Positions 1-39,613 of a DNA stretch of 39,613 bases are shown here, piece by piece. The notes under the pieces are model-generated. The model was not told where the DNA came from and made no database searches. It was given only the letters and a program-made list of their open reading frames with translations. The DNA comes from an uncultured Deferribacteres bacterium (lineage in GTDB: Bacteria; Zhuqueibacterota; JdFR-76; DREG01): NCBI GenBank assembly GCA_913009825.1, contig CAJVYQ010000051.1:1-39613 (forward strand), in the 5' to 3' direction. Each line of letters begins with the position of its first letter. Position 1 is the first letter of the stretch. A program made the translations under genes and the position numbers.

Positions 1-2
1 TT

Positions 3-64
3 AAGATTTTCTCACCCAAAAACCCTCTCACCCTTATTGGAGGGCTTTTGGGTGAGAAAATCTT
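3..64. repeat. Long hairpin (near-perfect inverted repeat)
   Basis: A 19-bp perfect inverted repeat, AAGATTTTCTCACCCAAAA (3-21) against its complement (46-64), continues after one mismatch as CCCTC/GAGGG (23-27/40-44) and closes on a 12-nt loop. A stem of this size is more typical of a small palindromic mobile element than of a terminator. The window edge prevents checking what lies upstream. Confidence 0.7.
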
Positions 65-198
65 TTTGTCGATGTCTCAATATATCCAAGGAAACTTTTG
101 AATAAGTACGCATTATTATGATGAACCATATTTTTATAATAATTCAAAAAAACAAAAAATTCATCTATAATTTCATTTTGGGCAATTCTTTAATTCTT

Positions 199-308
199 TC
201 CTAAACTAAACAATTATAGGGCGATTCGCTGAATCGCCAAAAGGATTTAAGTTAACCCGTTCGGTAACGGCAACATACTCAAAAACAGGAAAATCTCCCA
301 ATTCAAGT
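199..308 (-). repeat. 119-bp-family palindromic element, degenerate copy A
   Basis: On the minus strand this reads ACTTGAATTGGGAGATTTTC, followed by TGTTTTTGAG, a GTTACC/AACGGGTT stretch and GGCGATTCAGCGAATCGCC. The order and spacing match the copies at 5379-5497 and 22619-22737. The ends are degraded relative to the family terminus ACCTGAATTGAGCG, and I see no clear target duplication, so this is probably an old copy. Confidence 0.6.
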
Positions 309-330
309 CGTCTCAAACACACCCCTAAAT

Positions 331-371
331 CCCCTCTCGAGAGGGGACTTTAATTCCCCACTTGAGGGGAA
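331..371. repeat. Two small palindromes
   Basis: CCCCTCTCGAGAGGGG (331-346) is a perfect 16-bp palindrome. It is followed by TTCCCC...GGGGAA (354-371). No gene is associated with them. Confidence 0.6.
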
Positions 372-425
372 GAGATGGAAAAAACTTATAGAACATTTTC
401 CGGTGATTGGTTACAAACGGATTTC

Positions 426-502
426 TTGCCCGCGTCTGCAGGCTTGCCCGCGTCTGCAGGCTTGCCCGCGTCTGCAGGCTTGCCCGCGTCTGCAGGCTTG
501 CC
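426..502. repeat. 18-bp tandem repeat, four full copies
   Basis: The unit TTGCCCGCGTCTGCAGGC occurs four times without mismatch (426-443, 444-461, 462-479, 480-497), with a partial fifth copy TTGCC. It lies just beyond the stop codon of the octahaem cytochrome gene (524). Because 18 is a multiple of three the array reads open in several frames, but no start signal or conserved product supports a gene. Identical copies imply recent expansion or slippage. Confidence 0.9.
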
Positions 503-523
503 GGCAAAATCGTACCTTGTCGT

Positions 524-2740
524 TCAGGATTTTAATTGTTGCAGCATCCTCTTTGCATTGGAATTGTCAGGATCATATTTCAGTCCCTTCTGTAATGCAT
601 CGATCGCTTTCTGCTTCTCCCGGTTGAGAGAATAAACGTAAGCAAGTTGAAAATAGGCAATTGCACGGGTGGAATCCAGGTGAATCGCTTCTTTTAATAT
701 AGCTATAGCTTTGGTCCGGTCTCCTGTTTTCAGGTAGGCCATGGCTAGATTTCCCATGGTAAACGGATCGTACGGATTGATTTCCAACGCTTTCTTGTGG
801 GCAATTATCGCGCTTCCAATATCTTTTCTAAGGGAGAAAAGGGTACCCAGATAATCCATGGCAAACGCCCAGCGGGTACGGATGGCATATTCTTTATCTC
901 CCAGCGAGTGCAGTTTGTCGACCAGAAACAAGCGGACATCTTTTTTCTGATCCGCGGCGAGATGGAGCGAAACCAGGGCGAGGGAACTCAGATCGGGATC
1001 GTTGCTGTCAGCCAGTTTTTCCAATTTGTCAACAATCCCGTCTGCTAAGGAAGGCATATTGGGTTTCAGAAACCGTTTCATGAAATCGAACAGACCGGAT
1101 ACCTGCGCTGCAGGATAATTCAGCTCCGGATTGAGCAGTAGTTTTGCCGCTTCCCGGATATCCGTTACTTTTTTCGCCTGCATATTGTTGATGATCTGTT
1201 GATGATGGGGTTTCAACGTGGCCCACCAGTCTTCCGTTTTCTGTTGCTGCCAGGCGATATCTTTATCCCGGTGACATTTTTGGCAGGCGTTTTCAATACC
1301 CATCTGCGCATCGAAAGCCGGTCTGGGAATAGGGATGGTATGATCCGACCGGCCAAATTGGATGTCATTCCCCAACAGACGATGCTGCAGATAGGGCATG
1401 TGACAGGCGGTACAAACGTTTCCCGGCGAATCTTTTTTATGATGGGAATGGCGTTCCGGATCGAGCCCTTTACTGGGATGGCAACTGGTACACTGCCTGT
1501 CATCGAATTTGCCGGGAATCGGTTTCCAGAACACATCCCGGTATTTAAGCGAGTGGGGTTCGTGACAGTCCACGCAAGTCATGGAACCGTCGATGTAACA
1601 ATCACTGAAAATATGATTTTGCTGATAAGCGAAAATGCGGATACGGCCATCGGGCAGAAACGGTTCGCCGGCCATGATGGGAAATTTCAATGAATAGTAA
1701 GATTCGAACGGATCTCCGGACAGAAAATCGTTACGCAAAGCCGCCTTTTCCGCATGGCATTCCAGACAACGGTTCACCGATTGGTCCTTATCCAGAGCGT
1801 AAAAAGAGATGATACCAATATCGGTCAGTGTATCTGCTCCGGCTGATTTCATCCGTTCAACATGATTCCTGCCGGGACCGTGACAGGACTCACAATTGAT
1901 CTGCAGGGTAGTGTAATCGGTTTCGAATCTTTTCCATTTCTTTTTCGGTTCCACAAGAATCTGGCTGCCGTGACAGTTCTGGCAGTTGGAGAACCGATCT
2001 TCCGTTCCTAAAATGCAGGATGGCGGCCAGTGGGCCAGGTTATGGATGGAGACATTTTTGCCGATGGGCACCCAGGTCAGGTTCTTAAGCTGCACAAACC
2101 AGACATCACTTGTTTTACTGAAATCAAAGGGTAGAAAGCGCAGAGTGCCGTCGGGATATTTTGAAAAAAATGCCTGATTTCCCCCTCCTTCCATGTGGCC
2201 GCCGCCGACAACCGCAGAAACTTTCACCGTTTCTTCAGGCCGGCCGGCTTCGGTGACTCTGAAAATATAATCCCCATCCTGTGTAATAGAAGGAATTACG
2301 ACAGCATCCCGGAACTGTAGCTTGCGGTTATCAAATTTGGCCACAATTTTCGTATTTCCCGGCTCGCCGCCGGCGCGGCCGTGAGTAGAATTACGCCACA
2401 AAGTGTACTGCCCGGTGTGACAGGAAACACACTGCCCGGCGCCGATAAAATCACTTTCCCGAACTTTATTTTTGGTTTGCACCGTTGGCGGTTTTTGCGG
2501 CGCGTAAGGACTGTTCCCGGCGAAGAACGGCAGCCGGTTTCCGGATGCTGCAAAATGGCTTTTCAACCGAATGGCGCCGAAGAGAATCAGAAACAACAAA
2601 ACAATTGCAGCGCCGGCGTACAACCATTTCCGACTAAATTTGGGGCGCCGATTATTCGCAACCGGGGTTGCAACGGGCGCGATCTTCGGAGACGGCTTTG
2701 CTACCTTTTCTATTTTCTTCTTCTGCTTCTTCCTGGTCAT
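524..2740 (-). CDS. Membrane-anchored octahaem c-type cytochrome with C-terminal TPR repeats
   Basis: 738 aa. Residues 1-37 are Lys/Pro-rich and basic, and residues 38-58 form one membrane-spanning segment, giving an anchor with the rest in the periplasm. Eight CxxCH haem-binding motifs follow in order: CVSCH (about residue 104), CQNCH, CESCH, CLECH, CVDCH, CTSCH, CTACH and CQKCH. From about residue 620 three TPR units follow, recognisable by the A-I-A-H-K-K-A-L-E-I-N-P-type helix pairs. The architecture resembles the cytochrome c554/doubled-CXXCH group of multihaem electron carriers, some of which carry TPRs. The substrate or partner cannot be read from the sequence; the TPRs suggest a role in a complex. 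The next gene upstream on the same strand (3616-5328) is another multihaem protein, about 875 bp away with repeats between, so co-transcription is uncertain. No convincing Shine-Dalgarno precedes the ATG. Confidence 0.9.
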   Translation of the reverse strand: MTRKKQKKKIEKVAKPSPKIAPVATPVANNRRPKFSRKWLYAGAAIVLLFLILFGAIRLKSHFAASGNRLPFFAGNSPYAPQKPPTVQTKNKVRESDFIGAGQCVSCHTGQYTLWRNSTHGRAGGEPGNTKIVAKFDNRKLQFRDAVVIPSITQDGDYIFRVTEAGRPEETVKVSAVVGGGHMEGGGNQAFFSKYPDGTLRFLPFDFSKTSDVWFVQLKNLTWVPIGKNVSIHNLAHWPPSCILGTEDRFSNCQNCHGSQILVEPKKKWKRFETDYTTLQINCESCHGPGRNHVERMKSAGADTLTDIGIISFYALDKDQSVNRCLECHAEKAALRNDFLSGDPFESYYSLKFPIMAGEPFLPDGRIRIFAYQQNHIFSDCYIDGSMTCVDCHEPHSLKYRDVFWKPIPGKFDDRQCTSCHPSKGLDPERHSHHKKDSPGNVCTACHMPYLQHRLLGNDIQFGRSDHTIPIPRPAFDAQMGIENACQKCHRDKDIAWQQQKTEDWWATLKPHHQQIINNMQAKKVTDIREAAKLLLNPELNYPAAQVSGLFDFMKRFLKPNMPSLADGIVDKLEKLADSNDPDLSSLALVSLHLAADQKKDVRLFLVDKLHSLGDKEYAIRTRWAFAMDYLGTLFSLRKDIGSAIIAHKKALEINPYDPFTMGNLAMAYLKTGDRTKAIAILKEAIHLDSTRAIAYFQLAYVYSLNREKQKAIDALQKGLKYDPDNSNAKRMLQQLKS

Positions 2741-2759
2741 AATTATTTCAAGTTTCTTT

Positions 2760-2909
2760 GTAACAAGTTAGTTCTTTGAAAAAAGTCTATTTGTTATCAG
2801 CGCCAAATTTAAACAGGAATTAGAACTGGGCGCTTTAACTTGCGTAGAATTAAGCTACAGCCACGTGAAAGTCGGCTATCTATATAAATCCACGATCTGA
2901 AGATCGTGG
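2760..2909. repeat. 150-bp dispersed repeat, copy 1
   Basis: It starts GTAACAAGTTAGTTCTTTGA, contains TTATCAGCGCCAAATTTAAAC and GCGTAGAATTAAGCTA, and ends in the hairpin CCACGATCTGAAGATCGTGG. The same blocks in the same order and spacing occur at 5619-5767. The start resembles the terminal repeat of the GTAACA(C/T)TTTAG family seen at 17135 and 28001. Confidence 0.8.
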
Positions 2910-3354
2910 CAATGATTTTTTTCTGTTTTCTCATCATTTCGTGTGGGTGGAATGGGAAGTCCATTAGGCCGATTTCGTCCTCACCTCTCCAGTATCAGTG
3001 AGAAGGGATTCGGTCGAAAACGGCCTAATGGACAATAAAACCATAACATAGAATAATGCAATAATTTTTCTGTTATTGAGTGCATCCCATATTGGCCATT
3101 ACTATTTACAAGTTACCCACTCCAAATAGGGAGGAGCCTCTATTCTTTTCTTTTCATTGCCACGAGCTTTAGCTCGTGGAACGGTTTCGGCACCAAGACT
3201 CATCGGGCTTTAGCCCAAAAAGAAAACCTGCCATATTTTACTAATTTACCGCAAGAGGCGTAACCCTTATAATTTTAAAAAGACTAAATTGCTACGTTCC
3301 TTTAAAGTTACGATTTTTCCAAAACCATTCTTGTTTTCTATTATTGCCAAAATA
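2910..3354. repeat. Gene-free stretch with palindromes
   Basis: No gene is supported here. An inverted repeat GTCCATTAGGCCG (2959-2971) / CGGCCTAATGGAC (3021-3033) brackets about 50 bp. A second hairpin CCACGAGCTTTAGCTCGTGG lies near 3162-3181, followed by GGGCTTTAGCCCAAAAAG. That tail also follows the second 150-bp repeat near 5795, so copy 1 appears to carry about 270 bp of inserted DNA between two parts that are adjacent in copy 2. Confidence 0.6.
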
Positions 3355-3556
3355 GCCCTGAAAGGGCAAAATATACTAGCCCGGGGCAACGCCCCGGGAA
3401 AAAAGAGAACAATAAAGATAAGCCCTGAAAGGGCGCAATACACAAAGCAATTGAATAAATAGCCATATTCCGCCCTTTCAGGGCTTATCTTTCTATTATC
3501 CTGTCTCTTCACACAGGGCGTTGCCCTGTGTTCGTATATGCCACCCCGTTGGGGTG
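3355..3556. repeat. REP/BIME-like palindrome cluster 1
   Basis: A string of GC-rich palindromes in AT-rich DNA: GCCCTGAAAGGGC (3355-3367), CCCGGGGCAACGCCCCGGG (3380-3398), GCCCTGAAAGGGC (3422-3434), GCCCTTTCAGGGC (3472-3484), ACACAGGGCGTTGCCCTGTG (from 3511) and CACCCCGTTGGGGTG (3542-3556). The same set recurs at 33972-34183 and, shorter, at 38744-38822. This is the layout of bacterial interspersed mosaic elements usually mobilised by REP-associated transposases; none is encoded here. Confidence 0.8.
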
Positions 3557-3615
3557 ATAAAAAACAGGAGTTGCACCCCTGCCCGGTGCACAATCACCGG
3601 AATAAAAGCTCTCCT

Positions 3616-5328
3616 TCATTTTCTCACCTTATCATCCCGCGACCACGCCGGCCCGGCACAATTGCACAGCGTTCTGATATATGCAACCAGATTTCTTATT
3701 TCGCCGGGCGAAATCGAAAATCCCCACGGCGGCATAAAATTACTTTTATTCAGGATGAAGCCGCCGGCGCTGATGCCGTCAAACAGGGTGTCGTCCGGTC
3801 GCCGGGACATATAGCTGCTGTCCGCATGGAGGGTTGGTGTGACCGGCAGGAAGGCTGCATTGTACCCCTTGCCGTCCCCTGCGCTGCCATGGCAGAGGGC
3901 ACAGCGGTTCAGATAATTCACTTCCGCGCCGGTTTTGTTTTTTAGCGAGATCAACGGCTGTTCCGTCAACGACACGTAGGATGAATCCTGCCGTTGGTCC
4001 TCCTGCTGATACAGAAAATTGAAAAGCAGTTTGACATTTTTTTCAGGCAGGGGAATTTTCGGCATGATGGCCCCGGGTGAAACCGCGTGCGGATTCTTGA
4101 TCTGATTGAACATGTAAAGCGGGTTCAGCCTGTCCGGGACCGAAGACAGATCGGGCCCGATTCGCCCCCCCTGTTTACCCAGGCGATGACATGCCAAACA
4201 TGATATTTTTTCCCGCAACAGATTTCTAACTTTTTGCATTGAGTAAGCTGTGATCTCCTGCGGCATAAACATAGATAACAAGGCCGCATCCACTGATTTC
4301 TGTTCCATGAGCAAAGCGGTTAATTGTTGCACCATTCCGGGCAGCAATCTGAAATCGGGCATGCGGCTGCCTGAACCGGGGATAAATCCGAAAGGCCGCA
4401 CCGAAAACGGTTTCCGTAAAAAGCTTGTTAACCATTTTTTCCTTACCCGAAAGCCTTCTTTTCGCAAGTCCGGAGCAAACTGCCTGTCCGGAGGTTTAAT
4501 TGTCAGATGCTGATGACAGGCTGCGCAATTAAGCGCCGCAAATATTTGTTCCCCCTTTTTTGCGGAAATATGCGGATGTTTCTTTTGCGCCACGATAAAA
4601 TTTTGCTGCAGTTTTTTTCTTTTATCCCGGTTAAAAGAAAAGAGATGCCTGATAATATTTTTGATCTCTTCGGCTGCATAGGGCAAAAGTTGGCTGAATT
4701 GCCGTTTTCCCGGGTCATAATGGTAAAAAACTTCCGGCATGGTTGTGGTTGGTACATTGAACAGAGTTGGCGAAGAAAGGTACCGTTTCACCCATTCCGG
4801 CCGTAATCTGTAACTGACGGAGGCCAGATCCACGGCAAATACACCGCCTTTGCCGTCAAGTGTGTGGCACCCCAAACAAACTGAATCCTCCACCGCCGGG
4901 ATGACCATTTTTCCCTGAACCGTTAACTTTTTCTGCTCTGTTTGAATGTTCAGGATTTCCTGCGGATAAACAGGCCAGTCTGGACCAAGTTGATTCTGTG
5001 TGGCTAAAAAAAGGGCTAGGGCCAACGCCTCCTGCTCGTCTAAATGAAAATCCGGCATAACCGCAACGCCCAGGTGTTTACGCACTTTAACCGGGTGCTG
5101 CAGGAAGTCGAACAAATAGGCAGGATTATAACGCAAACCGGAGTAGCTGTGATTGGGAAGTTTGTCTTTGAAAGTGGCTCGAACAGCCAGTGTAGTATGA
5201 CAATAGGAGCAGCCCAATTGTGAAATCAGTCTTCCCGCAGTAGATGGGGATTGTGAACTACAAATTCCAGGCACAGTTAACAAGAACCAGGCAAAACTGA
5301 TTTTAGGCCAGACTAATTTGATGAACAT
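3616..5328 (-). CDS. Exported five-haem cytochrome c (concatenated class-I modules)
   Basis: 570 aa. A hydrophobic N-terminal segment (about 8-25) serves as signal peptide. Five CxxCH motifs lie at about C40 (CSYCH), C151 (CLGCH), C268 (CAACH), C377 (CLACH) and C476 (CALCH). Each is followed some 45-55 residues later by a Met-Pro element (MPDF, MPEV, MPDF, MPKI, MPPW) that could supply the sixth haem ligand. The protein therefore reads as five monohaem cytochrome c domains in series, unlike the compact bis-His octahaem protein encoded next. The C-terminal module (CHGSAGDGKG) resembles cytochrome c class I/cbb3 subunit III-type domains. The role is periplasmic electron transfer; no catalytic domain is visible. 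The start ATG is preceded only by a weak AGAAAAG. The two cytochrome genes may form one electron-transfer unit. Confidence 0.88.
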   Translation of the reverse strand: MFIKLVWPKISFAWFLLTVPGICSSQSPSTAGRLISQLGCSYCHTTLAVRATFKDKLPNHSYSGLRYNPAYLFDFLQHPVKVRKHLGVAVMPDFHLDEQEALALALFLATQNQLGPDWPVYPQEILNIQTEQKKLTVQGKMVIPAVEDSVCLGCHTLDGKGGVFAVDLASVSYRLRPEWVKRYLSSPTLFNVPTTTMPEVFYHYDPGKRQFSQLLPYAAEEIKNIIRHLFSFNRDKRKKLQQNFIVAQKKHPHISAKKGEQIFAALNCAACHQHLTIKPPDRQFAPDLRKEGFRVRKKWLTSFLRKPFSVRPFGFIPGSGSRMPDFRLLPGMVQQLTALLMEQKSVDAALLSMFMPQEITAYSMQKVRNLLREKISCLACHRLGKQGGRIGPDLSSVPDRLNPLYMFNQIKNPHAVSPGAIMPKIPLPEKNVKLLFNFLYQQEDQRQDSSYVSLTEQPLISLKNKTGAEVNYLNRCALCHGSAGDGKGYNAAFLPVTPTLHADSSYMSRRPDDTLFDGISAGGFILNKSNFMPPWGFSISPGEIRNLVAYIRTLCNCAGPAWSRDDKVRK

Positions 5329-5378
5329 CTTTTCTATTTTCGGTTATTGGTAGAAAAACCCTGCCACAGTTTAGTGGT

Positions 5379-5497
5379 ACATGAATTGAGCGATTCTTTT
5401 GTTTTTAAGTTTGTTACTGTTACCAAACGGGTTTATGGTTTTAGTGTAAATTCTGTTGGCGATTCAGCAAATCGCCCTACAATCGCTCAATTCAGGT
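5379..5497 (+). repeat. 119-bp palindromic element, copy B, with 3-bp target duplication
   Basis: The left end ACATGAATTGAGCGATT and right end AATCGCTCAATTCAGGT are inverted repeats. GGT flanks both sides (5376-5378 and 5498-5500); the match extends to GTGGTAC if the outer bases are shared. The interior contains GGCGATTCAGCAAATCGCC. The copy at 22619-22737 is exactly the same length in the opposite orientation. There is no coding capacity, so it is a non-autonomous element. Confidence 0.8.
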
Positions 5498-5504
5498 GGT
5501 ACTT

Positions 5505-5605
5505 AGTGTCTGAACGGAAACCATAAAATATCGACTGAAATGTCATTCCTGCCGTGCCCGAAGCACGGCGGGAATGACAAAAAAGAGGGTTTTTGTTCAG
5601 GCACT
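5505..5605. repeat. AGTGTCTGAAC-type palindromic element
   Basis: The ends AGTGTCTGAAC and GTTCAGGCACT are inverted repeats with one mismatch. The centre is a hairpin, TGTCATTCCTGCCGTGC against the GCACGGCGGGAATGACA arm. Related copies lie at 22762-22919 and 33732-33796, and single ends lie near 18512-18535 and 20966-20996. Confidence 0.75.
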
Positions 5606-5618
5606 AATTAAAATCTTT

Positions 5619-5767
5619 GTAACATTTTAGTTTTTTGAAAAAAGTTGGTTTGCTGTCAGCGTCGAATTTAAACGATAATAACAACCCGGCACATTAAATT
5701 ACGTAGAATTAGGCTAAAGCTACTTGAAGTTGGGCATTTATATAAATCCACGATCTAAAGATCGTGG
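5619..5767. repeat. 150-bp dispersed repeat, copy 2
   Basis: It begins GTAACATTTTAGTTTTTTGA and ends CCACGATCTAAAGATCGTGG, and is collinear with 2760-2909. The sequence from 5768 to 6110 holds no supported gene. It contains GGGTTTTAGCCCAAAAAG and a CCACAGAAT...ATTCTGTGG hairpin whose right arm region (TCTGCGGCATCTCGATTCTG) recurs near 26753. Confidence 0.75.
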
Positions 5768-6144
5768 AACAGTTTCAACATCAATTCTCCCCGGGTTTTA
5801 GCCCAAAAAGCCAGCCAATATTTTTGAATTCACCGGCAAAAGTGCAAATCCTCATTTATCTATCCAATTGCAAAGGACAAAAGTGTTATAGTTTTTTGAA
5901 ATTGTTAATTCAGTTTCTCACAGAAGGTAGATGTTTCGACTCCGTTCCGATAAAAACCACCGGAACTGCGCACGACATGACATGTTTAGAGACTGTTACC
6001 CTGAACGGAATTCCTATCGTCCAAAAAAATGATTTACCACAGAATTTCATCGAGTTTCTGCGGCATCTCGATTCTGTGGCTTATTGCTTTATTTTTAGCT
6101 AAGATCTTTCCGTTTTCCGGAGTCATTTTACAAATTCCGCATAA

Positions 6145-6172
6145 AAATAAGGCTGCCCCGCGGGGCAGCCCT
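6145..6172 (-). terminator. Rho-independent terminator of the receptor/PorV operon
   Basis: The perfect palindrome GGCTGCCCCGCGGGGCAGCC (6151-6170) is followed, reading the minus strand, by TTATTTTTAT. It lies 34 bp beyond the stop codon of the PorV-like gene (6206). Confidence 0.85.
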
Positions 6173-6205
6173 ATTGTGAAACTGCTTACATTTTTTTACC
6201 GGAAA

Positions 6206-7282
6206 CTAAAAACCGAATTTCAGCGAGAACATGTTGTTGCTGCTGAAATAATCAACGGTTCGGTAAGCATAATCGATGGTGATGTCCAGAGCCTGGGTTT
6301 TTACCTTGACGCCAAAGCCAAATGTGGGGCCAAAGATATTCTCATCATCAGGACCGGTATCCAGCATATCCACGCCGCCGCGGCCGGCAAGGGAAATATT
6401 GCCCAAAGCATACGTCACTTCGCCGCCAAACTTATAGCTGTCTAAGAACATACTGTTGGCAGCAAATGAAGAAGCGACATTGTAACCGATAGCCTCGCCG
6501 AAAGTACTCTTGTAAGCAACACCGATCTCAACGGAAGTGGGCAATTCCCAGGAAGAGGGAATGCTTGAATAGTACTGTTCCGGCCGTCTGGAATCTCTGG
6601 CGGTTGCTTTCCGGTAGAGTCCCGGGCCGTTAAAGCTGACTTCCGGGCCCATATTCTTCAGGGCAACACCCATCATCACGCCTTTGATGCCGGCAACGCC
6701 GTCATACTGCAAACCGATATCAACCGCCACACCTTTGCCGTTGACACGGTGCAACTGCTCGGATATGAGTTTGAAGTTGATACCGGCCGTAATGGCGTCG
6801 GTGAACCGTTTGGCATACGTAGCGCCGACGGTTATATAGGCAGGCGAAAAAGTCCGGCCGGCAACGCCTTCCGGATCATCGACGGTGGTTAGCGGAATAT
6901 CGCCGAAACCCAACGATTTCACACTCATACCAACCGTACCGAAACTGCCGAAGCCGATGGCCACGGCGCCGTAATTTACATTAATATCCGCAATATACGA
7001 CATGGAGGAAACCATGCCCTGTGCAGTGTTTTCAATCCTGGCCAATCCGGCAGGATTCCAGAACATCGCATCGATGCCTGTAGTGGTGGCAATATTTGCC
7101 CCACTCAGCGCCATCCCGCGGCCGCCAACCGGAATTAATAACTCGACGGCTGCTGCAGTACCGGTCTTTTTGTTATTCACATTAACTGGATTCAACGAGG
7201 TAAGCTGAGCCTGAATATCGGTTAGGATACCGGCCGTCACCACGAAGAATATAAAAATACCAGTTACGATTTTTTTATTCAT
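6206..7282 (-). CDS. PorV/PorQ (UPF0164)-family outer-membrane beta-barrel protein
   Basis: 358 aa. The signal peptide covers residues 1-25 (ending near DIQAQ). The N-terminal region has the family signature GGRGMALSGA...MFWNPAGLA, and the rest alternates short amphipathic strands rich in Gly/Tyr, ending in Phe (SLKFGF) as outer-membrane barrels do. In type IX secretion, PorV binds C-terminal sorting signals of secreted cargo at the outer membrane. UPF0164 paralogues are abundant in FCB bacteria and many have unknown roles. It lies 51 bp downstream of a gene whose product ends in a sorting-type domain, suggesting a dedicated partner pair. The start is supported by AAGGAG upstream of the ATG. 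Whether it is the housekeeping PorV or a paralogue cannot be decided here; a paralogue is more likely because no other T9SS gene is present. Confidence 0.85.
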   Translation of the reverse strand: MNKKIVTGIFIFFVVTAGILTDIQAQLTSLNPVNVNNKKTGTAAAVELLIPVGGRGMALSGANIATTTGIDAMFWNPAGLARIENTAQGMVSSMSYIADINVNYGAVAIGFGSFGTVGMSVKSLGFGDIPLTTVDDPEGVAGRTFSPAYITVGATYAKRFTDAITAGINFKLISEQLHRVNGKGVAVDIGLQYDGVAGIKGVMMGVALKNMGPEVSFNGPGLYRKATARDSRRPEQYYSSIPSSWELPTSVEIGVAYKSTFGEAIGYNVASSFAANSMFLDSYKFGGEVTYALGNISLAGRGGVDMLDTGPDDENIFGPTFGFGVKVKTQALDITIDYAYRTVDYFSSNNMFSLKFGF

Positions 7283-7333
7283 TTTATAATCTCCTTGTTC
7301 AAATTAATAAAGATACATTCATTCAACGTGGTG

Positions 7334-10300
7334 TTAATATACAGGAAGAATTTCCGCTTCCTGAACTACTACCAATTTCAGCGTCTTCGTCGCGCCAATT
7401 TCAGGCATATCGACATAAGCAATATAAAGTCCGCTGGCTACCGGCATCAAACTCTGGTTGAGCAGATCCCATTTGACAAACTGGGTTGCATCATCTTTGT
7501 CGATAACACGTACCAATTGGCCGGCCAGGTTAAAAATGCGGATATTTGCTTTTTGCGGTAAATTGTTGAACGTAACGAATCTAACCAATCTGTCAATTTC
7601 CAGCGGATCCTGGGCATAATACGGATTGGGGAATACACCCACTTTTTTGGCGCTCTCTTTTGCCAGGGCCAGGTCTTTTAGCGGCATGGTTGATGAAAAT
7701 GTGAAAACATCACTCACCGCATTCGGTTTGGTCGTTACCAGTTTGACAACAGTGCCGACTTCGATATCTTTAATGGCAACAGCATCCAGCGTGCCGTCGC
7801 TGACATCGCCGCCGTTCCATTGAAACCATACATTCCTGCCCATAATTTCGTCACCTACATTGCCGCCGTCAGCAGCATTGGTCTGCGCCGCAGCCAGCCA
7901 GGCATCGTAACCGGCGGAACCCTGTCCATCCGAGTTATCCAGCGGCAGATGCGGATAGATCCAATCGGTGTACGGATCGTTGGAGCCGCCCGATCCCGGA
8001 TGATCTACCGCCATCAAGTTCCATTGGTCGTTGCCGTCGTAATCATAGAACCAGGGGATCATGCGTACATTACGGGATATATCCCAGAATTCGAATGGAA
8101 CTTCAACCAGAGAACCGCTTGTATAGGCAGCCCAGGCATAATTGCCCTTACCCATGCCCGTAAACCTGTATTCGAAGTCATTGGGGATAAGATACTTCCA
8201 TTTGCTGCCACGGATTACGCGGCTGAGAAAGGTGGAATAAGCGTTGTTCCCCGCACCGCCGCCAGCGAAAAACCAGCCGCTGCCGTTGGCCTGGTTCACA
8301 CGGCCGGTATATGCGGTGGGGAAACCGCCCCAATCCTGCGAGCCTTGCTCAGGCGGGTCCACCGGGCCGCCGCCATTTGCCGTGACGATAAAGTTTTTAA
8401 AACTCAACGGCGCGCCAAGCACGCGCAACTGAAAACCATCGGTGAACAGATAATCGTCATTGCCGGTTTGGTTGGTGTTGGCGTAGATTTTTACCGTATT
8501 GGTAGTAACATCCGTCAGTGTAAACTCGGTGGCGCCGTCACTGTCATTGTCGGTAAAAGTGACTTTGTAGTTATGAGCATTCAATGCGGCAGGATCGATG
8601 ACAATTGGATAGACCATGCCGTCACTGATCCCTTCCGCATGAACGGCGGGAAGTGTGTCGCCGGTGTCTTCAACGAATTCCGTACCAAAAGGGACCTGGG
8701 ATTTAACTGTTATAACATTAAACTTGGATTCCATCGTCGCTGGTATAAAGTTGGGAACCGCAGCTGCGGTGTAAGCGGTAACCACCAGATAATATTCGGT
8801 ACCGTTATTGATTTTATTCACATCGGCGATATAATCTCTGTTAAAGGAAAAATTCCGTTTTACGCCGGTATTGGCACCGAACTGGACCGGCAGGCGCAGA
8901 ACGCGTCCGGTATTAGGATCAAAAGAGTCATCCATAATCACGGTATATGCATTGTTCACGTCAAACGTGGCGATTCTTACCGCATCTCTTTTGGTGGAAT
9001 TGGCGGAAGGCACCTGGTACACATTGTAGCCTTCGAAAGCGAAACCTCCGGGCTGGACAATTTTATCTTCAATTTCCTTTATATTATCAATATCACTGCC
9101 CCATTCCAACAGCACTTCCTGATTCTTTGCGGTAATATGCACCATCGGATCATGCGGTGGAGAAGGAACCTGAAACAGATTATCATAAGTGTTTTGGGCA
9201 AAACGATCGTTGAATTTCATCTTCGCAACACTGGATATTCTGTCAGTACCAAGTCCGGCAACCAGAGCTGTAACCACTTCCTGGGTATCGCCGGGAGCCA
9301 TGGTCCAGGGACCTGTGATACATAATAAACGGCGGTCTCCGGGAACAAAGGACCACTCGGCGCCCTGTCCATCGATATGGCCGGTGCCGGCAACGGGATC
9401 GCCGGCAAGCGGGAACGGGCCCGGTTTCATTCCCGGCGGAAAATTGTAACGGGCATCGGGACCGGTGAGCGGCGCGTACCCGCGCATCATCTTATACCAC
9501 AGGATCGCGCCGGTATCGTAAAGAGAATTACTCGGATCGGAATAGGGACTGCCGGCAGAGAAATAGGAGAAACCGGTCATACCCAGATTCTTGTAATCCT
9601 GTTTGTATTTAAGGTCAAACACGGCCACATCGCCGGGGGAAGGCAGTGCAGGGCCCTGCAGATAATCGTAACCGGCAGACGGCGGCGGCAAATTATAATT
9701 TTTATAAAGATTATCTACCGCGTTGCCGTTGTAAATATAGCCGATGCTGAGAACCGTGTCGCAGCCGACCAGATCATCGCCGGCATCGCCCAAATCCGGA
9801 TCGGACCATTGCACTACATACATGCTGTCCATATAGAACGAGCCTTTGGTGCCGTTTTGATCAATCTCCACACCGCCTTTATTGATGAATTTCACCTTGC
9901 GGAAGTAGATATTGCCCAGGGCGTCGGAACGGCTATAGGCCCAAACGGTGCTCTGCACTTCCATACCTGTGGGTTCGGAACCGAAACGAAGCGAGCGGTA
10001 CAGATCGTTGTAAACGGTCCAGATAACCATACCGGCAGGCGAGTTGGGATCTGCTCCGGCAATGCCCGGTTCGTCATACCCATTTTCGATCAGACTTTTC
10101 GCGGTGGCATCCGCCGGCGGCGGATCGTAAACGCCGTTGCCGTTACGGTCGATGTAAGGCGCGCCCAGATCGACCGGCCAGTTTTCCCAACTGAATGTCA
10201 GATCGTTATAGACAATATTCAATTCGGTTTCACTCACATCGGAAACCGGTATTTCATAACAATCGGCGGCATCCTGAATCGCTACATCGGACCACTGCCA

Positions 10301-10813
10301 CTTATCGTTCTTATCTTGATATTTGTACAATTCTTTCCAGCCGCGCCGGATACGATAGATACGGGCGCGGGGATTGTCCTGCGGTACGGCTTCAGCACTG
10401 GCGCCGAGACCCTCGATCCAGCCGGCGCGGCAGCCGGTACCGTAGGTAACGCCCATGACGCGGATTTTCTGGTCGAAAGGCGCCGGTTGTGTCAACGCTG
10501 CATCCGAATACGCATTTGCGCCCCAGACAATACCGTCCTGGTAAATGACGTGGGAAGTGCCGCGCGGAAAATGCACGCCGTCTTGCCCGGCTGCCGAATG
10601 GTTCGATTTTCCATCCCGCCTATCCCACATAGTAAGATTGTTGATGTCCAGAATTGCAAAAATGGTCGGATCAAAAGCGAGAACTTTGGCAAGATGCTGC
10701 TGTTCCTTCGCTTCTTTTGGCCCTTCTTTTGCGAAAACAGACCCGATCATCATGCCGAGTAGCACAAGGCCGACAAATAATGACCGGTAGATTATTTTCT
10801 TTTTATTCATCAT
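7334..10813 (-). CDS. Large secreted protein with C-terminal type IX/FlgD-like sorting domain
   Basis: 1159 aa from the ATG at 10813, chosen because GGAG lies 5 nt upstream; an in-frame ATG 27 nt earlier lacks a site. The signal peptide is MMNKKKIIYRSLFVGLVLLG onward, with cleavage near VFA-KEG. The body is rich in Asp, Gly, Asn and aromatic residues, typical of extracellular proteins, with repeated D-x-N-G-N/D-x-D-G-type loops suggesting calcium sites. A fibronectin III-like stretch lies near residues 560-640 (ITAKNQEVLLEW...YNVYQ). The last 85 residues (from VGVFPNPYYAQ) contain IRIFNLAGQLVRVI and SGLYIAYVDM, the standard C-terminal sorting/FlgD-like fold. I recognise no enzymatic domain. 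Its place between a TonB-dependent receptor and a PorV-like protein suggests surface display and ligand capture or assembly; it is not recognisably SusD. Confidence 0.88.
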   Translation of the reverse strand: MMNKKKIIYRSLFVGLVLLGMMIGSVFAKEGPKEAKEQQHLAKVLAFDPTIFAILDINNLTMWDRRDGKSNHSAAGQDGVHFPRGTSHVIYQDGIVWGANAYSDAALTQPAPFDQKIRVMGVTYGTGCRAGWIEGLGASAEAVPQDNPRARIYRIRRGWKELYKYQDKNDKWQWSDVAIQDAADCYEIPVSDVSETELNIVYNDLTFSWENWPVDLGAPYIDRNGNGVYDPPPADATAKSLIENGYDEPGIAGADPNSPAGMVIWTVYNDLYRSLRFGSEPTGMEVQSTVWAYSRSDALGNIYFRKVKFINKGGVEIDQNGTKGSFYMDSMYVVQWSDPDLGDAGDDLVGCDTVLSIGYIYNGNAVDNLYKNYNLPPPSAGYDYLQGPALPSPGDVAVFDLKYKQDYKNLGMTGFSYFSAGSPYSDPSNSLYDTGAILWYKMMRGYAPLTGPDARYNFPPGMKPGPFPLAGDPVAGTGHIDGQGAEWSFVPGDRRLLCITGPWTMAPGDTQEVVTALVAGLGTDRISSVAKMKFNDRFAQNTYDNLFQVPSPPHDPMVHITAKNQEVLLEWGSDIDNIKEIEDKIVQPGGFAFEGYNVYQVPSANSTKRDAVRIATFDVNNAYTVIMDDSFDPNTGRVLRLPVQFGANTGVKRNFSFNRDYIADVNKINNGTEYYLVVTAYTAAAVPNFIPATMESKFNVITVKSQVPFGTEFVEDTGDTLPAVHAEGISDGMVYPIVIDPAALNAHNYKVTFTDNDSDGATEFTLTDVTTNTVKIYANTNQTGNDDYLFTDGFQLRVLGAPLSFKNFIVTANGGGPVDPPEQGSQDWGGFPTAYTGRVNQANGSGWFFAGGGAGNNAYSTFLSRVIRGSKWKYLIPNDFEYRFTGMGKGNYAWAAYTSGSLVEVPFEFWDISRNVRMIPWFYDYDGNDQWNLMAVDHPGSGGSNDPYTDWIYPHLPLDNSDGQGSAGYDAWLAAAQTNAADGGNVGDEIMGRNVWFQWNGGDVSDGTLDAVAIKDIEVGTVVKLVTTKPNAVSDVFTFSSTMPLKDLALAKESAKKVGVFPNPYYAQDPLEIDRLVRFVTFNNLPQKANIRIFNLAGQLVRVIDKDDATQFVKWDLLNQSLMPVASGLYIAYVDMPEIGATKTLKLVVVQEAEILPVY

Positions 10814-10935
10814 AAGTACTCCATTCAATATATTATTCAAATTATTCTTGATGAATTAGCTGTCTTACCTCTGTTTGCCCGCCCGTAAAAAAAAGATAGC
10901 GGTCAGGAAAACAGGGCTGTTCCATGATCTTCCCT

Positions 10936-13900
10936 CTAATGGAACTCAAAAGTAAGACCAAAACGAATCTGACGCGGCGTGCCCCACAGGGTGCCCAGAC
11001 CCATGCGCTGATGAGCATAGGCGTTGGCCAGGTTCAGCACCCGGTACATCGCTTCGTAACCGGGAATTGCTAAATACTGTTTTGCCAGCGGGTGTTTCAG
11101 CCAGCCGTCATCATCATCGGTACCGGTGGTGCTGTAAACATTGATGATATTCCTGGTATTTAACAGGTTCAAAACGGTGGTATACAGACGGATGTTGAAC
11201 CGGTTAAAATAGAGCATCTTCTCCAGGGTTAAATCCACATTGAAGTTCCACGGCGTGAATGAGGTATTCACAGGTTCGGTGGGACGACGGAAACGCCGGT
11301 CATAATCCATACGCACACCCACGTTCCACGGTGTGGCCTGACCCAGGTTGTTGGGTTCTTCCACAGCCGTATAACTATGGCCGCTGTTGAAGGTTAACAG
11401 GATGTTAGCGCCCATGCCTTCTAAGATTTTGCCGCCGTCGCCTTTGCCGAAGCGGTAATCCAGCAGTACGCTGCCGCGATGGGGTTGATTTTGGTTGAGG
11501 TTGTACATCAGGGTGGGGAATCTCGCCTGCACCACATCACTATTGATAACATTGTTGGTGCCGCGTGCGGATGACGTACCGCGTGTATTGGACATGGTAT
11601 AATTCACTCTGGCCATCAACCGTTCCGTCCGGCGCAGCTCAAGTGTAAATTCCAGGCCCTTGGCGATGGCGATATCATCGTTGATATAACCGCCGTCGAA
11701 CCGGGCTCCTTTAGGTTGACCGCCCTGGTCCACATATTTGCCGTCCGAATAAAGACGTCCGGCGCCGAGCAGATCATACTGATTTTTATAAAAGGCGGTT
11801 ACGGTAAAAGCAAAATTGCTGGTCAGGGATTGCCGGATACCTAATTCGTACTGGTCGTTCCGTTCAGGTTTCTGCAAATAACTGACCGAAGTACCCAGCA
11901 CATTCCGCCGCGTCGGGATCAGGTTACTCAGTGAAGCAAAGGACTGATAAAGCGCGCTGTAAGCGATGGACTGCACATATTTACCGTACTGAGCGTAAAA
12001 AACCGTGTTATCCGTCACCGGGAAAGCAAAGTTTATCCGCGGCAGAATGTAATCATAAGGATCCGTATAAACCAGCGAATTCACATCGATCCATTCGTTG
12101 GCCGCGTCGTAAACCGGCAGTTCGGGGATTTCCGGCCGTAAGGCGTTGTAATCGTAATGTTCCCAGCGCACGCCAACATTCAGAATCAGGTCGCGGTATT
12201 CCCATTTTGTCTGTAAGTAAGCCGAGGCCAGAAAAGGATTTCGGGTGCCGTAAGGACCTTTATTGACATGATTTTTACCCATCAGGTCGTAACCGTAGCG
12301 GAAAACGCCGGCGCTGCGTTCTATCTGCAGTGTTGTCCGGTATTCGGACGAACCGTAAACGGGATCATCTTCCCAGGTTCTGCCGCCGTTATTGGGCTTG
12401 GTGGGATCCCACAATTCGGCGTTGATACCGTACATATAGCGCATGTAGGTGCCGGCATTGATACCCCAATACCGGTTCCGCCAGCTCTCCAGACGGCCGC
12501 CCAATTTCACCTCTAAGTTGCTTAGTAACTGCGAGGTGAAAGCCAGGGTGAGTCCCAGGCCGTTCCGGTTGTACTTATTGTAACCGGTACGCGGCTGATT
12601 TGGAGACGTTAAGACAAAATTAAACACAGAACTGTAGGCGAGCGGGCCGGTGAAGACGCGCTGCCACTGGCTGGTATCCAGTCCGGCTTTGCCCCAGGCC
12701 CGGGAATCGGAAAAATCTTGCCATTTGTCGCCAAACAGAGGATCGTACCCCTTGCCGTGGCGGTTGGAATAATTAACACTCAATTCATAGAAAGTTTTCG
12801 GATTCAGTGTATGCGTCATCCGCAATGCTACCAATGAATTGTACGAGTCGCCCTGGTTTCTTCTGTTGTCATAATAATTATCAACTGCGGCGCTGAAAGA
12901 GCTGTGGCCCGCATTTGGCGTTCTGTTGAAAGCAAAACTGCCTGTCAAACGCATCTTAATCGATTTTGTCACCGGGTAAGTCAGCGTCAGGTTGGTGGAG
13001 AAATTTTTCCTGGTATTGTTGGGGAACCAGTTCCTTTTAAATTCAAAAGGAATGGTATCGCCGGCCGCATTGGTCAACGGCATCCCGGCAAAAGCTGTTC
13101 TGCCTTCCAAACCGTCTTCGGTCATCCATGGGGCATAAAAATTCCGCTGACCGGCATTCCACAATGCTTCGCTGAATTGCGGCAGGCTGGAGTTGGTGGG
13201 ATCAAACTTAAACGGTTCCACAAAGGCATAATTACGGTTGCCCAGATAGTTGTACTGTGCGGCGATGAAGAATTTCATCTTGTCCAACCCGGGCACCGGG
13301 CCGCTCAACGTGCCGACCACATTGTGATAACCGCGGGAAGTAGTGCCTAAAAATGTTTCGCCGGGGCCGACAAAGTCATCGGTGCGGTAATCCAGCGTTC
13401 CTCTTAGTCTGGGACCGCCGGTACGAAACGTGGTGGTAACAATACCGGAGTTGGAACCGCCGTATTCTGCGGTGTAACCGCCGGCCTGCAACTGTATTTC
13501 ATCAACAGCTTCCTGGATAATGGAAACAAAATTACCACGGGAATAGGGATCGTTGGCGGAAGTGCCGTCGATGTAATAGGTCACTTCATTGCTGCGTCCG
13601 CCACGCACGTAGGTAACGCCGTTTTGTACCACAACGCCGGCATCCAAAGCAACGATACTGGCGATACCGCGAATAGGAAGATTCTTGATATCATCCTGGG
13701 TCTGTATGCGAACGGTGTTTGTGGTATTTCTCTGTACAATAGGACGCTCTGCGGTAATGGAAACGGCTTCCATCTGCAGGGCGGTTGAGGAAAGTTGAAA
13801 ATCCTGTGTGGTGGTCTGGTTCGGACTCACACGGATATTCTTAATGGTAAAACTTTGGTAGCCGATATAATCGACTCTTACGGTGTAAACTCCCGGTGAG

Positions 13901-14097
13901 ACACCCAGCACAATATACTCACCGTTCAGATTGGCCGCAGACCCCATTGAAGTACCTTCAATGATTACGTTCGCACCAACGAGTGGGTCGCCCGTTGCTT
14001 TATCTGTTACAACCCCCCTCAATTTGCCCGCCTGGGCAAACAGCAGAGCTGGCAACAGACTCAACAGAATTGCAACCAAAAAAACCTTTTTAAACAT
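10936..14097 (-). CDS. TonB-dependent outer-membrane receptor with carboxypeptidase-regulatory-like N-terminal domain
   Basis: 1053 aa. The signal peptide spans residues 1-21 (ALLFAQ-A). A CarboxypepD_reg-like/TonB-associated domain follows at about 22-110 (LRGVVTDKATGDPLVGANV...GEYIVLGVSPGVY). The plug domain spans roughly 115-230 (IQTQDDIKNLPIRG, YVRGGRSNEVTYYIDG), then a long 22-strand-type barrel rich in Tyr/Asn/Arg ends in FGLTFEFH. Such receptors import oligosaccharides, peptides or metal complexes using TonB energy; the substrate is not evident. It is the first gene of a minus-strand cluster with the secreted protein (122 bp downstream) and the PorV-like barrel. The start is very well supported by GGAGGAGG 5 nt before the ATG. 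No anti-sigma-interacting secretin/TonB N-terminal extension is seen, so sigma/anti-sigma signalling is not suggested. Confidence 0.92.
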   Translation of the reverse strand: MFKKVFLVAILLSLLPALLFAQAGKLRGVVTDKATGDPLVGANVIIEGTSMGSAANLNGEYIVLGVSPGVYTVRVDYIGYQSFTIKNIRVSPNQTTTQDFQLSSTALQMEAVSITAERPIVQRNTTNTVRIQTQDDIKNLPIRGIASIVALDAGVVVQNGVTYVRGGRSNEVTYYIDGTSANDPYSRGNFVSIIQEAVDEIQLQAGGYTAEYGGSNSGIVTTTFRTGGPRLRGTLDYRTDDFVGPGETFLGTTSRGYHNVVGTLSGPVPGLDKMKFFIAAQYNYLGNRNYAFVEPFKFDPTNSSLPQFSEALWNAGQRNFYAPWMTEDGLEGRTAFAGMPLTNAAGDTIPFEFKRNWFPNNTRKNFSTNLTLTYPVTKSIKMRLTGSFAFNRTPNAGHSSFSAAVDNYYDNRRNQGDSYNSLVALRMTHTLNPKTFYELSVNYSNRHGKGYDPLFGDKWQDFSDSRAWGKAGLDTSQWQRVFTGPLAYSSVFNFVLTSPNQPRTGYNKYNRNGLGLTLAFTSQLLSNLEVKLGGRLESWRNRYWGINAGTYMRYMYGINAELWDPTKPNNGGRTWEDDPVYGSSEYRTTLQIERSAGVFRYGYDLMGKNHVNKGPYGTRNPFLASAYLQTKWEYRDLILNVGVRWEHYDYNALRPEIPELPVYDAANEWIDVNSLVYTDPYDYILPRINFAFPVTDNTVFYAQYGKYVQSIAYSALYQSFASLSNLIPTRRNVLGTSVSYLQKPERNDQYELGIRQSLTSNFAFTVTAFYKNQYDLLGAGRLYSDGKYVDQGGQPKGARFDGGYINDDIAIAKGLEFTLELRRTERLMARVNYTMSNTRGTSSARGTNNVINSDVVQARFPTLMYNLNQNQPHRGSVLLDYRFGKGDGGKILEGMGANILLTFNSGHSYTAVEEPNNLGQATPWNVGVRMDYDRRFRRPTEPVNTSFTPWNFNVDLTLEKMLYFNRFNIRLYTTVLNLLNTRNIINVYSTTGTDDDDGWLKHPLAKQYLAIPGYEAMYRVLNLANAYAHQRMGLGTLWGTPRQIRFGLTFEFH

Positions 14098-14290
14098 AAT
14101 TCCTCCTCCAGTTAGGTTTTTGGAATCGCCGACTCGTTAAGTCGACAAATTAAAAATAATTCATACATGAACACTAAAAATAAACTTTTTCCGCTGCACC
14201 TCCTTTCTTTCCAACGGGATTCATCTAAAAAAAATAAGTAGACTCAACCGGTTGTCACCTATCACCTCCTTCCAACTTTTTTGTGAAAGA
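14098..14290 (-). promoter_or_regulatory. Receptor leader region with two orphan strong Shine-Dalgarno-like motifs
   Basis: On the minus strand the leader contains GAAGGAGGTGAT (14272-14261), essentially a full complement of the 16S rRNA 3' end, and AAAGGAGGTG (14207-14198). Both are preceded by TTGGAA. They lie upstream of the true site GGAGGAGG next to the receptor ATG. Neither has a well-spaced gene start; only mini-frames of 12-14 codons beginning with an immediately adjacent GTG follow. They could be remnants of duplicated translation signals or part of translational control. The rest of the gap to about 14580 is AT-rich with no gene. Confidence 0.4.
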
Positions 14291-14576
14291 GAAAAATTAC
14301 CCGTTCAGGATTTCAAACGAATCAGATCTTTTGAAGAAGCCAAAAGCAGTTTACTGTCGGATTTTTTGTAGAAAAAAATATTATTCAAGATAACTTCTTA
14401 TAAATTCATAATTTAACAATACAGCAAAACGACGCAGCCAATATATGAATTACCCTGTTAAGGTAAATCCAAATGGCGCTGTAAGCTAATTATTCTAAGA
14501 AACCATTATTCTAATTTTACAGTAATTTAATATTATTTTTCAAATTGTCAAGAAAAAAATTCTTTTCCCTCTTTTT

Positions 14577-15320
14577 TTTTTCTGATCCGTGATGATATGA
14601 CAACGGTTTCGGAACTTTCTGAAACCGATTCCGGGAATTGAAGATTGATTCGCCGAATCAATATTCTGGTCCAATTTAATTGGTTAAAGCAATTTTTAGC
14701 TTGAAACAATCACCCAACGAGTTTTGTCATTCTGCCTGCCCGGCTACAAGCGGGAAAGAATCCTGTTAGTTCTGTGCACTAAACCAACAAGATTCCTACG
14801 GAATGACATGGAAATCGATCAATGGGTGTAGAAATTATTCCACGATCTTTGGCGCTTGTGTGTATACCGCGAAGCGGCTGCACATCGCAGCCCGGAGTCA
14901 GGCGAAGCGCACCCCGGGGAAAATGCCCCCACAATTTCATACCTGAAAAGAATACAGAATCGGATAGGGTGAAAAACATGTGCAGAAGACAATTTTGTAA
15001 AATTCCTGCACCGTTTTGGGAAGTCCGTCAGTGTTTCCACACCCGTTGAGATTCCGCTGCAAATTCACCCACCCGCAAGGACATGGCATACCGCCATTCT
15101 TTCATAATTTACCAAACTGCAATTTACGTACTGGTCAGGATAAACGAACTTGCTTTGACTATTCTCCGTTCACATTTCGAAAAGGAATTGAAAATCCCCT
15201 ATTGGGCGTGTGTTCTCCGGCTTTGCCTGAACCGTTCTCATTTTTTCAATTATTCAACCCGATTTTGAAATTTTCTTCTTTGATTCCGAAAAAAAAATAT
15301 TAAATTGTAATAATTGAGGA
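14577..15320. other. Gene-free stretch upstream of the sugar locus
   Basis: No gene is supported. There are small palindromes at 14600-14637 (CGGTTTCGG...CTGAAACCG) and near 14643-14661 (TTGATTCGCCGAATCAA). The main element is a minus-oriented copy of the TGTCATTCC element (see 14725-14808). The interval 14830-15300 contains short open frames on both strands without start signals or recognisable products. Confidence 0.5.
14725..14808 (-). repeat. TGTCATTCC hairpin core element
   Basis: The inverted ends are TGTCATTC and GAATGACA. The minus-strand sequence GGAATCTTGTTGGTTTAGTG, followed by CACAGAACTAACA and GATTCTTTCCCGC, is nearly identical to the interiors of the elements at 18598-18749, 20779-20996 and 34841-34984. 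Here it lies without the ACCTGAATTGAGCG ends, which suggests that the core is an independent unit. Confidence 0.7.
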
Positions 15321-15439
15321 ATCAATGTCATTAAGTTAAGCAAAAATGTAGGTTGACTTGCTAAGTCGACAACCTGAAAATTAGCAAATATAAGCTGCCA
15401 TTGAAGAAGTATGAAAATTCTTAACTTAACGACATTGAT
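15321..15439. repeat. 119-bp element with 20-bp terminal inverted repeats
   Basis: The left end ATCAATGTCATTAAGTTAAG (15321-15340) and the complement of the right end (15420-15439) match at 19 of 20 positions. An internal imperfect hairpin AGGTTGACTT-GCT-AAGTCGACAACCT is present. It is too small to encode anything and is probably a non-autonomous transposable element. Confidence 0.75.
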
Positions 15440-15659
15440 CGAAGGATGTGAATGCCCGGACAAACCGTTCGCTTTCAACTGAATATTTCATGATGTGAAA
15501 ACGTTCCGGAAGAGAGTAAATGGACGACTATCCCTCAAGAATACTGCAACATCCGGAATGAACCGAACCATGAAAAAAGCGATTCAAACCGACCAAAATG
15601 TCAGGCGAAACTGCCGGACGGAGAGATACAAATCATTAACCCCAAAAAAAGGAGTGATC

Positions 15660-17087
15660 ATGAAAAAAAGCATTTTTTTATTATCAGCCGTGATGGCCAT
15701 CAGCATGGTTTTGCCAAATCGTTCTCCCCTGTCGGCCATGGAAAACTACAAAGATGCACGCATCAAAGAGATACCGATTTCCATGCAGTGCTGGACATTC
15801 CGGAAATTCACCTTCGAAGAGACTCTGGCAAAAGTAAATGAACTGGGCATAAAATATCTGGAAGCCTATCCGGGTCAGCTACTGAGCAAATCTATGCCCG
15901 GCGCTATATTCGATCACAACATGAGTTTGTCACAGATCAAATGGGTGAAGAACCAATTGAAAAAACATGGTATCACATTGGTCAGTTACGGTGTAGTCGG
16001 TTTTGCCAACACGAAAGAGGCCACCAAAAAAGTATTCGAATTTGCCAAAAGAATGGGCATTCGCACTATTATGACCGAACCCAAAGATGACGATTTTTCA
16101 CTTCTGGACAAAATGGTGAAAAAATACGATATTCGCATCGCCATTCATAATCATCCCGTTCCTTCCAAATATGCCCATCCGGAAACCGTACTGATGCGCA
16201 TTGCCGGCTATGATGAGCGCATCGGTTCCTGTGCAGATACCGGCCACTGGATGCGTTCCGGTGTGAAACCCGTGGAAGCGCTGTTTGTCCTGCGCGGCAG
16301 AGTCTGGAATGTTCATCTGAAAGACCTCAATGAATTCGGTAACAAGCAGGCGTACGATGTGCCGTTCGGTTCCGGCAAAGCCAATATTCATGACATTTTA
16401 GCCGAATTGAGCCGGCAAAATTATTCCGGATTTCTGGCCATTGAACATGAACGCAAAGAAGATGCGATGAATCCTGTTCCTCCCATCCGAAAAGGGCTGG
16501 AGTATATTAAAAGCATTACCTATTATAAAGGGTACCAACAGATTTTAAAATCCCGGAACGGCAGGTTCAACAAACACGGCTGGAACCATTACGGTCCCGG
16601 ATATTTCATCCTGGATCAGAAAACCGGGATTCTGAAATCTCAGGGCGGCATGGGCTTATTCTGGTTCAGCGAAAAGAAATATAAAGATTTCATTCTGGAA
16701 CTGGATTTCAAATGCGCTAAAATTACCACCAATTCCGGCGTATTTCTGCGCGTACCGCAAATGCCCGTTAGCGATGATTACATCCACCACTCTTTCGAGA
16801 TCCAGATTGACGACAACAGCAAAGGCATTCATCGAACCGCCGCCGTTTACGACGCAGAAGCGCCAAAAATCAATGCCGAAAAAGCAACCGGTCAGTGGAA
16901 CCATTACAAAATCACCTTCACGGGCAGCAAGATAAAAGTGGAACTGAACGGCCAATTGGTGGTGGATTGGCAGGCCGAACCGCGCGGAAAAATCCGCGAT
17001 TTCGCACCGGCAGGCTACATCGGTCTGCAAAATCACGACAGCCGTTCACCGGTTTATTTCAGAAATGTTTATGTGAAAGAATTGTGA
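15660..17087 (+). CDS. Secreted sugar isomerase/epimerase-like TIM barrel fused to a DUF1080 (3-keto-glycoside-processing type) domain
   Basis: 475 aa from the ATG at 15660, chosen because AAGGAG lies 5 nt upstream and a signal peptide (MKKSIFLLSAVMAISMVLP) begins there; the upstream in-frame extension to 15495 has neither. Residues about 36-285 form a xylose-isomerase-like/AP-endonuclease-2 TIM barrel: QCWTFRKFTFEETL, AIHNHP, CADTGHWMRSG, VWNVHLKD and FLAIEHE, with the His/Glu/Asp metal ligands of that fold apparently kept. Residues about 300-475 form a DUF1080 (PF06439, concanavalin-like) domain: SQGGMGLFWFSEKKYKDFIL, NSGVFLRVP, FEIQIDD, WNHYKITFTGSKIKVELNGQ and IGLQNHDS. DUF1080 and sugar-isomerase-like proteins are both implicated in cleaving 3-keto-glycosides formed by Gfo/Idh/MocA dehydrogenases. 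A fusion would place two such activities on one exported chain. The exact reaction is inference. Confidence 0.9.
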   Translation: MKKSIFLLSAVMAISMVLPNRSPLSAMENYKDARIKEIPISMQCWTFRKFTFEETLAKVNELGIKYLEAYPGQLLSKSMPGAIFDHNMSLSQIKWVKNQLKKHGITLVSYGVVGFANTKEATKKVFEFAKRMGIRTIMTEPKDDDFSLLDKMVKKYDIRIAIHNHPVPSKYAHPETVLMRIAGYDERIGSCADTGHWMRSGVKPVEALFVLRGRVWNVHLKDLNEFGNKQAYDVPFGSGKANIHDILAELSRQNYSGFLAIEHERKEDAMNPVPPIRKGLEYIKSITYYKGYQQILKSRNGRFNKHGWNHYGPGYFILDQKTGILKSQGGMGLFWFSEKKYKDFILELDFKCAKITTNSGVFLRVPQMPVSDDYIHHSFEIQIDDNSKGIHRTAAVYDAEAPKINAEKATGQWNHYKITFTGSKIKVELNGQLVVDWQAEPRGKIRDFAPAGYIGLQNHDSRSPVYFRNVYVKEL

Positions 17088-17134
17088 GCGTAAAAGTTTA
17101 AAGTGAACTAAAGTTTTAAGTGACTAAAGTAGCT

Positions 17135-17374
17135 GTAACATTTTAGTTCTTTGAAAAACAAACGGTCTGTTATCAACATTTCTATTTACAAGATCATGTC
17201 ATTCCGAACAGAGTTCCGATTGTTTTTATCGGGACGAAGAGAGAAATCTCTACTAACAATGCAGACAAAGAGGCAGGAGATTTCCTACCCCAAAAAACGG
17301 GGATTCGGAATGACATCGATCAAACTAATGTAGATAATAAAAAGACACAGTTTTTCAAAAAATTAAAATGCTGC
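17135..17374. repeat. GTAACATTTTAG-family palindromic element
   Basis: The left end GTAACATTTTAGTTCTTTGA (from 17135) and the complement of the right end, GCAGCATTTTAATTTTTTGA (ending 17374), are related inverted repeats. Inside is a second hairpin bounded by TGTCATTCCGA and TCGGAATGACA. It has no coding capacity. The related complete element at 28001-28300 is interrupted by another insertion. Confidence 0.7.
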
Positions 17375-17551
17375 GAAATTGGAAATCAAAACACTAAATT
17401 TGATCGATTGAAGATCGGGTTACCGGATCGACTTGCGGTAGCTTAAACAATTGGGAGAGATGAAGACCCCTCAGTTTTGGTAAAGACCTAAACGTCGGAA
17501 AATCGAGATAATCCGACTTTTTTTCCATCACGCTAAATGGAGATAAACACA

Positions 17552-18499
17552 ATGAAAACAAACCGCCGTAATTTCTTAAAAACTGCAGGCCTTGGCATTG
17601 CCGGATTGAATTTAACCGGTCTTATTTCAGAAAATCTGTTTGCAGCAAACGGACCGGGTGTCGCCGGGGTTGGCATGTGCGATTGGAATTTGGGTAAGAC
17701 CGCTTCGCCGGAGGCTGTCCCCAAAGCCAAAAAAGCCGGATTACAGGGAATCCAGGTCAGCGTCGGCACCGATCCGCGCAATATTCCTTTGCGGGATCAA
17801 TCAGTGCGCAGAAAATATCTGGAACTGGGCAAGCAGTACGGCATCCGGTTCCATTCTGTTGCCGCCGGCGGCATATTGAACAAGATACCTCTGGCTACGG
17901 AACCGCAATCCGCTGTTTACGTTATCGATGCCGTCGAAGCGGCTGCAGCATTGGGAGCAAAAAATATTCTCATCGCTTTTTTTGGCAACGGTGATTTAAG
18001 ACTGAGAAACAGCGAAGGGAAATTCCGCGATGTAAAAGACGGCAGGTTTTCGTCCTATGAATTAAATTCCAAACATGTAAAACGCGTTGTTGAAGCGTTG
18101 CGTCAGATTGTACCCCGCGCCGAAGATGCCGGGGTGGCTCTGGGAATTGAAAACACCATCACGGCAAAACAGAACCTGGAAATCATCGATCAGATCGGCT
18201 CCGAAATGGTGCAAGTCTATTACGACGTGGGCAACTCCTGGGGCAACGGCTACGATGTTCCCGCCGAACTGCGGATGCTCGCTAAAAACAGGATTTGTGA
18301 AGTACATCTGAAAGATTGGAAAACTCCTTTGCTGGGCAGTGCGGAAGGAATGGTGGATATGGGTCGGTGTGCCAAAGCGCTCGCCGACATCGGTTATGAT
18401 AAATGGCTGGTATTGGAAACCAGCGGACGTAAAGGTAAATTTTTTGAGGATACCAGAGCCAATGTGGCATTTGTGAAAAAGACTTTTCGTATGGGATGA
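17552..18499 (+). CDS. Tat-exported sugar phosphate isomerase/epimerase-like TIM-barrel protein
   Basis: 315 aa from the ATG at 17552; GGAG lies about 9 nt upstream, and the ATG at 17537 overlaps that site and is less likely. The N-terminus MKTNRRNFLKTAGLGIAGLN is a twin-arginine signal (RRNFLK), with cleavage near LFAAN. The remainder is an AP-endonuclease-2/xylose-isomerase-like barrel with metal-ligand segments GIENTI, VYYDVGN, EVHLKDWK and LVLETSG. The length is normal for the family. Tat export implies folding with a metal in the cytoplasm and action in the periplasm. Members act as hexulose epimerases, inositol-pathway enzymes or 3-keto-glycoside lyases; this one cannot be assigned. It lies 464 bp after the fused isomerase-DUF1080 gene on the same strand, with a repeat element between. 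Confidence 0.9.
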   Translation: MKTNRRNFLKTAGLGIAGLNLTGLISENLFAANGPGVAGVGMCDWNLGKTASPEAVPKAKKAGLQGIQVSVGTDPRNIPLRDQSVRRKYLELGKQYGIRFHSVAAGGILNKIPLATEPQSAVYVIDAVEAAAALGAKNILIAFFGNGDLRLRNSEGKFRDVKDGRFSSYELNSKHVKRVVEALRQIVPRAEDAGVALGIENTITAKQNLEIIDQIGSEMVQVYYDVGNSWGNGYDVPAELRMLAKNRICEVHLKDWKTPLLGSAEGMVDMGRCAKALADIGYDKWLVLETSGRKGKFFEDTRANVAFVKKTFRMG

Positions 18500-18597
18500 C
18501 GTTTTTTACTGTTTTTCAGAGTTTTTGGACAGACACTAACCTGAAAAATTCATTCGCCACAAAGGCACAAAGACTTAATTGACAATATTTTATATGG

Positions 18598-18749
18598 ACC
18601 TGAATTGAGCGATTCTCATGTCATTCCGTAGGAATCTTGTTGGTTTAGTGCACAGAACTAACAAGATTCTTTCCCGCCTGCGGTCGGGCAGGCAGAATGA
18701 CAAAACTCTTTGGGTGGTTGTTTCAAACTAAGAATCGCTCAATTTAGGA
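18598..18749 (+). repeat. ACCTGAATTGAGCG element, copy C, with 3-bp target duplication
   Basis: The ends ACCTGAATTGAGCGATTCT and AGAATCGCTCAATTTAGGA are inverted. TGG occurs on both sides (18595-18597, 18750-18752). The interior is the TGTCATTCC core also found at 14725-14808. The flanks at about 18549-18575 and 18990-19010 carry inverted copies of a CTTAGTG...CTCTGTGGCA-like sequence. Confidence 0.8.
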
Positions 18750-18758
18750 TGGATTAAT

Positions 18759-18909
18759 ATGTAATCAATCACAGGGATTCAGGTACAAAATGTCATTCAG
18801 GAAGAATACTGTTAGTTCTGTGGTATAAATCAACAAGATTCTTCCTGAATAACATAATTGCTACTCAACGTCGCTATTATATAATCTTAAATCCCGTGAT
18901 TGGTTACAT
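18759..18909. repeat. Palindromic element with 4-bp TAAT target duplication
   Basis: The left end ATGTAATCAATCACAGGGATT and the complement of the right end, ATGTAACCAATCACGGGATTT, match at most positions. TAAT flanks both sides (18755-18758, 18910-18913). The centre is another AATGTCATTC-type hairpin with AGGAAGAAT/ATTCTTCCT arms. Confidence 0.75.
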
Positions 18910-19056
18910 TAATATTCTAACAGATGAATGCGGGAAAAAAACTGAGTTTAAATTACTAAGATGCAGTAATTGCAATATTTTTCGTGACTTAGTGTCTCTG
19001 TGGCAAAAGTTTATGAATAATGCAGACTAAATAATTGCCGACAATTTTTATTCACC

Positions 19057-19156
19057 GATTTTTTCAATTTCTCTGCGTCCTCTGCGCCTCTGCGTTAAAA
19101 GACAGGCGCTCTTAAACGCAGAGAACACAGAATTTTTCAAAGAACTGAAATGTTAC
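19057..19156. repeat. CTCTGCG hairpin element, copy 1
   Basis: It begins GATTTTTTCAATTTCTCTGC and contains a hairpin of CTCTGCG-rich arms around ACAGGCGCT. It ends TTTTTCAAAGAACTGAAATG followed by TTAC, the complement of the GTAACA(C/T)TTTAG terminus. A second copy with the same order lies at 39460-39577. Confidence 0.7.
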
Positions 19157-19231
19157 CGAAATCTTTAAACAAAATGCTGGATCATCCTATTCTGTCCACC
19201 CCTATATAATGAAGGGAACAAAAAAACGACT

Positions 19232-20752
19232 ATGCTGACAAAAACGGGACGAATTCTGAAAAGCAAATTATTCATCGGTTTTTTGCTGGGCATCATTACC
19301 ATTTTTTCAATCCATAAAGCAGTTGACTATACTTCCTCGGATCCATTCTGCACGTCCTGTCACATCCATCCTCATGCCACGGTTTCCTGGAAGCGCTCCA
19401 CCCATTACGACAACAGGAACGGCATTGTGGTACACTGTGTGGAATGCCATCTACCGACCGGGGGTGTAAGCTACTACACCGAAAAGATGCGCCTGGGATT
19501 GCAGGATATTTTCGGTGTAGTTTTCAAAGAACCATCTCAATTCAATTGGGATGAAAAATCACGATTGGATCATGCCGTTACCTACACCTACAAAGAATCC
19601 TGCCTGCGCTGCCATCAAAATCTGTTTCCGCTGACATTGTCAAAAAAAGGCGAAGAGGCACATCTGCATTACAGCCAGAATCCTGGCCAGATTCGATGTA
19701 TAAACTGCCATCTCTACGTCGGTCACTATTCGGAACAAGCGCAGCAAGTGGGAGCATTTGGCAAAACGGAAAAGAAACCGGCGGGAGTTTACGCCAAACC
19801 GGCCGCCATGGAAAAATTTGAAAATTTCACCGAATTCATTCCGGGTTCGCGGGTCAAATTCGATATGATTGCCATCCCCGGTGGAACTTTCAAAATGGGC
19901 AGTCCGCCATCAGAACCGTACCGGGATGAAGACGAAGGGCCGGTTCGAACCGTGCAGATCAGCCCCTTCTGGATAGGAAAGGTTGAAGTTACCTGGGATG
20001 AATACGAAGCTTTCTACCGCCAGACCGCAGCAGAAGGCAGAACCGGTACCCGCCGGATTTACGCACAAAAAGTTTCAACCCCGGACGCCATCACCGGCGC
20101 TACGCCGCCTTACGGCAATCCGGACCAGCGCTGGGGCAAGGGAGCCCGACCAGCAATTACCATGACGCACCATGCTGCCACGGTTTATTGCCGGTGGCTC
20201 TCTAAAGTGACCGGGAAAAAATATCGCCTGCCAACCGAAGCGGAATGGGAATACGCCTGCCGCGGCGGAACAGAGTCCTCCTATTTTTTCCCCGGTGATG
20301 TGAAAAAATTTACCGGTAAACGTTTCCTGAACAAAATTGTCGGCGTCGATACGGCTGTTATCAATCGCTACGTCATTTACGCGGAAAACAGCAAAGGGAA
20401 AACGGCGGAACCGTGGCAGGTTAAACCCAATCCGTGCGGACTTTTGAATATGAGCGGCAATGTGTGGGAATTTTGTTCCGATTGGTATTCTCCGCAAGCT
20501 TACGCACGCAACGCCGGCGAAAAAATAGTGGCGGACCCAACCGGGCCGAAAAAAGGAACCGGGCATGTCGTCCGCGGCGGTTCCTTCAAAAGCGATGCGG
20601 TGGATGTCCGTTCCGCCGCCCGCGATTACACCCGGCACGATGACTGGCTGGTGACCGATCCGCAAATTCCCAAAAGTATCTGGTGGTATTCGGATTGTAT
20701 CGATGTGGGTTTCCGCGTCGTATGCGAGTATGAAGGAGGAAAGATAAAGTAA
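19232..20752 (+). CDS. NapC/NrfH-like tetrahaem cytochrome fused to a SUMF1/formylglycine-generating-enzyme-like domain
   Basis: 506 aa. Residues 12-30 form a single membrane anchor. Four CxxCH motifs follow at C40 (CTSCH), C69 (CVECH), C124 (CLRCH) and C156 (CINCH), with spacing like that of NapC/NirT/NrfH membrane quinol dehydrogenases. Residues about 209-503 form a SUMF1/FGE-type domain: MIAIPGGTFKMGS, FWIGKVEVTWDEYEAF, YRLPTEAEWEYACRGG, LLNMSGNVWEFCSDWY, VVRGGSF and DVGFRVV. In sulfatase-activating FGE the catalytic cysteines lie just after the GGS(Y/F) motif; here that segment reads SDAVDVRSAARD and contains no cysteine. The domain is therefore probably not a formylglycine synthase but a structural or other-function relative. 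The protein should sit in the cytoplasmic membrane with both modules in the periplasm. It lies between Tat-exported sugar enzymes. The Shine-Dalgarno (GAAGGGA) is unusually far from the ATG, so the start is less certain. Confidence 0.88.
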   Translation: MLTKTGRILKSKLFIGFLLGIITIFSIHKAVDYTSSDPFCTSCHIHPHATVSWKRSTHYDNRNGIVVHCVECHLPTGGVSYYTEKMRLGLQDIFGVVFKEPSQFNWDEKSRLDHAVTYTYKESCLRCHQNLFPLTLSKKGEEAHLHYSQNPGQIRCINCHLYVGHYSEQAQQVGAFGKTEKKPAGVYAKPAAMEKFENFTEFIPGSRVKFDMIAIPGGTFKMGSPPSEPYRDEDEGPVRTVQISPFWIGKVEVTWDEYEAFYRQTAAEGRTGTRRIYAQKVSTPDAITGATPPYGNPDQRWGKGARPAITMTHHAATVYCRWLSKVTGKKYRLPTEAEWEYACRGGTESSYFFPGDVKKFTGKRFLNKIVGVDTAVINRYVIYAENSKGKTAEPWQVKPNPCGLLNMSGNVWEFCSDWYSPQAYARNAGEKIVADPTGPKKGTGHVVRGGSFKSDAVDVRSAARDYTRHDDWLVTDPQIPKSIWWYSDCIDVGFRVVCEYEGGKIK

Positions 20753-20778
20753 AACTGAAAAGAGAATTTGTTATTCGG

Positions 20779-20996
20779 ACCTGAATTGAGCGATTCTAAT
20801 GTCATTCCGTAGGAATCTTGTTGGTTTAGTGCACAGAACTAACATGATTCTTTCCCGCCTGCGGCGGGCGAAAGCAGCCTGCCCGCCGCAGGCGGGGAAT
20901 CCGATAAAATCACAAACTTATAGATTCCCGCTCCCCACTTTTGTGAGGACAAGCTTCGCGGGAATGGCAGAAAAGTGGAGTTTTCGGACAGACACT
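20779..20996 (+). repeat. Composite palindromic element, copy D
   Basis: It starts like the ACCTGAATTGAGCG family and continues with the TGTCATTCCGTAGGAATC core and a large GC-rich palindrome (CCGCCTGCGGCGGGC with CCCGCCGCAGGCGGG). It ends TTTTCGGACAGACACT, the terminus of the AGTGTCTGAAC family. It is a chimera of two families, probably from one element inserting into the other or from recombination. It fills the gap before the Gfo/Idh/MocA gene. Confidence 0.65.
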
Positions 20997-21078
20997 AATT
21001 CGTGACCATGTAACCTATTACATTTTTAAAACAGTACGCATTTTTTTATTCCGGCAAACAAAAAAAAGGAGAAGAGCC

Positions 21079-22422
21079 ATGAAAGACGAAAAATCAACCT
21101 TAAACCGGCGTCAATTTTTGGGTACCGCCACGGCCGCAGGAGCCATCGGCGCGGTGGGAATCGGCGCTATGATGAACTCCTGCGGCAAACCGGCGGTGGA
21201 TTTAAAATTACCTCCGCTTTTAGATGTGGCGCCCGACGGACCCGAATTGACGGCGGGACTGGTCGGCTGCGGCGGCCGCGGCACGGGAGCGGCGGCCCAA
21301 TTTCTCAGCGCCGGCCCCAATCTAAAGATCATCGCCCTGGCCGACGTTTTCCGGGACCGGCTGGATTCCTGTCGTCAGAGATTAACCGATAAGCCTGGTT
21401 TTGAAGTGACCAATGAGAATTGCTTCATCGGCTTCGACGCTTACAGGAAATTGATCGATTCCGGCGTGGATGTGGTTTTACTGGCAACGCCCCCCCATTT
21501 CCGGCCGGAGCATTTTGCCGCGGCCATCAAAGCGCGCAAACATGTTTTTATGGAAAAACCGGTCGCCGTAGATCCGGTCGGCGCCCGCTCTGTTATGAGC
21601 ACCGCCAAAAAAGCGGACGCCGCCGGCTTGTCCGTTGTCACCGGCACACAGAGACGTCATCAACGGGATTACATTGAAACCTTCAAACGCGTCGCCGGCG
21701 GCGAAATCGGCGAGATTGTTTCCGCCAACTGTTACTGGAACGGCGGGCAGCTTTGGTACAAAACGCAGCAATCCGGCTGGTCGGATATGGAATATATGAT
21801 CCGCGATTGGGTGAACTGGTGCTGGCTTTCCGGCGATCACATTGTTGAGCAGCATGTGCACAACTTAGATGTTATCAACTGGTTCACCGGAAAACATCCG
21901 GTAAAGACAGTGGGTTTCGGTGGACGGCACCGGCGCGTCACCGGCGATCAGTATGATTTCTTCAGTGTTGATTATGTTTTTGACGACAGCAAACATCTGC
22001 ACAGCATGTGCCGGCAGATCGATGGTTGTGCGAACAATGTTTCGGAATTTATCATGGGCACAAAAGGCCATTCAAATTGCAGAAACACTATCTGGAAACC
22101 GGACGGTTCCGTGAGATGGAACTACCCCTATTTGAAAGACGACAAAGGGAAAACGCACCTGAAAGTAGGGCCATATTTTCAGGAACATATCGATCTGGTC
22201 ACCGCCATTCGCACTAACAAACCGGTCGATTACGCAGAGAATACGGCCATTTCCACATTAGTAGCGATTATGGGACGCATTTCCGCCTATACCGGCAAGG
22301 AGATCACCTGGGATGAAATGATGAAATCCGGTCTGCGTCTGGGTCCGACAGAGTACGCGCTCGGCCCTGTCGATATGAAAGCCGTACCGCCTACGCCCGG
22401 GACGGAAAAAAGAAGAAGTTGA
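21079..22422 (+). CDS. Tat-exported Gfo/Idh/MocA-family oxidoreductase
   Basis: 447 aa. The N-terminal twin-arginine signal is LNRRQFLGTATAAGAIGAVG. A Cys in MMNSCGK near residue 36 could make it a lipoprotein. The Rossmann fold starts at about 59 (GLVGCGGRGTGAAAQFL), with LADVFRDRL after strand 2 and FMEKPVAVD, the family's EKP catalytic segment, near residue 155. The catalytic His motif is GDHIVEQHVHNLDVINWF, and the C-terminal half is the usual open-sheet substrate domain. These enzymes oxidise or reduce sugar hydroxyls with tightly bound or diffusible NAD(P). Exported members are common in Planctomycetes, Verrucomicrobia and FCB bacteria, and several make 3-keto-glycosides. Genomic proximity to exported isomerase-like and DUF1080 proteins suggests that it starts such a pathway. 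The start is supported by AAGGAG upstream. Confidence 0.92.
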   Translation: MKDEKSTLNRRQFLGTATAAGAIGAVGIGAMMNSCGKPAVDLKLPPLLDVAPDGPELTAGLVGCGGRGTGAAAQFLSAGPNLKIIALADVFRDRLDSCRQRLTDKPGFEVTNENCFIGFDAYRKLIDSGVDVVLLATPPHFRPEHFAAAIKARKHVFMEKPVAVDPVGARSVMSTAKKADAAGLSVVTGTQRRHQRDYIETFKRVAGGEIGEIVSANCYWNGGQLWYKTQQSGWSDMEYMIRDWVNWCWLSGDHIVEQHVHNLDVINWFTGKHPVKTVGFGGRHRRVTGDQYDFFSVDYVFDDSKHLHSMCRQIDGCANNVSEFIMGTKGHSNCRNTIWKPDGSVRWNYPYLKDDKGKTHLKVGPYFQEHIDLVTAIRTNKPVDYAENTAISTLVAIMGRISAYTGKEITWDEMMKSGLRLGPTEYALGPVDMKAVPPTPGTEKRRS

Positions 22423-22478
22423 CAAACCGGCGCAGAAGTTCAACTACTGAAACGAAAAGTATTTGAATATTAAATATC

Positions 22479-22530
22479 GAATATGGAATGTCGAATGATG
22501 AAATGCTGAATTCTTCGACATTCCATATTC
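22479..22530. repeat. Hairpin with 17-bp perfect arms
   Basis: GAATATGGAATGTCGAA (22479-22495) pairs with TTCGACATTCCATATTC (22514-22530). It lies 57 bp after the Gfo/Idh/MocA stop codon. There is no U-tract directly after the stem, so I treat it as a repeat rather than a terminator. Confidence 0.65.
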
Positions 22531-22618
22531 ATTGTTACTTGTTTATCTATAGGGAACAGCGTTATTGTAATTGCTCAAGCTGTCCGCTAAATACACGAAA
22601 AACACGAAAACATCTTTA

Positions 22619-22737
22619 ACCTGAACCGGGCGATTGCAGGGCGGTTCGCTGAATCGCCGGCCGTATTTGCACCTAAAATGAAAATCCGTAGAGTAATAAA
22701 AACAAGCTCAAAAACAAGAAAATCGCTCAATTCAGGT
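22619..22737 (-). repeat. 119-bp palindromic element, copy E
   Basis: Read on the minus strand it starts ACCTGAATTGAGCGATTTTC, carries GGCGATTCAGCGAACCGCC and ends GGTTCAGGT. It has the same length and layout as copy B at 5379-5497 but the opposite orientation. The flanking triplets TTA and TCA differ by one base, so the duplication has decayed or is absent. Confidence 0.75.
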
Positions 22738-22761
22738 TCAACGATCACCTTCTGTGTATTA

Positions 22762-22919
22762 AGTGTCTGACCGAAAACTCTGAAAAACAGTAAAAAATGT
22801 CATTTCTGCGAAGCTTGTCCTCACGAAAGTGGGGAGCAGGAATCCAATAAAATCCCACACTTATAGATTCCTCAGGCACGGCGGGAATGACAGAAAAGTT
22901 GGGTTTTCGTTCAGGCGCT
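22762..22919. repeat. AGTGTCTGA-type palindromic element, copy 2
   Basis: The ends AGTGTCTGACCGAAAACTC and TTTTCGTTCAGGCGCT are inverted and related to 5505-5605. The interior is a TGTCATTTCTGC...GGGAATGACA hairpin with GAAAGTGGGGAGCAGGAATC, which also occurs in the opposite orientation within 20779-20996. Confidence 0.65.
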
Positions 22920-22987
22920 ATTTAGTTTTTTCCTGCCTGGAGCAGACAGGCACGGGCTGAATAGTTACTAAAAATTCAGGAGTCTCT

Positions 22988-24052
22988 TTGAACACATCTT
23001 TCCAACCCGATTATCGCCACATGCTGGATGTGCTCCGCAACAAACGTCCCGGCCGTTTGCCGGTTTACGAGCACATCATCAGTCCTGTCATCATGGAAGA
23101 GATTCTGCATACCCCATTTGCCGAACAGATACAGGGCAATGAGAGCGATATGAAAGAATTTTTCCGTCAGTATTGCCGCTTTTTCCGGGAGATGACGTAC
23201 GACACCGTTTCTTTTGAAATTTGCATCACCGATATTTTACCGGATCACGGCGCAATTATGGGCGGCAGGCCGGGACCGGTTCAAAACCGGGAAGATTTTG
23301 CAAAATATCCCTGGGACGAATTGCCGGAAATCTATTGGCAAGTTGCCGAACCGGGATTCGATTTGCTCTGTGAGCAGCTTCCGGCCGGCATGAAAGCGCT
23401 GGGCGGCGTGGGCAACGGCGTTCTGGAAATCAGCGAGGATCTGGTTGGTTTCGAATATCTCTGTTACATGCTGGCGGACGATCCCGAACTATTCGCAAAC
23501 CTCTATGAGAAAATCGGCCATCTGATGACAACGATCTGGCGACGTTTTCTTGCTAAATATAGTGAACATTATGCCGTCTGCCGCTTCGGCGATGATCTTG
23601 GTTTCAAAACCAGTACTCTGCTCCGGCCGGATACAATCCGCAACTACATCGTTCCCCAGTACAAAAAAATCGTTGATCTGATCCATGCGCATCAAAAGCC
23701 GTTTTTGTGGCACTCATGCGGCAATATTTTTGCCGTCATGGAAGATATAATTGCCATCGGCATCGACGCAAAGCATTCCAACGAAGATATTATCGCACCA
23801 TTCGAAAAATGGATTTCTCTTTACGGCGATCGCATCGGTCTGCTGGGCGGCATTGATGTGAATATTTTGTGCAATTTTAAGCCGGACGAAATCAGGGAAA
23901 AAGTATTCGCGGCAGGGCAAAATTTTCGCCGGCCGGCAAACGGGTACGCCCTCGGCTCCGGGAACTCCATCCCAGACTATATCCCGGTTGACGGCTACCT
24001 CGCCATGATCGAGGCGGCGCAGAGAATCAGGGAAAAAGAGAGAAAACAATAA
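22988..24052 (+). CDS. Uroporphyrinogen decarboxylase (URO-D) superfamily protein
   Basis: 354 aa with a probable TTG start at 22988, supported by AGGAG (22978-22982) five bases upstream; the next in-frame ATG would cut 11 conserved-looking residues. The whole length is a URO-D/methylcobamide:CoM-methyltransferase-like barrel. The segment LWHSCGN near residue 240 keeps the His-x-Cys zinc pair of the MtaA/MtbA branch, but at the position expected for the third ligand the sequence is LGSGNSIPDYIP without Cys. That argues against a classical corrinoid methyltransferase and matches a poorly characterised URO-D branch. No haem-biosynthesis genes are nearby, so true HemE is unlikely. A RACo-like protein occurs at 28346-30199, but no corrinoid-binding protein is in the window. 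No signal peptide; cytoplasmic. Confidence 0.85.
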   Translation: MNTSFQPDYRHMLDVLRNKRPGRLPVYEHIISPVIMEEILHTPFAEQIQGNESDMKEFFRQYCRFFREMTYDTVSFEICITDILPDHGAIMGGRPGPVQNREDFAKYPWDELPEIYWQVAEPGFDLLCEQLPAGMKALGGVGNGVLEISEDLVGFEYLCYMLADDPELFANLYEKIGHLMTTIWRRFLAKYSEHYAVCRFGDDLGFKTSTLLRPDTIRNYIVPQYKKIVDLIHAHQKPFLWHSCGNIFAVMEDIIAIGIDAKHSNEDIIAPFEKWISLYGDRIGLLGGIDVNILCNFKPDEIREKVFAAGQNFRRPANGYALGSGNSIPDYIPVDGYLAMIEAAQRIREKERKQ

Positions 24053-24179
24053 AAGGAAACAGGGGGCAACTCCTTCACCAACGGACATCTTTTATCTAAT
24101 TTTATTCACTATTTTCTCATATATGTCTAATATTATTTGATTATCTTCCGTTAATTCCTTATATTATTCCCACCATTTA

Positions 24180-24216
24180 ATAAACCTTCCAGGTTTTGAA
24201 AACCGGGAAGGTTTAT
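24180..24216. repeat. AAACCTTCC hairpin
   Basis: The arms ATAAACCTTCC and GAAGGTTTAT surround an inner GGTTTT-G-AAAACC hairpin. It lies between the URO-D gene and the phenol-lyase pseudogene. It could act as a bidirectional structure but lacks a clean T-tract. Confidence 0.6.
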
Positions 24217-24303
24217 CAGACTAAGTTATTCAGATCAGGGCCAGTCGATTCGGCGAATCGCTTACACGACTGCAAAAACAAAATTAAGAGAGGAGAGAGA
24301 CAG

Positions 24304-25691
<1,388 letters not shown>

Positions 25692-25906
25692 GCCAAAAAT
25701 AAGACGGGATGAAAATGAGAACGCTGGCTATTTCAGGCTACAGGTTTCATAAGACAGATCAAAGAAACTAAATTATGAATCATGGCCGGGCTAAGATGAT
25801 GAAATTTTAGTGCCTTAGAGCCTTCGTGGCAAAAGTTATAAATCACACGGGCTAAAAAATCCTGTTTCATCCTGTTCATCCCGTCGATTAAAAACGAGCG
25901 GACGTC

Positions 25907-26374
25907 ATGAAATTAGACAAAACCGACATCAAAATTTTAGAAATATTGCAGAACAACGGCAGAATCACCAACGCCCAATTGGCGGCGGAGATCGGTATTT
26001 CTCCGCCGGGTATGCTGGATCGCGTCAAACGGCTGGAAACCGCCGGCGTGATTCAGAAATATGTGGCTCTGGTCAATCCCACAAAAGTGGGCAAAGGAAT
26101 CATGGCCACGGTATTAGTCTCCCTCGCGGTTCATCAAATCCCATCTCTCGACCGTTTCACCGAAGAGATCAACCGGTTGGATGATGTACTGGAATGTTAC
26201 CACATCACCGGCGAAGACGATTTCCTGCTTAAAATTGCCGTGGCGGATATCCAGGCTTACGAGAATTTTGTTATCAACAAACTGACCAAAATTAAGGGGA
26301 TCAATAAGATTAAAACCTCGTTCATCCTTTCCACAGTGAAATACAACACACAGATTCATATCGATATCAAGTGA
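25907..26374 (+). CDS. Lrp/AsnC-family transcriptional regulator
   Basis: 155 aa, the standard family length. The N-terminal winged helix-turn-helix is LDKTDIKILEILQNNGRITN, AQLAAEIGISPPGMLDRVKR and LETAGVIQ. The C-terminal RAM ligand-binding domain follows (VLVSLAVHQIP, VLECYHITGEDDFLLKIAV, INKIKTSFILSTVKY). Family members sense amino acids and often control adjacent amino-acid metabolism genes, so regulation of the phenol-lyase gene directly upstream is likely (inference). The 215-bp gap between the two holds a GTGCCTTAGAGCCTTCGTGG repeat and no gene. If the lyase is dead, the regulator may control other genes or be on its way to loss. The Shine-Dalgarno is weak (GAGCGGA). Confidence 0.93.
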   Translation: MKLDKTDIKILEILQNNGRITNAQLAAEIGISPPGMLDRVKRLETAGVIQKYVALVNPTKVGKGIMATVLVSLAVHQIPSLDRFTEEINRLDDVLECYHITGEDDFLLKIAVADIQAYENFVINKLTKIKGINKIKTSFILSTVKYNTQIHIDIK

Positions 26375-26427
26375 ACTAAAGTGACTAAAGTTTGAAGTGA
26401 TGTAACTTTAGCCTTTTGAAAAAATAT

Positions 26428-26465
26428 ACGATCTTTGCGCTCTCTGCAAGATCGTAATTTTTTAT
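26428..26465 (+). terminator. Probable terminator after the Lrp/AsnC gene
   Basis: ACGATCTT (26428-26435) pairs with AAGATCGT (26448-26455) and is followed by AATTTTTTAT. It lies 54 bp after the regulator's stop codon. Confidence 0.6.
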
Positions 26466-26810
26466 CGATTGACATTTTCGTTTCCCCGGTTTAAATTGCA
26501 AATAGTAACAGAATTATATTTTGAAACTTGTATTTCGGTTTCATTCATTTTGTCCCACAGAAAAAAATTGCCGCGCAATGAACATTTTAGCTCATTGACA
26601 AACAGCAAGTCATGATCAGGCTGTCCGTTCCGGAATGCTCTTGTCGGCTTGTCTATGCAGACAAGCCGCTTCAATCAAGCGGAAACGGCAACTTGAAGTG
26701 TACTTTTCAAAAACGAAAACAGAACCCGCTGAAATATTTTATTATCCGATTTCTGCGGCATCTCAATTCTGTGGCAAAAATCAATATTTTGAAATATGAA
26801 AGGAGATACA
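26466..26810. other. Gene-free stretch with a strong small hairpin
   Basis: CGGCTTGTCT-ATGC-AGACAAGCCG (26645-26668) is a perfect 10-bp stem. The sequence TCTGCGGCATCTCAATTCTG near 26753 repeats one near 6057. No coding signal is convincing. Confidence 0.5.
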
Positions 26811-27995
26811 ATGAACCCGATCGGAAAAATGACCCCGGCAATTTTAAGCCTTTTCCTCATCATCCCCGTACAGGCACAACAAAAAAACAAGCCGCAGCTC
26901 TGTATCGGCTACTACCAAACTGAAGAAAAAGCAAAGGCACAGCTTGCCAAATTCTCCGCTACCTACTCAAATCTGGAGGAATGGCAGGCGCGGGCAAAAA
27001 ATATCCGCCGCGGTATTTTACGCGGACTGGAACTGCTGCCCCCGCCGCCGAAATGCCCGCTCAACCCGATTATACGTAACAAACGGGAGTATCCGGGATA
27101 CACGGTGGAAAATGTGGCTTTTGAAAGCCTGCCCGGATTTTACGTTACGGGCAATTTGTACCGGCCGGTTGGCGAAGGTCCGTTTGCCGCCGTACTTTGT
27201 CCCCATGGCCATTTCAAAAAATTTAACGGCGGCGGCCGGTTCCGTCCCGACATGCAATACCGCTGCGCCACGCTGGCGCGCATGGGCGCGGTGGTGTTTT
27301 CTTACGATATGGTCGGCTGGGGTGAATCGATCCAATGCAAACATGAGCACTCCAAAGCGGCGGCGCTGCAAACCTGGGACAGCATCAGGGCAGTAGATTT
27401 TCTGCTCTCATTGAGCGAAGTTGATCCGCAACGGATCGGCATCACCGGTGCATCCGGCGGCGGCACGCAAACCTTTTTGTTGACCGCCGTGGATGACCGC
27501 ATCGCCGTCTCGGTGCCGGTAGTGCAGGTATCCGCCCACTTCTTCGGCGGCTGCGTGTGTGAAAGTCACATGCCCATCCACAAAAGCGCAACCCACGAGA
27601 CCAACAATGCAGAGATCGCCGCGCTGGCCGCTCCCCGTCCCCTGTTCCTCATTTCGGACGGCGAAGACTGGACCAAAAACACGCCGTGTGTCGAATTTCC
27701 CTACATTAAAAATGTTTACCGGCTTTACGGTAAGGAAGAAAATGTGAAAAACCTGCATCTGGGTCACGAAGGACACGATTACGGATATTCTAAACGACTG
27801 GGCGCTTACGCCTTTTTAGCCAAACATCTGCATCTCGATCTGAACAAAGTCAGGAAACAAAACGGCTCAATCGATGAAGACCCGGTCGTCATTGAAAGGC
27901 AGAAAATCATGTTTGTGTTCGATGAAAAACACCCGAGACCGGCAACTGCGGTGATGGGCGACGACGCGGTTACAGCGCTTTTCAACAAACGGTAA
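26811..27995 (+). CDS. Secreted alpha/beta hydrolase (acetyl-xylan-esterase/dienelactone-hydrolase-like)
   Basis: 394 aa from the ATG at 26811, which has AAAGGAG five bases upstream; the earlier ATG at 26796 overlaps that site. Residues 1-22 are a signal peptide ([13 protein letters not shown]). The alpha/beta-hydrolase fold includes the oxyanion segment LCPHGHF (about 129-135), [13 protein letters not shown], the nucleophile elbow [11 protein letters not shown] with Ser215, an acid in ISDGEDW (Asp283 or Asp286) and His in [10 protein letters not shown] (319 or 322). This resembles the large-esterase branch near Abhydrolase_7 and acetyl-xylan esterases seen in FCB and planctomycete genomes. 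It is likely an exported carbohydrate or aryl esterase. It has no operon partner, with repeats on both sides. Confidence 0.88.
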
Positions 27996-28000
27996 ATTTA

Positions 28001-28300
28001 GTAACACTTTAATTTTTTGAAACGTCACACTAAGTTGTCATTCCCGCATGCTTTAAGCGGCCTGTCTGTGCAGACAGGGAACCTACATCAATTCGAAAAA
28101 TGGATTCCCGATAAGAGCATTCGGGAATGACAGCCCTATAATCGTCTGCTGTTTTTCAAAGAACTAAAGTGTGACGCACTCGTAAAAAGTCGACACAATA
28201 AAAACATAGTCAAAATATAATATTTATTGTATTTGATTTTATGCTATATATGGATTCATCGTCAAATGTTTGGACTTTTTACGAGTGCGTCAAGTGTTAC
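28001..28300. repeat. GTAACACTTTA-family element interrupted by another element
   Basis: The left terminus GTAACACTTTAATTTTTTGA (from 28001) and the right terminus, which reads GTAACACTT when complemented from 28300, enclose a TGTCATTCCC...GGGAATGACA hairpin. The right terminus is split at 28172 by the nested element 28173-28291; joined across it, it reads TTTCAAAGAACTAAAGTGTT followed by AC. A TA doublet flanks both outer ends. Confidence 0.8.
28173..28291. repeat. 119-bp nested element with perfect 19-bp inverted ends and 6-bp target duplication
   Basis: GACGCACTCGTAAAAAGTC (28173-28191) and its exact complement (28273-28291) bound an AT-rich interior. AAGTGT occurs directly outside both ends (28167-28172, 28292-28297), a 6-bp duplication within the terminus of the host element. 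It carries no gene. Confidence 0.88.
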
Positions 28301-28345
28301 TAATTTTTTAATATCAGAACAAAGATAAAAAGATCATACGTTACT

Positions 28346-30199
28346 ATGAACCAGGAAGATAAAAACGGCATAAACGTCTTTTTACCCCAATATAATCGCA
28401 CTCTGCATCTGCGCACCGGTGAAAATTTAATGGAGCTTTTTCAGCGGGAGGGGTTTTTTGTCCCTTCCGATTGCGCCGGCGCCGGTACCTGCGGTAAATG
28501 CCGGGTTCAATTATTCAGCGCCCAAATGCCGGTATCGGAATCAGACCGCAATTTTCTAAGTTCGGATCAGATAAATGCCGGCATTCGCCTGGCCTGCCGG
28601 TTTGTGCCGGAGTCTGATTGCCGGGTTGAATTTCTTATTACGGAAGAACCGGATTCGGATGTGATCTTAACGGAAGGTCGCCGGCAGCGGATCGACATTC
28701 AACCACGGATCAAAAGGAAAGAGCTGTCTATCCAAAAACCGGAACTCGGGCAGGATCAATTTGATCTTGAATCCATTGTGCAGGCGTTGCATAGCGGCTC
28801 TGCACAACCACATGCATCTCTCTCGTTCCTGGAAAAAATAGCGGTTAAATTGCGCGACAACGATTATCAGATTTCTCTCATTTACAATGACAGCCATTAC
28901 ATCGAAATTGAACCGATCAGCGCGCCGGATGCAGCTTACGGTTTGGCTATCGATCTGGGCACGACCACATTGGTTGTAAAGTTGATCGATCTGAACACCG
29001 GCGCAGTGAAAGCTGTAGCATCCGCTGTGAACCCGCAGCAGCAGGTAGGCGCCGATGTGATTTCCCGCATCGGTTATTCACAACAGAAAAAAAATGCTTT
29101 TAAACAATTGCAAAAATTAGTCATCGATCAGTTGAACGTCATGATTGGTACTGTGTCTGTTTCCGCCGGTATTTCCGCCAAAAAGATTTATGACGTGGTA
29201 ATTGCCGGCAACACCGTGATGGGCCATCTGCTGCTGGGATTGGATGCAACTCATCTCGCCCTGTCGCCCTTCACGCCGGTTGTCAAGTTTTATCCGTTGT
29301 TTCATGCGGAGGAGATTAAATTGTCGGTGCATCCCCGCGCCGGTGTTTATCTGCTGCCCAATATCGGCAGGTTTGTGGGCGGCGATACGACGGGCGTTAT
29401 TTTAGCCACCGGCCCGGATCAGAAAGAGAAACCGACGTTGCTGATCGATATCGGCACTAACGGTGAAATTGTTTTGGGTAACCGGAATCGGATTCTGGCT
29501 ACCTCAACCGCTGCCGGGCCTGCCTTTGAAGGCGCCAAGATCCGCTTTGGCATGCGGGCATCTCAGGGCGCCATCGATCGAGTAGCAGTGCAAGACGGCG
29601 AGCTGCAATTTCATACGGTCGAAAACGCACCGGCAAAGGGCATTTGCGGTTCGGGCATCATCTGTTTAATTGGCGAACTGCTGCACGCCGGCGTTTTGTC
29701 GTGGAGCGGGCAACTATTGTCCCGGGAGGAGCAAAAAGATGGAAGTCCGGCCTTACTGAACAAAACCGGCGAGGAAAATCGGCAGCGCATATTTCTTTTG
29801 GATGAATCGGTCAACGGGCGCGTCTTTTTGACACAACGGGATGTGCGGGAAATTCAACTGGCCAAAAGCGCTATCCGTACCGGCATAAATCTGTTGCTTA
29901 ATGAATTTGGTGTGGAAATTGATCAGGTCGACCGGATTTTGCTTGCCGGCGCTTTCGGTAATTTTTTGGACCGGGAACAGGCAATCCGTATCGGTTTGCT
30001 GCCGGATGTAGACGTGGAAAAAATCCGTTTTATCGGGAATGCCGCCTGTGCCGGAGCAGAACTGGCTTTGCTTTCCAAAAAGATGCGGCAGCGGGCGAAA
30101 GAAATTGCCGAAAAAACAAAATATTTCGAAATTGCCACCCATCCAAATTTTAATGATGAATACGCGGAAAACATGCTGTTTCCTGTAAACGGGCGATAG
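28346..30199 (+). CDS. RACo-like protein: 2Fe-2S ferredoxin domain plus ASKHA ATPase domain (DUF4445 family)
   Basis: 617 aa. Residues about 8-95 are a 2Fe-2S ferredoxin domain with C43, C49, C52 (DCAGAGTCGKC) and C84 (RLACRF). After a linker, residues about 195-600 form an ASKHA-type ATPase: AIDLGTTTLVVKLIDL, VNPQQQVGADVISRIGY, VIAGNTVMGHLLLG, PTLLIDIGTNGEIVLGN, ATSTAAGPAFEGA, GICGSGIICL, LLAGAFGNF and GNAACAGAELAL. Relatives (RACo, RamA-like activators) use ATP to reduce the cobalt of inactivated corrinoid proteins to Co(I). The corrinoid partner is not in this window. The URO-D superfamily gene 4.3 kb upstream is a possible functional partner, but unrelated genes lie between them. No obvious Shine-Dalgarno; cytoplasmic. 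Confidence 0.9.
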   Translation: MNQEDKNGINVFLPQYNRTLHLRTGENLMELFQREGFFVPSDCAGAGTCGKCRVQLFSAQMPVSESDRNFLSSDQINAGIRLACRFVPESDCRVEFLITEEPDSDVILTEGRRQRIDIQPRIKRKELSIQKPELGQDQFDLESIVQALHSGSAQPHASLSFLEKIAVKLRDNDYQISLIYNDSHYIEIEPISAPDAAYGLAIDLGTTTLVVKLIDLNTGAVKAVASAVNPQQQVGADVISRIGYSQQKKNAFKQLQKLVIDQLNVMIGTVSVSAGISAKKIYDVVIAGNTVMGHLLLGLDATHLALSPFTPVVKFYPLFHAEEIKLSVHPRAGVYLLPNIGRFVGGDTTGVILATGPDQKEKPTLLIDIGTNGEIVLGNRNRILATSTAAGPAFEGAKIRFGMRASQGAIDRVAVQDGELQFHTVENAPAKGICGSGIICLIGELLHAGVLSWSGQLLSREEQKDGSPALLNKTGEENRQRIFLLDESVNGRVFLTQRDVREIQLAKSAIRTGINLLLNEFGVEIDQVDRILLAGAFGNFLDREQAIRIGLLPDVDVEKIRFIGNAACAGAELALLSKKMRQRAKEIAEKTKYFEIATHPNFNDEYAENMLFPVNGR

Positions 30200-30919
30200 C
30201 GCAGTTTGTAGAGAGACCTTAAATTTTTTATCTGCTTCTAACTTGCCATAATTATTACCGGTTAGGATCTTCTGTTCGTACTTGCCTTTATTTTACTTTT
30301 CTCTATTTGATTTTTACGGTACATTTTATTGTCTATTATAACTGTTCGGCCTTTATTTATCGGGATTTACCCCGATAAAAAATGTTACCCTTTTCGCATG
30401 TTTCGTGTATTTCCCGCCTGAGTCGGACAAGCGTGGGCTGAAAAATAAATAAACAGGATTGGGCATAATGGTAAAAAAAATCAGAAAGCGAAAATCCCTG
30501 CCCAAATACACCTAACCTGGGATGTCCTTTGACCAATAACTGCACGGCTTGGTGTTTCCGGATTTGTCCGGTCGATGAGAATGGTTGTGGCTTGTGCGGC
30601 AGAATTGCGCCCCACGGCATTCGCAGCCGGATTCAGCTTGCCATCGATCATTACAAGTTGAATGAATCCGAGATGTAATGAAAAACTGATCCAAACCATA
30701 ACCACCGTTCAAAAAACATATTTTAACCACAGAAATAAGATGCCACAGAATTCATTTCATAAGACAGTTCTGTGTAAAAGTCGCACATAAGTTCTGGTTC
30801 CCCCGATCATTTTTATTGACATTTGCACTAATTACCGTTACATTTTTTTCGTCGCTGAAACTGCATAGCCAGCGGTTTAGACGGGCACGGTAAATTACAT
30901 TTACAGAAAAGCGGTAATC
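30200..30919. other. Gene-free stretch between the RACo-like and sialidase genes
   Basis: A hairpin TTTATCGGG-ATTTAC-CCCGATAAA (30356-30379) followed by AAAA could terminate minus-strand transcription. Positions 30481-30705 hold a 74-codon minus-strand frame with even base composition but no recognised family and no start signal. The remainder contains fragments of dispersed repeats (TTTCGTGTATTTCCCGCCTG, CCACAGAA...TTCTGTG-like). Confidence 0.45.
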
Positions 30920-32047
30920 ATGAAAAAATATTTCCTCTGGGTTTTAACGGCAACATTTTTTATTTTCAACTGCTCAGCCAATAACAAACCATTTTTGCAC
31001 CAAACCGATATTTTTATCAGCGGTACGGACGGTTACCACACCTATCGCATCCCGGCCATTATTGCCACAAAAAAAGGAACCATTCTGGCTTTTTGCGAAG
31101 GAAGAAAGGGCGGGCAGAGTGATTCCGGCGATATTGATCTGGTGCTGAAACGCAGCACGAACGGCGGCAAAAGCTGGTCGCGCCTGATGATTGTCTGGGA
31201 CGACGGCAACAATACCTGCGGCAATCCGTGCGCGGTGGCGGATAGAAAAACCGGCGAAGTTTTTCTGCTGATGACACACAATTTTGGCTCTGACCGGGAA
31301 CCGAAGATTATCGACCAAACCGGCCGGGGAACCCGCACAGTCCGGCTCACAAAAAGCGCTGATGACGGATTGACCTGGTCTAAACCGGTAAACATCACCC
31401 AATCGGTAAAACAGAAAAACTGGACCTGGTATGCCACCGGACCGGGCGCCGGTATTCAATTGCAGAACGGACGGTTAATCATTCCCTGCGATCATATCGA
31501 AGCGGAAACGAAAAAGTACTATTCCCATATTATTTACAGCGATGATCACGGACAAACCTGGCAGCCCGGCGGTTCAACCCCAACGGATAAGGTGAATGAA
31601 TGCGAAGTAGTGGAATTATCCGACGGCACGCTTTATCTCAGCATGAGGAACTACGACCGCAGTAAAAAAGCGCGCGCTTACGCTACCAGTACGGATGGGG
31701 GACTTAGTTGGTCTGCGTTTGGTCATGACACAACTTTGATCGAACCGATATGTCAGGCTAGTATTCGCAGTTATACGCCCGTTGATTCCATCCGGCAGAA
31801 ACTGATTCTTTTCTCCAATCCGGCGAGTAAAGAAAAGCGGGAAAAGATGACGGTACGGCTCTCGTTTGATGACTGCCGGTCGTGGCCTATCGCCAGAACA
31901 ATCTATCCCGGCCCGGCTGCTTACTCCTGCCTCATTGTTTTGCCGGACAAAAGTATCGCTTGTTTTTACGAGCGGGGTAAAGAAAATCCTTACGAGAAAA
32001 TTACATTAGCGCGGTTCAATTTACCATGGCTGCTGGAAGAAAAATAA
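30920..32047 (+). CDS. Exo-alpha-sialidase (GH33-type neuraminidase)
   Basis: 375 aa. The N-terminal export signal MKKYFLWVLTATFFIFNC has a possible lipoprotein cysteine at C18. The six-bladed propeller shows the RIP motif (YRIPAI, Arg43), EGR (Arg62), and the acid/base Asp in GGQSDSGDID. Asp boxes are STNGGKSWS, SADDGLTWS, SDDHGQTWQ, STDGGLSWS and a degenerate SFDDCRSWP. The later glutamate (NECEVVEL) and tyrosine (PAAYSCL) match the nucleophile pair. The enzyme should release terminal sialic acids, or related ulosonic acids, from glycoconjugates outside the cytoplasm. No nan catabolic genes are adjacent. Some BNR-repeat proteins have other substrates, so specificity is probable rather than certain. 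Confidence 0.88.
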   Translation: MKKYFLWVLTATFFIFNCSANNKPFLHQTDIFISGTDGYHTYRIPAIIATKKGTILAFCEGRKGGQSDSGDIDLVLKRSTNGGKSWSRLMIVWDDGNNTCGNPCAVADRKTGEVFLLMTHNFGSDREPKIIDQTGRGTRTVRLTKSADDGLTWSKPVNITQSVKQKNWTWYATGPGAGIQLQNGRLIIPCDHIEAETKKYYSHIIYSDDHGQTWQPGGSTPTDKVNECEVVELSDGTLYLSMRNYDRSKKARAYATSTDGGLSWSAFGHDTTLIEPICQASIRSYTPVDSIRQKLILFSNPASKEKREKMTVRLSFDDCRSWPIARTIYPGPAAYSCLIVLPDKSIACFYERGKENPYEKITLARFNLPWLLEEK

Positions 32048-32074
32048 ATTCACGACATAAATTTTGAAGTGTAC

Positions 32075-32500
32075 ATGTTTAATAAACTAACATTCGTCAT
32101 TTTGCCGGCCATGATCCTGTCTCCCACCCGTCCGGCGCAGCAGGAGTGCACGGTCGGAGTGGCGATCGGCAAAGGCACGGTTGACGGCAGGCCGCTGCCG
32201 TCATCCATTTCGCAGGGGAATCCGAACCAGATGAATGCTCTCATTCAACAGGTGGAAGATTACGTGTACGCGGATGCAAACCAGCCCGGATGGCTGTTCA
32301 CGAAAAAATTGCAGAGTGCCGGCGGCACAGGAATCTTGCCGGATCATCTCACTTTTGAAAGGAATATTTTCACCGATGCGGACAGGTTTTTAATACAGCG
32401 ACAAAAACAGTTCCCGCCTGAAAAAATCGCAGAAGAAGAGCGACAGACTGATGAGAAAATTGTCCGGCAACTACAAAAAGAAGTGAAATACTTGAGATGA
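32075..32500 (+). CDS. Small exported protein, probably an internally deleted NTN-hydrolase (C45/choloylglycine-type) remnant
   Basis: About 141 aa from the ATG at 32075 (a GTG six bases earlier is also possible). A short signal-like segment is followed by ECTVGVAIGKGTVDGRPL. This resembles the start of mature C45/penicillin-acylase-like N-terminal-nucleophile hydrolases, where the Cys becomes the nucleophile and the continuation is normally a WKNRD-type motif. Here the match stops after DGRPL and the chain jumps to an unrelated-looking or C-terminal stretch that is helical and charged (QRQKQFPPEKIAEEERQTDE). Full-length relatives have more than 300 residues. An in-frame internal deletion would explain this, but I recognise the family from about 17 residues only. 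Its stop codon overlaps the ATG of the acetyltransferase gene (ATGA), implying coupled translation, so the frame may be kept for that purpose. Confidence 0.5.
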   Translation: MFNKLTFVILPAMILSPTRPAQQECTVGVAIGKGTVDGRPLPSSISQGNPNQMNALIQQVEDYVYADANQPGWLFTKKLQSAGGTGILPDHLTFERNIFTDADRFLIQRQKQFPPEKIAEEERQTDEKIVRQLQKEVKYLR

Positions 32501-33729
32501 TAAAACCGACCTTTGCCAAAACAGAGGCAGACTTGGAAGAAATAGCCGACATGATGGGGAAAATATTCACCCGCCGCAGCTATTTTGATTTTTACGATAC
32601 CCGCATACGCTACCAAACTATGGATCCCTGGTATAAACCGGAACATTCCAGAATCATTCGCGAAAACGGTAAAATTGTCAGCCATGTTTGCATCATTGAA
32701 AAACCGTTGCAGTTTGGCCCGGCGGTGATAAAATTGGCGGGAATCGGCGATGTCTTCACTCATCCGGAGGCGAGGGGAAAAGGATATTCCAGGCTGCTCA
32801 TGGAGGATGCACTGCGCTACATGAAGGAGCACGATTATCCGCTCACGCTGCTTTACGGCATTCCCGGCTACTATCATAAATTCGGCTACATCGAAGCGCT
32901 TAAAGAATACCGTTTTTTTGTTACCGTGAAAGATGAACTTGTCAAAGATCATTCCTTCTCCGTTCGTGAGGTGCAGGATCAGGATATCCCTTCTCTTCTC
33001 TCGATCTACCGGAATAATTTCCACAACGGCTGTTTCGTTGTGGATCGCACGGAGTCCTGTTTTCGCAGACTGACCACCAGGCCGAAAAACTTCATCGTTT
33101 TATTGGATAAACGGAATCAAATCGCCGGCTACGCAAATATACGGGATGAAATCACCAATCAATTTGTAGTGAACGAAGCGGCAGCCGATAACCCTGCAGC
33201 CTCTGCGGCATTGTTGACTGAAATCATCAAACATGCGCCTCATCCCGTTCCCCGTCAGATTGAGATAAGGATGTCTCCCGCCATGCCGTTTGTTCGTTAT
33301 CTGTCCCGTCTGGGCAGCGAGCTGAAAATAAAAACCTACAGTGAGGGGGAAGGCAACGCCATGATGGCGATTATCGATTTGCAAAAATTGCTGACCGATC
33401 TGATCCCTCAGTTCAATTTGCGTTTGCAGCGATCGGAACTGCACCGGTTGTCGGATCAATTGAACATAGAAACCGATAGGGAAAAGGTTGCACTCGTAAT
33501 GAAGAATGGCAAAATTGTTGCGGTGGAAAAAAGCAGTCCGAACCGTTCGGATACCATGAAATTGACGGCAGACTACCGCTATCTGGTTAGAAATATCGTC
33601 GGTTCCTGTTCCATTGAAAACCTTCTTGAAACCACGCCGGCAAAATGCAGCGGCGATTCTGCCCAAGGTCTGTTGAACATCCTGTTCCCGGAAACGGAAC
33701 CGTTTTTATTGCCATTGGATTATTTTTAA
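32497..33729 (+). CDS. GNAT-family N-acetyltransferase (Eis-like size, two-domain)
   Basis: 410 aa. Residues about 1-150 form a GNAT fold with acetyl-CoA motif A, VFTHPEARGKGYSRLLMEDAL (R93-G-K-G). This is followed by LYGIPGYYHKFGYI, the usual beta5-alpha4 region with the F/Y-G-Y motif. The remainder (about 160-410) probably contains a second degenerate GNAT domain and a sterol-carrier-like C-terminal domain as in the Eis/enhanced-intracellular-survival family; this second part is inference from length and pattern. It transfers an acetyl group to an amine; the substrate is unknown. The start ATG overlaps the previous gene's stop by four bases. Cytoplasmic. Confidence 0.85.
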   Translation: MIKPTFAKTEADLEEIADMMGKIFTRRSYFDFYDTRIRYQTMDPWYKPEHSRIIRENGKIVSHVCIIEKPLQFGPAVIKLAGIGDVFTHPEARGKGYSRLLMEDALRYMKEHDYPLTLLYGIPGYYHKFGYIEALKEYRFFVTVKDELVKDHSFSVREVQDQDIPSLLSIYRNNFHNGCFVVDRTESCFRRLTTRPKNFIVLLDKRNQIAGYANIRDEITNQFVVNEAAADNPAASAALLTEIIKHAPHPVPRQIEIRMSPAMPFVRYLSRLGSELKIKTYSEGEGNAMMAIIDLQKLLTDLIPQFNLRLQRSELHRLSDQLNIETDREKVALVMKNGKIVAVEKSSPNRSDTMKLTADYRYLVRNIVGSCSIENLLETTPAKCSGDSAQGLLNILFPETEPFLLPLDYF

Positions 33730-33731
33730 TT

Positions 33732-33796
33732 GGTGCCTGAACGAAAACCATGAAAAACAGTAAATGACAGAAAAGAGAGGTTTTCGGTCAAGTATT
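33732..33796. repeat. Short AGTGTCTGAAC-family element, copy 3
   Basis: It starts GGTGCCTGAACGAAAACCAT and ends GGTTTTCGGTCAAGTATT, with a shortened centre containing TGAAAAACAGTAAATGACAG. It lies directly behind the acetyltransferase stop codon. Confidence 0.55.
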
Positions 33797-33971
33797 AATC
33801 ACTCAAGTTTCGCATTTATAATAACTCAAGTATTGTAATTTGTCAGAATCCGAAAAATACAGTTGTCCGGAATACCTTTTGTTCCATTCTTCGATATTTA
33901 TCATCTTGTGCATAAAACAAGTATCCGTATGTTTCCGGGACAATCCCTGTTCATTGATTCATACCCTGTGA

Positions 33972-34183
33972 GCCCTGAAAGGGCGGAATATACCAGCCCG
34001 GGGCAACGCCCCCGGGGAAAAAACAACGGAGTCAAGCCCTGAAGGGGCGAAATACAAAATTCAAATGAACAGATCGTACCGGCACAGGTAAATATTCCGC
34101 CCTTTCAGGGCTTGTTATTCTTTTTCCTCTTTCCCCCCCCGGGGGCGTTGCCCCGGGCTATTGTATTTCACCCCGTTGGGGTG
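33972..34183. repeat. REP/BIME-like palindrome cluster 2
   Basis: It repeats the order seen at 3355-3556: GCCCTGAAAGGGC, AGCCCGGGGCAACGCCCCC, GCCCTGAAGGGGC, GCCCTTTCAGGGC, a CCCGGGGGCGTTGCCCCGGG stem and CACCCCGTTGGGGTG (34169-34183). Confidence 0.8.
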
Positions 34184-34199
34184 GCTGAAAATGTATTTT

Positions 34200-34399
34200 C
34201 AGACCTCGTTAAATTTGATAAATATTAGGTTGAATAACCGGACAAAAATCATAATGAATTTGCATTATATTATTGTGTAAGTACTTGTTTTTTAATTTAA
34301 AATCAAACATGCAGTGTTCAATTATTCATGGATTTTCTCACAATTGACGGGTAAACAAGAACTTAATGAACAATAAAATACCTGATTTAACGAGGTCTG
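34200..34399. repeat. 200-bp element with 15-bp inverted ends and 5-bp target duplication
   Basis: CAGACCTCGTTAAAT (34200-34214) and its exact complement (34385-34399) bound an AT-rich non-coding interior. ATTTT flanks both ends (34195-34199, 34400-34404). It is inserted directly after BIME cluster 2. Confidence 0.85.
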
Positions 34400-34404
34400 A
34401 TTTT

Positions 34405-34628
34405 AAATACTATGAATGTCTCACTGATATCTGAAAGAGTATCACCGGCTTTTTCAGGTTGGGCAAAAAATCTTTTTAATTCGTACAATTTTGTAATACC
34501 TTCAATATACAACATATAACCTCTGTTTTGGAATTATGTATTAACATATTATAATTTATTAAGTTGTGAGTTTGTATGCTGCTTTTTTTATGCCGGTTAA
34601 CTAACTGCGAAACTTGTATTAATTACAT
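34405..34628. other. AT-rich gene-free stretch
   Basis: Nothing recognisable. Minor open frames have no start signals. It may be the decayed 5' part of the secreted-protein gene that follows. Confidence 0.3.
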
Positions 34629-35322
34629 AAGCGCATATCCTCAACAAAACGAAAGAAACTTACAGTTGTGACAGCAATGGTAAGCTGGTTGAAACGATCA
34701 GACAAGTGTGGAATATTGCCACTAACAATTGGGCAAATGCGCAGCAGATTCTTTATACTTACCATACTGATGATCTTTACCGGGAGTTGATAAAAAGCTG
34801 GGCAGGAATAGAATATATAAATGAAACAAGGGTTACTTATACCTGAATTGAGCGATTCTAATGTCATTCCGTAGGAATCTTGTTGGTTTAGCGCACAGAA
34901 CTAACAAGATTCTTTCCCGCCTGTGCGGATAGGCGGGCGGTTCGTCGGGCAGGCGGAATGACATTAGAATCGCTCAATTCAGGTTATGGTTATGGTCCGT
35001 CAACTTTTGTTGAAGATGGCAATGATTTTGAACTCTTTACCTGATAGAATTTTCATTATCCAACTATCCCAATCCCTTCAATCCGGAAACGACCATTCAG
35101 TTTAATTTGCCGGAAACAGGCAAGCTACGTATTGCCATTTATGACCTGAAAGGCGCTTTAGTGAAGACCCTGTCGGCCGGGAAAATTTGGCTGGCAGGCT
35201 CGCACCAGGTGATTGGGAACGGTTTGAACCGGCAAAATCTTCCCGCGCCGTCCGGCGTATATGTTTATCGTTTGCAATCGAACAAAATTACGCTCTCAGG
35301 GAAGTGCACTCTTATTCGCTGA
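34629..35322 (+). pseudogene. Degenerate secreted-protein gene with type IX/FlgD-like C-terminal domain, interrupted by a palindromic element
   Basis: From 34629 the frame reads YSCDSNGKLVETIRQVWN, then NWANAQQILYTYH. This is a repeat style known from secreted FCB proteins (YTYD-x-NG-x-L...W...NW). It runs into the element at 34841-34984, which brings a TGA. Removing the element plus one TAT joins INETRVTY to GYGPSTFVEDGNDFELFT in frame. A TGA then ends the frame at 35042-35044. A sorting domain continues in another frame from 35041: EFSLSNYPNPFNPETT, LRIAIYDLKGALVKTL and SGVYVYRLQS, ending at 35322. The gene therefore has an insertion, a frameshift or stop, and no visible 5' end. No catalytic domain remains. 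Confidence 0.75.
34841..34984. repeat. ACCTGAATTGAGCG element, copy F, inserted in a coding frame
   Basis: 144 bp with about 31-bp perfect inverted ends (ACCTGAATTGAGCGATTCTA, continuing ATGTCATTCCG). TAT is duplicated on both sides (34838-34840, 34985-34987). The interior is the GGAATCTTGTTGGTTTAG core. The near-complete palindrome and intact ends suggest the youngest copy in the window. Confidence 0.9.
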
Positions 35323-35327
35323 CTCCT

Positions 35328-35352
35328 AAAAAAAAGCCCGGCTTTTTTATTT
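35328..35352 (+). terminator. Rho-independent terminator after the secreted-protein remnant
   Basis: AAAAAAG-CCCGG-CTTTTTT followed by ATTTTG, starting 6 bases after the stop codon at 35322. It supports the view that this was a real plus-strand gene. Confidence 0.6.
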
Positions 35353-35972
35353 TGTGACTTTTTCAAGATATTTGATCACAAAGTTTCAATTTCAAAGATA
35401 CAAAAAGTTATTTCTTAACCTTACCCCCCTGCACACCAATTTTGTTGACTTTCCGAAAGAAGAATAAGATTGTAATCGATCAGAAAGTAAACACCGGTCA
35501 TCTGCTTGAAATCGTAGAAGCGGTTAAAATGCTGTTTCATGAATACGTTTTCTCCACCACAATAAATTGCGGTGCTGGTACCATGATTTTTTGAACCAAT
35601 ACCACGATTTATCATAGTGTCACTGGTAATGCAGATAAAATCTAAAACCGTTTCAACGGTTTACAAGAGTTGTCTAATTGCCCGGTAACCAAACGCATAA
35701 AATTTGTTTTCTTTACCAATTGCCACTGATTTCAACAAAATATTTCTTTTGAGTCAACAACATTGCCTTGAAAAGGGTACGGGTTGTGCGAAAATATTGA
35801 CCAATCAAAAATCGCACCCTAAAAAAGTGTTTGGTACTTCAGAGCCTTCCCGCAGGTTTTTCCTGAAATAAAATTCGAATATTCATCTTCAACTTAATCA
35901 AATCGAAATAACCTGCGGGAAAGTTTCATGCAGTTAACCAACAGAATTACTTATCCTGCCCTGTTATTTTCC
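35353..35972. other. Gene-free stretch between the remnant and the M14 gene
   Basis: A 64-codon minus-strand frame (35421-35615) has no Shine-Dalgarno and no recognisable family. CCTGCGGGAA near 35909 and its complement TTCCCGCAGG near 35847 bracket a small inverted repeat. Nothing else is recognisable. Confidence 0.35.
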
Positions 35973-38570
35973 TTATTGGATGATTGTATTAAACAGCAGT
36001 TTAAATGTTCCGTGGGTCTGATATCTGTGCTGGGTTCTGAAACCGATCAGAATAACGCTGCCTTTGCCATATTGCGCCCGAACCATCGCCGCTTTTTTAG
36101 CCAGTTTTTTTTCACCAATCAGCCAGCCGCTCTGAAGCAGGTCTTTTTCCAAATATCGAACCACTGTTTTGTACCTTTCGTTATGACTGCCGGGGACAAT
36201 TTCAAAAGCCGGACTGCTGGTGTAAACCACACAACCATCCGCGGGCATGCCGAACGCCAACAGATCGGTATTATCGAATCTGACTCTGATAGTAGAACCC
36301 GGGCAGAAAAATTCGGTGGATTTGTAACCGGTCATGACATTTTTCACGGCCAAAGAAAATTCTTTGATGGCAAACTCACACGCCTCGCCCAGCGTTACCA
36401 GCGTACCGCCGTTTTTTACAAAACTTCTTAAATTGTTTACCCCCTCTTTTCCAATTCCACTTTTATATTCTGCGGGATAGTCGCTGGAAATATAGCGCCG
36501 GTATCTTTCCGGAAGGATACCCGTGATCATTCCGGGAGAATCGTTTGGCAGTAAAATCAGATCGTACTTTTTGTTAAGATTTCCTTTTATTATTTCAGGA
36601 CTTAACACAGATTTATACGGAAAAGAAAATTGTTCCAGCAGGAATCGAGTCCAGCCTTCATCCATGTTGCCGCCGTAATAACGCTGAAACATGCCGACCC
36701 GCCGGCGCGTTACTTTCCGAATCCCTTTTTCGGGGATTTCAGTAACCGCAACAAAATCAACACCGGTTTCTTTGGCAATTTCAGTAAGAACAGAAGACGC
36801 GCCGTTTGCAACAATAAAATCGCCCGGGCGAAAATTCTGCCCAGATTTCGTCACTCTCTTCACTTTCATGCCCTTATCGATAAGCATATTTACCGCTTTA
36901 AAACTGGCGTTCAATCTACCGTCAAGCCGTTTTGCTTTGCCGCCGGAATAGAATGTTCCGGAAATCGGTTCTGCCGTTTGCAGAACTTTAAAATCGCCCG
37001 AAACTTTGGCGGCAAGCGTATCCACGCGAACGCCCATGAATTCATGCATAGTGTGGGTGGACAGGTCGTACGGTCTCAGCGGAGCGTCGTTTCTGTCCCG
37101 GGTCCAATAATCATCGACGTAATGAGTGCGCACCAGCAAATTACGGATGAGCCCCATTTTAGGCTGGGCAAAAGAGATTAAGTAGCTATTTTTTTTGTAA
37201 ATTTTCCCGTCCACGATAAAATCATTTTGAGCCTTTTGTATTTTAATGCCGGATTTTAACAGAATGTTGATCATCAGTTTTGCCGTTAACGAATCATGCT
37301 GGGTTGCAGGAATCACAACGGCTTTGATGTCCCCCCGCTCGCCGCGTTCCGTCTGTCGCTTTGCCTTCAGATACGCATTCAGGAGAATCGTTTCTCTGTT
37401 TTTTGCGGCCATGTCTAAAAGTGACCGGGCCGCAATTTTCTGCTGCTCCACAATGTCACTTAATCGCCACCAACCACCGGGCCAGGGATCGGGAAAGGTG
37501 GATTGCGGTTTGTATTCCGGAAACTGCCTGACTCCGGCCTTTAATTGTTCCGGGTGGATATAAATCGGTGAGGCTAATTGGGCGCTGGCCGATTCCGTGA
37601 GCATACCGGCAATATTGTGAAATGGAGTAATCCAGTGCCAGCCAAAATGCCCCCATCCGGGAAACTGGGCATCATTCAACACACCCTGTATTCCCGCTTC
37701 TTCCAATTTGTAGGCGATATGAGCGCCGTACCAACTGATTTCCCGCCAGATCAGCGGATCGGCATAGGGCCGGATCGGTTCACAATAGGGAGGAACATAG
37801 AAGCGCGCGCCGTAGCTGCCCATCTGGTGATGATCGATATAAGCCTGCGGCGGCCAGTCTACATACATTAATTTGGCGGCGTATTTGGCTTCAATCATAC
37901 TCAAAAAGTCGCCGTCCCGGTTATTATCATGACCAACGTATTTGTGGTAAAGCCAGGGCAGACTCGCTCCTTCATACTTCGTCCCCAAAGTTTTTCGATA
38001 CCAGTCGGTAACCATAATCTGTCCATCGGGATTAAAACAGGGGATCATAAAAAACAGGACATTAGCCAATATTCTGTGGGTGTTAACATCATTTTGGGAG
38101 ATGAGTTCGTACGCTAACTGTGGCGCCATTTGACTACTGGCAATTTCGGTAGCATGCAGGCCCATGGATTGGCAGATCACCGCCTTTCCTTCATTTACCA
38201 GACTTTTGATCTTTTCTTCAGGAATATCTCCGGGATCACTGATCCTTGCGTTTATCTCTTTGAACCTGTCCATATTCGACAAATTATCCGCAGCAGAGAT
38301 GACAACTACTAAAAACGGATTGCCCATTGTGGACGGCCCCATATTGATTACTTTTATTTTGCTGCTCTCTTTTTCGAGCAGATAAAAATAATCGGCCATT
38401 TTATCCCATCGCGCCATTTTTTTATCAGCGCCAAGTTTAAAACCAAAGAACTTTTCCGGCGCGGTTATATTCTCTTGCGCAAATGAAATGGACACAAAAA
38501 AACAAACGGTTAACAAAAATGATAAAAATTGGCACCAGGCAGAACGAAAAACTTTGATTTGTGTTTTCAT
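35973..38570 (-). CDS. Secreted M14-family zinc carboxypeptidase with large C-terminal domain
   Basis: 865 aa. The signal peptide covers about residues 1-31 (FLSFLLTVCFFVSISFA-Q). The peptidase domain spans about 40-400: zinc ligands H139 and E142 (LHATEIAS) and a later His in YIDHHQMG (247/248), substrate-binding NNRDGD at about 216, and catalytic Glu326 in GMLTESAS. The C-terminal 450 residues are not peptidase. They contain a region resembling a class-I glutamine-amidotransferase-like fold (FVKNGGTLVTLGEACEFAIK near 715-740), as in large multi-domain M14 proteins of FCB bacteria. It should remove C-terminal residues from extracellular peptides. The start is well supported by GGAGG upstream of the ATG. 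It is a single gene with repeats on both sides. Confidence 0.9.
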   Translation of the reverse strand: MKTQIKVFRSAWCQFLSFLLTVCFFVSISFAQENITAPEKFFGFKLGADKKMARWDKMADYFYLLEKESSKIKVINMGPSTMGNPFLVVVISAADNLSNMDRFKEINARISDPGDIPEEKIKSLVNEGKAVICQSMGLHATEIASSQMAPQLAYELISQNDVNTHRILANVLFFMIPCFNPDGQIMVTDWYRKTLGTKYEGASLPWLYHKYVGHDNNRDGDFLSMIEAKYAAKLMYVDWPPQAYIDHHQMGSYGARFYVPPYCEPIRPYADPLIWREISWYGAHIAYKLEEAGIQGVLNDAQFPGWGHFGWHWITPFHNIAGMLTESASAQLASPIYIHPEQLKAGVRQFPEYKPQSTFPDPWPGGWWRLSDIVEQQKIAARSLLDMAAKNRETILLNAYLKAKRQTERGERGDIKAVVIPATQHDSLTAKLMINILLKSGIKIQKAQNDFIVDGKIYKKNSYLISFAQPKMGLIRNLLVRTHYVDDYWTRDRNDAPLRPYDLSTHTMHEFMGVRVDTLAAKVSGDFKVLQTAEPISGTFYSGGKAKRLDGRLNASFKAVNMLIDKGMKVKRVTKSGQNFRPGDFIVANGASSVLTEIAKETGVDFVAVTEIPEKGIRKVTRRRVGMFQRYYGGNMDEGWTRFLLEQFSFPYKSVLSPEIIKGNLNKKYDLILLPNDSPGMITGILPERYRRYISSDYPAEYKSGIGKEGVNNLRSFVKNGGTLVTLGEACEFAIKEFSLAVKNVMTGYKSTEFFCPGSTIRVRFDNTDLLAFGMPADGCVVYTSSPAFEIVPGSHNERYKTVVRYLEKDLLQSGWLIGEKKLAKKAAMVRAQYGKGSVILIGFRTQHRYQTHGTFKLLFNTIIQ

Positions 38571-38743
38571 ACTATCCTCCGAAAAAAACGAATATGATTT
38601 TTTGTTGAATTCAAAACTATTCAGGCTGTCCGCGAAGAACCTGAAAAAAATCTGATAGAATCTAGTAATTTCCGGTTAGGTCTTTGCGACTTTAAAACTT
38701 AAGATTCGCGCGTAAGAATAATTTGAATAAAAACGTTTTAAAT

Positions 38744-38822
38744 CACCCCAACGGGGTGACATATAACAGCTCAGGGCAACGCCCTGAGCAAAATAAATGA
38801 GAAACACAAGCCCTGAAAGGGC
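38744..38822. repeat. REP/BIME-like palindrome cluster 3 (short)
   Basis: CACCCCAACGGGGTG (38744-38758), GCTCAGGGCAACGCCCTGAG (from 38769) and GCCCTGAAAGGGC (38810-38822) are in the inverse order of clusters 1 and 2. A degraded GCCCTTCCATGACTG follows. Confidence 0.75.
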
Positions 38823-39459
38823 GAAATAATCCTTTTGATTGTGTATCCCGCCCTTCCATGACTGATTCAGAGACCATCATTGAATAAATTCAATATTTCA
38901 TGTGGTTGAGTGCAATTTTTTTATTGTATCTTTTATCTGTAGTAAAAACCTAACCGGAAATTACCGGACAGAATCATTATCTTGTTTCACATATTTCGCG
39001 CACTGAATAGTTAATCTCTTTTATAAATTGACGGAGATTGCATCATACGAATAGTAAACAAATCAATTAAGGAAATCAAGTGATTTTTGGTTTAATCTTT
39101 AAAAATGGAAAATATATTTCATTATTGTTTTGTGATGAATGTTGCTTTTCTTTTTTTTGAAACCGTTTGATCGAACGAAAATTTTGATTATAATCTCTGA
39201 ATTTTGGATTTCTGTTAATTGAACGCTGTTTTTACGACAAATATAGAATATTTTCGCATACGTGAAATTTCTTCTTGAATTTTGGTTTGGTTTTTATTAT
39301 TATTGAAAAACTTCAAAAATAGGGTGCGTAGTTCAGGTAATAATCATGATTTTGGGTAACTATTCAGGTTGCCCGCTAATATCGCTAAAAAACGCGAATC
39401 GTTAACTATTTTGTCCTATTCGTATGATTTCGTGTAATCCGCGGGCTGAATAGGCAGAC

Positions 39460-39577
39460 GATTTTTTCAATTTCTCTGCGCCCTCTGCGTCTCTGCGTTA
39501 AAAAAACAGGCGCTTTAAAACGCAGAGACGCAGAGAGCGCAAAGGAAGCGGATTTGTTCAAAAAACTAAAGTGTTAC
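39460..39577. repeat. CTCTGCG hairpin element, copy 2
   Basis: GATTTTTTCAATTTCTCTGC starts the element. It has CTCTGCGTCTCTGCGTT and AACGCAGAGACGCAGAGAGC arms around ACAGGCGCTT, and ends TTCAAAAAACTAAAGTGTTA then C. It matches 19057-19156. Confidence 0.75.
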
Positions 39578-39613
39578 GGTATTGTCACTACTCAGGCAGC
39601 CCGCGAAAGACTC

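Follow-up and report, generated by a model that had tools for sequence, protein, structure and literature searches.

The window that we analysed, a stretch of 39,613 nucleotides from an uncultured Deferribacteres bacterium, carries an open reading frame of 506 residues with an ATG start (19232..20752, + strand), supported by the ORF call and by 92 full-length relatives. Pfam searches placed two domains in this single frame: a tetrahaem Cytochrom_NNT domain of the NapC/NirT type (PF03264, E 9.2e-29; residues 11-166; 19262..19729, +) and an FGE/SUMF1/PvdO-like domain (FGE-sulfatase, PF03781, E 4.9e-48; residues 211-469; 19862..20638, +). An AF2 model of the fusion (mean pLDDT 77.5) began with a helix and gave an FGE fold that was confident over most of its length, with pLDDT values under 50 in the linker at residues 164-183 and in a loop at residues 267-294. 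The helix (residues 2-34; 19235..19333, +) aligns with the anchor region of NrfH and was assigned as a membrane anchor. An earlier note on this DNA, made from its letters alone, had described a tetrahaem domain joined in frame to a SUMF1-type fold, with four CxxCH motifs and a membrane anchor, and these descriptions were borne out.

Upstream of the fusion gene lie genes for a protein that combines AP_endonuc_2 with a 3-keto-disaccharide hydrolase (DUF1080) domain (15495..17087, +) and for a Tat-type AP_endonuc_2 (xylose-isomerase-like) protein (17537..18499, +); members of the protein cluster of the latter are also upstream of the fusion in four other loci. Downstream is a gene for a Gfo/Idh/MocA dehydrogenase with a Tat signal and a lipobox-like Cys (21079..22422, +). 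A dispersed intergenic repeat with the core CCGTAGGAATCTTGTTGG was found in the window at 14779-14807, 18620-18648, 20801-20829 and 34863-34891, two of these copies flanking the fusion gene; the genome holds 55 exact copies of the core, versus none of the reversed control. Further downstream, a URO-D/MtaA-like methyltransferase gene (22988-24052) and a RACo/AcsV-like corrinoid activase gene (28346-30199) suggested a corrinoid-dependent demethylation system, and a tyrosine phenol-lyase-like gene (about 24300-25691) changes frame and has an in-frame TAG in its early part, as expected of a pseudogene or an assembly error.

The fusion is a conserved family across several bacterial phyla. Its 92 full-length relatives, at about 50-65% identity, come from Bacteroidota, KSB1, Latescibacterota, Zixibacteria, Gemmatimonadota and Calditrichia. 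A scan of genome contigs gave 80 fusion loci, with matching records labelled Bacteroidales/Bacteroidia, Prolixibacteraceae, KSB1, Latescibacterota, Zixibacteriota, Gemmatimonadota, Longimicrobiales and Calditrichia, and a search for relatives added 13 genomes besides the source genome. Cultured species that carry it include Saccharicrinis aurantiacus and Labilibacter marinus. The earlier note had allowed that the fusion might be confined to one assembly, with a frame break at its junction; it recurs in 92 loci and the junction is unbroken. A chimera, a frameshift or a chance product of assembly was ruled out by these unbroken relatives and by the presence of the fusion in 23 of the 82 genomes of the source phylum, always as a single copy. 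Pairwise distances of the haem half and the FGE half were correlated (Spearman 0.86 over 79 loci, a value to which shared species history adds), consistent with one old fusion that has been inherited as a unit. The copies in loci L094 and L141 (genomes G052 and G069) each had one internal TAA in the match and are possibly decaying or misassembled. No account of the fusion was found in the literature searched on the fusion and the 3-keto-glycoside pathway.

The haem half has the motifs C40TSCH44 (19349..19363, +), C69VECH73 (19436..19450, +), C124LRCH128 (19601..19615, +) and C156INCH160 (19697..19711, +), and in the family alignment all four, together with H46, H58, H144 and H165, were invariant or nearly so. 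A K85-x6-D92 element (19484..19507, +), invariant in 92/92 members, is the counterpart of the K-x6-D of NrfH, whose Lys and Asp we take to be the quinol-site residues K82 and D89. The first haem motif, with the invariant H46, reads PFCTSCHIH in the fusion and PFCTSCHIM in NrfH (aligned with 2j7a), such that the Met of the NrfH-type CxxCHxM is replaced by His in all 92 relatives. In NrfH this Met binds the quinol-facing haem, with Asp on the distal side (PMC8840924), and the His of CxxCHxH may be the ligand of haem 1 in its place. Because K85 and D92 match the NrfH quinol site and are invariant, their sequence makes it likely that the NapC domain performs quinone chemistry, with His where NrfH has Met.

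The same domain might instead work in the quinol-driven direction, in which it would oxidise quinol so that the FGE domain or the dehydrogenase reduces a periplasmic substrate, such as a keto sugar. By established potentials, menaquinol is not a strong enough reductant for NAD+ or for most keto sugars. In favour of this direction, the NapC/NrfH proteins known so far act as quinol dehydrogenases (PMC8840924), but CymA, from the same family, is capable of both quinol oxidation and quinone reduction (PMC6295460), showing that the family can run backwards. We consider the quinol-driven direction improbable.

In the FGE half, GGSFKSDAVDVR (20576..20611, +) stands where FGE reads GGSYxCxxxxC. In an alignment that included the human C336S mutant, S454 aligned with the human catalytic C336 and V459 with C341. 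Both of the catalytic copper cysteines were absent in 92/92 relatives, position 454 being Ser in 91 and position 459 Val in 65 and Leu in 21; thus the loss that the earlier note had read from one sequence was found throughout the family, and alignment did not recover the cysteines. Their absence rules out FGE formylglycine chemistry in the fusion. The same note was wrong in stating that no cysteine follows GGSF, as C489 and C498 sit in WWYSDCIDVGFRVVC and are kept in 81 and 80 of the 92 members, respectively, although they are not the copper-binding catalytic pair of FGE. The only strongly conserved cysteines of the domain are C320, C415, C489 and C498, and the correlated losses of C320 and C498 among the relatives suggested a structural disulfide. 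We saw no His-type metal site in the FGE domain that is invariant across the family.

These features bear directly on whether the fusion could be an anaerobic, quinone-coupled FGE that matures sulfatases. The source genome does have 16 sulfatase-family matches, but it also has an anSME-type radical SAM enzyme that scores above the curated cut-off, and the predicted location of the FGE domain is on the periplasmic side. No sulfatase was found on the contig of the window, in agreement with the earlier note, or among the scanned neighbour clusters of the fusion loci. With the cysteines absent, an anSME present and no linkage to sulfatases, sulfatase maturation by the fusion was rejected, and we regard its probability as close to nil. 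The source genome has only one other FGE-like domain, which also lacks the cysteine pair; it is C-terminal in an 897-residue protein (L135:454-3147, contig C39 of G000).

The top solved structure for the FGE half in Foldseek searches was PvdO (5hha, E 1.2e-18, TM 0.77 by target), followed by FGE, and a viral structure library returned generic FGE-domain matches only. The fusion scored 97.3 bits against the PvdO equivalog NF051459 (cut-off 500) and 58.6 bits against the EgtB equivalog (cut-off 360), had no match to the DinB iron domain, and was likewise far under the NCBIfam cut-offs for SenA and GldK; membership of PvdO or of EgtB/OvoA/SenA was therefore rejected. PvdO is a periplasmic oxidoreductase of the FGE fold in which no cofactor is detectable and which may depend on a partner for electron transport (PMC6206403). 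Given that the best structural match is an oxidoreductase, the word "inactive", which the earlier note had applied to the fold, was too strong, and another activity is possible. A family motif, TDPQxPKSxWWYSD (residues 475-488; 20654..20695, +), is near-invariant and located in the segment downstream of the lost-cysteine positions.

Such observations raise the possibility that a PvdO-like dehydrogenase activity resides in the FGE-like domain, which would act on a sugar, or on a product of one, and feed electrons to the fused haems, while the Gfo/Idh/MocA enzyme would perform a separate redox-neutral or later step. It is common for a catalytic domain to be joined to a quinone-linked cytochrome of its own, and the structural match and the near-invariant motif are also in its favour. 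The lack of an invariant His-type metal site and the disulfide suggested for C320 and C498 speak against it, and the catalytic basis of PvdO is itself unsettled. We view the PvdO-like dehydrogenase as an unlikely explanation, if one to be taken seriously.

Ordered neighbour maps showed a same-strand Gfo/Idh/MocA gene downstream of the fusion in 83 of the 92 loci. The two genes overlap in 15 of these, are 0-60 bp apart in 50, 61-500 bp apart in 17 and 2.9 kb apart in one. Five of the nine loci that lack the dehydrogenase stop no more than about 0.4 kb from the fusion, two of them with a partial Gfo gene; L091 and L093 are short, and in their genomes Gfo lies about 3 kb beyond; L023 leaves 1.5 kb of space, and L077 is the only locus with ample room and no Gfo. 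Across the 82 genomes of the phylum, with Gfo counted at 57% or more, both genes were present in 21, the fusion only in two, Gfo only in one and neither in 58. The fusion-only genomes are G043, where a contig end cuts the Gfo gene (locus L086), and G076, where the fusion is at a contig edge, and the Gfo-only genome, G012, has an orphan that is 65% identical and has lost the lipobox Cys. The co-occurrence with Gfo/Idh/MocA and DUF1080 genes that the earlier note had envisaged was found, the association with Gfo being the stronger.

A twin-arginine motif followed by Cys was present in the signal region of 77 of 79 full-length partners. The partner in the window has the Rossmann GxGxxG, the EKP lysine and the C-terminal domain of Gfo/Idh/MocA enzymes, and GxGxxG, EKP and a GDHIVEQHVHN region are invariant among partners. 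Its model resembles inositol dehydrogenases, DgpA and glucose-fructose oxidoreductase (GFOR), and it scored 38.2 bits against the BT_2158 equivalog NF058561 (cut-off 750). Among relatives of this enzyme, D3dgpA holds NAD(H) tightly and oxidises glycosides at C3 by a ping-pong mechanism (PMC11239390), and BT2158 is a periplasmic glycoside 3-dehydrogenase of the Gfo/Idh/MocA type (PMC11300592).

The near-perfect pairing with one Gfo subfamily also speaks against a purely structural function, in which the FGE fold would be only a C-type-lectin-like platform for docking or glycan binding and the tetrahaem domain would serve other periplasmic reductases. PorK/GldK, which the domain matches in sequence and structure, are a precedent for structural use of the fold, but the neighbourhoods have no recurring reductase gene, and we give the platform a slim chance.

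The typical gene order in Bacteroidota was fusion, Gfo, a second Tat-type Gfo (54 loci), ThuA (46), glycosyltransferase 2 (49) and a large TPR protein (49). Hydrolysis of 3-keto-glycosides is a known or proposed activity of DUF1080 proteins (PMC9007349), and together the ThuA, DUF1080 and xylose-isomerase-like neighbours point to 3-keto-sugar chemistry. Since many of the Bacteroidota operons run on into glycosyltransferase and membrane TPR genes, a biosynthetic role is possible.

Relatives of the FGE half also occur without haems. G048, G053 and G057 encode an FGE protein that has the C-terminal motif of the fusion and likewise lacks the catalytic cysteines, clustered with a 49%-identical Gfo and AP_endonuc_2 and, in part, with DUF1080-like genes. 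In G035 the FGE-only protein is altered at its C-terminus and the Gfo is truncated. Close variants of TDPQxPKSxWWYSD were found in FGE-only relatives, some of which have a Sec-type signal, and multihaem cytochromes are encoded near the FGE-only loci L103 and L104. As FGE-only proteins are encoded near related Gfo genes, the association of FGE with Gfo is independent of the NapC fusion. Conversely, related Gfo clades with no FGE gene nearby were found in G001, G016, G043 and G049, indicating that the pair is younger or narrower than this Gfo family. What looked like a fusion of AP_endonuc_2 with FGE in L104 was rejected because it spans a run of N. One FGE-only relative and a truncated Gfo share their cluster with a GMC oxidoreductase and a gluconate-2-dehydrogenase subunit 3 (L106:5214-7661).

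We propose that the fusion is the membrane-anchored, quinone-coupled partner subunit of the exported Gfo/Idh/MocA sugar dehydrogenase, an explanation that we consider to have an even chance of being correct. The dehydrogenase would fold around its NAD(P) in the cytoplasm, be exported by Tat and receive a lipid anchor. Its periplasmic substrate would be a sugar or a glycoside, oxidised, as by related enzymes, probably at C3. The Cys-less FGE fold would dock the dehydrogenase and may supply a PvdO-like step from hydride to single electrons. The four haems would then carry electrons to the K85/D92 site, where menaquinone would accept them, and the keto sugar would be processed by the neighbouring DUF1080, ThuA and xylose-isomerase-like proteins. 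We infer the formation of the complex, the direction of the electrons, the substrate and the hydride-to-haem step; for the last of these the FGE domain would be the only part suitably placed, unless it only docks. The earlier note had suggested that an exported dehydrogenase is docked to the quinone pool: the link to a dehydrogenase was strongly supported by the 83 of 92 loci and by co-occurrence in genomes, and the link to quinone is read from the two invariant residues.

An exported Gfo that lacks a free NAD pool must either run in a redox-neutral manner or have its NADH reoxidised on site, and the latter is favoured by its almost constant pairing with a tetrahaem protein of the quinone type. 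From established potentials, the transfer of electrons from sugar to menaquinone is downhill. Several points weigh against a quinone-coupled partner subunit. No flavin or other converter of hydride to single electrons was visible, and NADH does not give electrons directly to haem. The usual NapC direction, from quinol to an acceptor, is the opposite of that proposed, and the redox-neutral cycles of Gfo/Idh/MocA enzymes (GH109, GFOR and DgpA) need no external acceptor. In addition, there are the Gfo clades that lack an FGE domain, the Gfo of G012 that lacks the fusion, and the Bacteroidota operons whose continuation would allow a biosynthetic role. A more specific form of our proposal, a new type of respiratory sugar dehydrogenase in which an exported Gfo retains NAD(H) and the quinone pool takes up the electrons of its bound NADH by way of a Cys-less FGE domain, a hitherto unknown hydride-to-electron module fused to a NapC tetrahaem, is put forward as a tentative and rather doubtful idea.

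Many bacteria export NAD-dependent Gfo/Idh/MocA enzymes although the periplasm has no free NAD(H) pool, which raises the question of how net oxidation can be kept up there. The fusion family is a concrete and widely conserved candidate for a link to the quinone pool. It further suggests that, beyond sulfatase maturation, the FGE fold can serve in redox reactions or docking. The conserved two-gene unit of fusion and Gfo is real, with a hypothetical mechanism and a plausible role that can be tested with the two genes.

The unit appears to be built as a variant of known parts. With NrfH (NapC/NirT family, PDB 2j7a) the fusion shares a single N-terminal anchor, four haems and the K-x6-D quinol-site residues, but it has CxxCHxH in place of CxxCHxM, an attached FGE-like domain, and Gfo/Idh/MocA rather than NrfA as partner. 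PvdO (PDB 5hha), a dihydropyoverdine dehydrogenase, is the best structural match of the FGE-like domain and has the same predicted periplasmic site, whereas the fusion has a haem domain, a different genomic context and 97 bits against the NCBIfam cut-off of 500. FGE (SUMF1) has in common with the fusion its fold and the GNVWE and GGS motifs, but not the two catalytic cysteines, gone in all 92 members, or the linkage to sulfatases. The partner resembles the BT2158/DgpA glycoside 3-dehydrogenases in family, fold, EKP motif and nearby 3-keto-sugar genes, and its predicted site is periplasmic, like that of BT2158; it differs in its distance from the BT_2158 equivalog cut-off (38 versus 750 bits) and in its linkage to a haem-FGE protein. 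Finally, the lactose 3-dehydrogenase LacABC of Caulobacter shares the idea of periplasmic sugar oxidation at C3 and the presence of DUF1080 hydrolases nearby. LacABC is a three-component dehydrogenase, a GMC flavoprotein with cytochrome c, in contrast to the NAD-dependent Gfo plus NapC-FGE protein here.
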